Below, one piece after another: positions 1 through 64,000 of a stretch of DNA of 64,000 nt. Within the stretch, counting starts at the first letter, position 1. Each line of letters opens with the position of its first letter. The notes beneath the pieces were generated by a model that saw nothing but the letters and a program-made list of their open reading frames with translations, was not told where the DNA came from and ran no database searches. Origin of the DNA: Ideonella sp. (GTDB taxonomy: Bacteria; Pseudomonadota; Gammaproteobacteria; Burkholderiales; Burkholderiaceae_C). Both the position numbers and the translations under genes were made by a program. Location: NCBI GenBank assembly GCA_015075545.1, contig JABTUC010000001.1, forward strand, positions 1,116,001 to 1,180,000. Reading direction: 5' to 3'.

Positions 1-1
1 C

Positions 2-1192
2 GTGGCCGACGCCAGCGCCATCGCCGCCGAGGTGCTCAACGCGATACCCGTGGTGCAGGGCTTCGCGCAGGAGCCGCAGGAAACGCAGCGCTTCGCGCGC
101 TCGACCGAGGAGGCGTTCGACACTGCGCGCCGGCGCACGGCGGTGCGCTCGGTGCTGGTGGCCTTCATCATCAGCGCCACCTTCGGCGCGCTGCTTTGGG
201 GGCTGTACCAGGGCACGCAGGCGGTGCTCGGCGGGCGCATCACCGCCGGTCACCTCGGTCAGACGGTGGTCTACGTGATCATCCTGGTGTCCAGCGTCGC
301 GGTGCTGTCCGAGGTCTACGGCGATCTGCTGCGTGCCGCCGGCGCCACCGAACGGCTGATGGAACTGCTGGCGGCGCGCTCGCCGGTGGCCGACCCGGCG
401 ATGCCGCGCGCGCTGCCGGCGGCGCGCGGCGGCTCGGCGCTGGCCTTCGAGCAGGTGGGGTTCAGCTACCCGTCGCGGCCGCAGCACGCCACGCTGCGCG
501 ACGTGTCGCTGCAGGTGCAGCCCGGCGAGACGGTGGCCGTGGTGGGCCCGAGCGGCGCCGGCAAGAGCACCCTGTTCCACCTGCTGCTGCGCTTCTACGA
601 CGCCGGCAGCGGTGTCGTGCGGCTCGACGGCGTGCCGGTGCGCGAGCTGAAGCTCGCCGACCTGCGCGGCCGCATCGGCCTCGTGCCGCAGGACAGCACC
701 GTTTTCTCGACCACCGCGATGGAGAACATCCGCTACGGCCGCCCAGACGCCAGCGACGCCGAGGTGATGGCCGCCGCACGCGCGGCGTTCGCGCACGATT
801 TCATCGCCGCGCTGCCCGAGGGCTACGCGAGCCACCTCGGCGAGCGCGGCGTGCGGCTGTCGGGCGGCCAGCGGCAGCGCATCGCGATCGCGCGCGCGAT
901 GCTGAAGAACCCGCCGCTGCTGCTGCTCGACGAGGCCACCAGCGCGCTCGACGCCGAGAGCGAGCGCATGGTGCAAGCCGCGCTCGAGGCGGCGATGAAG
1001 CACCGCACGACGCTGGTGATCGCGCACCGGCTGGCCACCGTGCAGCGCGCCGACCGCATCGTGGTGCTCGACGGTGGCCGCATCGTCGAGACCGGCCGCC
1101 ACGCCGAGCTGGTGGCGCGCGGCGGGCTCTATGCGCGACTGGCGGCGATGCAGTTCGACCTCGAGCCGGCCGGCGAAGCGGTGCGCTCCTAG
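2..1192 (+). CDS. MsbA-like ABC exporter, permease-ATPase fusion (5' end outside window)
   Basis: This is the C-terminal 396 residues of a half-type ABC exporter whose start lies before base 1. The first ~130 visible residues are the end of a transmembrane domain with two hydrophobic segments, followed by a nucleotide-binding domain. Motifs seen: Walker A GPSGAGKST near residue 182 of the visible part, a Q-loop (GLVPQDSTVF), signature LSGGQRQR near 286, Walker B LLLLDEATSALD and the switch histidine in VIAHRLAT. The exporter class flips lipids or drugs across the inner membrane as a dimer. The order of the motifs and the ETLNAIP-like linker (here EVLNAIPVVQGF) suggest the MsbA-related proteobacterial subfamily rather than MsbA itself. 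The substrate cannot be told. Its stop lies 12 bases before thyA. Confidence 0.93.
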   Translation: MADASAIAAEVLNAIPVVQGFAQEPQETQRFARSTEEAFDTARRRTAVRSVLVAFIISATFGALLWGLYQGTQAVLGGRITAGHLGQTVVYVIILVSSVAVLSEVYGDLLRAAGATERLMELLAARSPVADPAMPRALPAARGGSALAFEQVGFSYPSRPQHATLRDVSLQVQPGETVAVVGPSGAGKSTLFHLLLRFYDAGSGVVRLDGVPVRELKLADLRGRIGLVPQDSTVFSTTAMENIRYGRPDASDAEVMAAARAAFAHDFIAALPEGYASHLGERGVRLSGGQRQRIAIARAMLKNPPLLLLDEATSALDAESERMVQAALEAAMKHRTTLVIAHRLATVQRADRIVVLDGGRIVETGRHAELVARGGLYARLAAMQFDLEPAGEAVRS

Positions 1193-1204
1193 AATTCGCC
1201 CGCC

Positions 1205-2041
1205 ATGACCTCGCCGCGCCCGATCCGCTCGCAGTACGAGGACTTCATGCGCCACGTGTTCGAGCACGGCGCGCTCAAGGCCGACCGCACCGGCACCGGC
1301 ACGCGCAGCTTGTTCGGCCACCAGATGCGGTTCGACCTGCGCGAGGGCTTCCCGCTGGTCACCACGAAGAAGGTGCACTTCAAGAGCATCGCGCTCGAGC
1401 TGCTGTGGTTTCTGCGCGGCGAGTCCAATGCCAACTGGCTGCGCGAGCGCGGCGTCACCATCTGGGACGAGTGGGCCAAACCCGATGGCGAACTGGGGCC
1501 GGTGTACGGGGTGCAGTGGCGAAGCTGGCCCACGCCCGACGGCGGCCACGTCGACCAGATCGCGCAGGTGGTGCGGCAACTGAAGACCGACCCCGACTCG
1601 CGGCGCATCATCGTCAGCGCGTGGAACGTGGCCGATCTGCCGAAGATGGCGCTCGCCCCGTGCCACGCGTTCTTCCAGTTCTACGTGGCGCCGGCCGAGC
1701 AGCCGGGAGCCCAGCGGCGCCTGAGCTGCCAGCTCTATCAGCGCAGCGCCGACATCTTCCTCGGCGTGCCGTTCAACATCGCCAGCTACGCGCTGCTGAC
1801 ACACCTGCTGGCGCAGCAATGCGACCTCGACGTCGGCGACTTCGTCTGGACCGGCGGCGACTGCCACATCTACAGCAACCACGTCGAGCAGGTCGCGACG
1901 CAGCTCGCACGCCAGCCGTTCGCCTACCCGGTGCTGCGGCTGAAGCGCTGCCCGCCGTCGATCTTCGACTACGCGTACGAGGACTTCGAGCTGCTCGAGT
2001 ACGAAAGCCATCCGGCGATCAAGGCGCCGGTGGCGGTGTAA
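1205..2041 (+). CDS. thyA: Thymidylate synthase
   Basis: 278 residues, the normal length for bacterial ThyA. It converts dUMP to dTMP with methylene-tetrahydrofolate as carbon donor and reductant, producing dihydrofolate in the cytoplasm. The catalytic cysteine is Cys153 in [11 protein letters not shown]. The dUMP/folate motifs [17 protein letters not shown], the RRII arginines (133-136) and the C-terminal PVAV end are intact. The ATG at 1205 gives the family N-terminus; I see no clear Shine-Dalgarno. The gene follows the exporter by 12 bases and meets livF tail to tail. Its usual partner folA, which recycles dihydrofolate, is 7.4 kb downstream instead of adjacent. Confidence 0.97.
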
Positions 2042-2059
2042 AGCTTCGGCTGGCGCGGC

Positions 2060-2791
2060 CTACGCGCCGAGGTAGGCCCTCTGCACCTCGGGGTCGACCG
2101 CCAGCGCCTTGGCGCTGCCCTCGCGCACGACGCGGCCGGTCTCCATCACGTAGCCGCGGTCGGCCACCGACAGCGCCGAGAACACGTCCTGCTCGACCAG
2201 CAGCACGGTGACGCCCTGCTCGCGGATCGCGGCCAGCACGTCGAGCAGCTCGTCGACGATCACCGGCGCCAGGCCGAGGCTCATCTCGTCGACCATCATC
2301 AGCCGCGGCGACGCCATCAGCGCGCGGGCGATCGCGCACATCTGCTGCTCGCCGCCCGACATGCTGCCGGCGAGCTGGCGGCGCCGCTCGCCGAGCACCG
2401 GGAACAGCGCGTAGTTGCGCTCCAGCGCGTCGCGGACCGCTGCCAAGTCGCCGCGCCGGTAGGCGCCCATCAGCAGGTTCTCCTCGACCGTCATGCGGTC
2501 GAACAGCTGGCGCCCCTCGGGCACCTGCACCATGCCGAGCGCGAACACCTCGTCGGCGTCGAGCCCGGCCAGCGACCGGCCGTCGAAACGGATCTCGCCG
2601 TGCCAGGCGATGAGCTGCGACAGCGCGCGCAGCAGCGTCGTCTTGCCCGCGCCGTTGCTACCGACCAGCGCCACGATCTCGGCGGCGCGCACGTCGATCG
2701 ACACCTCGCGCAGCACGCTCATCTCGCCGTAGCCGGCGACGAGGTTGCGCACTTCGAGCAGCGGTGCGCCCTCTGGTCGCGCCGCGGTCAC
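2060..2791 (-). CDS. livF: Branched-chain amino acid/amide-type ABC importer ATPase LivF
   Basis: 243 residues, last gene of the liv operon. It is one of two ATPases that power the LivHM channel. Walker A GSNGAGKT is at 44-51, signature SGGEQQ at 145-150 and Walker B LMMVDE at 164-169. The PEGRQLFDRMTVEENL segment is characteristic of LivF. The start is GTG at 2791, preceded by a good AAGGGGAG ribosome-binding site. It lies 58 bases after livG. The family imports leucine/isoleucine/valine, but in Burkholderiales many paralogues carry urea, amides or aromatic acids, so the solute is open. Confidence 0.93.
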   Translation of the reverse strand: MTAARPEGAPLLEVRNLVAGYGEMSVLREVSIDVRAAEIVALVGSNGAGKTTLLRALSQLIAWHGEIRFDGRSLAGLDADEVFALGMVQVPEGRQLFDRMTVEENLLMGAYRRGDLAAVRDALERNYALFPVLGERRRQLAGSMSGGEQQMCAIARALMASPRLMMVDEMSLGLAPVIVDELLDVLAAIREQGVTVLLVEQDVFSALSVADRGYVMETGRVVREGSAKALAVDPEVQRAYLGA

Positions 2792-2849
2792 CCGGCTCCC
2801 CTTTGCGCCGCACGCTGCGCGTTGTGCGCCCGAGAACGGCCAAGTGCGC

Positions 2850-3665
2850 TCACGTCGCAGCCACCTTGCGCCGGCCGAGGTAGGCCTCGACCACGCGCGG
2901 GTCGGCGAGCACGTCGCGCGTCGGGCCGTCGGCGATCTTCTCGCCGTGGTGCAGCACCAGCGTGCGATGCGCGAGGCTCTGGATCGCCTTCATCACGTGC
3001 TCGATCACCAGCAGGCTGATGCCGCGCGCGTTGATCTTGCGGATGACCTCGATCACCTCCTCGATCTCGACGTGGTTCAGCCCCGCCATCACCTCGTCGC
3101 ACAGCAGCAAGGTGGGCTGCATCGCCAGCGCCTTGGCCAGCTCGAGCCGCTTGCGGTCGGGCCCCCCGAGCGCGTCGGCGCGCTGCTCGATGCGCTGCCC
3201 CAGGCCGACGAATTCGAGGCACTCGCGTGCCCGCTCGCGCGCGCGGGCGAGCCGGTGCTCGCCGCCGCGGTTGCCGAACATGGCGCCGATGGCCACGTTC
3301 TCGAGCACCGTCAGGCCCGGGAACGGCTTCATCACCTGGAAGGTGCGGCCGATGCCGAGGTGCGCGCGCCGGTAGGCGGCCAACTCGAGGATCGGGCGGC
3401 CCTGGAAGCGCAGCTCGCCCGCGTCGGCCTCGAGCGTGCCGCTGACGAGGCCGATCAGCGTCGTCTTGCCCGCGCCGTTGGGGCCGATCAGGCCGAGGAT
3501 CTCGCCGCGGGCGATGTGGAAGCCAACGGCGTTGACGGCCACCAGCCCGTGGAAGCGCTTGGTGAGCTGGTGCGCCTCGAGGATGGGCTGGTCGTCGCCC
3601 ACACGCGCACGGTCGTGCGGCGCGCCGGGGTTCGGCGGCGAGTCGGAGCGCTCGGGCGCGATCAC
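2850..3665 (-). CDS. livG: Branched-chain amino acid/amide-type ABC importer ATPase LivG
   Basis: 271 residues from a GTG whose bases overlap the livM stop (GTGA, 3662-3665), so translation is probably coupled. A larger open frame continues upstream, but it only shadows livM. Walker A GPNGAGKTT starts at residue 61, and the LivG landmark IGRTFQVMKPFPGLTVLENV is present. The signature reads LGGPDRKRLE (from 166) instead of the usual LSYGQQRRLE, and Walker B is LLLCDE with EVMAGLN after it. This deviation occurs in a LivG subgroup and is not necessarily inactivating. An N-terminal tail of ~25 polar residues precedes the ATPase fold. Confidence 0.92.
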   Translation of the reverse strand: MIAPERSDSPPNPGAPHDRARVGDDQPILEAHQLTKRFHGLVAVNAVGFHIARGEILGLIGPNGAGKTTLIGLVSGTLEADAGELRFQGRPILELAAYRRAHLGIGRTFQVMKPFPGLTVLENVAIGAMFGNRGGEHRLARARERARECLEFVGLGQRIEQRADALGGPDRKRLELAKALAMQPTLLLCDEVMAGLNHVEIEEVIEVIRKINARGISLLVIEHVMKAIQSLAHRTLVLHHGEKIADGPTRDVLADPRVVEAYLGRRKVAAT

Positions 3666-4615
3666 AGCCGGTGCGCCCTGACGTTCTCGACGAAATAGCG
3701 CCAGCCGCTGCTGCGCAGCCGGCGCATCACGTCGGCCAGGCCGCGCGGCATCAGCACGACGGCGACCACGATCACGACACCGAAGAACAGGCTGGCGACG
3801 CTCGTCACCTTGGCCGCCAGCACCTCGGAGACCGTCGACAGGATGAGCGCGCCGACCACCGGCCCGAGCACGCTGCCCGGCCCGCCGAACACCGCCATGA
3901 TGATCATCTTCACGTTCAGCGAGATGTCGAACACCCCGGCCGGGTCGATGAAGGTGATGTAGTAGGCGTAGATGCCGCCGGCCAGCGACGTGAAGCCCGC
4001 CGACAGCGCGAAGGCGAACACCTTGTACAGCGTCGTGTTGACGCCCATCGCCGCTGCGGCGTCCTCGTTCTCGCGGATCGCGATCAGCGCATAGCCGAAG
4101 CGGCTGCGCGACAGCCACCAGACGACCAGCGTCACCGCCACCAGCAGCGCCAGCGCCAGCTCGTAGAACAGCGTTTCGCTCTTCAGCAGCGGCAGCACGA
4201 GGCCGACGTTGCGCCCGGCGATCTCGACGTTGGAGACGATCGCCGTCATCACCTGCGCCAAGCCGAGGGTGGCGATCGCGAAGTAGTGGCCTTTCAGGCG
4301 CAGCACCGGCACGCCGAGCGCGAACGCGAAGGCCAGCGCCAGCGCCAGCCCGAGCAGCAGCCCGATCGAGAACGGCAACTGGTACTGCGCCATCGCGATG
4401 CCCACGCCGTAGGCGCCCAGGCCGAAGAACACCGAGTTGCCGAACGACGGGTAGCCGGTGTAGCCGCCGAGGATGTTCCAGCCCTGCGCCAGCACCGCGA
4501 GGATCAGCACGCTGATGCCGAACTGCGTGAGCACCGGGTCGCCGGCCAACGGCAGCGCCGCCAGCAGCGCCACGACCACCGGCGCGAGCACGCCCAGCCA
4601 GCGCCACATCTTCAT
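3662..4615 (-). CDS. livM: Branched-chain amino acid/amide-type ABC importer permease LivM
   Basis: 317 residues with about ten hydrophobic segments. This inner-membrane permease pairs with LivH. Family landmarks: GWNILGGYTGYPSFGNSVFFGLGAYG, LRLKGHYFAIATLG, RSRFGYALIAIRENE and FGGPGSVLGPVVGA. The ATG at 4615 overlaps the livH stop (ATGA) and its own TGA overlaps the livG GTG, so livH-livM-livG form a chain of coupled genes. A longer frame running upstream across livH is not coding. The C-terminal tail (RSSGWRYFVENVRAHRL) is cytoplasmic and basic. Confidence 0.94.
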   Translation of the reverse strand: MKMWRWLGVLAPVVVALLAALPLAGDPVLTQFGISVLILAVLAQGWNILGGYTGYPSFGNSVFFGLGAYGVGIAMAQYQLPFSIGLLLGLALALAFAFALGVPVLRLKGHYFAIATLGLAQVMTAIVSNVEIAGRNVGLVLPLLKSETLFYELALALLVAVTLVVWWLSRSRFGYALIAIRENEDAAAAMGVNTTLYKVFAFALSAGFTSLAGGIYAYYITFIDPAGVFDISLNVKMIIMAVFGGPGSVLGPVVGALILSTVSEVLAAKVTSVASLFFGVVIVVAVVLMPRGLADVMRRLRSSGWRYFVENVRAHRL

Positions 4616-5475
4616 GCCGTGCGCCCCAGCAGCCCCGTGGGCCGCACGATCAGCACCACCACCAGCAGGCCGAAGCTGATCGCGTCCTTGTAGGTCGGCC
4701 CGATGTAGAGCGCGGTCAGCGACTCCACCACGCCGAGGAAGAGCCCGCCGACGATCACGCCCAGCGGGTTGTCGAGCCCGCCGATGATGGCGATGACGAA
4801 CGACTTCGCGGTGAGCGCGCCGCCGATGTAGGGGTTGATCTGCGACACCGTGCCGTAGAGCCCGCCGGCGACGCCGGCAAGCGCGGTGCCCAGGCCGAAG
4901 GTGAGCGCGTAGATGCTGCGCGGCGCCACGCCGTAGAGCCGCGCGGCGACCAGGTTCTGCGCCGCGGCGCGGATGCCGCGGCCGATGCGGCTGCGCGTCA
5001 GGAACGCCCACAGCGCGAAGGTCAGCGCGCAGGCGATCAGGAACGCAACCAGTTGCAGGTAGGGGATCGTGATGCCGCCGACACTGAAGTTCGATCCCGC
5101 GTAAGACGGGTTGATGGTGCGGAAGTCGGCGCTGAAGACCAGTTGCGCGAGGAAAGTCAACACCACTTCGAGGCCGAAGGTGATGAGCAGCGTGTTGAAC
5201 ATCGGCGCCCGGATCACGAGATTCAGGATGCCGCGCTGCACCGCATAGCCGATCACGAACAGCACGGCGGCGGCCACCGGCAGCGCGACGAAGGGGTCGA
5301 TGTGCAGGTAGGTGAACAGCGCCCAGGTCACGTAGGCGCCAACCATGATGAAGGCGCCGTGCGCGAGGTTGACGATGTTGAGCACGCCCCACACCAGCGC
5401 CAGCCCGAGCGCCATCAGGGCGTAGAGCCCGCCCAGCAGGATGCCGCTGAGCAGAACCTGCCAGAGCAGCAGCAC
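4612..5475 (-). CDS. livH: Branched-chain amino acid/amide-type ABC importer permease LivH
   Basis: 287 residues, eight or so membrane segments, beginning with GTG at 5475 (VLLLWQVLLSGILLGGLYAL). Landmarks are ALMALGLALVWGVLNIVNLAHGAF near the N-terminus, RAAAQNLVAARLYG (the coupling-helix region) and GGLDNPLGVIVGGLFLG. It forms the translocation pore with LivM. It lies 91 bases after livK, a common gap that lets the binding protein be made in excess of the channel. The start has only a weak ribosome-binding site. Solute unknown. Confidence 0.94.
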   Translation of the reverse strand: MLLLWQVLLSGILLGGLYALMALGLALVWGVLNIVNLAHGAFIMVGAYVTWALFTYLHIDPFVALPVAAAVLFVIGYAVQRGILNLVIRAPMFNTLLITFGLEVVLTFLAQLVFSADFRTINPSYAGSNFSVGGITIPYLQLVAFLIACALTFALWAFLTRSRIGRGIRAAAQNLVAARLYGVAPRSIYALTFGLGTALAGVAGGLYGTVSQINPYIGGALTAKSFVIAIIGGLDNPLGVIVGGLFLGVVESLTALYIGPTYKDAISFGLLVVVLIVRPTGLLGRTA

Positions 5476-5566
5476 GGGTGGTCAGGAACGGGTGTTCACG
5501 TCGGCGACGAGGCGGCGCACCCGCACTGCGTTCCTGCTGCAGGTGTGGCGCACCATCACCTGGGCT

Positions 5567-6781
5567 CTAGCGCGAGCCCCAATCGGGCATCGGGTAGCGC
5601 AGCTTGCCGATGAAGCCCTTGGGGCCGTAGATCGGCACCACCTTGCCGTCTTGCACCTGCACCATCGTCTGCGGCAGGCTGATCTGCCCGGTCGGCCCGA
5701 AGGCGATCGTGCCGTAGAGGCTGTCGAAGTTCAGCTTGGCCAGGGCGTCGCGCACCTTCTTGGGATCGGTGCTGCCGGCGGCCTCGACCGCCTTGACCAC
5801 CGCCTCGATCACCGCGACGCCGGAGGCGGCGTGGTAGTCGGGGTCGTAGCCGTACTTGGCCTTGTACTCGGCGGCGAACTGCGCTGCGTCGCCGAACCAC
5901 TGGTCTTTCAGGGCCTTCGACGGCAGCCAGGCGGTCATGCCGCTGGCGTCTTCGGCGTCATGGCCGAGTGCCTGACGGAAGTCGGCACTCGGCACGCCGA
6001 CGGTGAACGAGTAGAGCTTCGGGCTCACGCCGAGACTCTTGGCCTGGCGGATGAAGTTCAGCGCCTCGGTCTCGTGGCAGGCGACCAGCACCACGTCGAC
6101 GCCCGTGCTCTTGATGCGCGACAGCAGCGCGGTGAAGTCCGAGGCGTTGCTGCTGTAGCGCTCGTCGATCACCGTCTTCAGCCCCGCCTTGTCGAGCAGG
6201 CCGCGCGTGCCCTTGGCCACCGAGACGTCGAAGGCGTCGTCGGCGTACAGCAGCGCAACCGTCTTGGGTTTGGGCTCGAGCTTGACCATCGCGTCGATGG
6301 TGCTGCCGAAGTACTCGCTGGCCGCCGGCAGGGTGCCGAAGATGTACTTGTAGCCGCGCGCGTAGATCTGGTCGGACGCGCCACCGCCCTGCACCATCGG
6401 CACCTGGTTCTTCTCGGAGATCGCCGAGTCGGCGAGCACGAAGTTGCTCGCGAACGGCCCGAGCAGCAGGTCGACCTTGACCTGCGACAGCAATTGCACG
6501 TACTGGCGCACGCTCAGGTTGACGTCGGACTGGTTGTCGAGCACGGTCAGCGCCAGCTTGCGCTGGGTGCCAGCCACCTTCACGCCACCGGCCGCGTTGA
6601 TGCGGTCGATCGCGAACTGGTAGGCGTCCTTGTAGTAGCGCCCGGTGTTGGCCAGCGACCCGGTGAGTTGCACCGAAGCGCCCAGAGATATCGTCGTCGG
6701 CGCCGCAGGCGCGGCGCCGGAGGCGACCGCCAGGCTCGCCGCCACCGCGGCCAGCCGGAGGGAGGAAAGAAGTCTGTTCAT
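5567..6781 (-). CDS. livK: Periplasmic solute-binding protein of the liv-type importer
   Basis: 404 residues, first gene of the livKHMGF operon. A Sec signal peptide ([27 protein letters not shown]) is followed by a type I periplasmic binding fold: [43 protein letters not shown] and the hinge segment [24 protein letters not shown]. It captures the solute outside the inner membrane and delivers it to LivHM. The ATG at 6781 gives a proper signal peptide; sequence further upstream in the same frame is not coding. It is longer than classical LivJ/LivK (~350 mature) and fits the HAAT family used for amides and aromatic or short organic acids. The substrate is not readable from sequence. Confidence 0.93.
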
Positions 6782-7084
6782 TGCGAGCTCCAAGAAAACG
6801 AGCGCCGCATCGCGCCGATCGACGCGAGCCGGCGGAGTGAGCCGATTCGTGCATGGACAGCAAGAAGCACGGAGATATATCGTATCACGATACATTCTGC
6901 GGCGCACGCTGGGCCAGCGGACCGGCCGGCAGGCCGCCCCGAAAGCACCAGCCACCGGCGGCCGGCGCCCCGTCACGAAAGGCGACGGTGCGGCGTGTAC
7001 CGTCGAACGTCTTGTGACAGGCCCGGTGCGCCCACCGCCGCAGAATGCGCCCGCCCGCTGCGCCAGCGATCGAGGGAGGCACGC
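6782..7084. other. Divergent intergenic region between livK and the sugar-dehydrogenase-like lipoprotein
   Basis: 303 bases with no gene on either strand. It must hold the promoters of livK (leftward) and of the lipoprotein gene (rightward). The only conspicuous content is the AT-rich palindrome at 6878-6892. A purine-rich ribosome-binding site, GAGGGAGG, lies just before the rightward ATG. No tRNA or other structured RNA is apparent. Confidence 0.6.
6878..6893. promoter_or_regulatory. AT-rich operator-like palindrome upstream of livK
   Basis: TATCGT, spacer ATC, ACGATA is a perfect inverted repeat centred on base 6885. GTATC-AC-GATAC overlaps it, centred between 6887 and 6888. It lies ~100 bases upstream of the livK ATG in otherwise GC-rich DNA. 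ATCGTAT/ATACGAT half-sites are typical of GntR-family (FadR/VanR subgroup) operators, so a repressor site is likely. The regulator is not encoded nearby. Confidence 0.55.
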
Positions 7085-9355
7085 ATGAGGCCAGAAACGA
7101 ACCGCAATGCCGACTGGTTCCCGCTCGTGGTGTCGCTGTGCGCGATGCTCGCCGCCTGCGGTGGCAACGACGGGCCGGCCAACGCGCCGCCGGCGCCGGT
7201 GATCGCCTCGCCCGCGAGCAACGCGACCTTCAAGGCTGGCGACACCTTGAGCTTCGCCGGCAGTGCCAGCGACGCCGAAGACGGCACACTGCCCGCGGCC
7301 AGGCTGACATGGTGGGCCGACCTGCACCACGACACCCACACGCACCCGTTCGTGCAGGAGACCACCGGCGGCAGCGGCAGCGCGACGATTCCCACCCGTG
7401 GCGAGACCTCCGACAACGTCTTCTACCGCTTCCACCTGCGGGCCACCGACAGCGCCGGGCTCAGCACCGAGGTGACGCGCGACGTGATGCCGCAGAAGGC
7501 GCGGGTCACGCTGGCCACCCAACCAACGGGCCTGAGGCTCACGCTCGACGGCCAACCGCTGACCGCACCCCACACCTTCACCGGCGTGGTCGGCATCGAA
7601 CGCGACCTCGGCGCGACGAGCCAGACCCTCGACTGCCGCAGCTACCAGTTCAGCAGTTGGAGCCCTGGCGGCGGCGCAGCAACGAGGACCATCGCCACGC
7701 CGGCCACCGACACCACCTACACCGCCACCTTCGTCGACAACGGGCCGAGCACCAACGCACCGACGGTGGCGCTGACGGCGCCGGCCAACAACAGCAGCGG
7801 CACGGTCGGGGCACCGCTCACAATCAGCGCCACCGCGAGCGACGGCGACGGCACGATCGCCGGCGTGCAGTTCTTCGACGGCAACACCGCGATCGGCGCT
7901 GCCGACACCACGGCGCCGTACTCGTTGAGCTGGACGCCGCAGTCCACCGGCAGCCACGCGCTGACCGCACGCGCCACCGACAACTGCGGCGCCGTCACCA
8001 CCAGCACCGCAGTGACCGTGACCATCAACCCGCCGGGCAGCGACACGCAGCCGCCGACGGTGTCGTTCGCTGCGCCGGCATCGCTGGCCGACGGCATCAC
8101 CGGCACTCTGGAGATCACGGCGAACGCCAGCGACAACGTGGGGGTCGCGAGCGTCGAGTTCCAGGTCGACGGCGTCGGCGTCGCCAACGACGCGGCATCG
8201 CCCTACGGTGCCAGTGTCGACACCAATGCCTACGCGTCGGGACAGCACGTGCTGCGCGTGCGTGCCGGCGATGCGGCAGGCAACTGGTCGGCGTGGGTCG
8301 CGCGCACCGTCCGCTTCGGCGGCTCGCGCACGGCGCCCGCGGGCTTCACGCGCAACACCGGTTTCGTGAGCGGGCTGTCCAACGCCACCGCGATCACGCA
8401 ACTGCCCGACGGGCGACTGCTGATCGCGCAGCAAGGCGGCACGCTGCTGGTTCGCGACAGCAGCGGCGCGGCGTTAGGCACGATGCTGACGCTGAGCGTC
8501 GACAGCGTCGGCGAGCGCGGCCTGCTCGGCGTGACGCCGCACCCCGGCTTCGCGAGCAACGGCTACCTCTACGTCTACTACACGACCCCATCGGGCGGCA
8601 TTCACAACCGCATCAGTCGCTTCACCGTCAGCGGCAACACGGCGAGCAACGAGTCGGTGCTGGTCGACCTGCCGGCGCTTTCGGCCAGCAACCACAACGG
8701 CGGTGCCCTGCACTTCGGCAGCGACGGCAAACTGTACGTCGGTGTCGGCGAGAACGCGGTGCCATCGCGCGCCGCCGACCTCGCGTCGGTGTTCGGCAAG
8801 ATGCTGCGCTTCAACGACGACGGCACGATCCCGACCGACAACCCCTTCTACGACTCGCAGAGCGGCCTGGCGCGCGCCGTCTGGGCCTACGGCCTGCGCA
8901 ACCCGTTCACCTTCGCCGTGCGCACCAGCGACGGCCGCATCCACATCAACGACGTCGGCCAGAGCGCCTGGGAAGAAATCAACCTCGGTGTGGCCGGCGC
9001 CAACTACGGCTGGCCATCGACGGAGGGGCCGACCAATGCGGCCGGCATCACCGGGCCGCTGTTCGCGTTCGACCACAGCAGCGGGGCCGACAACGTCGCC
9101 GGCTTCTTCAGCGGCTGCTCGGTGGTCGGCGGCGCGTTCTACCCCGATGCCGGGCCGTTCCCGCAGGCCTATCGCGGCAGCTATTACTTCACCGACTACT
9201 GCACGCCGGTGGTCGGCCGCCTCGACCTTGCCAGCGGCAACGTCGCCTACGCGTTCGGCAGCGTGCCCGGCTCACCGGTAGGGATGACGGTGGCCAGCGA
9301 CGGGGCGCTGCTGGTGCTGACGCGCTCGGCCGTGGTGCGCTTCACGGCGCCTTGA
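7085..9355 (+). CDS. Lipoprotein with Ig-like repeats and a glucose/sorbosone dehydrogenase beta-propeller
   Basis: 756 residues. The lipobox LAAC ends at Cys25, so it is probably an outer-membrane lipoprotein. Residues ~35-130 resemble a PKD/cadherin-like segment ([29 protein letters not shown]). Two Ig-like (Big) repeats follow at ~225-320 and ~325-415. From ~420 there is a six-bladed quinoprotein propeller of the GSDH family: [61 protein letters not shown] (with the family catalytic histidine) and [11 protein letters not shown]. The family oxidises sugars with PQQ, but several members bind no PQQ and serve other roles, so activity is uncertain. The ATG at 7085 has a strong GAGGGAGG site. 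It sits between divergent livK and folA. Confidence 0.88.
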
Positions 9356-9395
9356 AGACGGCCGCGGCAGGCCGTGCGGCGACAATGCGCGCCTG

Positions 9396-9914
9396 GTGTC
9401 CGAACGCCCTTTCGATCTCGTGCTGGTGGCCGCCGTCGCGCGCAACGGCGTGATCGGCCGCGGCGGCGCACTGCCGTGGCACCTGGCGGCCGACATGCAG
9501 CATTTTCGCGAGGTCACGCGCGATGGCCCGGTGGTGATGGGCCGCCGCACCTGGGATTCGCTGCCGCCGCGCTATCGGCCGCTGCCGGGGCGCAGCAACA
9601 TCGTGGTCACCCGCCGTGCCGGCTGGAGCGTCGAAGGTGCCCAGGCGGCACCGTCGCTGGCCGCCGCGCTGCGGCTGGCGCAACTGCGGCTGGGCCCGAG
9701 CCGGCGGGTGTTCGTGATCGGCGGTGCGCAGCTCTACCGCGACGCACTGCCGCTGGCCGACGTGCTCGAGCTGACCGAGATCCATGCCGACGCCGCCGGC
9801 GACACCCACTTCCCGTTCTGGGACCGCAGCGCATTCGACGAGGTGAACCGCCTCGCGCAGCCGGCCGACGACGGCGTGGCGTTCGATTTCGTCACCTATC
9901 GGCGCAAGCGCTGA
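9396..9914 (+). CDS. folA: Dihydrofolate reductase
   Basis: 172 residues, GTG start at 9396. It reduces dihydrofolate to tetrahydrofolate with NADPH and closes the cycle opened by ThyA; it is the trimethoprim target. Motifs: AVARNGVIGRGGALPWHLAADMQHF (substrate and Met20-loop region; the acidic residue is the Asp of AADM), VVMGRRTWDSLP, and FVIGGAQLYRDALPLADVLELTEI. The closest upstream ATG (9385) is out of frame, so GTG is the best start. It lies 40 bases after the lipoprotein gene. About 150 bases follow with no gene before the MarR-type regulator. Confidence 0.96.
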   Translation: MSERPFDLVLVAAVARNGVIGRGGALPWHLAADMQHFREVTRDGPVVMGRRTWDSLPPRYRPLPGRSNIVVTRRAGWSVEGAQAAPSLAAALRLAQLRLGPSRRVFVIGGAQLYRDALPLADVLELTEIHADAAGDTHFPFWDRSAFDEVNRLAQPADDGVAFDFVTYRRKR

Positions 9915-10054
9915 GGCTTTTCGACCGGCCCGGCGAAGGTCCCGGCCGGCCCGCGAGGCCGCAGCAGCGCCCTCCCTCACCGCCGACCCGCGGGGGCCGG
10001 CAGGCACCCGAGCCCGGGTTTGCCGCCGCGGCCGGCTCGCGCCGCCGTGTTAGA

Positions 10055-10069
10055 TTGCCTAAGTGGCAA
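10055..10069. promoter_or_regulatory. TTGCC/GGCAA palindrome over the start codon of the MarR-type gene
   Basis: TTGCC, spacer TAAGT, GGCAA forms a perfect inverted repeat that contains the proposed GTG start (10063). TTGCC...GGCAA palindromes are typical MarR-family operators. The position suggests autorepression by blocking initiation. A TAGATT stretch at 10051-10056 could be a -10 element, which would make the message nearly leaderless. That part is speculative, because no convincing -35 is seen. Confidence 0.5.
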
Positions 10070-10614
10070 ACGAACACCCCGCCGGCGACGAGTCGCGCGC
10101 GCGCAGCACGCATGGCGCCCGCCCTGCGCGCAACGGGGGCGGCAGCGCTGCCGTTGGCGCCGATGGCATCGACGCATCGCTGGCCTGCGCGCGCCAGGTG
10201 CTCGATGCGGTGCCGCTGCTGATGCGCGAGATCCGCTGCGAGATGCGGCAGTCGGCATCGGCGGCGCTGTCGGTGCCGTTGTTCCGCGCGCTGATCTTCG
10301 CTCACGTCAAACCCGGCGGCAGTCTGACCGAGCTGGCCGCACACCTGGGCGTCACGCTGCCCACCGCGTCGGTGACGGTGGCCAAGCTGACCGCGCGCGG
10401 CCTGATGCGCGCGCCGCGCGAAGACGGTGGCCTGCGCCGGCGCACGCTCTATCTCTCGCCGCGCGGCCAGCGCGTGGTTCGCAATGCGCGCGAGCACACC
10501 GTCAAGGCGCTCGGCGCGCGCCTGCAGGCGCTGCCCGTCGGCCAGTTGCAGGCGCTGCAGCACGGCCTGGCCGCCTTGTCGGACCACGTCGCCGCAAGCG
10601 GCGATCATCCGTAG
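10063..10614 (+). CDS. MarR-family transcriptional regulator
   Basis: 183 residues. After a ~35-residue polar, low-complexity tail comes a winged-helix MarR fold: helix ~50-75 (LLMREIRCEMRQSASAALSVPLFRALIFA), recognition helix-turn-helix SLTELAAHLGVTLPTASVTVAKLTARGLM and the wing REDGGLRRRTLYLSPRGQRVV. Family members are dimeric repressors that release DNA on binding phenolic or drug-like ligands. It lies directly upstream of the RND efflux operon (22-base gap) and is probably its regulator. The palindrome over its own start supports autoregulation. The GTG at 10063 is the start chosen; a later start would trim only the tail. Confidence 0.88.
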   Translation: MANEHPAGDESRARSTHGARPARNGGGSAAVGADGIDASLACARQVLDAVPLLMREIRCEMRQSASAALSVPLFRALIFAHVKPGGSLTELAAHLGVTLPTASVTVAKLTARGLMRAPREDGGLRRRTLYLSPRGQRVVRNAREHTVKALGARLQALPVGQLQALQHGLAALSDHVAASGDHP

Positions 10615-10636
10615 ACCCTGCTGACCAAGACCAAGA

Positions 10637-11926
10637 ATGCATCCGAAGCGCTGGACCCTCGGCATCGTGGCGATCGCGCTCGGCGCGCTGGCTTTCGGGG
10701 CGTACCGCTGGCTGCCGCGCGCCGACACACTGGCCGCGGCCGACTCCGCGGCATCGGCGGCACACGCCACGCAGACCGTCAGCGTGTTCGCCGCACAGCA
10801 GCGCGACGTGCCGGTGGTGGTCGAAGCGGCCGGCACGGTGGTGTCGCTCGACACGGTCGACGTGCGCCCGCAGGTGTCGGGCAGCGTGTCGGAGGTGGTG
10901 GTGCGCGAGGGCCGCTTCGTGAGCCGCGGCGAAGTGCTGTTCCGGCTCGACGACCGCGCACACCGCGCCGACCTCGAACGCGCCAGCGCGCAGTTGCTGC
11001 GCGACCAGGCGACGCTCACCGACCTGAACCGCCAGCTCACGCGCGCGCAGGATCTGCGCGCGCAGAACTTCATCGCGCAGAGCGCCGTCGATACGGTGCT
11101 GGCGCAGGTCGAGGCGCAGCGCGCCGCCGTTGCCGCCGACCAGGCCGCGGTGCGCGCTGCGGAGGTATCGCTCAGCTTCGACACCATCGCCTCGCCGCTC
11201 GCCGGGCGCGCCGGTGCGGTGACGATCTATCGCGGCAGCCTGGTGCAGCCGACGGGCGCGCCGATGGTCACCATCAGCCGCATCGACCCGATCGGCGTCA
11301 GCTTCACGCTGCCCGAGGCGCAACTCACCGCGGTGCTGCGCGCCAGCGGCCTGCAGCAAGGCGCCGCGGCGCCGCGCGGTGCCGCGACGGCGGCGAGCGC
11401 GCAAGCGCGTGCGGGCGCAGGCGGCGGCGCCTTCGCGGTGCTGGTGCCCGACGCCGAGCGCGGCCGGGCCGGCGGCACCGGCGACCTGCTCGGCCGCATC
11501 ACGTTCGTCGACAACGCGGTCGACACCGCCACCGGCACCATCCGCGTCAAGGGCGAAGTGCCCAACGCGTCGCACCGGCTGTGGCCGGGCCAGTACGTCA
11601 CCGTGCGCATGACGCTGCGCACGATCCCCGGCGCGATCGTGATCCCGCAGAGCGCGCTCATCATCCGCGGCAGCGAGCGCACGGTGTACGTGGTGAAGGC
11701 CGACACCACGGTCGAGCCGCGCCCGGTGCAACCGCGCTACAACGACGCTGAATCCGTGGTCGTCGAAGGCCTGCAGGCCGGCGAAAAGGTGGTCGTCGAG
11801 GGCAAGCAGAACCTGCGCCCGGGTTCGACGGTGCGCGAAACCCCCTACGCACCGCCGCGGCGCGCGCCGGCTGGCCAGCGCCCCAACGGCCCCGCTGGCA
11901 GCGCGCCGACCGGAGCTTCGCTGTGA
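10637..11926 (+). CDS. RND efflux periplasmic adaptor (membrane fusion protein)
   Basis: 429 residues. An N-terminal membrane anchor/signal (residues ~7-25) is followed by lipoyl-like halves (VRPQVSGSVSEVVVREGRFVSRGEVLFRLDDR), a coiled-coil hairpin (~110-165) and the beta-barrel region (FDTIASPLAGRAGAVTIYRGSLVQPT). This is the MdtA/AcrA layout. The protein links the inner-membrane pump to an outer-membrane channel, which is not in this window. Residues ~238-275 hold an alanine/glycine-rich insertion. The stop overlaps the GTG of the permease gene (GTGA), so the pair is coupled. Regulation by the upstream MarR-type protein is inferred from position. Confidence 0.94.
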   Translation: MHPKRWTLGIVAIALGALAFGAYRWLPRADTLAAADSAASAAHATQTVSVFAAQQRDVPVVVEAAGTVVSLDTVDVRPQVSGSVSEVVVREGRFVSRGEVLFRLDDRAHRADLERASAQLLRDQATLTDLNRQLTRAQDLRAQNFIAQSAVDTVLAQVEAQRAAVAADQAAVRAAEVSLSFDTIASPLAGRAGAVTIYRGSLVQPTGAPMVTISRIDPIGVSFTLPEAQLTAVLRASGLQQGAAAPRGAATAASAQARAGAGGGAFAVLVPDAERGRAGGTGDLLGRITFVDNAVDTATGTIRVKGEVPNASHRLWPGQYVTVRMTLRTIPGAIVIPQSALIIRGSERTVYVVKADTTVEPRPVQPRYNDAESVVVEGLQAGEKVVVEGKQNLRPGSTVRETPYAPPRRAPAGQRPNGPAGSAPTGASL

Positions 11927-14900
11927 ACCTGCACTTCACCGAGGTGTTCATCCGCCGTCCGGTGATGACGGTGCTGATCAACATCGCGATCGTGCTGGCC
12001 GGCGTGGTGGCGCTGAAGGATATTCCGGTGGCAGCGCTGCCGCGCTACGACACGCCGGTGATCCAGGTGGCCGCGTTCCTGCCGGGGGCGTCGCCCGAGA
12101 CGATGGCCAGCTCGGTGGCACTGCCGCTGGAGAAGCAGTTCTCGACCATCGCGGGGCTGACGACGATCAGTTCGACCAACACGCTGGGCGCCAGCAGCAT
12201 CGTGCTCGAGTTCGACCTCTCGCGCGACATCGACGCCGCGGCAGTCGACGTGCAGGCGGCGCTGCTGCGCGCGCAGCGCACCTTGCCGGCGGAGATGACC
12301 ACGCCGCCGTCGTACCGCAAGGTCAACCCGGCCGATTTCTCGGTGCTGATCATCTCGCTGCGCTCGCCGTCGATGAGCCTGGCGGAGCTGAACAACTACG
12401 CCGAGAACCTGATCTCGCCGTCGCTGTCGACCATCGACGGCGTCGCGCAGGTGCAGGTGTGGGGGCAGAAGCGCTATGCGGTGCGCATCCGCGCGCGGCC
12501 CGAGGCGCTGACCGAGCGCAACCTCACGCTCGACGAGCTGCGCGCCGCGGTGTCGGCGGCCAATGCCAACACGCCGGTGGGCGTGCTCGACGGTCCGCGC
12601 CAGACGCTGACGGTGCAGGCCAATCGCCAGCTCACGAACGCGCGCGAATTCGCCGACATCATCGTCGCCAACCGCGGCGACGCGCCGGTGCGGCTGCGCG
12701 ACGTGGCCGACGTGCAGGACAGCTTCGAGACCGTGAAGACGGCCTCCACCTTCAACGGCGAACCGTCGATCACGCTGGGTGTGATGCGCCAGCCCGACGC
12801 CAATACGGTGCAGGTGGTCGATCGCGTCAAGGCCACGCTGCCGCGGCTGCAGGCGCAATTGCCGGCGTCGGTATCGATCACCCCGTTCAGCGACCGTTCG
12901 CAATCGGTGCGCGATGCGCTGCACGACGTCAACCTCACGCTGGCGCTGACCATCGTGCTGGTGGTGCTGGTGATCTTCCTGTTTCTGCGCCGCGTATCGG
13001 CCACCGTGATCCCGGCGCTGTCGCTGCCGGTCTCGCTGATCGGCGCGCTGTCGCTGCTGTACCCGCTGGGCCACAGCCTCGACAACGTCTCGCTGCTGGG
13101 CATCACGCTGGCGGTGGGCCTGGTGGTCGACGACGCGATCGTGATGCTCGAGAACATCGTGCGCCACGTCGAGGACGGCATGGCGCCGTTCCAGGCCGCC
13201 ATCAAGGGCGCGCGCGAGATGGCGTTCACGATCATGTCGATCTCGATCTCGCTGGTGGCGGTACTGATCCCGATCTTCTTCATGCCCGGGGTCATCGGCC
13301 TGCTGTTCCACGAGTTCGCGGTGGTGGTGGGGCTGGCGATCCTGGTGTCGGCGCTGGTGTCGCTGACGCTGGTGCCGATGCTGGCCAGCCGCTTCCTGCG
13401 CCACCACAGCGCGCGCGAGGAGAACGCGCTCGGCCGCCTGTTCGAGCGCGGCTTCGCGGCGATCCTCAACGGTTACGCCAGAACGCTCGACTGGGCACTC
13501 GCGCACCGGGTCTTCATCGGCGGCGTAGCGCTGGGCAGCGTCGTGTTGACCGGCGTGCTGTTCGTGACGATTCCGAAGGGCTTCTTCCCGGAGGAGGACA
13601 TCGGCCAGATCTTCGTCAGCACCGAGGCCGCCGAGGACATCTCGTTCACCGCGATGGAGGCGCTGCACTACCGGGTGGCCGAGATCATCCGCGCCAATCC
13701 GGCGATCGACGCGGTGGGCACGGGCCTGGGCAGCACCGGCTTCGGTGCCAACACGCAGAACACCGGCCGCATCTTCGTGACGCTCAAGCCGCGCAGCCAG
13801 CGCCCCCCGGTGGCCAAAGTGATCGACGAACTGCGCCGCCAGGTGCGCGCGGTGCCCGGCATCGCGGTGTACATGCAGCCGGTGCAGAACCTGCGCCTCG
13901 GTGGCCGCTCGAGCAAGAGCCGCTACCAGTTCACGCTGCAGAGCGTGAGCGCCGATGCGCTCAACGAATGGGCCAACCGGCTGCAAGCGCGCATGCGTGC
14001 CGATCCGCTGTTCCGCGACGTCACCAGCGATTCGCAGCTCGGCGGGCTGCAGGCCTCGCTGGCCATCGACCGCGACCGCGCCAACCTGCTCGGCGTTTCG
14101 ATGGCCGACCTGCGCAACGCGCTGTACACGGCGTTCGGCGAGCGCCAGGTGTCGTCGATCTACAGCCCGAGCAACACCTACGACGTCATCATGGAGGCGG
14201 CCGACGCCGACCGCCAGTTCGAGAACGCCTTCAACCGCATCTACCTGCGCGGCAAGGGCGGCGCGCTGGTGCCGCTGTCGTCGTTCGCGACGGTGCAGCG
14301 CACCGTCGGCCCCACCGCGGTCAACCACCAGGGGCAACTGCAGGCGATCACGCTGTCGTTCAACCTGGCACCCGAGGTCGCGCTGGGCGACGCCACGCGC
14401 CGGCTCGAGGGCTTCGTGCGCGAGCTGAAGCTACCGCCGTCGATCGTCACCAGCTATGGCGGCGACGCCGCGGTGTTCCAGGATTCGCAGACCGGCCAGG
14501 CGATCCTGCTGATCGTGGCGATCGCGGTGATCTACCTGCTGCTGGGCGTGCTCTACGAGAGCTACATCCACCCGCTGACGATTCTCGCCGGGCTGCCGTC
14601 GGCAGCGGTGGGCGCGCTGCTGACGCTGACGATCTTCAGGACCGACCTGACGCTGATCGCCACCATCGGCATCCTGATGCTGATCGGCATCGTCAAGAAG
14701 AACGCGATCATGATGATCGACTTCGCGCTCGACGCGCAGCGCAACCAGGGCCTGCCGCCGCAAGAGGCGATCCGCCAGGCCTGCCTGCTGCGGCTGCGCC
14801 CGATCCTGATGACCACGCTGGCGGCGATGATGGGCGCGCTGCCGATCGCGATCGGCCTCGGCGCCGGGGCCGAGCTGCGCCAGCCGCTGGGCCTGGCGGT

Positions 14901-15042
14901 GGTCGGCGGCCTGATCGTCTCGCAGGCGGTGACGCTGTACATCACGCCGGTGATCTACCTCGCGCTCGACCGCTGGAGCGGCTCGGGGCCGATCGTCGAC
15001 GCGCCACCCGCGCGCGCGCAGGCATCGACCGCACGCGCCTGA
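11923..15042 (+). CDS. RND-family multidrug efflux permease
   Basis: 1039 residues, full length for a hydrophobe/amphiphile RND pump. The N-terminus NLHFTEVFIRRPVMTVLINIAIVLAG is typical. TM4 carries the proton-relay aspartates in [21 protein letters not shown] (~400). The second half repeats the fold with [25 protein letters not shown] near 925. Sequence style (ALPRYDTPVIQVAAFLPGASPE) is closest to the MdtB/MdtC/MexK-like group. It exports drugs or other amphiphiles using the proton gradient. The GTG start overlaps the adaptor stop. A single permease, unlike the paired permeases at 60-64 kb. Long opposite-strand frames here are shadows. Confidence 0.95.
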   Translation: MNLHFTEVFIRRPVMTVLINIAIVLAGVVALKDIPVAALPRYDTPVIQVAAFLPGASPETMASSVALPLEKQFSTIAGLTTISSTNTLGASSIVLEFDLSRDIDAAAVDVQAALLRAQRTLPAEMTTPPSYRKVNPADFSVLIISLRSPSMSLAELNNYAENLISPSLSTIDGVAQVQVWGQKRYAVRIRARPEALTERNLTLDELRAAVSAANANTPVGVLDGPRQTLTVQANRQLTNAREFADIIVANRGDAPVRLRDVADVQDSFETVKTASTFNGEPSITLGVMRQPDANTVQVVDRVKATLPRLQAQLPASVSITPFSDRSQSVRDALHDVNLTLALTIVLVVLVIFLFLRRVSATVIPALSLPVSLIGALSLLYPLGHSLDNVSLLGITLAVGLVVDDAIVMLENIVRHVEDGMAPFQAAIKGAREMAFTIMSISISLVAVLIPIFFMPGVIGLLFHEFAVVVGLAILVSALVSLTLVPMLASRFLRHHSAREENALGRLFERGFAAILNGYARTLDWALAHRVFIGGVALGSVVLTGVLFVTIPKGFFPEEDIGQIFVSTEAAEDISFTAMEALHYRVAEIIRANPAIDAVGTGLGSTGFGANTQNTGRIFVTLKPRSQRPPVAKVIDELRRQVRAVPGIAVYMQPVQNLRLGGRSSKSRYQFTLQSVSADALNEWANRLQARMRADPLFRDVTSDSQLGGLQASLAIDRDRANLLGVSMADLRNALYTAFGERQVSSIYSPSNTYDVIMEAADADRQFENAFNRIYLRGKGGALVPLSSFATVQRTVGPTAVNHQGQLQAITLSFNLAPEVALGDATRRLEGFVRELKLPPSIVTSYGGDAAVFQDSQTGQAILLIVAIAVIYLLLGVLYESYIHPLTILAGLPSAAVGALLTLTIFRTDLTLIATIGILMLIGIVKKNAIMMIDFALDAQRNQGLPPQEAIRQACLLRLRPILMTTLAAMMGALPIAIGLGAGAELRQPLGLAVVGGLIVSQAVTLYITPVIYLALDRWSGSGPIVDAPPARAQASTARA

Positions 15043-15095
15043 GCAACGTCCGCGCCCATCTGCGCCCCACGCGCGCGGCCGCTACGATGCGGGGC

Positions 15096-15878
15096 ATGAA
15101 GATCGCCACCTTCAACGTCAACGGCATCGGCAGCCGGCTGCCGCGCGTGCTCGAGTGGCTGGCCGAGTCGCAGCCCGACATCGCCTGCCTGCAGGAGATC
15201 AAGACCTCCGACGAGACATTTCCCGCGCAGGCTTTCAGCGACGCCGGCTACGGCGCGCTGTGGCACGGTCAGAAGGGTTTCAACGGCGTCGCGGTGCTGG
15301 CGCGCGGCGGCACGCCCGCCGAGCTGCACCGCGGCCTGCCGGGCAATGCCGACGATGTTCAGAGCCGCTATCTCGAGGCGCAGGTCGGCGACCTCGTCGT
15401 CGGCTCGATCTACCTGCCCAACGGCAACCCGCAGCCGGGGCCGAAGTTCGACTACAAGCTCGCATGGTTCGAGCGCCTGATCGCGCATGCGAAGCCACTC
15501 GCGCAGCGGTCGCAGCCGGTGATCCTCGCCGGCGACTACAACGTCGTGCCGACCGACGACCGCGCCGACATCTACTCGGCCGAGTCGTGGCGCGACGATG
15601 CGCTGCTGCAGCCCGAGAGCCGCGATGCCTACCAGCGCCTGCTGGCGCAGGGCTGGACCGACGCGCTGCGCCACCTGCATCCCGGCGAGCCGATGTACAC
15701 GTACTGGGACTACTTCCGCAACCGCTGGGAGCGCAACTCGGGCCTGCGCATCGACCACCTGCTGCTCAACGCGGCCGCGACGGCGCGGCTGGCGCAGGCG
15801 GGAGTCGACCGCGCGGTGCGCGGGCGCGACAAGCCGAGCGACCATGCGCCGGCCTGGGTGATGCTGGGCGCGCCTTGA
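15096..15878 (+). CDS. xthA: Exodeoxyribonuclease III
   Basis: 260 residues, Mg-dependent endonuclease/exonuclease/phosphatase fold. It cleaves abasic sites and removes blocked 3' ends in base-excision repair. Motifs: MKIATFNVNGIGSRLPRVLEWL, the metal-binding Glu in CLQEIKTSD, GSIYLPNGN, ILAGDYNVVPTD (catalytic Asp and Asn), WDYFRNRWERNSGLRIDHLL and the terminal SDHAPAWV with the catalytic histidine. I chose the ATG at 15096, with GCGGGG just before it; another in-frame ATG nine bases upstream is possible. It is 53 bases after the pump gene and probably independent of it. Confidence 0.95.
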   Translation: MKIATFNVNGIGSRLPRVLEWLAESQPDIACLQEIKTSDETFPAQAFSDAGYGALWHGQKGFNGVAVLARGGTPAELHRGLPGNADDVQSRYLEAQVGDLVVGSIYLPNGNPQPGPKFDYKLAWFERLIAHAKPLAQRSQPVILAGDYNVVPTDDRADIYSAESWRDDALLQPESRDAYQRLLAQGWTDALRHLHPGEPMYTYWDYFRNRWERNSGLRIDHLLLNAAATARLAQAGVDRAVRGRDKPSDHAPAWVMLGAP

Positions 15879-16085
15879 TGCGCAATGCCGCTGCGGCGCA
15901 GCGGCGCCCCGCGGCCCTGCGCCCGCTCCAGTGGCCCCGCCGCGCACTGAGACAAGCGTCACACGGCGTCCCATTTGAAGTTCACTTTTAACAATTGGCC
16001 GCGCGGCCGACGCTAAGGTTGCGCCATCGCTCGCAGCCGCTGCAACGGCCGCTCCACTGGCAGCCCATCGCGCACCCGTTCATCC

Positions 16086-16688
16086 ATGTCGATCGCCCGC
16101 TCAGCCAGCCGCTCCAAGAAGAAGACGATCCGCAAAGGCGGCTTCCACCCGTTGCGCTGGATGCATCGCCTGCTCAGCCGGCCGCTCAAGCTCAAGCGCA
16201 TCGGCCGGCAATGGCACGTGGTGTTCGACGATTCGCGCCAGCACAGCCCGGGCGCGTCGAAGCCGGCCAGCCGCGGCGAGGCGCTGCGCCTGTCGCACCT
16301 CGCGCTGCAGGCGCTGCTGCACGAACATCGCGACGTGCGCCACGTGCTGCCGCACCTGCTCCACCTCGAGCAGGCGCTGTCGCGCGCCGGCTCACGCGCA
16401 CTGATCGAGTTGCCGCTGAAGGTGCTGCAACGAGCGATGGATCAACTCGACACCATCGAGGCCGGCCAGCAGGCGCAGGCGCTGCTGCCGCTGCGGCTGC
16501 GCGTCGAGGAATCGATTCGCCAGCGAACGCCGGTGAACATGCGTGGCGACATCGCCAACGTCGAGGTGCGCGAAACCTCGGTGTCGCAGTACGACGAAGC
16601 CGAAGACGAGCTGACCAACCGCATGGCGCTCGACGAGATCTACGCCAGCGCCGCTGCTCCCCTCGGCGAACCTGCCGCCGCCAAGTAA
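16086..16688 (+). CDS. Conserved-looking hypothetical protein, 200 residues
   Basis: I do not recognise this protein. It starts MSIARSASRSKKKTIRKGGFH, a strongly basic N-terminus of ~40 residues, and continues as a soluble alpha-helical protein rich in Leu, Gln and Arg (LSHLALQALLHEHRDVRHVLPHLLHLEQAL). The C-terminal third is acidic (SVSQYDEAEDELTNRMALDEIYA). No signal peptide or membrane segment. Codon use matches accepted genes, so it is probably real. It lies tail to tail with ntrC, 36 bases apart. About 200 gene-free bases precede it and contain a short AT-rich stretch (15971-15996) that could hold its promoter. Confidence 0.72.
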   Translation: MSIARSASRSKKKTIRKGGFHPLRWMHRLLSRPLKLKRIGRQWHVVFDDSRQHSPGASKPASRGEALRLSHLALQALLHEHRDVRHVLPHLLHLEQALSRAGSRALIELPLKVLQRAMDQLDTIEAGQQAQALLPLRLRVEESIRQRTPVNMRGDIANVEVRETSVSQYDEAEDELTNRMALDEIYASAAAPLGEPAAAK

Positions 16689-16724
16689 CCGCAGCGCCGG
16701 GAGGCGGCCTCGCGCGGCGGGGCG

Positions 16725-18200
<1,476 letters not shown>

Positions 18201-18236
18201 TTCGAGCGGCGGTTGTCGCTGGTACGCAAGGTCATC

Positions 18237-19394
18237 TCAAGGCAGCGGAATCACGATCCTGAACACCGTGCGGCCCGGCACCGACTCGCAATCGATGGCT
18301 CCATGGTGCTGCTGCACGAACGTCTGCGCCAGCGTCAGCCCGAGCCCCGAGCCGCCCTCGCGCCCCGACACCAGCGGAAAGAAGATGCGCTCGCGGATCG
18401 ACTCGGGCACGCCGGGCCCGTTGTCCTCGACATGCAATTCCAGTGCCAGTCTGCTGCGTTCCTTGCCGATCGTGGTCTGGCGCGCAGCGCGCGTGCGCAG
18501 CACGATGCGCGCGTCACCCGCGGCGATGCGCTCGGCCAGCGCGTGCGCCGCGTTCTGCACGATGTTGAGCAGCGCCTGGATCAATTGCTCGCGGTCGCCA
18601 CGGAACTCGGGCAGCGAGACATCGTAGTCGCGCACGATCGCCAGCCCGCGCGAGAACTCCGCCAGCACCAGCGAACGCACCCGCTCGCACACCTCGTGGA
18701 TGTTGACGTCGCCCACCACGTGCGGCCGGCGGTGCGGCGCGAGCAGGCGGTCGACCAGCGCCTGCAGGCGATCGACCTCGTGCACGATGACCTCGCTGTA
18801 CTCGGCCAGCCCGGCCAGCCCTGGGGAGCCGCGGTCATCGTGGCCCGCCGCGGTGCGCGCATCGCGCCGGCCCGACGGTTGGCCCAGCTCCATCGCCAGC
18901 AGTTGTGCCGCGCCGCGGATGCCGCCGAGCGGGTTCTTGATCTCGTGGGCCAGATTGCGCATCAGCTCGCGATTGGCCGCGAGCTGCTCGAGCGCCCGCT
19001 GCTCGCGGTCTTGCCGCGTCTGTTGCTCGACCTCGAGCATCTCCACCAGCACCGGCTCGGAGCCTTCGCCCCGCCCCGGCCCGGCCTGCGGTTCGACCTG
19101 CGTCACGATCACGTGCACCGGCAGCTCGTCGGCGGCCATCGCCGCGCTGCTGCGCCCGAGCGTGGCCTCGAGGCGGCCGCTGGACATCTCGTTGCGCGCC
19201 ACCGCGAGCAGCGTTTCGCGCAGCGGCGCGGGGTCGACGAAGCGGTCGAACAGGCTGGTGCGCAACAGCGCGCGGCGCGACAGCCCCACCGCCGCCTCGA
19301 ACCCGCTGTTGACGAACAGCACCGTGCCGTCGCGCTGCACCAGCGCCACCAGCGTGGCCAGCAGGTCGAACGCTTCGTAGCGCTCGCTGCTCAT
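18237..19394 (-). CDS. ntrB: Nitrogen regulation sensor kinase/phosphatase NtrB
   Basis: 385 residues, soluble, with no membrane segment, as expected for NtrB. PAS domain ~5-125 (ALVQRDGTVLFVNSGFEAAVGLS). The dimerisation/phosphotransfer helix carries His150 in NLAHEIKNPLGGIRGAAQLL. The ATP domain shows the N box (ALLNIVQNAAHALA), G1 (VEDNGPGVPE) and G2 (GREGGSGLGLTLAQ). PII protein controls the switch between NtrC kinase and phosphatase. A loop of ~25 residues after the H-box region (PSGRRDARTAAGHDDRGSPG) is longer than in enteric NtrB. The ATG at 19394 is chosen because upstream sequence in this frame shadows the DUF4124 gene. It starts 55 bases after that gene. Confidence 0.95.
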   Translation of the reverse strand: MSSERYEAFDLLATLVALVQRDGTVLFVNSGFEAAVGLSRRALLRTSLFDRFVDPAPLRETLLAVARNEMSSGRLEATLGRSSAAMAADELPVHVIVTQVEPQAGPGRGEGSEPVLVEMLEVEQQTRQDREQRALEQLAANRELMRNLAHEIKNPLGGIRGAAQLLAMELGQPSGRRDARTAAGHDDRGSPGLAGLAEYSEVIVHEVDRLQALVDRLLAPHRRPHVVGDVNIHEVCERVRSLVLAEFSRGLAIVRDYDVSLPEFRGDREQLIQALLNIVQNAAHALAERIAAGDARIVLRTRAARQTTIGKERSRLALELHVEDNGPGVPESIRERIFFPLVSGREGGSGLGLTLAQTFVQQHHGAIDCESVPGRTVFRIVIPLP

Positions 19395-19449
19395 CGCGGC
19401 CCCGCTGGCGGCCACGCCGGAGTCGTGCGACGCGCCTCCGAACTGCCGC

Positions 19450-19974
19450 TCACTGCGGCAGCTTGGCCAACTCGCGCTTGATGGCGGCGACGTCCTCTTC
19501 CTTGCGCGTGATCGCCGATCGCATCTCGCCGACGCGATCGAGGTAGCGCTGGTAGTTGCGCTCGTCGCCCTGGCGTTCGGGCTCGCCGTTGTTGTACGCC
19601 TTCTGCAACTCGGCCAGCTTCGCTTCCTCGCGCCGCAGTTCGCCCTCGAGAAGCTTGCGCGCGTCGCTGTCGCGCTGGCGCTGCGCCGCCGGGTCGACCT
19701 TGCCGTCGCCCCGGGCATCGCCCTTGCCCTCGCGCGAGCCCGATGCCACCGGGGGTGGCTTGGCCGCGGCGGGCTTGGGCATCTGCACGATCGTGATCGG
19801 CGCGCCCTCGATGGTGCGGCAGTGCTTGTCCTTGGCCTCCTGCTCGCTGATCTGGTCGGTGTAGAGGACGGGCGGCCCCGGGCAGCGGTAGACGACCCCG
19901 CTCTTGGCGGAGCCTTGCGGCCAGGCGGCGCCTGCCGCCAGCAACCACAACACCGCCCAAAACGAATGCTTCAT
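19450..19974 (-). CDS. DUF4124-like exported protein between glnA and ntrB
   Basis: 174 residues. Signal peptide MKHSFWAVLWLLAAGAAWPQG, then a short DUF4124-type segment (VVYRCPGPPVLYTDQISEQEAKDKHCRTI, ~27-57). A Pro/Ala/Lys linker (~62-95) follows, then a charged region likely to form a coiled coil (~96-174, RKLLEGELRREEAKLAELQKAY and KEEDVAAIKREL). Probably periplasmic; DUF4124 function is unknown. It sits between glnA and ntrBC on the same strand. Similar small exported proteins appear at this spot in other Burkholderiales as far as I recall, so a link to the nitrogen genes may be only positional. Confidence 0.85.
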   Translation of the reverse strand: MKHSFWAVLWLLAAGAAWPQGSAKSGVVYRCPGPPVLYTDQISEQEAKDKHCRTIEGAPITIVQMPKPAAAKPPPVASGSREGKGDARGDGKVDPAAQRQRDSDARKLLEGELRREEAKLAELQKAYNNGEPERQGDERNYQRYLDRVGEMRSAITRKEEDVAAIKRELAKLPQ

Positions 19975-20055
19975 GCCACCGCACTCCCCGGTCCGCAACC
20001 GGCCCGCGCCGCAACCGCCAGGCGGCATTGTCGCAAACCGGCGGCCGCCAACGAG

Positions 20056-20083
20056 AAAGGGACGGCGCACGGGCCGTCCCTTT
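20056..20083 (-). terminator. Intrinsic terminator after glnA
   Basis: Perfect inverted repeat with 11-base arms, AAAGGGACGGC at 20056-20066 and GCCGTCCCTTT at 20073-20083, around a six-base loop. Read on the minus strand it follows the glnA stop by 47 bases and ends in TTTC. It should end or attenuate glnA transcription before the DUF4124-ntrB-ntrC genes, as the glnA-glnL terminator does in enteric bacteria. Confidence 0.75.
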
Positions 20084-20130
20084 GACACGATCGGCCGCCT
20101 CGAAACGCGGCGCCACCGGGCTCCCTCAGC

Positions 20131-21546
<1,416 letters not shown>

Positions 21547-21650
21547 CGGAAATCTCCAGCGGGGGGTGTTGGTGGTTGTGGTGGAGCGGATCTGCGCGCG
21601 CTCGCCCGCGGCCCCGGATGGAGCCGCGTGCCGCGCAGCAAGGCGAGTTA

Positions 21651-21666
21651 AGCAGAAACCATGCCA
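21651..21666 (-). promoter_or_regulatory. Sigma-54 (-24/-12) promoter of glnA
   Basis: On the minus strand the bases read TGGCATGGTTTCTGCT. This has GG and GC exactly ten bases apart and matches TGGCACG-N4-TTGCW at all but two listed positions. Transcription would start near 21640, leaving a leader of about 95 bases before the glnA ATG. Upstream NtrC-type sites support the assignment. Confidence 0.78.
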
Positions 21667-21717
21667 TTGAGCGGCGCGGTCACAGGCCCTCCGTGCGCCG
21701 CCCGGGCAGACGATGCC

Positions 21718-21732
21718 GCACCTGGCCGGTGC
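21718..21732. promoter_or_regulatory. NtrC-type enhancer site 1 (proximal)
   Basis: GCACC, five-base spacer TGGCC, GGTGC: a perfect dyad in the known NtrC pattern (TGCACC-N5-GGTGCA). Its centre is ~85 bases upstream of the predicted glnA start point. Confidence 0.75.
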
Positions 21733-21739
21733 GAGCATA

Positions 21740-21754
21740 GCACCGCGATGGTGC
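21740..21754. promoter_or_regulatory. NtrC-type enhancer site 2 (distal)
   Basis: GCACC, five-base spacer GCGAT, GGTGC: a second perfect dyad 22 bases (two helical turns) from site 1, on the same DNA face. It suits cooperative NtrC binding. It lies only 14 bases from the stop of the CinA-like gene. Confidence 0.75.
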
Positions 21755-21768
21755 CGGCCCGGGCGTGT

Positions 21769-22563
21769 TCAGCGCACCAGTTCGGCGCCCATGCGGGCCC
21801 CGAGAGCGCCGAGCCCGGCCTTCAATTCGGCAAACGCCGCATCGGTGGCGGCGGCATCGCCCTTGACGCCGAGCTCGATGTGGCGCCCGTGCACCGGGTG
21901 ATCGATGCTCGGCAGGCTGAACACCTTGACGCCCGGGAAGTCCGCCTCGATGCGCTCCATCAGCGGCGTCAGCGTCGCCTCCATCGAGCCGGTGACGATC
22001 AGCGAGCGCTCGACGCGCCGCTGTACGCCGCGCAGCGCGACATAGCGCGTGTCGAGCAGCCACTCGATCATCGGGTGCGCCATCACCGGGAAGCCGGGCA
22101 CGAAGTGCACGTCGCCGACGCTGAAGCCCGGGATCTTGTTGTACGGGTTGGGAATCAACTGCGCGCCGCGCGGGAAGACGCCCATGTTCAGCCGGTGCTG
22201 GTTGTCGGCGCGCTCGGGCTCGAACGGCAAGCCCTGCTCGCGCGCCGTGTCGCGCATGCGCTCGACGATCAGGTCCCTCGCCTGCGGGTGCAGTTCGAGC
22301 GGCACGCCGAGCGCCGCGGCGGCGCATTGGCGGGTGTGGTCGTCGGGCGTCGCGCCGATGCCGCCGCAGCAGAACAAGGCGTCGCCGCCGGCGAAGGCGT
22401 CGCGCAGCATCGGCGTGATGCGTTCGCGGTCGTCGCCGACGTAGCGCGCCCAGGCGAGCGCCAGGCCGCGCGCCCGCAGCAGCTCGATCACCTTGGGCAG
22501 GTGCTTGTCCTGCCGCTTGCCCGACAGGATCTCGTCGCCGACGATCACCAGGCCGAAGTTCAT
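21769..22563 (-). CDS. CinA/MoaB-like molybdopterin-binding domain protein
   Basis: 264 residues. The N-terminal ~170 residues are a MoCF-biosynthesis/CinA N-terminal domain: FGLVIVGDEILSGKRQDKH, ALFCCGGIGATPDDHTRQCAAAALG, FPRGAQLIPNPYNKIPGF and FVPGFPVMAHPMIEWLL. The amidase half of full CinA is absent. Related proteins act on nicotinamide nucleotide derivatives (pyrophosphatase activity in CinA/COG1058) or bind molybdopterin; which applies here is not clear. The ATG at 22563 gives the canonical start. The frame extends upstream over the end of the next gene but without family sequence. A short hairpin (GCCCT, loop, AGGGC at 22583-22596) lies in the 58-base gap behind it. Confidence 0.87.
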   Translation of the reverse strand: MNFGLVIVGDEILSGKRQDKHLPKVIELLRARGLALAWARYVGDDRERITPMLRDAFAGGDALFCCGGIGATPDDHTRQCAAAALGVPLELHPQARDLIVERMRDTAREQGLPFEPERADNQHRLNMGVFPRGAQLIPNPYNKIPGFSVGDVHFVPGFPVMAHPMIEWLLDTRYVALRGVQRRVERSLIVTGSMEATLTPLMERIEADFPGVKVFSLPSIDHPVHGRHIELGVKGDAAATDAAFAELKAGLGALGARMGAELVR

Positions 22564-22621
22564 CGCCAGGGCGCGCTGCGCGGCCCTTCGGAGGGCGCCG
22601 AGCGAAGCCGGCGGGGTCGCT

Positions 22622-23914
22622 TCACCGCAGGTTGCCGGTGTGGCCCAGCGAGTAGCGGCCGGGTTGCGGCCACACCGTGAGGCCGTGCGGCTCGGCGCCG
22701 ACCTTGATCTGCCGCACCTCGCCGCTGGCGGTATCGAACCGGTAGACCGCATCGTCGTAGCGCGCCGCCAGCCACAGCCACCTGCCGTCGGCGCTGACGT
22801 TGCCCATGTCGGGGCTGCCGCCGCCGGGAATGCCCCAGCGCGCGACCACCTTGTCGGTGGCGAAATCGATCACCGCGACGCCGCCGTCGCCGAGCTTGGG
22901 CCCGTGCACCTGGTGCGAACCGCGGTTGGCCACGTAGAGGTGGCGGCCGTCGCGGCTCGGGTACAGGCCGTGGGCGCCGAGGCCGGTGGGGATGAAGCCG
23001 ATCTGCCTGAACGTTTCGCCGTCGACGATGTGCACGCCGTCGGCGTGCATGTCGGCCACGTAGTAACGCCTGCCGTCGGGCGAGGCGCGGATGTCCTGCG
23101 GCATGCCGCGCTTGGCGGTGCAGATCTCGGTTGCGCCGGGCTCCCAGATCTGGCCGGCCTTGACACGCGGGCCACCGGGCGTCTCCTTGAAGCGCGTGGT
23201 GGGCATCTGAAGCTGCAGGTATCCCAGCACCTTGCGTTGTGCCAGATCGATCTTCACCAGCGCGCCCGCGAACTCGCAGGTGAAGATCGCGAAGCGGCCG
23301 TCGATCGAGAAGTCGGCATGGTTGACGCCGGGGCAACCGGGCACGTCGATCGAGTACTGCATCGCCATCGTCTGCGGATCGCGGAAGTCGAGTCGCTTGC
23401 GCGCCTCGGCCACCACGATGGCCGACTTGCCGTCGGGCGAGTAGTACATGTTGTACGGATCGTCGACCATCACCGCCTGGCCCGGCTTGCCGGTCTTCGG
23501 ATCGATCGGCGTCAGGCTGCCGTCGGTGCGGCCCTCGGCGTTGTTGGTCACCCACAGCGTGCGCAGATCCCACGACGGCACGATGTGCTGCGGGCCGATG
23601 CCGACCTTGAAACGGTCGACCACCTTCATCGCCGCCGGATCGATCACGTAGACATCGTTGGAACGCAGGTTGGGCACGTAGATGCGCTCGAGCGCACCGG
23701 TCACCACGGCGCTGAACCTGCCGGCAGCCGTTTCGCTGTACAGGTTGCGCGCATCGGGCACCGGCGGCATGCCCGACACGGTGACGACGGCCGGCGCGGC
23801 AGCGCCGGCCTGGGCACGCGCGCCCGGCGTCGCCAGCCAGCCAGCAGCGACCAGCGCGCCCAGTGCCAGCGTTGCCGAAGCCAGCATGGCCGGCCGGCTC
23901 ACAGAGTCGCCCAT
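22622..23914 (-). CDS. Exported YVTN-type beta-propeller protein
   Basis: 430 residues. Signal peptide-like N-terminus (SRPAMLASATLALGALVAAGWLATPGARAQA), so probably periplasmic. The rest consists of propeller blades with YVTN-style repeats: RIYVPNLRSNDVYVIDPAAMKVVDRFKVG, MYYSPDGKSAIVVAEARKR, DGRRYYVADMHADGVHIVDGETFRQIGFIPTG, DGRHLYVANRGSHQVHG and ADGRWLWLAARYDDAVYRFDTASG. Such proteins resemble the cytochrome cd1 d1-propeller fold but have no heme-c motif here. Function unknown. It lies 18 bases after the exported creatininase-family gene and is probably cotranscribed with it. Confidence 0.9.
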   Translation of the reverse strand: MGDSVSRPAMLASATLALGALVAAGWLATPGARAQAGAAAPAVVTVSGMPPVPDARNLYSETAAGRFSAVVTGALERIYVPNLRSNDVYVIDPAAMKVVDRFKVGIGPQHIVPSWDLRTLWVTNNAEGRTDGSLTPIDPKTGKPGQAVMVDDPYNMYYSPDGKSAIVVAEARKRLDFRDPQTMAMQYSIDVPGCPGVNHADFSIDGRFAIFTCEFAGALVKIDLAQRKVLGYLQLQMPTTRFKETPGGPRVKAGQIWEPGATEICTAKRGMPQDIRASPDGRRYYVADMHADGVHIVDGETFRQIGFIPTGLGAHGLYPSRDGRHLYVANRGSHQVHGPKLGDGGVAVIDFATDKVVARWGIPGGGSPDMGNVSADGRWLWLAARYDDAVYRFDTASGEVRQIKVGAEPHGLTVWPQPGRYSLGHTGNLR

Positions 23915-23932
23915 ACGTCCGATTCCTGCGTG

Positions 23933-24730
23933 TCAGTGCCTGCTGGAGGATACGCCCGCGGTGCGCTCGCGGATGGCGGCCACCGAGGCAGCCACGATGT
24001 GCTCGACGCCGTCGTGACCGAGTTGCGCGCTGGCACGGCGCGGGTCGCCGCTGACGCCATCGACCGGCCGCAGCAACTGCGGCCTCACCAGCGACGCATC
24101 GACGGCCCAGGCGAGCGCGGTGTCGGCCAGACCGGCATGCCGCCCGATCTCGCGCGGCGTGTAGCCCTGCGCAGCCAGGGTGGCGCCGAACGCCTGAGCC
24201 GCTGCGTAGTACTCGGTCAGCGCCACCACCGAGGAGCCGCCCCACGCGCGGTTGAGCTTGTCGGCCACGCGTTGCAGGCTGCGCTGGTAGCCGCCGTGAT
24301 CGCCGAGCAGGACGACATGCCGGAAGCCGTGGCGGTGCAGGCTGCGCGCCGCGCCCTCGAGCACCGACTCGAACGCCGCCACCGGCACCGACAGCGTGCC
24401 CGCGTAGCGCATGTGCTGCGCCGGCGGGTCGATGGCACCTTCGGGCACGTAGGCGATCACCGGCGCCACCATGGCATCGCCCAGTTGCTCGGCGATGCGC
24501 GCGGCGAGCACGCGCACGCGCACGTTGTGCTTGCCCAGCGCGAGGTGCGCGCCGTTCTGCTCGGTGCCGCCGACCGGCACCAGCACGGTCGCGGTGCCGT
24601 GGTCGATCAGATCGCGCAGCTCGACCGACGTGAGCTCTTCGAGCTGCACGCTGGCGGCGTGTGCCGGCAGCGCCACGACCACCGTTGCGGCCGCGACCAG
24701 CCCAGCCGCGAGCCGGCGCCACTCACTCAT
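23933..24730 (-). CDS. Exported creatininase-family protein
   Basis: 265 residues. Signal peptide MSEWRRLAAGLVAAATVVVALPAHA, then a creatininase/MftE fold: VQLEELTSVELRDLI, VLVPVGGTEQNGAHLALGKHNVR (metal-binding Glu and His), YVPEGAIDPP, HGFRHVVLLGDHGG and a C-terminal IGRHAGLADTALA. Canonical creatininases and the mycofactocin peptidase MftE are cytoplasmic Zn/Mn amidohydrolases, so the signal peptide is a notable feature. Its start overlaps the AIM24 gene stop by eight bases, and the propeller gene follows after 18 bases. The three form a likely operon. The substrate cannot be inferred. Confidence 0.88.
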   Translation of the reverse strand: MSEWRRLAAGLVAAATVVVALPAHAASVQLEELTSVELRDLIDHGTATVLVPVGGTEQNGAHLALGKHNVRVRVLAARIAEQLGDAMVAPVIAYVPEGAIDPPAQHMRYAGTLSVPVAAFESVLEGAARSLHRHGFRHVVLLGDHGGYQRSLQRVADKLNRAWGGSSVVALTEYYAAAQAFGATLAAQGYTPREIGRHAGLADTALAWAVDASLVRPQLLRPVDGVSGDPRRASAQLGHDGVEHIVAASVAAIRERTAGVSSSRH

Positions 24731-25544
24731 CGTCGCCGCCGAGGATGCCTCCCAGCAGACCGCCGGCGCCGAAGCCCGGCAGCATCGAGCCCTCTTCGCG
24801 GCTGCCACCGCGCTGCGGCGCCGCGGCGAACACGCGGCTGGCCAGCCGCGAGAACGGCAGGCTCTGCAGCCACACCGTGCCGGGCCCGGTCATGCGCGCC
24901 AGGAACAGCCCCTCGCCACCGAACAGCGCGGTCTTGATCTTGCCGACGTACTGGATCTCGAAATTCACGCCCGGCGTGTAGGCGACGATGCAGCCGGTGT
25001 CGATGAACAACTGCTGCCCCACCGCCAGCTCGCGCTTGACCACCGTGCCGCAGGCATGCAGGAAGGCGAGGCCGTCGCCGTCGAGCTTCTGCATGATGAA
25101 TCCCTCGCCGCCGAAGAAGCCGGCGCCGAGCTTCTGCTGGAACGCGATGCCCAGCGACACGCCGCGCGCGGCGCACAGGAACGCATCCTTCTGGCACAGC
25201 AGCGTGCCGCCGAGCTGGCGCAGATTCATCGGCACGATCTTGCCCGGGTACGGTGCGCCGAAGGCGACGCGCTGCTTGCCGTTGGCCTGGTTGACGTAGA
25301 CGGTGGTGAACAGCGATTCGCCAGTCAGCAACCGCTTGCCGGCGCCGAGCAGCTTGCCGAGCAGGCCGCCCTGGTTGCCGCCCGAGCCGTCGCCGAACAC
25401 CGCTTCCATCGCGATGCCCGGGTCCATGAAGAACATGCTGCCGGCCTCGCCGATCGCCGCCTCGCCGGGATCGAGTTCGACCTCGACGAACTGCATCTCC
25501 GAGCCCTTGATCTCGTAGTCCACCACGTCCATCGCCATGCGCAT
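24723..25544 (-). CDS. AIM24-family (TIGR00266) protein
   Basis: 273 residues. It shows the repeated beta-roll of the AIM24/DUF124 family: DYEIKGSEMQFVEVELDPGEAAIGEAGSMFFMDPGI, GKRLLTGESLFTTVYVN, GFFGGEGFIMQKLDGDGLAFLHACG and the glycine-rich end FGAGGLLGGILGGDDE. Bacterial function is unknown; the family is named for mitochondrial biogenesis protein Aim24. Three in-frame ATGs (25544, 25538, 25532) lie within 13 bases. The first is listed, but the third (MDVVDYEIKG) fits the family N-terminus best. First gene of the run with the creatininase and propeller proteins. Confidence 0.9.
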   Translation of the reverse strand: MRMAMDVVDYEIKGSEMQFVEVELDPGEAAIGEAGSMFFMDPGIAMEAVFGDGSGGNQGGLLGKLLGAGKRLLTGESLFTTVYVNQANGKQRVAFGAPYPGKIVPMNLRQLGGTLLCQKDAFLCAARGVSLGIAFQQKLGAGFFGGEGFIMQKLDGDGLAFLHACGTVVKRELAVGQQLFIDTGCIVAYTPGVNFEIQYVGKIKTALFGGEGLFLARMTGPGTVWLQSLPFSRLASRVFAAAPQRGGSREEGSMLPGFGAGGLLGGILGGDDE

Positions 25545-25639
25545 CGCCCCTGTTTGCCGAAAAGCCGGCGCGATGGTAGCGAACTTCGATGCAGCGGCGC
25601 GCGCAGGCCGGCAACCCCGCGCCGGCCGTCACGCAGGCA

Positions 25640-25780
25640 TTACTTCGGCAACAGCGGCGCCGGGCCGGCGAGCGCACAGGCCAGCACCATCATGCCCAGC
25701 GACGCGAGCACGGCCAGCAGCAGCAGCGCGTGCGTCTGCCATCGTGATGGTTGGCGATGGCGCAGTTCGAAGGTGTCCAT
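25640..25780 (-). CDS. Small single-pass membrane protein, 46 residues
   Basis: MDTFELRHRQPSRWQTHALL opens a 46-residue frame with one hydrophobic helix (ALLLLAVLASLGMMVLACALAG) and a short polar end. Third-position GC matches real genes, and the ATG at 25780 has AAGG about ten bases ahead. No recognisable family. It fills an otherwise gene-free gap between the sirtuin and AIM24 genes. A chance frame remains possible. Confidence 0.5.
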   Translation of the reverse strand: MDTFELRHRQPSRWQTHALLLLAVLASLGMMVLACALAGPAPLLPK

Positions 25781-25911
25781 CGGGGATTGCCTTGCGGCCC
25801 CGCAGCGAGACCGTGCGCGCAACCATAGGCCTCGCGCCGGCGGCGCGCATCCCGCTCAGGAGGGATGGCGCCACATGAACCGAACGCGCGCGGTGCGCAA
25901 CCGGCACGGTT

Positions 25912-26658
25912 TCAGTCGTGCCGCAGCAGGTGCGGCAGCGCCTGCACTGCCGTGGCGCGCAGCACCGCGTGAGCCTCGTCGTCGATCTCGCTGGCGTGCG
26001 GATTGACGATGGCCACGTACGCGCCGGCGCGTCGCGCGGCCGCAGCCAGCCCGGCGGCGGGCCACACCGCACCCGAGGTGCCGACCACCAGCGCGACGTC
26101 GCAACCGCGCGCCGCGCGCTCGGCCGCTTCGATCGCCCCTGGCGGCAGCATCTCGCCGAACCACACCACTGCGGGTCGAACGAGATTGCCGCAGTCGGCG
26201 CAGCGCGGCGGGCGGCCCGGCCGCGCCTGCTGGGTGGCGCACCCCGGCGTGCGCGCACAAGGCCCGAGCCAGCGGTCGGCCAGCAGTTCGCCGTGCAGCC
26301 GGATGGTGCCGGTGTTGCCGGCGCGCTGGTGCAGGTCGTCGACGTTCTGGCTGACGAGCGTCAGCACGCCGGGGCGGCGGCGCTCGAAAGCGCCGAGCGC
26401 GAGATGGCCTGCGTTGGGCTGGGCGGCGCGCACCGCGACGCGGCGCTCGGCGTACCAATCCCACACCGTAGCCGGGTCGGCGCGGAAGCCCTCCTCGCTC
26501 GCGAGCTGCGCGGGGTCGAAGCGAGACCATAGCCCCGTGATCGCGTCGCGGAAGGTCGCGATGCCGCTCTCGGCGCTCATGCCGGCGCCGGTCAGCACGA
26601 ACAGCGAGCGCGCCGCGTCGATGCGCGCGCGCACGGCGTCGATCGGCTGCTCAGACAT
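25912..26658 (-). CDS. NAD-dependent protein deacylase, sirtuin family
   Basis: 248 residues. It removes acyl groups from lysines using NAD. Motifs: LFVLTGAGMSAESGIATFRD (NAD-binding loop), SQNVDDLHQRAG, catalytic His in LHGE, a zinc-binding set of four Cys (PCARTPGC and PRCADCG), VVWFGEMLPPGA, VVGTSGAVWPAAGL and AIVNPHASE. The ribosyl Arg/Tyr pair used for succinyl substrates in CobB (YxxR) may be matched by WYAERR, so deacetylase versus desuccinylase is open. The ATG at 26658 overlaps the rlmB stop by eight bases, so it is cotranscribed with rlmB. Confidence 0.93.
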   Translation of the reverse strand: MSEQPIDAVRARIDAARSLFVLTGAGMSAESGIATFRDAITGLWSRFDPAQLASEEGFRADPATVWDWYAERRVAVRAAQPNAGHLALGAFERRRPGVLTLVSQNVDDLHQRAGNTGTIRLHGELLADRWLGPCARTPGCATQQARPGRPPRCADCGNLVRPAVVWFGEMLPPGAIEAAERAARGCDVALVVGTSGAVWPAAGLAAAARRAGAYVAIVNPHASEIDDEAHAVLRATAVQALPHLLRHD

Positions 26659-27388
26659 CGCGCTGCCGCCTCGCCTCGAACAGACACACGCCGGCGGCCA
26701 CCGAGACGTTGAGGCTCTCGACCGCGCCGTGCATCGGGATGCGCACCAGCGCATCGCAGCTCGAGCGCGTCAGTTGCCGCAGGCCCCTGCCCTCGGCGCC
26801 GAGCACCAGCGCCAGCGGGCAGCGCAGGTCGGCCTGGTGGATCGTCTGCGGCGCGTCCTCGGCGGTGCCGACGACCCGGATACCTGCCGCCTTGAGCTCG
26901 GCGATGCAGCGCGCGAGGTTGGTCACCATCAGGTACGGCACCGTCTCGGCGGCGCCGCTGGCCACCTTGGCCACGGTGGCGTTGACGGCCACCGCGTGGT
27001 CCTTCGGGGCGATCACCGCGTGCGCGCCGGCGCCATCGGCCACGCGCAGGCAGGCGCCGAGGTTGTGCGGATCGGTCACGCCGTCGAGCAGCAACAGCAG
27101 CGGCGCGCCCGCCACGTCCTCGAGCACCTCGTCGATCGTGCGCGCCTTGAAGACCGCGTCGACGCGTGCCACCACGCCCTGGTGCCTGTGCGTGCCGCAC
27201 AGGCGCTGCAGCGTGGCATCGTCGCTATCGATCACGCGCACGCCGGCCTCGTGCGCGCGCGCGACGAACTGGCGCATGCGCGCATCGCGCCGCGCGGCGT
27301 CGACGTGCACCTCGCGCACCGACGCCGGCGATGTCTTCAGTCGCACCGTCACCGCGTGGAAACCGAACAGCACCTGACGCGTGGCCAT
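26651..27388 (-). CDS. rlmB: 23S rRNA (guanosine-2'-O-)-methyltransferase RlmB
   Basis: 245 residues of the SpoU/TrmH family. It methylates G2251 of 23S rRNA with SAM. An N-terminal substrate-binding domain (MATRQVLFGFHAV..., ~1-75) precedes a trefoil-knot methyltransferase with motif 1 LDGVTDPHNLGACLRVADGAGAHAVI, motif 2 LALVLGAEGRGLRQLTR and motif 3 IPMHGAVESLNVSVAAGVCLFEARRQ. Length and N-domain match RlmB rather than the shorter TrmH. In many proteobacteria it follows rnr, which is not present here. It overlaps the sirtuin start by eight bases. Confidence 0.94.
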   Translation of the reverse strand: MATRQVLFGFHAVTVRLKTSPASVREVHVDAARRDARMRQFVARAHEAGVRVIDSDDATLQRLCGTHRHQGVVARVDAVFKARTIDEVLEDVAGAPLLLLLDGVTDPHNLGACLRVADGAGAHAVIAPKDHAVAVNATVAKVASGAAETVPYLMVTNLARCIAELKAAGIRVVGTAEDAPQTIHQADLRCPLALVLGAEGRGLRQLTRSSCDALVRIPMHGAVESLNVSVAAGVCLFEARRQRDV

Positions 27389-27470
27389 GCGGCGATGCTA
27401 GCCGCAGTGCGGCCCGCGCCTGTCTCGGTGCGCAACGGGGCCAGGCCGCAAGGGCCGACCCACACCCCTC

Positions 27471-28007
27471 TCAGGCTCGCACGCTGATCAGGCTGCCGGG
27501 TTGGGTGGCCTCACCGGCGCGGTCGCCATCGACATGCAGTTCGCGCGCCAACACTTGCAGCGCGTCGCCGAGCTGTGCCTGCAGCGCCTCGCGCGTGGCG
27601 GCGCGCGGCCGGCCGGCTGCATGCTGCAATTCGGCGAACGCGGCGAGCAACTGCTCCTCGTTGCGCGCGCGACGCTGCGCCGCGTCGCTGGCGCGCGCCA
27701 TCGCGGGTTGTGGCGCCGGGTCGGCATCGCCGGTGGCCAGGTTGAGCGCCCGCGCGAAGGCGATCAGCGCGCGCTCGACGATGCCATCGTGTGCGCCGGC
27801 GGCTGCAGCCGGCAGATGCAGCGCACGCAGCAGCGCACGCAGCAACGGCGAGTGGCGCACGCTGTCGCAGCCGGGCTCGGCATCGGCGCCGCTTGCCTCG
27901 TCGCGCCGGTCACGGCGCGCGTCGCGCTCGCCGGCCTCCGGTGGCGACCACGCGGCGCCGCCGCGTGGCGCGACGCGGTAGGCGCGGGACAGCGATGGCA
28001 ACGGCAT
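27471..28007 (-). CDS. Hypothetical soluble protein, 178 residues
   Basis: Not recognised. From the ATG at 28007 (MPLPSLSRAYRVAPRGGAAW) it has a polar, disordered-looking first ~60 residues rich in Arg/Asp/Glu. Helical segments follow: HSPLLRALLRALHLPAAAAG, GIVERALIAFARALNLATG, EEQLLAAFAELQHAAG and ALQAQLGDALQVLARELHVDG. Third-position GC and amino-acid use look coding. An opposite-strand frame over the same bases is Arg/Gln-rich and looks like a shadow. No signal peptide. It stands alone between rlmB and the acetyltransferase-like gene. Confidence 0.55.
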   Translation of the reverse strand: MPLPSLSRAYRVAPRGGAAWSPPEAGERDARRDRRDEASGADAEPGCDSVRHSPLLRALLRALHLPAAAAGAHDGIVERALIAFARALNLATGDADPAPQPAMARASDAAQRRARNEEQLLAAFAELQHAAGRPRAATREALQAQLGDALQVLARELHVDGDRAGEATQPGSLISVRA

Positions 28008-28077
28008 GGCCGCTCTTTCGGCAGCGACGGTGCACGCCTGAAGCCGGCAAAGTGCGGCCAAACGTAACTGCGCAGCT

Positions 28078-31038
<2,961 letters not shown>

Positions 31039-31090
31039 CGAGCGGCAAGGCCCGCATTGTCCGACGGATGTCCGCGCGACAGCCGGCGGC

Positions 31091-32089
31091 TCAAGAGCGC
31101 GCCGCCGGCACCAGCGACAGCGACAGCTTGTCGACGCCGCGCAGCAGGTCCACGCGCACGCTGCGGTCGATGCGCTCGCCACCGAGCACGCGGTTCAGCG
31201 TGTCCACGTCGGGCGTCGGCAATCCGTCGACGCCGAAGATGCGGTCGCCCGCGCGCACGCCGGCGCGCTGCGCCGGCCCGTCGGCGAGCACCTCGTCGAC
31301 GCCCACGGCGCTGGCGACGTCGAGGCCATGGTGCAGCACGGTGCGCCGCGGCAACGGCACCGTCTGCGCCTTCACGCCGAGCCAGGCACGCCGCACGCGG
31401 CCGTGGCGCAGCAGTTCGCCGACCACCCATCGCGCGGTGTCGGCCGGCACCGCGAAGCACAGCGACTGCGCCCCCGCGATGATCGCCGTGTTCACCCCCA
31501 CCACCTGCGCACGCGTGTCGAGCAGCGGGCCGCCGGAGTTGCCGGGGTTCAGGCTGGCGTCGGTCTGGATCACGCCCTCGATCAGGCGGCCGTTGCGCGC
31601 ACGCAGGCTGCGCCCGAGCGCCGACACGACGCCGGTGGTCACGGTGTGCGACAGCCCTTGCGGGTTGCCGATCGCGATCACCACCTGGCCCACGCGCAGG
31701 TGCTTCGATTCGCCGAGCCTCAGGTGCGGCAGCGGCGTCGCGCTGCCGATGCGCAGCAGCGCGAGGTCGGTGTCGACGTCGGCACCGACGCGCGTCGCCT
31801 CGTACCCCTTGCCGTCGTCGAGGGTGACGCTGATCGCATCGCCGGCGTCGACGACGTGGCTGTTGGTCAGCAGGTAGCCGTCGGGCGTGATCAGGAACCC
31901 CGACCCCGCGCCCTGGCCGCGGCGCGCCTGCACGCGCAGCGACACCACGCCGGCACGGGTCTGCTCCAGCGTGCTCACCACGGCGCGCGAATAGGCGTCG
32001 AGCAGCGCGAGGTCGGCGGCGGTGCTGACGTCGTCGTGCTTCGGGGTCCGATCCGGCGGTGGCAGGGGTTCGCGGTCGCTGGGGTTCAT
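31091..32089 (-). CDS. HtrA/DegP-like S1C serine protease with PDZ domain, no signal peptide
   Basis: 332 residues. Trypsin-like domain with the triad His78 (LLTNSHVVD), Asp108 (VDTDLALLRIG) and Ser185 (LNPGNSGGPLLD). A PDZ domain at ~240-325 follows (VLADGPAQRAGVRAGDRIFGVDGLPTPDVDTLNRVL). The N-terminus, MNPSDREPLPPPDRTPKHDD, is polar, with neither signal peptide nor membrane helix from this start, so the enzyme appears cytoplasmic, unlike DegP/DegQ/DegS. No better upstream start is evident: the frame upstream is Arg-rich and looks non-coding. Roughly 220 gene-free bases lie upstream. Confidence 0.9.
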   Translation of the reverse strand: MNPSDREPLPPPDRTPKHDDVSTAADLALLDAYSRAVVSTLEQTRAGVVSLRVQARRGQGAGSGFLITPDGYLLTNSHVVDAGDAISVTLDDGKGYEATRVGADVDTDLALLRIGSATPLPHLRLGESKHLRVGQVVIAIGNPQGLSHTVTTGVVSALGRSLRARNGRLIEGVIQTDASLNPGNSGGPLLDTRAQVVGVNTAIIAGAQSLCFAVPADTARWVVGELLRHGRVRRAWLGVKAQTVPLPRRTVLHHGLDVASAVGVDEVLADGPAQRAGVRAGDRIFGVDGLPTPDVDTLNRVLGGERIDRSVRVDLLRGVDKLSLSLVPAARS

Positions 32090-32307
32090 GGTGCAGGCCC
32101 GATCGAGTGAACCAGCCTCGATCGTCCAGGCTGTGCCGCAAGCGCGCTTGCGTCGACGGGGCCGGCCGCCCTCGTCCGCTCGGACAGGGGCAGGCCTATA
32201 AGGTGGGGCTGCGCGAGGTGGCTGCAACCCCCGGGCCGAAGACACCGCCCATTCAGCCCTGCGCGGTGCCAGGCTCTCGATACGCCACAGCGACGCCGGC
32301 GCCGGCC

Positions 32308-33420
32308 TCAACGCTGCCCGGTACGCACTTCGCCGAACAGCTTGCCATGGCCGCGCGGCTGGCAGCGCCAGTACTGCGGCGGCACCTGCACCTGCGCGCC
32401 GAGCTGCGCGGCGGCGTGCCACGGCCAGCGCGGGTCGTAGAGCATCGCGCGCGCCAGCGCCACCAGATCGGCCTGGCCCGCGGCGATGATCGCCTCGGCC
32501 TGCGCGGGCTCGGTGATCAGCCCCACCGCGATCGTCGGCAGACCGACCTGCGCGCGCAGCCGTTGCGCGAAAGGCACCTGGAACCCGGGCGCCGCAACGA
32601 TCTTCTGCAGCGGCGACACGCCGCCGCTGGACACGTGCAGATAGCTGCAGCCGCGCTCGCGCAGCGCGCGGCCGAGGGGGATGCTCTGCTCGAGATCCCA
32701 GCCGCCGTCGACCCAATCGACGGCCGACAGCCGCACGCCCACCGGCATCGACGCCGGCACCGCGGCGCGCACTGCGTCGAACACCTCGAGCGGGAAGCGC
32801 ATGCGGTTGGCGAGCGTGCCGCCGTAGGCATCGTTGCGCTGGTTGGCCAGCGGCGACAGGAACTGGTGCAGCAGGTAGCCGTGCGCGCAGTGCAGCTCGA
32901 TCGCCGCCAGCGCGAGCCGGTGCGCGCGCCGCGCCGCGTCGACGAACGCCTGGCGCACGCGCGCCAGCCCCGCATCGTCGAGCGCCAGCGGCGCGGCCTC
33001 GCCTTGCGCATGCGGCAGCGCCGACGGCGCCACCGTGCGCCAGCCGCCGTGCTCGGGGGCGATCAGCGCGCCGCCGCGCCACGGCACCTCGCTGGAGCCC
33101 TTGCGCCCCGCGTGCGCGAGCTGGATCGCGACCGGCATCGGCGAACAGCGCCGCACGCCGGCCAGCACCGCGGCCAGCGCCTGCTCGTTGGCGTCGCTGT
33201 ACAGGCCGAGGCAGCCCGGCGTGATGCGGCCGATCGCCTCGACCGCGGTGGCTTCGATGATCAGCAGGCCGGCGCCCGAGATCGCGAGCTGCGGCAGGTG
33301 CATGTGATGCCAGGCGCTGGCGCTGCCGTCGTCGGCCGAGTACTGGCACATCGGCGCCACGACGATGCGGTTGGCCAGCGTCAACGCGCCGATCGTGTAG
33401 GGACTGAAGAGCTGGCTCAT
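32308..33420 (-). CDS. Old Yellow Enzyme family NADPH:flavin oxidoreductase (YqjM-like)
   Basis: 370 residues, FMN-binding TIM barrel. Motifs: LFSPYTIGALTLANRIVVAPMCQYSADDG, in which the Cys is the redox-tuning residue of the YqjM class. Also IQLAHAGRKGS, IELHCAHGYLLHQFLSPLANQRNDAYGG (substrate-binding His/His), GVRLSAVDWVDGGWD and IAVGLITEPAQAEAIIAAGQADLVALARAMLYDPRWPWHAA. The family reduces activated C=C bonds. The C-terminus is extended by ~15 residues (PQYWRCQPRGHGKLFGEVRTGQR) including the arginine region that reaches the neighbouring subunit in YqjM-type enzymes. Stands alone; no regulator alongside. Confidence 0.94.
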   Translation of the reverse strand: MSQLFSPYTIGALTLANRIVVAPMCQYSADDGSASAWHHMHLPQLAISGAGLLIIEATAVEAIGRITPGCLGLYSDANEQALAAVLAGVRRCSPMPVAIQLAHAGRKGSSEVPWRGGALIAPEHGGWRTVAPSALPHAQGEAAPLALDDAGLARVRQAFVDAARRAHRLALAAIELHCAHGYLLHQFLSPLANQRNDAYGGTLANRMRFPLEVFDAVRAAVPASMPVGVRLSAVDWVDGGWDLEQSIPLGRALRERGCSYLHVSSGGVSPLQKIVAAPGFQVPFAQRLRAQVGLPTIAVGLITEPAQAEAIIAAGQADLVALARAMLYDPRWPWHAAAQLGAQVQVPPQYWRCQPRGHGKLFGEVRTGQR

Positions 33421-33509
33421 CGGAACGGGTGAACGGCAGCCGCGACCGTGGTGATCCTCGCACACGGTCGCTGTCCGCCCTGCACGAGGGTCAAGCGCTC
33501 GCCGGCGCT

Positions 33510-34931
33510 TCAGGTCGCCAGCACGTTCTTGAACTGCCAGGGGTCGTTCTCGTCGATCTCCTCCTCGAACTGCGGCCAGCGCGTCGAGATCGGCGTCCAC
33601 TCGGTGTAGTGCGCCTCGATGCGCCCGAGGTAGGGGCGCTGCACGCGCAGGCAGAACTCGTGGTCCATCTCGTCGGTCTCGACGATGCCGGCGCGCGGGT
33701 TGGCCAGCGCCCAGGCCATGCCCGCGAGCACCGCCGAGGTCACCTGCAGCCCGGTGGCGTTCTGGTACGGCGCAAGATCGCGCGCCTCCTGGATCGTCAG
33801 GCGCGAGCCGTACCATAACGCGTTCTTCGCGTGGCCGTACAACAGCACGCCGAGGTCGTCGGCGCCCCACAGGATGTGGTGCTCCTCGAGGATGCGCGCC
33901 TGCCCCTGCATGCGGCCCGAGCCGAGGGTTTCGTGCAGGCTCAGCACCGCGGCATCGCACGGGTGGTAGGCGTAGTGGCAGGTCGGGCGGTACTCGGGCT
34001 CGCCACCGATGCCGACGGTGTAGTAGTCGGCGATCGAGATCGCCTCGTTGTGCGTGACGAGAAAGCCGTACTGCGGTCCGGCCGCCGGGGTCCAGGTATG
34101 GACCTTGGTCAGCACCCCCGGGGTGTCGAGATAGATCGCCGCCCCGCAGCCGTCGGGGTGACGGTGTGCATTGGGCGGGAACCAGCGCTCGTGCGTGCCC
34201 CAGCCCAGCTCGGAGGGCTGGAACACCTCGGCGACGAAGCCCTCGACCGACCAGGTGTTGACGAAGGCGCCGAGCGGCTTGGCCTCGGCGCCGGCCTGGG
34301 TGTCGCGTTCGGCGATGTGCACCCCCTTGACGCCGAGCGATTGCATCAGCCGCGCCCAACCTTCGCGCCGGGTCGGCGCGACGACCGCCCGGCCCATGTC
34401 GGCTGCCAGCCGCAGCAGGGCATCCTTCAGCAGCCACGACACCATGCCCGGGTTGGCGCCGCAGCAGTTGACCGCGGTCGGGCCGTCATGGTGCGCGCGC
34501 GCCTCGGCGCGCATCGCCTCGCGCAAGGCGTAGTTGCTGCGTTCGCGCGGTGGCCGCGAGAGGTCGAAGTAGAAACCGGCCCAAGGCTCGGCCACGGTGT
34601 CGATGTACAGCGCACCCAGTTCGCGCGCCAACCGCAAGAGATCGAGCGACGAAGTGTCGACCGACAGGTGCACGCAGAAGCCCCCGCGCCCGAGCAGCGG
34701 CGTCAGCACCTCGCGATAGTTGTCCTTCGTCAGCGCGGTCTGCAGGTGATGAATGCCGCGCTGAGCCAGAAACGTCGCATGCTCGTCCGACGGCTCGATC
34801 ACGTGGAGCCGCCGCGGGTCGTAGGTGAAATGGCGCTCGATCAGCGGCAGCAGGCCGCGACCGATCGAGCCGAAGCCGATGATGACGATCGCACCGTCGA
34901 TGGTGCCGTGATTGGGATGGGCGTCGCCCAT
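33510..34931 (-). CDS. hss: Homospermidine synthase
   Basis: 473 residues, the normal length for bacterial Hss. It makes sym-homospermidine from putrescine (or putrescine and spermidine) using NAD. A Rossmann start, IVIIGFGSIGRGLLPLIERHF, is followed by VHLSVDTSSLDLLRLARELGALYIDTVAEPW, NCCGANPGMVSWLLKDALL, YLDTPGVLTKVHTWTP, LVTHNEAISIADYYTV and ILWGADDLGVLLYGHAKNALWYGSRL. The ATG at 34931 is preceded by a strong GAGGAGGAG. Probably the route to the principal long polyamine of this organism. It diverges from the isomerase gene across ~190 gene-free bases. Confidence 0.95.
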   Translation of the reverse strand: MGDAHPNHGTIDGAIVIIGFGSIGRGLLPLIERHFTYDPRRLHVIEPSDEHATFLAQRGIHHLQTALTKDNYREVLTPLLGRGGFCVHLSVDTSSLDLLRLARELGALYIDTVAEPWAGFYFDLSRPPRERSNYALREAMRAEARAHHDGPTAVNCCGANPGMVSWLLKDALLRLAADMGRAVVAPTRREGWARLMQSLGVKGVHIAERDTQAGAEAKPLGAFVNTWSVEGFVAEVFQPSELGWGTHERWFPPNAHRHPDGCGAAIYLDTPGVLTKVHTWTPAAGPQYGFLVTHNEAISIADYYTVGIGGEPEYRPTCHYAYHPCDAAVLSLHETLGSGRMQGQARILEEHHILWGADDLGVLLYGHAKNALWYGSRLTIQEARDLAPYQNATGLQVTSAVLAGMAWALANPRAGIVETDEMDHEFCLRVQRPYLGRIEAHYTEWTPISTRWPQFEEEIDENDPWQFKNVLAT

Positions 34932-35123
34932 GCGCTCCTCCTCGAAATTCAGGTGGGGCCCGCCGTGCGCGTGGGCGCGGCGGCGACCGCGCAGGATAAC
35001 CGCAGTCGATCCACCCTCGGGATCGCCTCGTTGCGGCGCTCGTCGGCAACGCCGATGATCTGCGCCCGGGTGCGTGCCGCGGTTGGGCGGGCACACCGCC
35101 GCGCGATCCGCGGGGACTTCAAA

Positions 35124-35732
35124 ATGAGCGCGCCGATCCGCTTCTGGTTCGACTTCATCTCGCCGTACGGCTACTTCGCGAGCCTGCGCATCGACGATCT
35201 GGCCGCCCGCCACGGCCGCACGGTGCAGTGGCATCCGCTGCTGGTGAGCGTGACAGTGCTGCGCACGATGGGCCTCAAGCCGCTGATGGCCACGCCGCTG
35301 AAGCAGGACTACGTGCCGCGCGAGGTCGCACGCTACGCGCGCAGGCACGGCGTGACGCTGCGCCGCGACGTGCGTGCCAAGCCGATGAATCCGCTGCCCG
35401 CGGCGCGCGCGCTCGCCTGGCTGCTCGCGCATGCGCCCGCGCACGCCAAGCCATTCGCGCGCGCGGTGTTCCACGCCGTCTGGGCCGAGGCGCGCGACGT
35501 GGTCGAGCGCGACGAACTGCTGGCCTGCGCGCAGCACAGCGAAACGCCGCCGGAACTCATCGACGCCGCGATCGCCGCGCCCGATGCCGGCATGCTGCTG
35601 CGCGCCGAGGTGCAGCGCGCCATCGAAGCCGGCGCCTTCGGCTCGCCGTTCGTGATCGTCGACGACGAGCCGTTCTTCGGCGTCGACAAGTTCGAGCTGA
35701 TCGACGAGTGGCTCGCCCGCGGCGGCTGGTAG
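35124..35732 (+). CDS. DsbA-fold 2-hydroxychromene-2-carboxylate isomerase family protein
   Basis: 202 residues. Thioredoxin/GST-kappa-like fold: IRFWFDFISPYGYFASLRIDDLAARHGR, in which a serine replaces the redox cysteine (FDFISPYGY). Later segments are HPLLVSVTVLRTMGLKP, FARAVFHAVWAEARDV and AFGSPFVIVDDEPFFGVDKFELIDEWL. HCCA isomerases act glutathione-dependently in naphthalene breakdown, but most family members, including many in Burkholderiales, have unknown substrates and no naphthalene genes nearby, as here. The ATG at 35124 fits the family start. Confidence 0.9.
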   Translation: MSAPIRFWFDFISPYGYFASLRIDDLAARHGRTVQWHPLLVSVTVLRTMGLKPLMATPLKQDYVPREVARYARRHGVTLRRDVRAKPMNPLPAARALAWLLAHAPAHAKPFARAVFHAVWAEARDVVERDELLACAQHSETPPELIDAAIAAPDAGMLLRAEVQRAIEAGAFGSPFVIVDDEPFFGVDKFELIDEWLARGGW

Positions 35733-35894
35733 GCGACGCGGAAGCGATCCGCCACCTGCTGCGTATACGGCCCGCGTGCCGCACGGCGACGACCAACCGG
35801 CGTCGCCTCGCGCGTACACGCAATCGCCGCGTCGGTGCCTGCGCGAAGACCGTTGCGCCAAGGGACCCGCCTCTTCGTTCCTCAAGGAGACCTC

Positions 35895-36134
35895 ATGAGA
35901 AAGCTGATCGTCGCCGCCGCGTTGGCCGCCGCATCCGGCCTCGCGCTGGCACACAACTGCCCCAACGAGATGAAGGCCATCGACGCCAAGCTGGCAAGCA
36001 ACCCCATGCTGAGCGCGGCCGACATGACGAGGGTCAAGGCACTGCGCGCCGACGGCGAGGCGCAGCACAAGGCCGGCAAGCACGACGACTCGATGAAGTC
36101 GCTCGGCGAAGCCAAGAAGTTGCTCGGCATCTGA
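35895..36134 (+). CDS. Small periplasmic protein, 79 residues
   Basis: MRKLIVAAALAAASGLALA is a clear signal peptide. The mature ~60 residues (HNCPNEMKAIDAKLASNPML...) contain one cysteine and form a charged helical pair ending in GEAKKLLGI. The ATG at 35895 has a near-perfect AAGGAGA at 35884-35890. Small exported proteins of this style occur widely in Burkholderiales; function unknown. The preceding ~160 bases show no gene. Confidence 0.85.
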   Translation: MRKLIVAAALAAASGLALAHNCPNEMKAIDAKLASNPMLSAADMTRVKALRADGEAQHKAGKHDDSMKSLGEAKKLLGI

Positions 36135-36180
36135 GCACCGGCGGGCGGCGGCAGGTGCCAGCGCCCGCGCCTTCGCCGGA

Positions 36181-37080
36181 TCACTGCAGCGCGAACACCT
36201 CGTCGCCCGGCGCGGGCCGGCAACCTTCGGCCAGCGGCTCCCAGCCACGACGCACGACGACGCGCCGCGCGTCGTGGCACAGCTCGACGCGCCGCGCCTG
36301 CGGCCAGCGCGCGCGGACGAAGGCCTCGATCGAGGCCGGCACGCTGGTGCGCAGGCGCAGCGCGTAGCGGTCATCCAGCGGATGGTCGTCGAGATGGACG
36401 AACGGCACGAACTGGCCGGCGAACATCAGCGCATGCGAGCCGACATCGATCACCGCGGGCTCGTACCCCTGCGCAGCCAGCCAGGCCTGCGCGTGCTCGC
36501 GCAGCTGCGCGTCGTCGGGCAGGCGGCCCCACGCGGCCGCCATCGCCTCGAGCAGCCACTGGTTGCAGTTCTGGTAGCGCACGCTGAACGGGTAGGCATT
36601 GGCGCTGTAGCGCTGCGCCAGCAGCCGCAGCACCCTCGCGTTGTCGAGCACCTCGCGGGCGAGCGCGCTGCTCTGCTCGGCGGGCAGCCAGACGATCGAC
36701 ACGAAGCCCACCTCGGGATCGTCGGTGCCGAGCACGAAGCCGGCGAGACCCTGGTCGTACAACCTCGGCCGGCTTTCGTCGCACGCGAAGTAGAGCTGCC
36801 GCACCGACCACCGCGTGTTGCCGCTGGCCTTGAGGCTGACGCCGGCATGCGAGTAGCGAAGGTGAAAGCGGCTCAGATCGATGCCCGAGCGCGACACCAG
36901 CGCCGCGTCGTCGCCGGCACTCTCCAGCTCGCGTCGCACGAAGCCGGCGAACTGCAGCAGTCGGCTCTGCTGCGCGGCAGCGATCGCCCGCTCGCGGTCG
37001 CAGAAATGCCCCGATGCCGACGCCGCCGGCGCGCCCGCAGCGGCGGCCAGCAGCGCCGCGGCCAGCAGCACGGCACGCAC
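36181..37080 (-). CDS. DUF2145 family exported protein
   Basis: 299 residues from a GTG at 37080. Signal peptide VRAVLLAAALLAAAAGAPAASASG, then DUF2145 features: FCDRERAIAAAQQSRLLQFAGFVRRELE, FHLRYSHAGVSLK, WSVRQLYFACDESRPRLYDQGLAGFVLG and YSANAYPFSVRYQNCNQWLLEAMAAAWG. The Cys/His pattern (YQNCNQW, RYSHAG) resembles NlpC/P60-like cysteine-peptidase architecture, which is an inference. It follows the Ser-rich exported protein after 20 bases, and the two are probably cotranscribed. Confidence 0.87.
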   Translation of the reverse strand: MRAVLLAAALLAAAAGAPAASASGHFCDRERAIAAAQQSRLLQFAGFVRRELESAGDDAALVSRSGIDLSRFHLRYSHAGVSLKASGNTRWSVRQLYFACDESRPRLYDQGLAGFVLGTDDPEVGFVSIVWLPAEQSSALAREVLDNARVLRLLAQRYSANAYPFSVRYQNCNQWLLEAMAAAWGRLPDDAQLREHAQAWLAAQGYEPAVIDVGSHALMFAGQFVPFVHLDDHPLDDRYALRLRTSVPASIEAFVRARWPQARRVELCHDARRVVVRRGWEPLAEGCRPAPGDEVFALQ

Positions 37081-37100
37081 GACGCCGCCTCAGCGCAACG

Positions 37101-37559
37101 TCAAAGCGCCACCGGGTGCGGCGCCAACTCGCGCTGCCAGTCGTCGTACAGCACCAGGAAGAACGGTTCGCGCGCGCCGGTATCCCGCGCGAACTCCAGG
37201 CCCCAATCGCGATGCCGCAACCGCACGATGTCGCCGCGGGCGATGCCCTGCGGCGCCAGCGCCTGCCGCGGCAGCTTCAGCGTGAACTCGGCCTCGCCGG
37301 CGGCGGCACGCAGCGTCAATTGCAGCATCGCCGGCTGCTGCGCGACCGCGGCCACATCGATCACCCGGTAGTCGCCGTCGGCAGTGGTGGTGCGCGACGA
37401 ACTCGTGCTCGAGTTCTGCAGCGAATCGGACACGCTGCCCGACGATGCCGAACCCGCGCTCGACGCCGACGATGCAAAGCTCTCGGCGCGACAGGCGAGG
37501 CTCGCCAGCGCGCACAGCGCCGCCAGCGCGGCGACCTGGATCCGGACAAGGTTCGACAT
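37101..37559 (-). CDS. Exported Ser-rich protein upstream of DUF2145
   Basis: 152 residues. Signal peptide ending near SLACRAES, then a Ser/Ala/Thr tract (residues ~27-60, about half serine or threonine). A small folded domain follows (VIDVAAVAQQPAMLQLTLRAAAGEAEFTLKLPRQAL ... EPFFLVLYDDWQRELAPHPVAL). The ATG at 37559 has CAGGAGC a few bases upstream. No family recognised; the gene pair with DUF2145 suggests a shared envelope role. Confidence 0.8.
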   Translation of the reverse strand: MSNLVRIQVAALAALCALASLACRAESFASSASSAGSASSGSVSDSLQNSSTSSSRTTTADGDYRVIDVAAVAQQPAMLQLTLRAAAGEAEFTLKLPRQALAPQGIARGDIVRLRHRDWGLEFARDTGAREPFFLVLYDDWQRELAPHPVAL

Positions 37560-37658
37560 CGATGCTCCTGGAGGACGTCACACGACGGTGTCGCCGCGAG
37601 GATAGTCCGGCGGCGGGCGTGCGCTGTAACCCGACACTTCCGGCGCACGGCGGCTCGC

Positions 37659-38621
37659 TCAGTCGACTTGCGCCGGGGCCTCGCGCACGGGGTCGCTGGG
37701 GCGCGTGGCGTACTGCGCCAGCGCCACGCCGGCCAGCGTCACCACGGCGCCGCCGATCTTCGCCGCGGTGAAGCGCTCGCCGGTGGCCAGCCACGCCACC
37801 ACGCCGGCCACCAGCGGCATCAGGTACTGCAGCGGCGCGGTGCGCGCGACGCCGCGCCGCTCGTTGACCCAGCCCCACATCAGCCAGCCGAGGAACGCCG
37901 ACACCAGCGACGCCCACAACAGCAGGAACCAGTGCCACGCGCCCATCTGCCCCCACGATGCGCCCCACGCCGCCGGCAGCCCGAGCAGCACCAGCAGCGG
38001 GCTGCCGGCCAGCGTGGCGTAGGCCATCACCGCGACGCCACCGTGGCGCTGGATCAACGGCTTGGACATCACCGTGTAGTACGAGAACAGCGACGCCGAG
38101 AACAGCATCATCAGGTCGCCGCCGGTGGCGGCCCACTGACGCCCGGCCAGCTTGTCGGACAGGAACACCAGCACCCCGGCGCACGCCAGCGCCACGCCCG
38201 CCACCTGGCCGCGCGTCAGTCGCTCGTGCCCGCTGACATGCAGGATCAGCAGCGTGAACACCGGGCCGCAGGCCATGATCAGCGCGCTGGAGAACGCGGT
38301 CGACCAGTGGATGCCGAAGGTCACCATGCTGACGTGCAGCGTGTGCGCGAGCACGCCGAGCCCGGCGAGCTGCAACGCGTCGCGCCGCGGCAGACGCAGC
38401 CAGCGCCAGCCGTTGGCGTGCAGCAGCAGCAACGCCGCGCACGCCGGCATCATCAGGTAGCGCGCGCAAAGGAATGCCGCCGGCGGCAGCACGTCGAACA
38501 GCGCCTTCTGCACCGAGAAGTTGGCGCCCCACACGGCCACCACGAACAGCCCCGCGGCGAGCGCCAGTTGCTGGTTGCTGTTCGATGAGGCGGCGGCGGC
38601 GCGCGACGGGGCGGACGGCAT
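37659..38621 (-). CDS. EamA/DMT-family transporter
   Basis: 320 residues with ten hydrophobic helices in two EamA repeats. Repeat one begins LALAAGLFVVAVWGANFSVQKALFDVLPPAAFLCARYLMMP, and repeat two covers GGDLMMLFSASLFSYYTVMSKPLIQRHGG ... PLQYLMPLVAGVVAWLATGERFTAAKIGGAVVTLAGVALAQ. Members export amino acids or metabolites; the substrate is unknown here. ATG at 38621 (MPSAPSRAAAASSN); the frame extends further upstream with no family features. It diverges from the TAXI binding-protein gene over 163 bases. Confidence 0.92.
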   Translation of the reverse strand: MPSAPSRAAAASSNSNQQLALAAGLFVVAVWGANFSVQKALFDVLPPAAFLCARYLMMPACAALLLLHANGWRWLRLPRRDALQLAGLGVLAHTLHVSMVTFGIHWSTAFSSALIMACGPVFTLLILHVSGHERLTRGQVAGVALACAGVLVFLSDKLAGRQWAATGGDLMMLFSASLFSYYTVMSKPLIQRHGGVAVMAYATLAGSPLLVLLGLPAAWGASWGQMGAWHWFLLLWASLVSAFLGWLMWGWVNERRGVARTAPLQYLMPLVAGVVAWLATGERFTAAKIGGAVVTLAGVALAQYATRPSDPVREAPAQVD

Positions 38622-38784
38622 GAGGCGAGGGCATTGTGCCGCCGGCGGCAAGGCCCGCACGCCGGCACGGTGCGCCGGCGGTTCCTGCTGGAAAGTGTGG
38701 AGCGAACGCACCGCCCTCGCATGCCAGAATCGTTTCGCCCGGCGGTGCCCACCTCGGGCTTACCCTGAAGTCGAAGGAGACCCG

Positions 38785-39744
38785 ATGTCGAAAGCCCTCG
38801 CCTTTGTCGCCGCGCTGCTGAGCAGCCTGCTGTTCAGCCTCGGCGCCAGCGCCCAGAACCTCTCGATCGCCACCGGCGGCACCGGTGGCGTGTACTACCC
38901 GATGGGCGGCGGCATCGCCGCGGCGCTGTCGAAGTACGTGCCCGGCATGGAGGCCACCGCCGAAGTCACCGGCGGCTCGGTCGACAACCTCAAGCTGATC
39001 GGCAGCGGCAAGCCCTACATCGGGCTATCGATGGCCGACGCCGCGCAGGACGCGCTGCGTGGCGAGAACAAGTTCAAGGACCACAAGATCGCGGTGCGCA
39101 CGCTGATGGTGCTGTACCCCAACCGCATGCACGTGGTCACCGTCGAGGGCCGGGGCATCGCCAAGATGCGCGACCTCAAGGGCAAGCGCGTGTCCACCGG
39201 GTCGCCGGGCAGTGCCACCGAGGTGATGGCGTTTCGCATCATCGAGGCCGAGGGCCTCGACAAGGACAAGGACATGACGCGCGAGCGCCTCGGGGTGGCC
39301 GAGTCGGTCAACGCGATGAAGGACGGCAAGATCGACGCCTTCTTCTGGGTCGGCGGCCTGCCCACCGCGGCGGTGACCGACCTCGCCAACACGCCGGGCA
39401 CCAAGATCAAGCTGATCGACCATGCCGACATCGTGCCCAAGATGAACCAGAAGTACGGCAACCTGTACGTCGAGGACGTGATCCCGAAGGCCACCTACAA
39501 GGGCATGGACGCCGACAACCACCAGGCCACGGTGATGAACATCCTGGTGGCCAACGCGAGCATGGACGACAAGACGGCCTACAACATCGTCAAGACCATC
39601 TTCGACAAGCGCGACGACCTGATCGCCGTGCACAAGGAAGCCGCGAACTTCAAACTCGAGAACCAGAAGGCGAGCGCGTCGCCGTTGCCGTACCACCCCG
39701 GCGCGGCCAAGTACTTCGCCGAGAAGGGCGTCAAGGTCAACTGA
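38785..39744 (+). CDS. TAXI-family TRAP transporter solute-binding protein
   Basis: 319 residues. Signal peptide MSKALAFVAALLSSLLFSLGASAQ, then TAXI landmarks: LSIATGGTGGVYYPMGGGIAAALSKYVPG, TGGSVDNLKLIGSGKPYIGLSMADAAQDAL, LKGKRVSTGSPGSATEVMAFRIIEAEGL and KIDAFFWVGGLPTAAVTDLA. It binds a carboxylate-type solute in the periplasm for the fused permease next door. Family solutes include glutamate-like and other organic acids; this one is unknown. The ATG at 38785 has AAGGAGA at 38776-38782. First gene of the plus-strand cassette that runs to the lipoate-ligase-like gene. Confidence 0.94.
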   Translation: MSKALAFVAALLSSLLFSLGASAQNLSIATGGTGGVYYPMGGGIAAALSKYVPGMEATAEVTGGSVDNLKLIGSGKPYIGLSMADAAQDALRGENKFKDHKIAVRTLMVLYPNRMHVVTVEGRGIAKMRDLKGKRVSTGSPGSATEVMAFRIIEAEGLDKDKDMTRERLGVAESVNAMKDGKIDAFFWVGGLPTAAVTDLANTPGTKIKLIDHADIVPKMNQKYGNLYVEDVIPKATYKGMDADNHQATVMNILVANASMDDKTAYNIVKTIFDKRDDLIAVHKEAANFKLENQKASASPLPYHPGAAKYFAEKGVKVN

Positions 39745-39751
39745 AATGAAT

Positions 39752-39835
39752 CCCCCCGCAGCGCCTTCGGCGCCTCCCCCCAGGGGGCGCCGCCAGCGGC
39801 CCGGCAGAGCCGGTTCCGCGGCGGCCGCTTGGTGG
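39752..39835. repeat. GC-rich multi-hairpin element between binding protein and permease genes
   Basis: The gap holds consecutive hairpins: GCGCC-TTC-GGCGC at 39761-39773, then a C5/G5 stem flanked by GGCGCC and GGCGCC arms up to ~39792. More dyads follow (GAGCCGG and similar). It resembles GC-rich palindromic intergenic units I recall from Burkholderiales genomes. A role in lowering permease expression or protecting the upstream message is plausible. No U-run, so not an ordinary terminator. Confidence 0.45.
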
Positions 39836-39885
39836 CGTCGGATTCATGCGTCGAGGGTGCCGCTTCGGCGCCATGGAAAACTGAG

Positions 39886-41940
39886 TTGAGCGGCGCGCCG
39901 CAAGGTGGGCCCGCCGGCGCGCCGCCGGCGGCCGTGCCTGCGGGTGCAGTCAGCGACGAGGCGCTCCACAAGGCCGAGGAGTTCGTCGAGGCCGAGGAAG
40001 GCGCGGCCAACAAGCTGAAGGGCTGGCTCGGCGTCTTCGTCGCCGTGGTGGCGTTCGTGATGTCGGCGTTCCACCTGTACGCCGCCTACGAGATCGTGCC
40101 CACGCAGACCCTGCGGCCGGTGCACGTGGCGTTCGTGCTGTTCCTGTGCTTCCTGCTGTTTCCGGTGGCGGGACGCTTCCGCCACCGCGTGATGTGGTGG
40201 GACTGGATCGCCGCCGCGCTGTCGATCGCCATCGTCGTCTACCTGATCCAAGGCGGCGACGACTTCACCGACCGCAACACCTCGCCACTGCCGTGGGACA
40301 TCGCCTTCGGCCTAGCGCTGATCGTGCTGGTGCTCGAGGCGATGCGACGCACCAACGGCTGGATCATGCCGGTGATCACGCTGGCGTTCATCGCCTACGC
40401 GCTGGGGGGCCCCTACCTGCCGGCGCCGTGGACGCACAAGGGCTACGACCTCGCCCGCCTGGTGGGCGTGATGTACATGACGCTCGAGGGCATCTACGGC
40501 GTCGCGGTCGACGTGTCGTCGTCGCTGATCATCCTGTTCACGATCTTCGGTGCCTTCCTGCAGTACACCGGCGCGGGCAAGTTCTTCATCGACTTCTCGT
40601 TCTCGGCGATGGGCGGCAAACCCACCGGCGCCGGCCGCACCGTGGTGCTGGCGTCTTTCCTGCTGGGCGGCCCTTCGGGCTCGGGCGTGGCCACCACGGT
40701 GACGCTGGGCGCGGTCGCGTACCCGATGCTGGCCAAGGTCGGCTACGGCAAGAACGCCGCCGGCGGGTTGCTCGCCGCCGGCGGCCTGGGCGCGATCATC
40801 TCGCCGCCGGTGCTCGGCGCGGCCGCGTTCCTGATCGCCGAGTTCCTGAAGATCTCGTACCTCGACGTGCTGCTGATGGCGGTGGTGCCGACGGTGCTGT
40901 ACTACCTGGCGCTGTTCCTGATGGTCGAGCTCGACGCGCGCAAGCTCGGCATGCGCGAGGTCGACTTCGGCAAGCTCGAATCGGTGTGGGCACTGTCGCG
41001 GCGCTACTGGTTCCACTTCCTGTCGCTGGTGTCGATCGTCGTCTTCATGCTGCTGGGCTACTCGCCGGTGCTCAGCGTGTTCTGGGCCACCGCGGTGTCG
41101 TTCGTCACCAGCTTCCTGCGCCGCGACACCGCGATGTTCTCGTACGACCTGTTCCGCGGCCGCGGGTCGTGGGTCGATCACGTCTTCGACTCGCCGTTTG
41201 TGCAGGCGATGCGCGCCGGCTCGACCGGCGTGCTCAGCGTCGCGGCCACCTGCGCCGGCGCCGGCATCATCGTCGGCGTGGTCACGCTCACCGGCCTCGG
41301 GCTGAAGTTCAGCTCGATCGTGATCGACTACGCCGGCGGCTCGCTGCTGCTGACCGCGATCTTCACGTCGCTGGTGGTGTGGATCGTCGGCCTGGCGGTG
41401 CCGGTGACCGCGAGCTACATCATCTGCGCGGTGATCGCCGCGCCGGCGCTGATCAAGCTCGGCGTGCCCGACTTCGCGGCGCACATGTTCATCTTCTACT
41501 ACGCGGTGCTGTCGGAGGTGTCGCCGCCGACCGCGCTGTCGCCGTTCGCCGCCGCCGCGATCACCGGCGGCGACCCGTACAAGACCACGCTGCAGTGCTG
41601 GAAGTACACGGTGCCGGCGTTCCTCGTGCCGTTCATGTTCGTGCTCGATCCGAGCGGTCAGGGCCTGCTGCTGATGGGCTCGACCAAGGCGCTGGCCAGG
41701 GCCGACTGGTGGTCGATCGCCGAGGTCGCGCTCACCGCCGCGGTGGGCATCGCGGCGCTGGCCGCCGGCTTCCAGGGTTGGGCGTTGCGCAAGACGACGC
41801 TGATCGAGCGCTGGATGCTGCTGATCGCCGGCGTGGCACTGGTCTATCCGGGATGGCGAGCCGATATGGTGGGCTTCGGGTTGGTCGCGCTGGCGCTGGC
41901 GATGCAGGCGCTGCGCAGAGTGCCGGCCCCCGCCAATTGA
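39886..41940 (+). CDS. TAXI-type TRAP transporter fused permease (DctQ-DctM)
   Basis: 684 residues from a TTG at 39886 (LSGAPQGGPAGAPP), with GGAA eight bases ahead; longer starts add only non-family sequence. A ~45-residue polar tail is followed by the small four-helix part (~45-130, FVAVVAFVMSAFHLYAAYEIVPTQTLRPVHVAFVLFLCF). The large DctM-like part follows: VSSSLIILFTIFGAFLQYTGAGKFFIDFSFSAMGGKPTGAGR, GGPSGSGVATTVTLGAVAYPMLAKVGY, GGLGAIISPPVLGAAAFLIAEFL and YYAVLSEVSPPTALSPFAAAAITGG. It is a sodium- or proton-driven secondary importer working with the TAXI protein. The start is uncertain. Confidence 0.9.
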   Translation: MSGAPQGGPAGAPPAAVPAGAVSDEALHKAEEFVEAEEGAANKLKGWLGVFVAVVAFVMSAFHLYAAYEIVPTQTLRPVHVAFVLFLCFLLFPVAGRFRHRVMWWDWIAAALSIAIVVYLIQGGDDFTDRNTSPLPWDIAFGLALIVLVLEAMRRTNGWIMPVITLAFIAYALGGPYLPAPWTHKGYDLARLVGVMYMTLEGIYGVAVDVSSSLIILFTIFGAFLQYTGAGKFFIDFSFSAMGGKPTGAGRTVVLASFLLGGPSGSGVATTVTLGAVAYPMLAKVGYGKNAAGGLLAAGGLGAIISPPVLGAAAFLIAEFLKISYLDVLLMAVVPTVLYYLALFLMVELDARKLGMREVDFGKLESVWALSRRYWFHFLSLVSIVVFMLLGYSPVLSVFWATAVSFVTSFLRRDTAMFSYDLFRGRGSWVDHVFDSPFVQAMRAGSTGVLSVAATCAGAGIIVGVVTLTGLGLKFSSIVIDYAGGSLLLTAIFTSLVVWIVGLAVPVTASYIICAVIAAPALIKLGVPDFAAHMFIFYYAVLSEVSPPTALSPFAAAAITGGDPYKTTLQCWKYTVPAFLVPFMFVLDPSGQGLLLMGSTKALARADWWSIAEVALTAAVGIAALAAGFQGWALRKTTLIERWMLLIAGVALVYPGWRADMVGFGLVALALAMQALRRVPAPAN

Positions 41941-42022
41941 CGCGTCAACCGCGCTGGCATAGCATTTTTATCAGTGGGCACTGGCCGCAAAGGCGGCCGC
42001 TCGGGGGAATTGGAGGAGGCCC

Positions 42023-43081
42023 ATGAGACCTTGGCTGGTCGCGTGCCGCCGGACACGATTGCTGCGAGTGCTCGCGCTCGCGACCGCAGCGGCGCTGCTG
42101 GCAGCGGGTTGCGCCACCGCACCAGCCGGTGGCAGCACCAGCGTGGTGACCGAGACGTTCATGATCCCGGCAGCCGACCCTGGCATCGCGCTGCACCTGC
42201 GCAACAAGCGGCCGGCCGGCGTCGACAGATTCGGACCCGAGCGCATCGTGCTGTTCGTGCACGGCGCCACCTACCCGTCGGAGACCGGCTTCGACATCGC
42301 GCTGCCCGGCGGGTCGTGGCTCGAGCACGCGGCCAGCCGTGGCTTCGACGCCTATCTGGTCGACGTGCGCGGCTATGGCCGCTCGACGCGGCCTGCAGCG
42401 ATGAGCGCGCCGCCCAACGCCAACCCGCCGTTCGCCGACACCGCCGACGCGGTGAAGGACGTGGGTGCTGCGGTCGAGTTCATCCTCAAGCGGCGCGGCG
42501 CGGCCAAGCTCAACCTGGTCGGCTGGTCGTGGGGAACGGCGATCATGGGCACCTACACCGCGAACCACAACGCCAAGGTGCAGCGCCTGGTGCTTTACGC
42601 GCCGCTCTATGCGATGCGCGAGGCGCCGCCGATCTCGGGCGTCGGCGCCTACCGCGCGGTGACTCGCGAGCCGGCGCGCCAGCGCGGCGTGCGCGGCATC
42701 CCGGCCGATCGCGTCGAAGAGATCAGCCCGCGCGCGTGGTTCGACCAGTGGTTCGACGCCAACCTCGCCACCGATCCGACCGGCGCCGCTCAGAACCCGC
42801 CGGTGGTGCGCGCGCCCAACGGCGTGATCAAGGACATCGGCGACATCTGGTCCAAGGGCCGCTCGCCGTACGACCCGGCCGCCATCCGCGTGCCGACGCT
42901 GCTGATCATCGCCGAGTGGGACCAGGACACGCCGCTGTACATGGCGCAGGATGTGTTCGCCAAGATGACTCACTCGCCCGACAAGCGCTTCATCATCCTC
43001 GGCGAGGGTACGCATGCGATCGCGCTGGAGAAGAACCGCATGAAGCTGATCCGCGAGGTGCAGCAGTTCCTCGAAGAGTAG
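42023..43081 (+). CDS. Lipoprotein alpha/beta hydrolase
   Basis: 352 residues. The N-terminus contains a basic region, a hydrophobic helix and the lipobox LAAGC with Cys30, so the protein should be exported and lipidated. The hydrolase fold shows oxyanion loop VLFVHGATYPSETGF, VDVRGYGRSTRP, nucleophile LVGWSWGTAIMG, acid region LLIIAEWDQDTPLYMAQ and catalytic His in ILGEGTHAIALEKNR. The ATG at 42023 has a strong GAGGAGG. It lies 82 bases after the TAXI permease. A periplasmic esterase or hydrolase that prepares or acts on the solute is a reasonable guess. A large GC hairpin separates it from the E1-alpha gene. Confidence 0.9.
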   Translation: MRPWLVACRRTRLLRVLALATAAALLAAGCATAPAGGSTSVVTETFMIPAADPGIALHLRNKRPAGVDRFGPERIVLFVHGATYPSETGFDIALPGGSWLEHAASRGFDAYLVDVRGYGRSTRPAAMSAPPNANPPFADTADAVKDVGAAVEFILKRRGAAKLNLVGWSWGTAIMGTYTANHNAKVQRLVLYAPLYAMREAPPISGVGAYRAVTREPARQRGVRGIPADRVEEISPRAWFDQWFDANLATDPTGAAQNPPVVRAPNGVIKDIGDIWSKGRSPYDPAAIRVPTLLIIAEWDQDTPLYMAQDVFAKMTHSPDKRFIILGEGTHAIALEKNRMKLIREVQQFLEE

Positions 43082-43145
43082 CCGACCAGCGCGACCGGCC
43101 ATCCGCCCCGGACGCCACCGCGCTCCGGTTGGCGACGCGGCAGCC

Positions 43146-43172
43146 CGGTGCCGCGGCCGCGCCGCGGCACCG
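43146..43172. terminator. Perfect 12-base-arm GC hairpin after the lipoprotein hydrolase gene
   Basis: CGGTGCCGCGGC (43146-43157), loop CGC, GCCGCGGCACCG (43161-43172). The stem is perfect and all strong pairs except two, but no T-run follows. It may end or pause transcription of the transporter/hydrolase genes, or it may be a protein-binding dyad ahead of the E1-alpha gene. Confidence 0.5.
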
Positions 43173-43227
43173 CTGGCCCGGACACGACCGCCGCAGGTGA
43201 TCCGGCTCAATCGAGCTGCGCTTGTGC

Positions 43228-43243
43228 TGGCACGCCGCACGCC
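43228..43243 (+). promoter_or_regulatory. Possible sigma-54-type promoter ahead of the E1-alpha gene
   Basis: TGGCACGCCGCACGCC has a perfect -24 element (TGGCACG) and GC exactly ten bases after GG, but the -12 half (ACGCC) lacks the usual TT. It lies 85 bases before the E1-alpha ATG. Acetoin dehydrogenase operons of related bacteria are sigma-54 dependent, which makes it worth noting. The match may be chance. Confidence 0.3.
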
Positions 43244-43327
43244 GGAGGTCTATCGTTGCAGCCCCCAATGCCCCCGATGCGCGGAGCCACAAGGGGTGTC
43301 ACGGTCCGATGGCTTAAGGAGACGTTC

Positions 43328-44341
43328 ATGCAAGCCAGCAAGGAACAGCTGTTGTGGATGTTCGAGACGATGGTGGCGATCCGCCACTACGAGGAGACGA
43401 TGGTCAACGTCTACCTCGAAGGCAAACTGCCGCCGCAGATCCAGAAAGGCCTGGCCTTCGACATCGGATCGGGCCCGGTGCCCGGCGAGATGCACCTTGC
43501 CGCGGGGCAGGAGCCGGTGGCTGTCGGCGTGTGTGCCCACCTGAAGAAGGAGGACACCGTCGTCGGCACCCACCGGCCGCACCACTTCGCGATCGCCAAG
43601 GGCGTGCCACTCGACAAGATGACGGCCGAGATCTTCGGCAAGGCCACCGGCCTGGGCAAGGGCAAGGGCGGCCACATGCACCTGTTCGACGCCGAGCACC
43701 GCTTCAGCTGCAGCGGCATCATCGGCGCCAGCCTGCCGCCGGCCTGCGGCGCCGCGCTGGCGGCCAAGAAGCTCGGCAAGGACTGGGTCGCGGTGGCCTT
43801 CTTCGGCGAGGGCGCGGCCAACCAGGGCTCTTTCCACGAATCGCTCAACCTCGCCGCGCTGTGGAAGCTGCCGGTGATCTTCGTCTGCGAGGACAACCGG
43901 TGGGCGATCTCGGTGCCCAAGACGGCGGCGACGTCGGTCGACCGGGTGGCCGACCGCGCGTCGTCGTACGGCATGCCCGGCATCCACGTCGAGAACAACG
44001 ACGCGGTCGACGTGTTCGAGGCGGCCGGCCCGGCCATCGCGCGCGCGCGCCGCGGCGAGGGCCCGAGCCTGATCGAGGTGAAGACCGACCGCTACCTCGG
44101 CCACTTCCAGGGCGACCCCGAGGTCTATCGGCCGAAGGACGAAGTGGCGACGCTGCGCAAGAGCGATCCGATCCCCAAGCTCGCGAGCCTGCTCAAGCGC
44201 CAGGGCCTGCTCAACGACGTCGAGGAGGCCAACATCGTCGCGCGCGCCAAGCAGCGCGTCGCCGACGCCTACGACTATGCGCGCAAGAGCCCTTACCCGG
44301 CCGCGCAGGACGCGCTGACCGACGTGTTCGTCACCGCCTGA
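43328..44341 (+). CDS. Thiamine-diphosphate-dependent dehydrogenase E1 alpha subunit (AcoA/PdhA-like)
   Basis: 337 residues. It forms the E1 heterotetramer with the next gene, decarboxylating a 2-oxoacid or cleaving acetoin and passing the acyl unit to a lipoyl domain. Seen: MHLAAGQEPVAVGVCAHL, THRPHHFAIAKGV, GKGKGGHMHLFD, and the thiamine-diphosphate motif at 160-193 (FFGEGAANQGSFHESLNLAALWKLPVIFVCEDNRWAIS). The usual GDG is GEG here and the ENNxY end is EDNRW, so two cofactor/Mg positions are conservatively changed. ATG at 43328 with TTAAGGAGA ahead. It is 17 bases before E1-beta. Confidence 0.93.
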   Translation: MQASKEQLLWMFETMVAIRHYEETMVNVYLEGKLPPQIQKGLAFDIGSGPVPGEMHLAAGQEPVAVGVCAHLKKEDTVVGTHRPHHFAIAKGVPLDKMTAEIFGKATGLGKGKGGHMHLFDAEHRFSCSGIIGASLPPACGAALAAKKLGKDWVAVAFFGEGAANQGSFHESLNLAALWKLPVIFVCEDNRWAISVPKTAATSVDRVADRASSYGMPGIHVENNDAVDVFEAAGPAIARARRGEGPSLIEVKTDRYLGHFQGDPEVYRPKDEVATLRKSDPIPKLASLLKRQGLLNDVEEANIVARAKQRVADAYDYARKSPYPAAQDALTDVFVTA

Positions 44342-44358
44342 GACCGCAGGAGGACACC

Positions 44359-45399
44359 ATGAGCAAGACCCGCACACTCACGATGGCGCAGGCGATCGCC
44401 GAGGCCATCGGTCAGGAAATGACGCGCGACCCGAATGTCTTCGTGATGGGCGAAGACATCGGCGCCTACGGCGGCATCTTCGGTGCCACCGGCGGCCTGC
44501 TGGAGAAGTTCGGCAAGGACCGCATCATGGACACGCCGATCTCCGAGACCGCGTTCATCGGCGCGGCCACCGGCGCCGCGGCTAGCGGCATGCGGCCGAT
44601 CGTCGAGTTGATGTTCGTCGACTTCTTCGGCGTCTGCATGGACCAGATCTACAACCACCTGGCCAAGAACACCTACATGGCCGGCGGCAACATCAAGCTG
44701 CCGGTGGTGCTGACCACCGCGATTGGCGGCGGCTACAACGACGCCGCGCAGCACTCGCAGTGCCTGTACGCGACGTTCGCGCACGTGCCTGGGCTGAAGG
44801 TGGTGGTGCCGTCCAACGCCTACGACGCCAAGGGCCTGATGACTCAAGCGATCCGCGACGACAACCCGGTGATGTTCATGTACCACAAGGGCATCATGGG
44901 GCTACCGTGGATGGCCTACTTCGAAGGCAGCAGCACCGACGTGCCTGAAGCGCCGTACACGCTGCCGTTCGGCCAGGCCAGGGTCGCGCGCGAGGGCAAG
45001 GACCTGACCATCGTCACCATCAGCCAGATGGTGCACAAGGCGCTGCTCGCCGCCGACGAACTGGCCAAGGCCGGAGTCAGCGCCGAGGTGGTCGACCTGC
45101 GCACGCTGGTGCCGCTGGATCGCAACGCCGTGCTGAAGTCGGTGGGCAAGACCGGGCGCCTGATCGTCGCCGACGAGGACTACCTCGGCTTCGGCCTGAC
45201 CGGCGAGATCTCGGCGATCGTGGCGGAGAACCTCGACACGCTGAAGCTCAAGGCACCGGTCAAGCGCCTCGCGGTGCCGAACGTGCCGATTCCGTACAGC
45301 CGGCCGCTCGAGCAGTTCGTGATCCCGCAGGTCGCAGGCATCGTCGAGGCGGCGAAGTCGCTGATGAGCGCGCGCACGGCCGCGGCGGCAACCGCATGA
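44359..45399 (+). CDS. Thiamine-diphosphate-dependent dehydrogenase E1 beta subunit (AcoB/PdhB-like)
   Basis: 346 residues. Transketolase-like pyrimidine-binding domain: TMAQAIAEAIGQEMTRDPNVFVMGEDIGAYGGIFGATGGLLEKFG (catalytic Glu in GEDIG), DTPISETAFIGAATGAAASGMRPIVELMFVDFFGVCMDQIYNHLAK, and GGGYNDAAQHSQCLYATFAHVPGLKVVVPSNAYDAKGL. The C-terminal transketolase domain follows (LTIVTISQMVHKALLAADEL, AEVVDLRTLVPLDRNAVLKSV). ATG at 44359, with AGGAGG ahead. Its TGA overlaps the ATG of the lipoyl-domain gene (ATGA), so the two are translationally coupled. Confidence 0.94.
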   Translation: MSKTRTLTMAQAIAEAIGQEMTRDPNVFVMGEDIGAYGGIFGATGGLLEKFGKDRIMDTPISETAFIGAATGAAASGMRPIVELMFVDFFGVCMDQIYNHLAKNTYMAGGNIKLPVVLTTAIGGGYNDAAQHSQCLYATFAHVPGLKVVVPSNAYDAKGLMTQAIRDDNPVMFMYHKGIMGLPWMAYFEGSSTDVPEAPYTLPFGQARVAREGKDLTIVTISQMVHKALLAADELAKAGVSAEVVDLRTLVPLDRNAVLKSVGKTGRLIVADEDYLGFGLTGEISAIVAENLDTLKLKAPVKRLAVPNVPIPYSRPLEQFVIPQVAGIVEAAKSLMSARTAAAATA

Positions 45400-45650
45400 G
45401 CGTAGCGGTCACGCTGCCCGACAGTGCCTGGGAGGGGGTGGAGGCCGGCGTCGAGGCGCTGCTCGACCAATGGCTGGTGGCCGCCGGCGATGCCGTACTG
45501 GCCGGCCAGCCCTTGGCCAAGGTGGTACTGGTGAAGGCCAACCTCGACGTGACGGCGCCCGCCAACGGCCGCGTGGAAACCATCCGCGTCGCCGCCGGCG
45601 CGACCTTCGCGCGCGGCCAGGCCATCGCCATCCTGAAGGAGGCCCCGTAG
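45396..45650 (+). CDS. Stand-alone lipoyl-domain carrier protein, 84 residues
   Basis: The whole protein is one biotinyl/lipoyl domain: VTLPDSAWEGVEAGVEALLDQWLVAAGDAVLAGQPLAKVVLVKANLDVTAPANGRVETIRVAAGATFARGQAIAIL is the span, with the modified lysine at 47. Strand pattern and the following ANLDVTAPANG match E2 lipoyl domains. The usual acidic residue just before the lysine (ETDKA) is a valine here (VLVKA). There is no peripheral-subunit-binding or acyltransferase domain, so it is a carrier only. The ATG overlaps the E1-beta stop and the lipoate-ligase-like gene follows after 29 bases. It is probably the acyl acceptor of this E1. Confidence 0.88.
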   Translation: MSVAVTLPDSAWEGVEAGVEALLDQWLVAAGDAVLAGQPLAKVVLVKANLDVTAPANGRVETIRVAAGATFARGQAIAILKEAP

Positions 45651-45679
45651 ACAAGGCAGCCGACGAACAGGACTGGAAC

Positions 45680-46351
45680 ATGCGCGCGCTCGACGAATCG
45701 GCGCGCGCGGCGCGCTTCCGCGTCTGGACCTACTGCGCGAGCGCGGTGGTGCTCGGCTGCTCGCAGCGCGCTTGGCATGCCGACGTGCAGCAGCGGCTCG
45801 GCGCGCGCGCCGACGTGCTGCTGCGTGAATCGGGCGGCGGCGCAGTGCTCGTGGGCCCGTGGCTGGTCAGCGCATCGGTGGTGGTGCCGCACGACCACCC
45901 GTGGGTGCGCGGCGGCGTCGTGCCGAGCTACCGCCGCATCGCCGAGTTGCACGTCGACGCGCTGGCCGAGCTCGGCATTGCGAGCCAGCCACTGCGGCCG
46001 GGCGACGTCACCGCCGCCAACGATGCGGAACCTGTCGTGCGCTGGGCCTGCTTCGGCAGCCTGTCGCCGTGGGAGGTCGTCGACGGCCGAGGCCGCAAAC
46101 TGGTGGGGCTGGCACAGCGGCGGCGGCGCGAGTCGGTGCTGCTGGTGGCCGGCACGCTGGTCAGCGTGCCAGACTGGACGCTCCTCTGCGACACGCTCGA
46201 CCATCCGCAGGACGAGGCCGCGCTGCGCGCGCGCACCGTGTCGTGCGAACAGATCGCCGGGCGGCCGGTCCCAGCGGCAGAGTTCGCAGCGGTGCTCGCG
46301 CGGCAACTTGACGACGCCCTGCTACCGCATGCCGCCGCCCCGCGACAGTGA
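45680..46351 (+). CDS. Lipoate-protein ligase A-like protein
   Basis: 223 residues of the BPL/LplA/LipB fold. The lipoate-binding loop RESGGGAVLVGPWLVSASVVVP is at 49-70, and GRKLVGLAQRRRRESVLLVAGTLV at 137-160 supplies the invariant lysine (Lys140). It would attach lipoate or transfer an octanoyl/lipoyl group to the adjacent stand-alone lipoyl protein. It is shorter than E. coli LplA (337) because the C-terminal accessory domain is absent, as in LplA-like transferases. ATG at 45680 with AGGA eight bases ahead; last gene of the cassette. A terminator-like hairpin lies downstream. Confidence 0.85.
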   Translation: MRALDESARAARFRVWTYCASAVVLGCSQRAWHADVQQRLGARADVLLRESGGGAVLVGPWLVSASVVVPHDHPWVRGGVVPSYRRIAELHVDALAELGIASQPLRPGDVTAANDAEPVVRWACFGSLSPWEVVDGRGRKLVGLAQRRRRESVLLVAGTLVSVPDWTLLCDTLDHPQDEAALRARTVSCEQIAGRPVPAAEFAAVLARQLDDALLPHAAAPRQ

Positions 46352-46546
46352 TTCGTTGGCTATCGCGTCGCCGCCGAGGCCTCGCGCCGCTGGCGGCGAG
46401 CGTCACTGCGCGGACATCACACTACGATGAGGCGGGGTGTCGACGGATCGTCGCGACGCGCCAAGCCCGGGCCACTGTCTGCCCGAACTCGATGCGCGTC
46501 AACGCAACCGACCCCCTGCATGCGGCTCCCGCCGCCAACCGAGCGA

Positions 46547-46568
46547 CAGGCCGCGCGAGCGCGGCCTG
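46547..46568. terminator. Convergent terminator hairpin
   Basis: CAGGCCGCG (46547-46555), loop CGAG, CGCGGCCTG (46560-46568): perfect nine-base stem directly abutting the stop of the minus-strand gene and ~200 bases after the lipoate-ligase-like gene. It probably works in both directions, though no clear T-run follows. The ~195 bases before it (46352-46546) show no gene. Confidence 0.6.
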
Positions 46569-47288
46569 CTAGCGCAGCGTCGCGGCCTTCAGCAGCGCCT
46601 CCACGCGAGCCGGATCGCCACTGATCGTCACGACCTTCAGGCCGCTCTTGGCCGGCGTGCCCGGGTTGAGCACGATGACCAGATCCTGGTGCGGCACACC
46701 AATGCTGCTCGCGTACGCCTGCCGGTAGCCCTTGCCGACAGGCACCGGCACCGGTGAGAAGCTGTCGGAAATCGACCTTTCGTGGCCGACGCTGAACCCG
46801 AACTCGGCGCCGGAGTCACGTTCGAATTCGGCTCCGGCCTTTGCCTTTGCGGCATCGAACGCCTCCCAGTTCACCGGCTTGCCGGCGTTCGTCGCCGCTT
46901 GCTGCTCTTGAATCAGCGCCGCCAGCTTGCGTTCCAAGGCCGCTCGGCGCGCCGCCGCCTCCTGCCCGGCGAGCTTGTAGCTGCGCCGGAACAATGCGTG
47001 GTGCACGCGCTCGTTCGGCCTCGCGCATAGCTCTCTCAGGACGCCGTTCGAGGCGCCGGGATGGATGTCGTCCGTGGCCGTCCAACCGGCCGGTGCGGCA
47101 GGTGCGGCTTTCTGGAACGCCGCGAAGGCGTCGGCGTAGAACCTCTGCTCTTCAGCGGTCGCGGGGCGAACACCGATCGAGCACGCTGACGCGACGCCCT
47201 GGGCCACCACCGTGTGGGCCACGAGCACCAGCGCGCAACGCAGCACGCTCAGGGTCAGGCGAAGAGGAATCTGCATGGGGCACCTCAT
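46569..47288 (-). CDS. Exported hypothetical protein, 239 residues
   Basis: Signal peptide (MQIPLRLTLSVLRCALVLVAHTVVAQGVA); two starts are possible, ATG at 47288 or 47276, and the second has the tighter signal peptide. The mature part includes CSIGVRPATAEEQRFYADAFAAFQKAA, a charged helix (GQEAAARRAALERKLAALIQEQQAA) and a C-terminal beta-rich segment VPHQDLVIVLNPGTPAKSGLKVVTISGDPARVEALLKAATL. No family recognised. Probably periplasmic. It lies 18 bases after the zinc-ribbon gene and may share its transcript. Confidence 0.78.
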   Translation of the reverse strand: MRCPMQIPLRLTLSVLRCALVLVAHTVVAQGVASACSIGVRPATAEEQRFYADAFAAFQKAAPAAPAGWTATDDIHPGASNGVLRELCARPNERVHHALFRRSYKLAGQEAAARRAALERKLAALIQEQQAATNAGKPVNWEAFDAAKAKAGAEFERDSGAEFGFSVGHERSISDSFSPVPVPVGKGYRQAYASSIGVPHQDLVIVLNPGTPAKSGLKVVTISGDPARVEALLKAATLR

Positions 47289-47306
47289 GATACTGACGGT
47301 AGTCCG

Positions 47307-47867
47307 CTAGCGCCGCGGCTCGCCGCACTCCGGACAGAACTTGCCAGCAGTGGCAAACCTGGCGCCGCACTTGGCGCACGCCGTTGCCAGCGCCAGCGAC
47401 TTGCCGCACTCGGGGCAGAACTTCGCGCCCGACGACACGTTCGCGCGGCAGTGCGGGCACGCCGGGCTGGCCGTCATCGCCGGGCTCGCCACGGCAACGG
47501 CCTCGGGTGCACACACCTTGCACAACGATCGCGTCTCGTGCCAGCACACTTCCGGACAGACCCACCTGCCGCATTGGGCGCACTGCCGGAAGCGCGACCG
47601 CGCCTCGTCGATGGCGCTCTTGAAGGCCGCGTCCCAGCCCTCGCCGCGCAACGCGTCCTTCACGTAGTCGGCGCTCTGCGCCGCACCGCCGAGCGCGCCG
47701 CCGAACAGGCTCGATGCGGCGCGCAGGAACCCGGCGGCCATGCCGAGCTTGTTGGCCACGAAGCTCGAGCGCAATCCGGTGCCGCACTTGTCGCAATAGA
47801 ACTCGAACTGGTAGCCCTTGTCGCTCGAGCGATCGGTGTAGTTGCGCGTGAATTGGGTAAGCGCCAT
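47307..47867 (-). CDS. Zinc-ribbon protein with several CxxC pairs
   Basis: 186 residues, cytoplasmic. MALTQFTRNYTDRSSDKGYQFEFYCDKCGTG gives a first CxxC. An Ala/Gly-rich helix pair (FLRAASSLFGGALGGAAQSADYV) is followed by CAQCGRWVCPEVCWHETRSLCKVC, a Cys-rich core. The protein ends with two ribbon repeats, CPHCRANVSSGAKFCPECG and CAKCGARFATAGKFCPECG, the double-zinc-ribbon (DZR) pattern. The ATG at 47867 has a strong GGAGGGGG ahead. Such proteins often bind nucleic acid or protein partners or are chaperone-like; the role here is unknown. Confidence 0.86.
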   Translation of the reverse strand: MALTQFTRNYTDRSSDKGYQFEFYCDKCGTGLRSSFVANKLGMAAGFLRAASSLFGGALGGAAQSADYVKDALRGEGWDAAFKSAIDEARSRFRQCAQCGRWVCPEVCWHETRSLCKVCAPEAVAVASPAMTASPACPHCRANVSSGAKFCPECGKSLALATACAKCGARFATAGKFCPECGEPRR

Positions 47868-47972
47868 GCCCCCTCCGTGCGATCCCTCGACAGCGAGGAT
47901 AGGCACGTTCTCGACCGGCGCGCAAGTCGGCGCCGGCGGCGAAGGCGCCTGCGGACCGGCGGCCTCGCGCCG

Positions 47973-50306
47973 CTACTTGGCCGTGCGCGCCGGCGCAGCG
48001 TTCGCCCTGACCAGCGCCAGCGCGGAGTCGGGCGCAGCATCGCCGCCTTGCGCCACAGCGCCGCCACTGGCGGCGCCGAAGTCGAACGCCAGCCGCGGCG
48101 CACGCCACGGGCCCTGCACGTGCAGCGGCACGCTGACGCCGGCCAGACCCGGCAACTCGCTCGTGCCGCGGCCGACGGTGGCGAGCAGCCGCAGGTCGAG
48201 CAGGCCGGTGTCGAGCAGCAGGTCGCCCTCGCCAGCGGCGCGGATCGATGCCGCGTTCAGCTCGAGCATCTGCCCCCTGGCGCGTTGCTCGCGCAGGTCG
48301 AAGTGCGCCTTCATGTCGGTAAAGCGTGTGGACGCGGCGCGGTCGAACTCGCGCTGCTGGGCCGGCACGCGCTTGCCGAGGTTCTCGCGACCATCTAGCA
48401 GCGCGGCGCGCAGGTCGACGCCGGCCAGCGCGCCGCTGCGCAACGAGAGGTCGAGCGATCCGAGCAGGGCCTGGCGCAGACTGCCGACGCTTGCGCCTTC
48501 GGCGGCGACGTCCCAGCTGAGCGCGCCGCGCCCTTCGAGCCCCGGGGAAGCGCCGAGGTCGGCCAGCAGGCGGCGCAGGTCCACCTCGTTGACACTGCCC
48601 TTGGCGACCAGGTGCGGCGTGGCCCCGGCCGCGTCGAGGCGCAGCGCCGCTTCGAGCTGCGCGCCGTAGCCCTGCGCGGCGATGGGGTCGAGCGCCAGCG
48701 CCGAGCGATCGAGGTCGAAGCGCGCCGATGCGGATGCCAGCTGCACGCCAGCGACCACGAGCTGCCCGACCCTGACGCGACCTTGTGCGGCGACGTCGTG
48801 CAGCAGCGACAGGTCGATCCCTGTCGTGTCGTCGCGCCATCGCGCCAGCCAGCTGGTGGCCAGCAGCGCATCGAGGTCGAGCCGCTGCAGCTCGGCGTCG
48901 ACGCTCCAGCGCCGGCGCCCGGCGCTGTCGGACACTGCCACATCGAGCTTGGCGTCGTTGCCCGCGATCTGGCCGGTCAGGTTGGCCTGTGCATTGCGCC
49001 GCGGCAGATCGACCTCGATGCGCCCGGCCAGCCGCGTTATCGCTTCGGCGGCAAGCGCAGGGTGGCTGAGCTGAGCGGTAGCCTCGAGCGCGGGCAGCTC
49101 GAGCCGCGGCCCATCGTCGAGCGTCAGCGTCAGCGGGCTGCCGCCACTCGCGCGCAACCGTGCATCGCCGTACACGAGGCTCCATTGCGCCTGCGCCACG
49201 GTGTTGCGCAGCGCACGCTCGGCCCACTCGAAGCGCGGCAGCTTGATCGCCAGCGTCGCGCGACGGTCGGGGTGCGCGACGCTGGCGTCGAAGCTCGCTG
49301 CGCTGCCGCTCAGACGGTACTCGCCCCATTTCAGCTCGGGGATCGAGAGCACGCTGTCGTACAGCGCCAGCCCCGACTTGTGCTGCGCCGACACGATCAC
49401 GTTGTCGGCATTGAGCGCGCGCTCGCGCGGCAACGCGGTGAGATCGCCCTTGACGCGCAACGCCAGGTTGTCGATGCCAAGCGCGCGGCCGTCGAGCGTG
49501 GCGTCGATGCGCGCCAGCTCGATGCGGCCGGCCGCGCTGTCGAACAGCAGGCGGCCTTTTGCCTGCAGCCTGGCGTCGATGCCGGCAGCGGGCGCGTCGA
49601 CGCGCGCATTGGCCGTCAACGGGCTGGCGACGCCGTCGGCGACGCGCCCCAACTCGATGTTCAGCTCGCTGAGCGCGCCGCGCTGCCACGCCACCTCGTC
49701 GTTCCACTGCAGCGACGAGTGCGTCAGCCGCAGGCTGTCGAGGTCGATCGCCGCGGCTTCGACGGCCGCCAGGTCGTGCGCCAGGTCATCGACGTTGGTG
49801 CTGCCGTCCTTCAGCCGCAGCAGTTGCGCGCGCAGCCCGTCGACCTCGGCGCTGTCGATGTGCAGCCGGCCACGCAGCAGCGGCAGCCAGGCGATCGTGA
49901 CGCGCGCCTTGTCGATGGCGGCGAACTCGCGCGCGCTGCGGCGCTGGCTGAGCGAGGCCTTGCCGCTCTCCAGCGCGAGCTTCGGGAAGTAGCTGACGCG
50001 CAGTTCCCCGTCGAGCACCAGATCGCGCTGCGTGCGCTCGTGCACCCAGCGCACGAGCTGGTCCTTGAACTGGTTGGGATCGAACAGCTTGACCACCGCG
50101 ATGGCCACCCCGGCCACCAGCGCCACCATCAGCGCCAGCCCGAGCACCGCCTGCCGGTAGTAGGTCTTGGCCAGCGTCTCGGCGAACGGCACCTTGAACG
50201 GTCCGACTGCCGAGATCAGCAGGCCCACCATGCCGACCAATCCGAGCAGCGCGCACTTGAGGGTGCTCGGCGGCGTGAGCTTGGCGGCGACGGCGGCTTT
50301 GCGCAT
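47973..50306 (-). CDS. AsmA-family envelope protein
   Basis: 777 residues from the ATG at 50306 (GTG codons just upstream are possible starts). Two hydrophobic stretches lie near the N-terminus (~17-36 and ~53-72), where typical AsmA has one. The AsmA start signature follows: LFDPNQFKDQLVRWVHERTQRDLVLDGELRVSYFPKLALESGKASLS. The long beta-rich body has repeated LDLDSLRL/VDGL style blades. A C-terminal AsmA domain is present (LRQALLGSLDLSLRSGALAGVDLRAALLDG, FTDMKAHFDLREQRARGQMLELNAASIRAAGEGDLLLDTGLLDLRLLATV). AsmA-like proteins are thought to move or organise lipids between the inner and outer membranes. Confidence 0.92.
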   Translation of the reverse strand: MRKAAVAAKLTPPSTLKCALLGLVGMVGLLISAVGPFKVPFAETLAKTYYRQAVLGLALMVALVAGVAIAVVKLFDPNQFKDQLVRWVHERTQRDLVLDGELRVSYFPKLALESGKASLSQRRSAREFAAIDKARVTIAWLPLLRGRLHIDSAEVDGLRAQLLRLKDGSTNVDDLAHDLAAVEAAAIDLDSLRLTHSSLQWNDEVAWQRGALSELNIELGRVADGVASPLTANARVDAPAAGIDARLQAKGRLLFDSAAGRIELARIDATLDGRALGIDNLALRVKGDLTALPRERALNADNVIVSAQHKSGLALYDSVLSIPELKWGEYRLSGSAASFDASVAHPDRRATLAIKLPRFEWAERALRNTVAQAQWSLVYGDARLRASGGSPLTLTLDDGPRLELPALEATAQLSHPALAAEAITRLAGRIEVDLPRRNAQANLTGQIAGNDAKLDVAVSDSAGRRRWSVDAELQRLDLDALLATSWLARWRDDTTGIDLSLLHDVAAQGRVRVGQLVVAGVQLASASARFDLDRSALALDPIAAQGYGAQLEAALRLDAAGATPHLVAKGSVNEVDLRRLLADLGASPGLEGRGALSWDVAAEGASVGSLRQALLGSLDLSLRSGALAGVDLRAALLDGRENLGKRVPAQQREFDRAASTRFTDMKAHFDLREQRARGQMLELNAASIRAAGEGDLLLDTGLLDLRLLATVGRGTSELPGLAGVSVPLHVQGPWRAPRLAFDFGAASGGAVAQGGDAAPDSALALVRANAAPARTAK

Positions 50307-50644
50307 GGCGGGCTTCGGCGGCACCACGCATCATCGGATGCGTGCTCGCACCGCAGCGCCACGCAGATCGGAAAGTGCTGCGTCGTGCGCTCGAATTCAC
50401 GCCGCCGCGCGGCCACGGCACCGAGAACGTCGAGGCGGAAGCGACTCATCGGTATGTGGATACTACAAGTGCCGCAGTGTGTTTCTGCGCGCGCCACCGC
50501 GCACGCATTGCCGCAGGTGCGCCGGCGGATGGCCGCGCAGCCGCTGGCGTCTTCGACGACGAGCCGGGCGGCGCGCACGACTCGGGCGCATGATCGCTGG
50601 CCTGGCGGGCGGCCGAGCGCCGCTTGCCGCAACAGGAGAGGACC
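50307..50644. other. Gene-free region between the AsmA and Ysc84 genes
   Basis: 338 bases with no convincing frame. It should hold the leftward asmA and rightward Ysc84-type promoters. A perfect 8-base dyad, CACGCATC-ATCG-GATGCGTG, spans 50325-50344, immediately upstream of the asmA start. A less GC-rich stretch occurs around 50446-50490 and could contain a rightward promoter. Nothing else is seen. Confidence 0.5.
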
Positions 50645-51214
50645 ATGAACCTGAACCGTGCACTGAGCGGCCTGGCCGCGCTGCTGCTGGCGCTGGCATC
50701 GACGCCAGCGCGTGCCGACGACTACAGCGACACCATCCAGGCTTTCCGTGGCGCCGGGCAGAGCAGCACCTTCTTCGCCAACGCCTACGGCTACGCGGTG
50801 TTCCCCACGGTCGGCAAGGGCGGTGTGGTGGTCGGCGTCGCGCGCGGCGAAGGCCGCGTCTACGAGCGCGGGCACCACGTCGGCGACGTAACGATGACGC
50901 AGGTCACGGTCGGTGCCCAACTCGGTGGTCAGGCGTACAGCGAGATCATCTTCCTCGAGGACGAGCGCGCGTTCGACGAGTTCACGCGTGGCGAGTTCGA
51001 GTTCGGCGCCGAGGTCAGCGCGGTGGCGATCACCGCGGGCGCGTCGGCGCGGGTCGGCACCGGCGGCATCGGCGCGGCCAAGAACGTCGGCACCGACAAG
51101 GCCGACACGATCTCGCGCTACCACGACGGCATCGCGGTGTTCACGCTCGTCAAGGGCGGGCTGATGTACGAGGCCACCGTGGGCGGCCAGAAGTTCAGCT
51201 ACCAGAAGAGGTAG
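50645..51214 (+). CDS. Ysc84-domain (SYLF-like) exported protein
   Basis: 189 residues. Signal peptide MNLNRALSGLAALLLALASTPARA. The mature part is a Ysc84/SYLF lipid-binding domain: DYSDTIQAFRGAGQSSTFFANAYGYAVFPTVGKGGVVVGVARGEGRVYERG, VTMTQVTVGAQLGGQAYSEIIFLEDERAFDEFTRGEFEFGAEVSAVAITAGA and HDGIAVFTLVKGGLMYEATVGGQKFSYQ. In eukaryotes the domain binds phosphoinositides; bacterial members are periplasmic with unknown function. The ATG at 50645 has AGGAG ahead. It is 34 bases before the SDR gene. Confidence 0.92.
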   Translation: MNLNRALSGLAALLLALASTPARADDYSDTIQAFRGAGQSSTFFANAYGYAVFPTVGKGGVVVGVARGEGRVYERGHHVGDVTMTQVTVGAQLGGQAYSEIIFLEDERAFDEFTRGEFEFGAEVSAVAITAGASARVGTGGIGAAKNVGTDKADTISRYHDGIAVFTLVKGGLMYEATVGGQKFSYQKR

Positions 51215-51248
51215 CCTGTGGTGCAATGCCACCGCTGAACACGACAAC

Positions 51249-52163
51249 ATGACGGCCATGGTCGAAGGCAAGGTGGTGGTGGTCACCGGCGCAGGCGGCG
51301 GTATCGGTCGCGACATCGCGCTGGCGCTGGCGGCCGAGGGCGCGCGGGTGGTGGTCAACGACATCGGCACTTCCACCAGCGGCGAGGGCAGCGACGAAGG
51401 GCCTGCGCAGCGGGTGGTCGGCGAGATCCGCGCCGCCGGCGGCCAGGCAGTAGCCAGCACCGACAGCGTCAGCGAGGCGCACTCGGCCAACCGCATCGTC
51501 ACCTGCGCGCTCGACACGTTCGGCCGCATCGACGGCGTGGTCAACAACGCGGGCATCCTGCGCGACCGCTTCTTCCACAAGATGAGCGACGCCGAGTGGG
51601 ACGGCGTGATCAAGGTGCACCTGTACGGCAGCTGGCACGTCAGCCGCGCCGCGGCCAACCACTTCAAGGAGCAAGGCAGCGGCGCCTACGTGCACATGAC
51701 GAGCACGTCGGGGCTGATCGGCAACTTCGGCCAGGCCAACTACAGCGCGGCCAAGCTCGGCATCGTCGCGCTGAGCAAGAGCATCGCGCTCGACATGGGC
51801 AAGTTCGCCGTGCGCTCCAACTGCATCGCGCCGTTCGCCTGGAGCCGCATGACCGGCTCGATCCCGACCGACACGCCCGAGCAGCAGGCGCGCGTCGACA
51901 AGATCAAGCAGATGACGCCGGCCAAGATCGCGCCGCTGGCGGTCTACCTGCTGAGCGACGCCGCGCGCGAGGTCAACGCGCAGGTGTTCGCGGTGCGCAA
52001 CAACGAGATCTTCCTGATGAGCCAGCCGCGGCCGCTGCGCTCGGTGCACCGCGGCGAAGGCTGGACGCCGCGCTCGATCGCCGCGCACGCGATGCCGGCG
52101 CTGCGGGCGTCGTTCGTCGGGCTGGAGCGCTCGGGCGACGTCTTCGCCTGGGATCCGGTGTAG
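51249..52163 (+). CDS. Short-chain dehydrogenase/reductase
   Basis: 304 residues. NAD(P)-binding TGAGGGIGRDIALALAAEG (13-31), then VVNDIGTSTSGEGSDEGPAQRVVGEI, a long cofactor loop like the (3R)-hydroxyacyl-CoA dehydrogenase part of multifunctional enzyme 2. Structural NNAGILRDRFFHKMSDAEWD and catalytic SGLIGNFGQANYSAAKLGIVALSKS (Ser, Tyr, Lys) are intact. The C-terminus carries a ~50-residue extension (SQPRPLRSVHRGEGWTPRSIAAHAMPALRASFVGLERSGDVFAWDPV). The substrate is probably an acyl-CoA or related alcohol/ketone, by inference from the loop. The start could also be the ATG three codons later. Confidence 0.93.
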   Translation: MTAMVEGKVVVVTGAGGGIGRDIALALAAEGARVVVNDIGTSTSGEGSDEGPAQRVVGEIRAAGGQAVASTDSVSEAHSANRIVTCALDTFGRIDGVVNNAGILRDRFFHKMSDAEWDGVIKVHLYGSWHVSRAAANHFKEQGSGAYVHMTSTSGLIGNFGQANYSAAKLGIVALSKSIALDMGKFAVRSNCIAPFAWSRMTGSIPTDTPEQQARVDKIKQMTPAKIAPLAVYLLSDAAREVNAQVFAVRNNEIFLMSQPRPLRSVHRGEGWTPRSIAAHAMPALRASFVGLERSGDVFAWDPV

Positions 52164-52189
52164 CGCGCAGCGCCGCCTAGAATCGTTGC

Positions 52190-53530
52190 ATGGGGCGTGT
52201 CGCATCGAAGTGGCGGCCGATCGTGCCGCTGGCCGCATTGATCGCGCTCGCGCCGTGGCCGGCGCGCGCCGACACCGCCAAGCCCGAGCCCGCCTCGCAG
52301 GTGTCGGCGCAGGGCCAGCGCATCGTCGACGCCACGCGCGCACAACTGCTGCAGGTGCGCACGCTGCTCAAGGACCAGGACAGCCAGGCATCGGTCGGCT
52401 CGGGCTTCGTGGTCGACGCGTCGGGGCTGGCGATCACCAACTACCACGTGGTCAGCCAGTACGCGCTGCGACCCGACCGCTACCGCCTCGCGTTCACGAT
52501 GGCGCAGGGCCGCACCGGCAACGCCGACCTGCTGGCCATCGACGTCATCCACGACCTCGCGCTGCTGCGGCTGCACGTCGGCACGGCGGCGGCCGACTTC
52601 GCGCCGCTGTCGTTTCGCAGCGCGGCGCAGCCGCTGTCCAAGGGCGAGCGGCTGTACTCGCTGGGCAATCCGCTGGACGTCGGCTTCGCGGTGGTCGAAG
52701 GCGTCTACAACGGACCGGTCGAGCGCAGCTTCCTGCCGCAGGTGTTCTTCGGCGGTTCGCTCAACCCGGGCATGAGCGGCGGCCCCGCGGTCGACGCCGA
52801 CGGCCGCGTGATCGGCATCAACGTGGCCGCGCGGCGCGACGGCGAGCAGGTGAGTTTCCTGGTGCCCGGCGCGTTCGCCGCCGAGCTGCTGCAGCGCGGG
52901 CGGAGCGCCAAGGCACAGACGCAGCCGATGTACGCCGAGGTGACGCGCCAGCTCGTGGCCTACCAGGCGGCGCTGGTCGACGCTTTCGTCGCCCAGCCGT
53001 GGCGCAGCGCGCATCTGGCGCGCTACCGCGTGCCGGTGCCGCAGGAAACCTTCATGCGCTGCTGGGGCAGCGCCTCGTCCGAGACGCAGAAGTACATGCG
53101 CTTCGAGCGCAGCGACTGCGTGATGAACCACTCGATCTACGCGGCGCCGCAACTGCGCGCCGGCGTGATCAACGTGCGCCACGAGAGCTACGACGGCGAT
53201 CGCCTGGGCGCGCTGCGCTTCGCGCAGGAGTACAGCGCGAGCTTCGCCAACGAGCACTTCGGCGGCGGTTTCGCCGCCACCACGCCACGCTGCAAGGAGG
53301 GCTTCACCGACAGCGACGGCCTCACGCTGCGCACCGTGGCGTGCCTGTCGGCGCTCAAGCGCTTCGAGGGCCTGTACAACCTCTCGGTGCTGACGACCAC
53401 GGTCGACCAGCCGACGCGCGGCGTGCAGGGCCGGCTCGACGCGGTGGCGGTCGACTTCGACAACGCGATGCGGCTGACCGCGCACTACCTGAAGGGTTTC
53501 GGCTGGAACCCGAAGGCGGACGCGCAGTGA
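52190..53530 (+). CDS. Exported S1C trypsin-like serine protease
   Basis: 446 residues. Signal peptide (WRPIVPLAALIALAPWPARA). Protease triad His86 (AITNYHVVSQ), Asp122 (VIHDLALLRL) and Ser196 (LNPGMSGGPAVD). No PDZ domain: instead, residues ~245-446 form a unique C-terminal region with several cysteines (MRCWGSA, RSDCVMNHS, TPRCKEGF, TVACLSAL), probably disulfide-bonded in the periplasm. Its stop overlaps the GTG of the FHA-domain gene (GTGA), so the two proteins are probably made in step. Confidence 0.92.
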   Translation: MGRVASKWRPIVPLAALIALAPWPARADTAKPEPASQVSAQGQRIVDATRAQLLQVRTLLKDQDSQASVGSGFVVDASGLAITNYHVVSQYALRPDRYRLAFTMAQGRTGNADLLAIDVIHDLALLRLHVGTAAADFAPLSFRSAAQPLSKGERLYSLGNPLDVGFAVVEGVYNGPVERSFLPQVFFGGSLNPGMSGGPAVDADGRVIGINVAARRDGEQVSFLVPGAFAAELLQRGRSAKAQTQPMYAEVTRQLVAYQAALVDAFVAQPWRSAHLARYRVPVPQETFMRCWGSASSETQKYMRFERSDCVMNHSIYAAPQLRAGVINVRHESYDGDRLGALRFAQEYSASFANEHFGGGFAATTPRCKEGFTDSDGLTLRTVACLSALKRFEGLYNLSVLTTTVDQPTRGVQGRLDAVAVDFDNAMRLTAHYLKGFGWNPKADAQ

Positions 53531-54531
53531 CGGTGCCCTCGCCCGCGGCGCGCCTGGCGCAGGCCGAAGTCGTCGACGCAGGCGGCCAGGGCGTGCGCCT
53601 GATCGACGTGCACGCCTGGCCGCTGGCCATCGGCCGCGCGCTCGACAACGACATCGTGCTGCCCGATCCGCACGTGGCGGCTCATCACGCGACGCTGGCG
53701 CCGGGCGACGACGGGCGCCTGCGCCTACAGGTCGGAGAAAGCCGCAACGGCGTGCGCATCGAGCACGGCCGCACGCGCGCGCAACTGCGCGCCGGCGAGC
53801 AGGCGGCGCTGCCCGCGCTGGCGCGCGTGCAGCTCGGGCACAGCCAGTTGCTGCTGCGCCTGCCCGGCGATGCGCTGGCCGCCGAGTTGCCGCTCGCGCC
53901 GAGCCTCGCTCCCGCGCCGCGCTGGCTGCTGCCCGGGCTCGTGCTGGCGGCCGTGGCGTGGCTGCTGGCAGCGCGCTGGATCGCCAGCGACCCCGACACC
54001 CGGTGGAACGACTACCTGGCGCCGCTGGTGGCCACCGGCGCGCTGCTGCTGCTGTGGTGCCTGGCGTGGGGCCTGGCGTCCAAGCTGTTCACCGGCCGCT
54101 TCACGCTGGCGCCGCACCTGCGGCTGGCGCTCATGTTCGGGCTGGCCGTGCAGGCGCTCGATGTGCTGCTGATGGTGCTGTCGTTCAGCCTCGACTGGCC
54201 GCTGCTCAGCCATCTGCGGATGGGGGCGAGCTTCACCGTCGGCGCGGTGTGGGTGGCACAGCATCTGCGCCTGGTGCTGCCCAGGCATGCGCGCGCGGCT
54301 GCAGCGTGGGTGGCCGCCTGCACGGCGGTCGGCTTCGCGGTCGCGATGGCGACGAGCTGGCGCCGCAACGACCGCCTGCTCGAGGAGCTGTACGCGCCGA
54401 ACCTGATGCCGCCGTCGTGGCGCCTGGTGCGCGGCGCACCGGTGCCGCAGTTGATCGACGAGCTGCGCTCGCTCGAGCGGCCGCTGCGCGAGCGCGCGGC
54501 CAAGGCACAGGCCGAGGACTTCGAGCCCTAA
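53527..54531 (+). CDS. FHA-domain membrane protein coupled to the S1C protease
   Basis: 334 residues from a GTG overlapping the protease stop. FHA-like domain ~20-115: WPLAIGRALDNDIVLPDPHVAAHHATLAPGDDGRLRLQVGESRNGVRI carries the GR, SxxH-like (AAHHA) and N-G positions of phosphothreonine-binding FHA folds. The usual Ser before xxH is Ala here. Four to six hydrophobic helices follow (~135-285), with a short cytoplasmic helical tail (LIDELRSLERPLRERAAKAQAEDFEP). The stop overlaps that of the convergent DUF6524 gene. Signalling or assembly with the protease is plausible, but a kinase partner is not seen nearby. Confidence 0.85.
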   Translation: MTVPSPAARLAQAEVVDAGGQGVRLIDVHAWPLAIGRALDNDIVLPDPHVAAHHATLAPGDDGRLRLQVGESRNGVRIEHGRTRAQLRAGEQAALPALARVQLGHSQLLLRLPGDALAAELPLAPSLAPAPRWLLPGLVLAAVAWLLAARWIASDPDTRWNDYLAPLVATGALLLLWCLAWGLASKLFTGRFTLAPHLRLALMFGLAVQALDVLLMVLSFSLDWPLLSHLRMGASFTVGAVWVAQHLRLVLPRHARAAAAWVAACTAVGFAVAMATSWRRNDRLLEELYAPNLMPPSWRLVRGAPVPQLIDELRSLERPLRERAAKAQAEDFEP

Positions 54532-54941
54532 TCGACCTCCACCTGCCCGGTGGCGCGGGCGCGCACCAGCGACCACGACAGCCCGACGCCCAGCAGCAGC
54601 CCGAGGATCACCAGCACCACCCAGGTCAGCGCGTCGGTGTCCGAGACGCTGAGCACGCCGGTGTCGACCAGCAGCCAGACCGCGCAGCCGAACAACGCGG
54701 CACCGAGCACCAGACCCAGCGTGCCCAACGCGACGTAGGCGGTGCGCAGGCACACCACCCAGCCGATCAGCAGCAGCACGCCGATCAGCGCCTTGGCGGC
54801 GACGGCGATCTGCGAGCCGAGCAGCCAGTGATAGAACGAAGTGCCGCTCGGGTTGAAGGTCAGCAGCACCAGCGCCACCGCGAACAGCAGCCGCCAGATC
54901 ACGCCGACCCACGAGATGCCCGGTGTGGCCATGGCGCGCAT
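54528..54941 (-). CDS. DUF6524-like small membrane protein
   Basis: 137 residues, four hydrophobic helices. WVGVIWRLLFAVALVLLTFNPSGTSFYHWLL is the family start; the remainder includes KALIGVLLLIGWVVCLRTAYVALGTLGLVLGAALFG and a last helix TWVVLVILGLLLGVGLSWSLVRAR. Function unknown. It converges on the FHA gene, overlapping its end by four bases. ATG at 54941 or the one three codons downstream. Confidence 0.85.
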   Translation of the reverse strand: MRAMATPGISWVGVIWRLLFAVALVLLTFNPSGTSFYHWLLGSQIAVAAKALIGVLLLIGWVVCLRTAYVALGTLGLVLGAALFGCAVWLLVDTGVLSVSDTDALTWVVLVILGLLLGVGLSWSLVRARATGQVEVD

Positions 54942-54978
54942 TGTGATGCCTGCCGCACACCGCTCGGGCGCGCAACGC

Positions 54979-56142
54979 TCAGTACGACTTCGGCAGCCCG
55001 AGCACCTTCTCGGCGATGAAGCACAGGATGAGCTGCGGGCTCACCGGCGCCAGCCGCGGGATCCACGCCTCGCGCAGGTAGCGCTCGACGTGGTACTCCT
55101 TGGCGTAGCCCATGCCGCCATGGGTGAAGACGGCCTGCTCGCAGGCCCGATAGCACGCCTCGGCCGCCAGGTACTTGGCGCCGTTGGCCTCCGCCCCGCA
55201 CGGCTGCCGCTGGTCGTACAGCCACGCGGCCTTGCGCACCATCAGGTGCGCAGCCTCGAGTTCGAGCCAGCAGCGCGCCAGCGGATGCTGGATCGACTGG
55301 TTCTGGCCGATCGGCCGCTCGAACACGACGCGCTCCTTGGCGTACGAGGCGGCGCGCTGCAGCGCCGCGCGGCCCAGGCCCACCGCTTCGGCGGCGATCA
55401 GGATGCGCTCGGGGTTCATGCCGTGCAGGATGTACTCGAAGCCGCTGCCCTCCTCGCCGATGCGGTCGGCCACCGGCACGCGCAGGCCGTCGATGAACAC
55501 CTGGTTGGAGTCGACCGCGCGGCGGCCCATCTTGTCGATCTCGCGCACCTCGATCGCCGCGCGGTCGAGGTCGGTGTAGAACAGGCTCAGCCCCTTGGTG
55601 TCGCCGGCGCGCCGCCGCGGCGCGGTGCGCGCGAGCAGCAGCATCTTGTTGGCCACCTGCGCGGTCGAGATCCACACCTTCTGGCCGCTCACCACGTAGT
55701 GGTCGCCGTCGCGCTGCGCGCGCGTTTGCAGCGCCAGCGTGTTGAGCCCGGCGTTCGGTTCGGTCACCGCGAAGCAGGCGCGGTCGTGGCCGGCGATCAG
55801 CGGCGGCAGCCAGCGCCGCTTCTGCTCGTCGCTGCCGAACACCACCACCGGGTGCAGGCCGAAGATGTTCATGTGCACCGCCGAGGCGCCCGACAGCCCG
55901 GCGCCGCTGGCGGCGATGGTGTGCATCATCAGCGCGGCCTCGGCGATGCCGAGCCCCGCCCCGCCGTACGCCTCGGGCATCGCGATGCCGAGCCAGCCGC
56001 TGGCCGCCAGCGCGGCGTGGAACTCGTGCGGGAAGCCGCCGTCGCGATCCTTGCGCAGCCAGTAGTCGGCGTCGAACGGCGCGCACACCCGCTCGATCGC
56101 GGTGCGGATCTGCTCCTGCTCGGGCGTCCAGGCGAAGCTCAT
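54979..56142 (-). CDS. Acyl-CoA dehydrogenase family protein
   Basis: 387 residues, FAD enzyme that introduces a trans-2 double bond in an acyl-CoA and passes electrons to ETF. N-terminal helical domain FAWTPEQEQIRTAIERVCAPF, the FAD/substrate motifs CFAVTEPNAGLNTLALQTRAQRDGDHYVVSGQKVWIS (usually EPxAGSD; here AGLN), and RPIGQNQSIQHPLARCWLELEAAHLMVRKAAWLYD. The end region is FTHGGMGYAKEYHVERYLREAWIPRLAPVSPQLILCFIAEKVLGLP. Chain-length preference is unknown. The gene stands alone and diverges from the AI-2E-type permease. Confidence 0.93.
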   Translation of the reverse strand: MSFAWTPEQEQIRTAIERVCAPFDADYWLRKDRDGGFPHEFHAALAASGWLGIAMPEAYGGAGLGIAEAALMMHTIAASGAGLSGASAVHMNIFGLHPVVVFGSDEQKRRWLPPLIAGHDRACFAVTEPNAGLNTLALQTRAQRDGDHYVVSGQKVWISTAQVANKMLLLARTAPRRRAGDTKGLSLFYTDLDRAAIEVREIDKMGRRAVDSNQVFIDGLRVPVADRIGEEGSGFEYILHGMNPERILIAAEAVGLGRAALQRAASYAKERVVFERPIGQNQSIQHPLARCWLELEAAHLMVRKAAWLYDQRQPCGAEANGAKYLAAEACYRACEQAVFTHGGMGYAKEYHVERYLREAWIPRLAPVSPQLILCFIAEKVLGLPKSY

Positions 56143-56261
56143 CGATGCGTTGACGCTGCCGGTCGACGATGGACACGTGCAGGATAGCGCCGGCGCCGGG
56201 CGCCAGCGGCGAGCGACAATCGCCGCCGCCGCGCAGACCGCGGCGTCGACGAGGAAGCGCC

Positions 56262-57377
56262 GTGACCGCACCCGACCCTGCAGTGCCCTATCGCAGCGAA
56301 CCCGCGCCGCCGCCGGACGCACCGGCGCCGGTGATGCTGCGCGACCTGCCGCGCACGGTGCTGGCGGTGCTGCTGCTGGCGCTGCTGATCGCCGCGTCGC
56401 TGTGGATCCTGCGGCCGTTCCTGCTGTCGACCGTCTGGGCGACGATGATCGTGGTGGCCACCTGGCCGCTGTTGCTCGAGGCGCAGAAGCGGCTGCGCCG
56501 ACGCGCGCCGGCGGTGGCGCTGATCTCGCTGGCGATGCTGGTGATCTTCTTCGCGCCGGTGCTGCTGATGATCGACACCCTGGCGGAGAACACCGGCACC
56601 ATTGCCGGCTGGATCCACACGCTCACCAGCTCGCCGATCCCGCCGCCGCCACAGTGGGTGCGCGATCTGCCGCTGGTGGGCGAGCGCATCGCCGCCATGT
56701 GGAGCGGCATCGCCGCGTCGGGGCTCGGGGCGCTGGCGCCGCGCGCCGGCCCCTACGCCGCCGACGCGGCGCGCTGGGCGGCGCGGCTGGCCGGCGGCGC
56801 CGGCCTGCTGGTGGTGCAACTGGTGCTGACCGTGCTGATCTCGATCATCCTGTACGCCCACGGCGAGGCGGCGCGCGACATGCTGGTGGCCTTCGGCCGC
56901 CGCCTGGCCGGCGACAACGGCGAACGCGTGGTGCTGCTGGCCGGTGCGTCGATCCGCGCGGTGGCGCTCGGCGTGGTCGGCACGGCGCTGGTGCAGACGG
57001 TGCTCGCCGGCATCGGTCTGGCGGCAGCGGGCATTCCGCTGGCCGGCTTCCTGACCGCGCTGGTGCTGCTGTTCTGCATCGCGCAGGTGGGGCCGATGGT
57101 GGTGCTCGTGCCCGCGGTGATCTGGCTGTTCTGGAACGAGCGCACCGGCTGGGGCATCGCGCTGCTGGTGTGGAGCCTCGTCGTCGGCACGCTCGACAAC
57201 GTGCTGCGCCCCTACCTGATCCGCAAGGGCGCCAACCTGCCGCTGCTGCTGATCTTCGCCGGCGTGATCGGCGGCCTGATCGCGTTCGGCGTCATCGGGC
57301 TGTTCGTCGGCCCGGTGGTGCTGGCGATCGTCTACATGCTGCTGCAGCAGTGGCTGCAGGGGCGCGAGGGCACCTGA
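56262..57377 (+). CDS. AI-2E family (PerM/YdiK-type) membrane protein
   Basis: 371 residues from a GTG at 56262 (VTAPDPAVPYRSEP) with GAGGAAGC ahead. After a Pro-rich tail of ~30 residues there are seven or eight helices of the AI-2E transporter family: LLALLIAASLWILRPFLLSTVWATMIVVATWPLLLEAQ, LVVQLVLTVLISIILYAHGE, GLAAAGIPLAGFLTALVLLFCIAQVGPMVVLVPAVIWLFW and the signature DNVLRPYLIRKGANLPLLLIFAGVIGGLIAFGVIGLFVGPVVLAI. Members export autoinducer-2 or exchange ions (Na+/H+); the role here is unknown. Confidence 0.9.
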   Translation: MTAPDPAVPYRSEPAPPPDAPAPVMLRDLPRTVLAVLLLALLIAASLWILRPFLLSTVWATMIVVATWPLLLEAQKRLRRRAPAVALISLAMLVIFFAPVLLMIDTLAENTGTIAGWIHTLTSSPIPPPPQWVRDLPLVGERIAAMWSGIAASGLGALAPRAGPYAADAARWAARLAGGAGLLVVQLVLTVLISIILYAHGEAARDMLVAFGRRLAGDNGERVVLLAGASIRAVALGVVGTALVQTVLAGIGLAAAGIPLAGFLTALVLLFCIAQVGPMVVLVPAVIWLFWNERTGWGIALLVWSLVVGTLDNVLRPYLIRKGANLPLLLIFAGVIGGLIAFGVIGLFVGPVVLAIVYMLLQQWLQGREGT

Positions 57378-57400
57378 GCGCCGGCGGCGGCCCTGCACGC

Positions 57401-58720
57401 TCAATCGCCGATGCGGCGCGCCTCGACGTAGTAGCGCTTCTCGTGCGCCTCGCCCATCGAGAAGGTCTTGCGCGGCGTCGGGCCTTCGTGCACTACGCGG
57501 CGCATCAGCTCGCTCTTGCCGATAGGCGCGAAGTGCACGCCGACGCGCCCGGCCTGCAGCGCCAAGCGCTCGAGCGCCGCATCGCCGTGCACGTAGTCGA
57601 CCTCGTGCGCGAGCCGGCGTTCGATCAGGCTGTCGATGAACGGCTGCCACGTCGCCACCGCCAGCGGCGACGGTGGATCGGCGATCTGCACCACCGAGAA
57701 GCGCGCGCCCGGGCCGATCAGCCCGGTGGTGACGCGCGCGCTGCCCGCCGCGGCGGCAACGCGCTCGCGCATCTGCGCCGCCGACGCCACGTCGGTGCAG
57801 ACGACGCGCGAGCCGAAGGCCTGCGCCAGCGCGTGCCGCGTGTCGCCGGCCACCCCGAACAGCAGCCGATGGATGGCGGCGAACTCGAGTGCCGGGTCGT
57901 GGACGTTGACCACCTCCACCAGCGCGTAACGGCTCGGATGCGCCATGCCGAAGCGTTCGCGCGCGTCGCGCCAGATCGCCTTGGCGGTGGCCAGCGAGTG
58001 GTTGCCGTCGCCCATCGCGAACAGCATCGCCGGCGTGCCGTCGGGTACGCCGTAGCGTGCGGCGAACGCCCGCGGGTCGGCCAGCGCCTGCAACGAGCGC
58101 ACCGCCTGCGCGCCCTGCGTGGCGTCGAGCGCGCGGCCGACCAGATGGCCGCCGCCGAGCATCAGCTCGGTTTCGTACAACGGGCGCTGGTGGTCGCGCG
58201 CGGCGGCCAGCGGCTCGATCACCGTGCGCTGCGGGTCGTCGATCAGCACCAGGATATGCGGCAGCTCGAGCGGTGCGTCGCGGCGCACCGCGATGCGCGG
58301 CGCCAGCCGCTCGACGATGGTGCCCTCGGTGGGGCGGATCAGGCTCGTCGAGCCGGCCGCGTAGTCGTAGTGCTCGAGGTCGAGCTCGAGCATCAGGCCG
58401 CGCCGCGTGCGGCCGTCGACCGTGCGCTCGACCAGCACCGCGCTGTCGTGGCCGACGAACACGCCGTCGGCGAGATAGCGGCGCATCGACTGCCGGATGC
58501 GCGCGATGCGCGCGTCGGTGTCGGCCGCGTCGAGGTACACCTCGGGGAGAATCAGCTCCAGCGTCGACGGCGCGGTGCCGACCTCGCGCGCCACCTGCTC
58601 CCAGTAGGCCGGCTCGGCGGTGTGCTGGTCGCAGGCGATCACCGCCCACTTGCGCAGATCGATGCCCGGCCGCGGCAGCAGCAGGCGTGGCAGGCGAAAT
58701 CCGGTGACGGCACGATCCAT
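57401..58720 (-). CDS. DUF1015 family protein
   Basis: 439 residues from the ATG at 58720 (MDRAVTGFRLPRLLLPRPGIDLRKWAVIACDQHTAEPAYW). DUF1015 landmarks are HVDLE-like LDLEHYDYAAGSTSLIRPTEGTIVERLAPR, ILVLIDDPQRTVIEPL and AMLFAMGDGNHSLATAKAIW with the conserved His. The C-terminal GKSELMRRVVHEGPTPRKTFSMGEAHEKRYYVEARRI completes the family. Function unknown, cytoplasmic. In other bacteria such genes often neighbour serine or one-carbon metabolism genes; no such neighbour is visible here. Convergent with the AI-2E gene. Confidence 0.9.
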   Translation of the reverse strand: MDRAVTGFRLPRLLLPRPGIDLRKWAVIACDQHTAEPAYWEQVAREVGTAPSTLELILPEVYLDAADTDARIARIRQSMRRYLADGVFVGHDSAVLVERTVDGRTRRGLMLELDLEHYDYAAGSTSLIRPTEGTIVERLAPRIAVRRDAPLELPHILVLIDDPQRTVIEPLAAARDHQRPLYETELMLGGGHLVGRALDATQGAQAVRSLQALADPRAFAARYGVPDGTPAMLFAMGDGNHSLATAKAIWRDARERFGMAHPSRYALVEVVNVHDPALEFAAIHRLLFGVAGDTRHALAQAFGSRVVCTDVASAAQMRERVAAAAGSARVTTGLIGPGARFSVVQIADPPSPLAVATWQPFIDSLIERRLAHEVDYVHGDAALERLALQAGRVGVHFAPIGKSELMRRVVHEGPTPRKTFSMGEAHEKRYYVEARRIGD

Positions 58721-58868
58721 GCGTTCGGTCGAAAGGCAGCGGCGCTGATGCGGCGATGGTAGCGGCGGCGTCGGCACCCCACGGCGCCGGGGTGGGCACC
58801 GCCAGCGGCACAATCGGCCGCCGGGCAGACGAGCCGCGGCACTGCCACCGCGAGCGCGCAACAAACCC

Positions 58869-58897
58869 TTAACAATGCGCGCCTGGCCGCGTTAACA
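58869..58897 (+). promoter_or_regulatory. TTAACA direct repeat upstream of the mdtA-like gene
   Basis: TTAACA occurs at 58869-58874 and 58892-58897 in otherwise GC-rich DNA, 23 bases apart, 37 bases before the adaptor ATG. The first copy is one base from a TTGACA -35 box and the spacing to the second is 17, although the second is a poor -10. It could be a promoter or a tandem regulator site. Evidence is weak. Confidence 0.3.
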
Positions 58898-58933
58898 CGG
58901 GCGCGGCATCGTACCAACCCACCCCGCCCGCCC

Positions 58934-60235
58934 ATGACTCCTCCTCCTGCGGTTGCGCCCGCCTCAGCGCCCGGCAAGTCCCGTCGCAAGGTGGGCACCT
59001 CGATCGCGCTGGCGTGCGTGCTGGCGCTGGCCGCGCTGGCCTGGTTCCTCACCCACCGGCCGGCGCCGAGCGGCTCGCCGCAGGCTGCGGCCGGCCGCGG
59101 CGGCTTCGGCACTCGCGGCGCGACGCCACCGAGCACGGTGGCGGTGGCGCGCGCGCGCCTGGCCAACGTGCCGGTGCTGCTCGACTCGCTGGGCACGGTG
59201 ACGCCGCTGACCACCGTTACCGTGCGCCCGCAGGTGTCGGGCGTGCTGGCAAAGGTGCTGTTCACCGAAGGGCAGATGGTCAAGAAGGGCCAGCTGCTGG
59301 CACAGATCGACCCGCGGCCGTTCGAGCTGGCCCTGATGCAGGCCAGCGGCGCGCGCGAGCGCGACGAGGCCCAGCTGGAGAACGCACGCCTGACCCTCGA
59401 GCGCTACCGCACGCTGCTGGCGCAGGATTCGATCGCGCGGCAGGACGTGGACACTCAGGCCGCGCTGGTCAAGCAGCTCGAGGGCACGGTGCTCACCGAC
59501 CGCGCCAACGAGGGCAGCGCGCGGCTCAACGTCGAGTACACGCGCATCGTCGCGCCGGTGGCCGGCCGCGTGGGGCTGCGCACGGTCGACGCCGGCAATC
59601 TGGTGGGCACCGCCGACGCCAACGGCCTGGCGGTGATCACGCAGTTGTCGCCGATCGACGTGCAGTTCACGATCGCGCAGGAGCGCGTGCAGGAGGTGCT
59701 GCACCGGCTGGCCGACGGGCCGCTGCCGGCGCGCGCACTCGACCAGACGCGCACCAGGTTGCTCGAGGAGGGCCGCTTCTCCACGCTCGACAACCAGGTC
59801 GACCCCACCACCGGCACCGTGAAGGGCAAGGCGCGCTTCGCCAACGTCGGCGGCGTGCTGTTTCCGAACCAGTTCGTCAACGTGCAGCTCGAGCTGCGCA
59901 CGCTGGTCGATGCAGTGGTGGTGCCGGTCGGCGCCATGCGCACCGGCCCCGACGGCGATTTCGTCTACGTGCTCAACGACAACAAGACGGTCAGCCAGCG
60001 CAACGTCAAGCGCGGCCCGGCCAACGCCGAGCGCGCGGTGATCACCAGTGGCCTGCAAGCGGGCGAGACGGTCGTCACCGAGGGCGCCGACCGCCTGAAG
60101 GACGGCGCCACCGTGCAACTGGCCGCCGACCTGGCCGCGCGCGCCGCATCGAAGCCAGCCGGCGCGAGCGCGCCGCACGGTGGCGCGTCGCGGCCGCGCC
60201 GCGGCGATCGCGCGGCAGCGGGCATGCAGCCCTGA
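58934..60235 (+). CDS. mdtA: RND efflux periplasmic adaptor, MdtA-like
   Basis: 433 residues. N-terminal membrane helix (SIALACVLALAALAWFLTH, ~24-42) followed by the adaptor fold: VTVRPQVSGVLAKVLFTEGQMVKKGQLLAQIDPRPFELAL, coiled coil (~135-185), VEYTRIVAPVAGRVGLRTVDAGNLVG, and the membrane-proximal domain with DNQVDPTTGTVKGKARFAN and FPNQFVNVQLELRTL. The C-terminal 30 residues are Ala/Gly/Arg-rich and probably disordered. It heads an operon with two RND permeases (16 bases to the next gene), the mdtABC arrangement that forms a heterotrimeric pump in E. coli. The symbol is assigned by architecture. Confidence 0.92.
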   Translation: MTPPPAVAPASAPGKSRRKVGTSIALACVLALAALAWFLTHRPAPSGSPQAAAGRGGFGTRGATPPSTVAVARARLANVPVLLDSLGTVTPLTTVTVRPQVSGVLAKVLFTEGQMVKKGQLLAQIDPRPFELALMQASGARERDEAQLENARLTLERYRTLLAQDSIARQDVDTQAALVKQLEGTVLTDRANEGSARLNVEYTRIVAPVAGRVGLRTVDAGNLVGTADANGLAVITQLSPIDVQFTIAQERVQEVLHRLADGPLPARALDQTRTRLLEEGRFSTLDNQVDPTTGTVKGKARFANVGGVLFPNQFVNVQLELRTLVDAVVVPVGAMRTGPDGDFVYVLNDNKTVSQRNVKRGPANAERAVITSGLQAGETVVTEGADRLKDGATVQLAADLAARAASKPAGASAPHGGASRPRRGDRAAAGMQP

Positions 60236-60251
60236 ACGCAGCGCGGCCACG

Positions 60252-63200
60252 GTGAACCCGTCGCGCCCCTTCATCGAGCGGCCGGTGGCCACCGGCCTGC
60301 TGATGCTGGCCATCGTGCTGTCGGGCCTGGTCGGGCTGCGCCTGCTGCCGCTGTCGGCGCTGCCGCAGGTGGACTACCCGACGATCCAGGTGCAGACGCT
60401 CTACCCCGGCGCCAGCCCCGAGGTGATGAGCCGCATCGTCAGCGCACCGTTGGAGCGCCAGTTCGGCCAGATGGCGGGCCTGAGCCGCATGAACTCCACC
60501 AGCGCATCGGGCGTCTCGATCGTCACACTGCAGTTCGAGTTGACGCTGCCGCTGGACGTCGCCGAGCAGGAGGTGCAGGCGGCGATCAACGGCGCCAGCT
60601 CGAGCCTGCCGGCCGACCTGCCGGCGCCGCCGGTGTACGCCAAGGTCAACCCCGCCGACGCACCGGTGCTGACGCTGGCGATCACCTCCGACTCGATGCC
60701 GCTGACCGAGGTGCAGAACCTGGTCTACACGCGGCTGGCGCAGAAGATCAGCCAGGTCGGCGGTGTCGGCCTCGTCACGCTGGCCGGCGGGCAGCGCCCC
60801 GCGGTGCGCATCCAGGCCGACACGCAGGCGCTGGCCGCCAAGGGCATCGGCATCGACACGCTGCGCAGCGCGATCGCCGCGGCCAACTCCAACAGCGCCA
60901 AGGGCAGCTTCGACGGCCCCATCCGCGCCTACAACATCAACGCCAACGACCAGTTGGTCACGCCGGCGGACTACCGCAACCTGATCGTCGCCTACAAGAA
61001 CGAAGCCCCGGTGCGGCTGTCGGACGTGGCGCGCGTGGTCGACGGTGCCGAGAACACGCAGCTCGGCGCCTGGTCGGGGGCCGCGGGCAAGCTGACCGCG
61101 GCGGTGGTGCTGAACGTGCAGCGCCAGCCGGGCGCCAACGTCATCGCCACGGTCGATGCGATCAAGGCGCAACTGCCGCAGTTGCGCGCGCAGTTGCCGG
61201 CGTCGCTGCACGTGCAGGAGCTGAGCGACCGCACCACCGGCATCCGCGCCTCGGTGATGCACGTGCAGATCGAACTGCTGCTGGCGGTGGCGATGGTGGT
61301 GTTGGTGATCTTCTTCCTCCTGCACAGCGTGCGCGCCACCGTGATCGCCAGCATCGCGGTACCGATCTCGCTCGTCGGCAGTTGCGGGCTGATGCTGCTG
61401 CTCGGCTACAGCCTCAACACGCTGAGCCTGATGGCGCTGACGATCGCCACCGGCTTCGTCGTCGACGACGCGATCGTGATGCTGGAGAATATTTCTCGCC
61501 ATCTGGAGATGGCGAGAAATGTTTCGGCGCAGGCTCATGCCGGCGCAGCCGGCGTGAAGGGCGCGCCAGCGCCCGGCCGCAGCCCCGTACTGCAGGCCGC
61601 CCTCGAAGGCGCGCAGCAGATCGGCTTCACGATCATCTCGCTCACCGTGTCGCTGGTGGCGGTGCTGATCCCGCTGCTGTTCATGGGCGACGTGGTCGGC
61701 CGCCTGTTCCGCGAGTTCGCCGTCACGCTGGCGATCACGATCGTGATCTCGGCGGTGGTGTCGCTGACGCTGGTGCCGATGATGTCGGCACGCTGGCTCG
61801 GCGACGCGCGCGGCAACCACCGCCTCGGCGCCGCGGTGCAGCGCGGCTTCGACCGCCTGATCGCCGGCTACGACCGCTGGCTCGGCGTCGTGCTGCGGCA
61901 CCAGGGGGCGACGCTGCTGGTGGCGCTGGCCACGCTGCTGCTGACGGCGCTGCTGTACTGGTGGATCCCCAAGGGCCTGTTCCCGACGCAGGACACCGGC
62001 CAGCTCGACGCGCGCGTCGAGGCCGCGCAGGGCGTGTCGTACGCGCGCATGCGCGATCTGCAGCGCGCCGCCGCCGAGGCGATCCTGGCCGACCCCGCGG
62101 TGACCACGCTGGCGTCGTTCGTCGGCGTCGACGCCACCAACAACACCATGCTGCACACCGGCCGCCTGCTGGTGAACCTGTTACCCAAGACGCAGCGCGA
62201 CGACCAGGACACGGTGATGCAGCGGCTGCGCGATCGCGTCAGCCGCGTGCCCGGGGTCACGCTGTACTTGCAGCCGACGCAGGATCTGACGATCGATGCC
62301 GAGCGCGGCCCCACCGAGTTCCGCGTCTCGCTCGAAGGCGCCGACACGCCCACGGTGACCCAGTGGGCGCTCGCGCTCGTGCAACGGCTGCGCGAGGTGA
62401 GCGCGGTGCGCCACGCCACCACCGATGCCGGCGCCACCGGCCCGGCCGCCATCATCGACATCGACCGCGACACCGCCTCGCGCCTGGGCATCGCTGCCAG
62501 CACGATCGACGATGCGCTGTACAGCGCGTTCGGGCAGCGCATCGTCTCGACCATCTTCACCGCCACCAATCAGTACCGCGTGATCCTCGAGTCGCAGCCG
62601 GGCACGATCACCACGCCCGACGCGCTGGCGACGCTGCGCCTGAAGGCCGGCAACGGCAGCAGCACGCCGTTGTCGGCGATCGCCACCGTGCGCGAGGCGC
62701 CGGCACCGCTGCAGGTGACGCACGTGAGCCAGTACCCGGCGACGACGATCGGCTTCGACACCGCGCCCGGCGTCGCGCTGGGCAAGGCGGTTGCCGCGAT
62801 CCGCCAGGCCGCCCAGGAGATCGGCCTGCCGCCGGGGCTGTCGCTGACCTTCCTGGGCGCTGCCGGAGCGTACGAACACTCGCTGGCCAACCAGCTCTGG
62901 CTGATCCTGGCCGCAGTGGTGTGCGTCTACATCGTGCTCGGGGTGCTGTACGAGAGCTACATCCACCCGCTGACGATCCTCTCGACGCTGCCATCGGCCG
63001 GCGTCGGTGCCCTGCTGGCGTTGATGGTCGGCGGCCACGATCTCGGCGTGATCGGCGTCATCGGCATCATCTTGCTGATCGGCATCGTCAAGAAGAACGC
63101 GATCATGATGATCGACTTCGCGATCGACGCCGAGCGCCACGAGGGCAAACCGGCAAGCGAGGCGATCCGCCAGGCGGCGCTGATGCGCTTCCGGCCGATC

Positions 63201-63419
63201 CTGATGACCACGCTGGCCGCGTTGTTCGCGGCGTTGCCGCTGATGCTCGGCTGGGGCGAAGGCTCCGAGCTGCGCCGGCCGCTCGGGGTGGCGATCTTCG
63301 GCGGCCTGGTGGTGAGCCAGTTGCTGACGCTGTTCACCACGCCGGTGATCTACCTCGCCTTCGACCGGCTCGCCGCCCGGCGTGGCGCGCGGCGAAGCGA
63401 GGCGCTCGACACGCGATGA
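60252..63419 (+). CDS. mdtB: RND efflux permease, MdtB-like, with an in-frame palindromic insertion
   Basis: 1055 residues from a GTG at 60252 ([25 protein letters not shown]). Full RND architecture with TM4 aspartates in [17 protein letters not shown] (~395-412) and the second-half motif [24 protein letters not shown]. After ENISRHLEM the protein carries about 22 extra residues ([21 protein letters not shown]...) before the family resumes with [19 protein letters not shown]. The extra segment is cytoplasmic, between TM4 and TM5, and its DNA consists of three consecutive stem-loops. It also uses AT-rich codons unlike the rest of the gene. The frame is kept, so the pump may still work. Its TGA overlaps the next ATG. 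Confidence 0.93.
61491..61574. repeat. Three consecutive perfect stem-loops inserted within the mdtB-like gene
   Basis: Stem 1: arms ATTTCTCGCCATC (61491-61503) and GATGGCGAGAAAT (61508-61520) around TGGA. Stem 2: GCCGGC (61539-61544), loop GCA, GCCGGC (61548-61553). Stem 3: GGGCGC (61559-61564), loop GCCA, GCGCCC (61569-61574). The stretch overlaps the ~22-residue insertion and includes rare AT-ending codons (AAT ATT TCT, AGA AAT GTT). It looks like a small palindromic element that entered the gene in frame. No copy elsewhere in this window was noticed. Confidence 0.65.
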
Positions 63420-64000
63420 ACCTGTCGAAACCGTTCGTCGAGCGGCCGGTGGCGACCACGCTGCTGACGATCGGCATCGCGCTCGCCGGCATCGCGGCGT
63501 TCTTCGTGCTGCCGGTGTCGCCGTTGCCGCAGGTGGATTTTCCGGTCATCTCGGTCACCGCGCAGTTGCCCGGCGCCAGCCCCGAGACGATGGCCTCGAG
63601 CGTCGCCACGCCGCTGGAGCGGCGGCTCGGCGTGATCTCCGGCGTCAACGAGATGACCTCGTCGAGCGTGCCGGGCTCGGCGCGCATCACGCTGCAGTTC
63701 GACTTGAGCCGCAACATCGACGCCGCCGCGCGCGAGGTGCAGGCGGCGATCAACGCCGCCCGCGTCGATCTGCCGGCCACGCTGCGCAGCAACCCGACCT
63801 ACCGCAAGATGAATCCGGCCGACGCGCCGGTGATCATCCTGGCGCTGACCTCGCGCACGCGCACGCCGGGGCAGATCTACGACGCGGTGTCCAACATCGT
63901 CAGCCAGCGCATCGCACAGGTTGCCGGCGTCGGCGACGTCGAGATCGGCGGCGGCTCGCTGCCGGCGGTGCGCGTCGAGCTGCAGCCGCTGGAGCTGCAG
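63416..64000 (+). CDS. mdtC: RND efflux permease, MdtC-like (3' end outside window)
   Basis: The first 195 residues of a second permease, cut by the window end. [82 protein letters not shown] is the TM1 and first porter segment. Then [28 protein letters not shown] follows, typical of MdtC-type permeases. The ATG at 63416 overlaps the mdtB-like stop (ATGA). Two permeases in a row after one adaptor support a heteromeric MdtB/MdtC-type pump. An outer-membrane channel gene may follow beyond the window. Confidence 0.92.

Follow-up and report, generated by a model that had tools for sequence, protein, structure and literature searches.

Gene organisation of the locus

The window, a stretch of 64,000 nucleotides from Ideonella sp., contains seven genes on its forward strand, all of which had been named in the original prediction and all of which show profile matches. 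The first three encode a TAXI-type TRAP solute-binding protein (38785..39744; TIGR02122, 286 bits), a fused TRAP permease (39829..41940; TIGR02123, 548 bits) and an exported α/β-hydrolase lipoprotein (42023..43081; PF12146/PF00561), in which a lipobox-like signal, LAAGC, can be read by eye. Following a gap of 246 bp, the remaining genes form a single tight run, as had been proposed. They encode the ThDP-binding subunit E1-alpha (43328..44341; PF00676, 264 bits), E1-beta (44359..45399; PF02779 and PF02780; NF006667, 346 bits against a cut-off of 321), a free-standing lipoyl carrier of 84 residues (45396..45650; PF00364, 46 bits) and a single-domain protein resembling lipoate ligases and octanoyltransferases (45647..46351, with an inferred GTA start at 45647; PF21948, 68 bits against a cut-off of 27). 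The predicted ATGA overlap between the E1-beta and lipoyl genes is present in the sequence.

The families PF00676, PF02779 and PF02780 identify the two E1 proteins as ThDP-dependent subunits of the 2-oxoacid dehydrogenase type. E1-alpha contains the ThDP motif GEGAANQG...EDN and a loop GHFQGDPEVYR, and scores under the cut-offs of the NCBIfam E1-alpha equivalogs. The predicted lack of an E2 core and of E3 is in agreement with tblastn searches of the window with a stand-alone E2 core and with the SucB and Lpd of the same genome, none of which returned a match.

Conservation of the four-gene unit

For comparison the best 80 named of 507 E1-beta matches were taken, in which E1-beta is 77–91% identical to that of the window; together with the window these make 81 loci. 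The free lipoyl gene adjoins E1-beta in 80 of the 81, the exception being a locus (L170) whose sequence ends 6 bp after E1-beta, and a ligase gene lies near E1-beta in 55. The triplet of E1-beta, free lipoyl and ligase genes is thus found widely among relatives outside the strain of the window, and the conserved unit consists of the E1-alpha, E1-beta, free lipoyl and ligase-like genes. A match to Lpd (E3) is seen in one of 111 loci (L191), in none of 11 further loci and nowhere in the window, which bears out the expectation that no E3 is linked to the unit. Genes in the clusters were called with a heuristic based on codon-position GC that picks shadow ORFs in places, so that gene-cluster counts, such as those given below for the sigma-54 activator and for the hydrolase following the GMC gene, are lower bounds. 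No description of such a unit was found in the open literature; a split E2 in haloarchaea may have been noticed earlier, and a Haloferax paper reportedly treats 2-oxoacid dehydrogenase operons.

While the E1, carrier and ligase part of the predicted cassette holds as a unit, the TAXI importer and the lipoprotein hydrolase do not belong to it. Searches with tblastn (E 1e-3) for the TAXI, permease and hydrolase genes near the unit gave no match in any of the 80 named relatives; for 54 of these the available sequence covers at least 4 kb upstream and 3 kb downstream. These genes are neighbours, outside the conserved unit. It is accordingly improbable that uptake, hydrolase and E1 unit belong to a single pathway handling an imported acid, even though the genes lie closely spaced on the same strand in the window. 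A TAXI protein and fused permease also occur 2–6 kb upstream of a unit with an E2 core in Natrialba magadii, and the genome of the window holds a second free-lipoyl E1 unit beside which TRAP-like genes were read by eye. Against such a pathway, apart from the missing matches, stand the 246 bp gap ahead of E1-alpha, the variation of the upstream genes between genomes among the near relatives examined, and the reported link of two studied TAXI proteins to glutamate. TRAP transporters generally carry acids, which would favour a 2-oxo acid as the substrate of E1; yet the transporters are not conserved with the unit.

The lipoyl carrier and the ligase-like protein

The lipoyl domain makes up the entire carrier chain, which includes neither a catalytic core nor an E1/E3-binding domain. 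The structure model of the carrier (pLDDT 90.8) matches the fold of E2 lipoyl domains and biotin carriers. In Pfam the carrier does not match the GcvH family, PF00364 being returned instead, and with the AcoC-type E2 profile NF011457 it scores 30 bits against a cut-off of 307. It contains no cysteine. Lys47, the residue put forward for lipoylation, was correctly positioned and is invariant in 42/42 aligned members.

The ligase-like protein possesses the LplA-B catalytic fold. Its model, starting from the residue at 45680, has a pLDDT of 94.4 and finds 2p0l, 2art and 2p5i as best PDB folds (Foldseek, 1.4e-11 for 2p0l and 2.6e-11 for 2art); Arg49, Gly52-54, Cys124 and Lys140 are invariant in 32/32 sequences. 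Two LplA motifs are given in a survey (PMC3904984), RRxTGGG..HD and G(R/K)K..GxAQ. The second of these is present as GRKLVGLAQ and the first is partial, RESGGGAVLVGPW, without HD; the LplA accessory domain is absent. The protein may be either a ligase or an octanoyltransferase, both of which fit its sequence. Its presumed dedication to the carrier is not strict: 13 of 30 ligase-bearing genomes of the family are without the carrier at E 1e-13.

At the junction with the lipoyl gene no canonical start codon is found, the codon at 45647 being GTA. The first downstream ATG, at 45680, lies behind residues that are conserved among relatives, and the next in-frame upstream ATG, at 45470, lies within the lipoyl gene. 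We infer a start at GTA 45647, with ATG 45680 or ATG 45470 as possible starts. A −1 frameshift fusing lipoyl and ligase may still occur but was set aside: no slippery run is shared in the last codons before the stop, and in one relative (L124) the frame of the ligase closes 13 bases upstream. In 18 loci lacking an E2 core, GTA or ATA stands at the conserved N-terminus of the ligase, overlapping the lipoyl stop.

Presence and loss of the E2 core

A stand-alone 2-oxoacid_dh catalytic domain is encoded beside the lipoyl gene in 12 of the 81 loci, in all six fetched plasmid relatives, which come from three deep groups (alphaproteobacteria, Rhodococcus and haloarchaea), and in two of five phylum-wide relatives. 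The sole core scanned, that of L135, matches PF00198 alone, and the stand-alone cores examined for it carry DHRAxDG, which we take as the active-site motif of E2. These cores give no support to the original idea of a system that inherently operates with no E2 core. Instead, they indicate that the complex is a split E2, the core of which was lost in some lineages. In a tree of 99 rows, which has few outgroups, long branches and a midpoint root and in which the E1-beta family has AcoB copies as its nearest outgroup, core-bearing rows stand at the base. The window is located in a branch of 47 rows (support 99/95) in which no core is seen, 35 rows being scored as coreless and 12 having insufficient downstream sequence. 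For the branch of the window the claim that no E2 core accompanies the unit thus holds, and the acyl group must there go to an enzyme encoded elsewhere or be released otherwise. A GMC dehydrogenase is present in 11/12 core loci and 0/56 coreless loci, an association for which an independent-pairs test allows no significance because it involves only two independent changes on supported branches.

The stepwise loss over the tree, of the core, then of the canonical ligase start and then of the ligase itself, could also be read as the decay of a remnant, and the dN/dS of the ligase is comparatively high (about 0.44 for the window vs L114 and 0.29 for L126 vs L125). However, values of about 0.14 for E1-alpha, 0.18 for E1-beta and 0.24 for the lipoyl gene (window vs L114) point clearly to purifying selection on these three genes, Lys47 is invariant and the unit is kept by many genera, all of which makes a decaying remnant very improbable.

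No E2 core encoded elsewhere was found that clearly belongs to the E1 of the unit. In the genome of the window, which is 85% complete, SucB is the one E2 core, no AceF is seen, and one strong Lpd above cut-off adjoins sucB. Curvibacter delicatus, Curvibacter PAE-UM and Tepidiphilus olei have a coreless locus and only two genomic E2 cores, one SucB-like and one AceF-like. A dedicated full-length E2 at another site was rejected as a candidate: the third E2 cores of six coreless genomes (G125, G303, G002, G310, G017 and G299) lie beside their own E1-alpha and E1-beta, which are 36–42% identical to those of the window. A further genome of the genus of the window (G098) contains five E2 cores, part of which were inspected.

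Relation to acetoin dehydrogenase and other lipoyl systems

Several features may connect the unit to acetoin dehydrogenase (AcoA-AcoB-AcoC-AcoL). In addition to the position of AcoB as nearest outgroup in the thinly sampled tree, the E1-alpha loop is shared with AcoA of L143 (GHFEGDAQTYR), and in L140 and L143 a classical AcoC-bearing cluster adjoins the unit. A sigma-54 activator is found in 12/12 core loci and at least 11 coreless loci, and none is clustered with the unit in the 47-row branch, so that around the window itself this link to acetoin is missing. NAD-kinase-like genes, which resemble AcoX, also stand beside some members. AcoR and AcoX were not adopted as names, since the families show a sigma-54 activator and an NAD-kinase/DAGK-like protein. 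Like the carrier of the unit, AcoC has no 2-oxoacid_dh domain in the lipoyl chain. AcoC of L143 (NF011457, 469 bits against a cut-off of 307) combines a lipoyl and an α/β-hydrolase domain, without PF00198. Unlike AcoC, the unit has a separate lipoyl protein, a separate 2-oxoacid_dh core, if any, and its own ligase.

The replacement of the 2-oxoacid_dh core by an α/β-hydrolase domain in classical AcoC provides a precedent for a coreless unit that bypasses every E2 core able to transfer to CoA, with an enzyme of another fold hydrolysing the acyl-carrier or passing its acyl group to another acceptor. A cytosolic-looking α/β-hydrolase follows the GMC gene in at least 4/12 core loci, in Sphingomonas L235 the gene after the core is annotated as an α/β-hydrolase, and human ABHD11 is reported to be a glutaryl-lipoyl thioesterase (PMC12643935). 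This route is nevertheless unlikely, since no conserved hydrolase accompanies the coreless branch, the hydrolase of the four loci tracks the presence of the core rather than its absence, and that of the window has an export signal and is unmatched in the 80 relatives.

With the pyruvate and other 2-oxoacid dehydrogenases that have an E1-alpha2-beta2 arrangement, the unit shares the E1 fold families and the lipoyl domain, and its relatives also have the PF00198 core in common with them; it differs in that its E2 is split and has no E1/E3-binding domain, that the window has no core and that E3 is unlinked. Service in trans by the lipoyl domain of another polypeptide is described for E1/E2 active sites in the actinobacterial OdhA/AceF hybrid of PDH and ODH (PMC10415282). 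In that hybrid AceF supplies the lipoyl domain and E1 is fused to E2, whereas the carrier of the window is free and its E1 stands alone. In sulfur oxidisers, LbpA is a free lipoyl protein of one domain that the general lipoylation enzymes do not serve and whose own ligase gene, sLpl(AB), lies nearby (PMC6067878, PMC10332631). The carrier of the window is likewise free, has one domain and has a ligase gene close by, but LbpA resembles GcvH, carries two conserved cysteines and is associated with Hdr-like genes, whereas the carrier is cysteine-free and adjoins E1 genes. Lipoyl-only proteins constitute one of three archaeal classes in the 2014 survey (PMC3904984), the pertinent passages of which describe no operon combining E1 with a split E2 whose core stands alone.

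Proposed mechanism

We give an even chance to the reading that the genes at 43328-46351 encode a coreless split-E2 complex of the acetoin or 2-oxoacid dehydrogenase kind, in which the carrier is free and the CoA step and reoxidation are left to housekeeping E2 and E3. The thiamine-dependent E1 probably loads the small free lipoyl carrier. The ligase-like protein would load Lys47. E1 would cleave acetoin or a related ketol, or decarboxylate a 2-oxo acid, and reductively acylate the carrier, which would diffuse as a substrate and not swing as a tethered arm. Where relatives possess the stand-alone core, this core would transfer the acyl group onto CoA. In the branch of the window a housekeeping E2 core may carry out this transfer instead, AceF being the likeliest candidate for an acetyl group; reoxidation of the carrier would fall to the shared E3, Lpd. 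The choice of AceF is argued by exclusion only, and the incomplete genome of the window shows SucB but no AceF. A more radical variant for the same branch appears rather doubtful: here the acyl-lipoyl protein would diffuse freely as a carrier of acyl groups and electrons to an acceptor other than the CoA site of any E2 core, E1 would serve a pathway that has no E2, and the ligase would be made from the overlapping GTA/ATA start.

Implications

The 2-oxoacid dehydrogenase complexes are the textbook case of a lipoyl arm tethered to an E2 core. If carrier and core are separate in a widespread relative of these complexes, and the core is gone in one branch, tethering would prove dispensable, and one could examine directly whether the core of another complex accepts a free lipoyl carrier. 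The conserved GTA/ATA codons at the start of the ligase, if used, would form a natural set of highly unusual start codons. The pairing of a free lipoyl carrier with a ligase of its own, hitherto shown for sulfur oxidisers, is now linked to E1 enzymes.

Organization of the locus in the Ideonella genome

The original prediction described a cassette of seven genes (TAXI transporter, hydrolase, both E1 subunits, free lipoyl carrier and ligase) without an E2 core, and all seven are located where it placed them. The tight part of the run consists of the + strand genes for E1-alpha (43328-44341), E1-beta (44359-45399), the lipoyl carrier (45396-45650) and the ligase-like protein (end at 46351), with a gap of 246 bp between the end of the hydrolase gene and the start of E1-alpha. 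The predicted absence of an E2 core and of lipoamide dehydrogenase (E3) from the window was confirmed, as stand-alone core, SucB and Lpd queries gave no match across the 64 kb. The genome to which the window belongs (13 contigs totalling 3.69 Mb, 85% complete) has SucB as its sole 2-oxoacid_dh core, and the one lipoamide dehydrogenase above the cut-off adjoins it; LipB-LipA is present.

The same genome contains a second free lipoyl protein (80 residues; contig C12, about 66966-69198, locus L078). The genes for E1-alpha and E1-beta follow it, again with no E2 core, and TRAP-transporter-like genes, labelled by eye, precede it. In a relative (genome G098) a core lies immediately upstream of the counterpart of this lipoyl gene.

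The E2 core in related loci

The core absent from the window is encoded by a separate gene in relatives. There, a 2-oxoacid_dh catalytic domain of ∼210–240 residues is encoded between the lipoyl and ligase genes, with bearers including Hydrogenophaga, Limnohabitans, Massilia, Burkholderia guangdongensis and Denitromonas; PF00198 is the sole match of the core in locus L135, and that of L179 is split in two pieces. With each species represented by a single genome, a search yielded 507 E1-beta relatives. Among the best 80 of these plus the window, a lipoyl gene lies beside E1-beta in 80/81 loci, a ligase is present in 55/81, a core in 12/81, and a GMC oxidoreductase with an adjoining small protein in 11/81. 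The small protein, which has no Pfam match, we take to be gluconate-2-dehydrogenase subunit 3. Combinations were scored on the 68 loci that extend 2.5 kb or more downstream: 38 have a ligase without a core, 11 core, ligase and GMC, one core and ligase without GMC, and 18 neither core nor ligase. In four core-bearing loci (L131, L135, L139, L154) the GMC gene is followed by an alpha/beta-hydrolase, whose best NCBIfam match, the esterase PRK10673, scores 169 bits, below the cut-off of 399; it is reminiscent of human ABHD11, which is reported to be a lipoyl thioesterase.

All six plasmid relatives examined, of 20 found (Aminobacter, Halobaculum, Phaeobacter, Rhodococcus, Natrialba and Sphingomonas), combine E1-beta and a lipoyl protein with an annotated separate E2. 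The Phaeobacter locus also carries ligase and GMC, and that of Rhodococcus has lipA where the ligase would stand. Across the phylum, E1-beta was detected at E ≤ 1e-100 in 6/398 genomes, the window's and five others (61–67% identical); two of the five have core and GMC (L268, L269), and in three (L265-L267) a ligase-like ORF directly follows the lipoyl gene, so that no core is present. Within the window's family (299 genomes, its own among them), the ligase occurs in 30, a free lipoyl protein (E ≤ 1e-13) in 21 and both together in 17. E1-beta adjoins the lipoyl gene in 18 of these 21, and was not found in the stretch examined around it in G101, G114 and G290.

In an E1-beta tree of 99 rows with a midpoint root and some long branches, core-bearing haloarchaeal, Rhodococcus and alphaproteobacterial rows lie at the base. 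The window falls in a 47-row branch (support 99/95), of which 35 rows are scored coreless and the other 12 have too little downstream sequence for scoring. On a second tree (73 rows) core presence requires five changes. E1-alpha, E1-beta and the lipoyl protein are under purifying selection, which is weaker on the ligase. One sub-branch lacks the ligase (L152, L160, L162, L164, L166, L168, L178); there the lipoyl gene precedes genes labelled by eye as encoding an HlyD-like protein, an ABC permease and an ABC ATPase. The ligase is also absent from L118 (circular genome CP070653), where a radical SAM protein (PF04055, 9325-10257) follows the lipoyl gene.

The PF00198 search for cores elsewhere covered 24 genome handles, of which G125 and G304 represent the same places. 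Only SucB-like and AceF-like E2 proteins were found in three inspected coreless genomes, Curvibacter delicatus (100% complete), Curvibacter PAE-UM and Tepidiphilus olei; two cores each were counted in G308 and G309. Six coreless genomes contain a third core, in each case adjoining its own E1 pair. No dedicated core for the coreless unit was found by this search elsewhere in the coreless genomes inspected.

The ligase-like protein and its start codon

The predicted structure of the ligase-like protein has the LplA/LipM/LipB fold without an accessory domain (pLDDT 94.4). Lys140 and Cys124 (numbered from 45680) are invariant in 32/32 ligases; judged by sequence, the protein may be either an ATP-dependent ligase or an octanoyltransferase. 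Since the free lipoyl search (E 1e-13) did not find the carrier in 13 of the 30 ligase-bearing family genomes, the ligase family has other clients too. Homologues 51–58% identical over most of the protein occur without E1 or lipoyl genes (L044, L045, L046, L058 and others), several adjoining a gene that is presumably hemB.

In the 43 coreless loci with a ligase, the lipoyl stop codon is TGA in 22, with an overlapping NTG codon in 12, and TAA or TAG in 21, where the overlapping ligase-frame codon is invariably GTA (15) or ATA (6). This RTA codon is preceded by C in 18/21; the three loci without it (L125, L127 and L145) were left out of the closer inspection (L125 and L145 have a GTG shortly downstream). 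In the other 18 (the window at 45640-45680; L113-L117, L119-L124, L128, L129, L132, L134, L141, L155) the conserved ligase N-terminus starts at the RTA codon, an AAGGAG-like stretch lies ∼5 bases upstream, and the nearest downstream ATG, GTG or TTG is 11–34 codons further on. In 10 of them no such codon occurs between the preceding in-frame stop and RTA; in eight, the window included, one lies ∼178 or 220 bases upstream, within the lipoyl gene. The simplest reading would be that the ligase initiates at GTA or ATA, neither of which is a canonical start codon. A single TGA-to-TAA change, converting GTGA to GTAA, would alter stop and start at once.

Possible mechanism and substrate

Searches of the open-licence literature on free lipoyl proteins and split E2, and on acetoin operons and the complexes of haloarchaea, found no account of an E1 paired with both a free carrier and a stand-alone core. 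The nearest precedents found are LbpA with its own ligase (PMC6067878, PMC10332631), lipoyl-only proteins of archaea (PMC3904984) and OdhA, which is served by a lipoyl domain in trans (PMC10415282).

At the level of sequence, it is the composition and conservation of the unit that are established. E1 would acylate the free carrier, and in the coreless branch the CoA step may be performed by a housekeeping core, an assignment made by exclusion. A 2-oxo acid is a possible E1 substrate; the genes around the window itself offer no substrate clue. Evidence that comes entirely from relatives favours acetoin or a related ketol: AcoB is the nearest outgroup, an AcoA-like loop is present, a sigma-54 activator occurs in 12/12 core loci and in 11 coreless loci, and classical AcoC-bearing clusters adjoin the unit.
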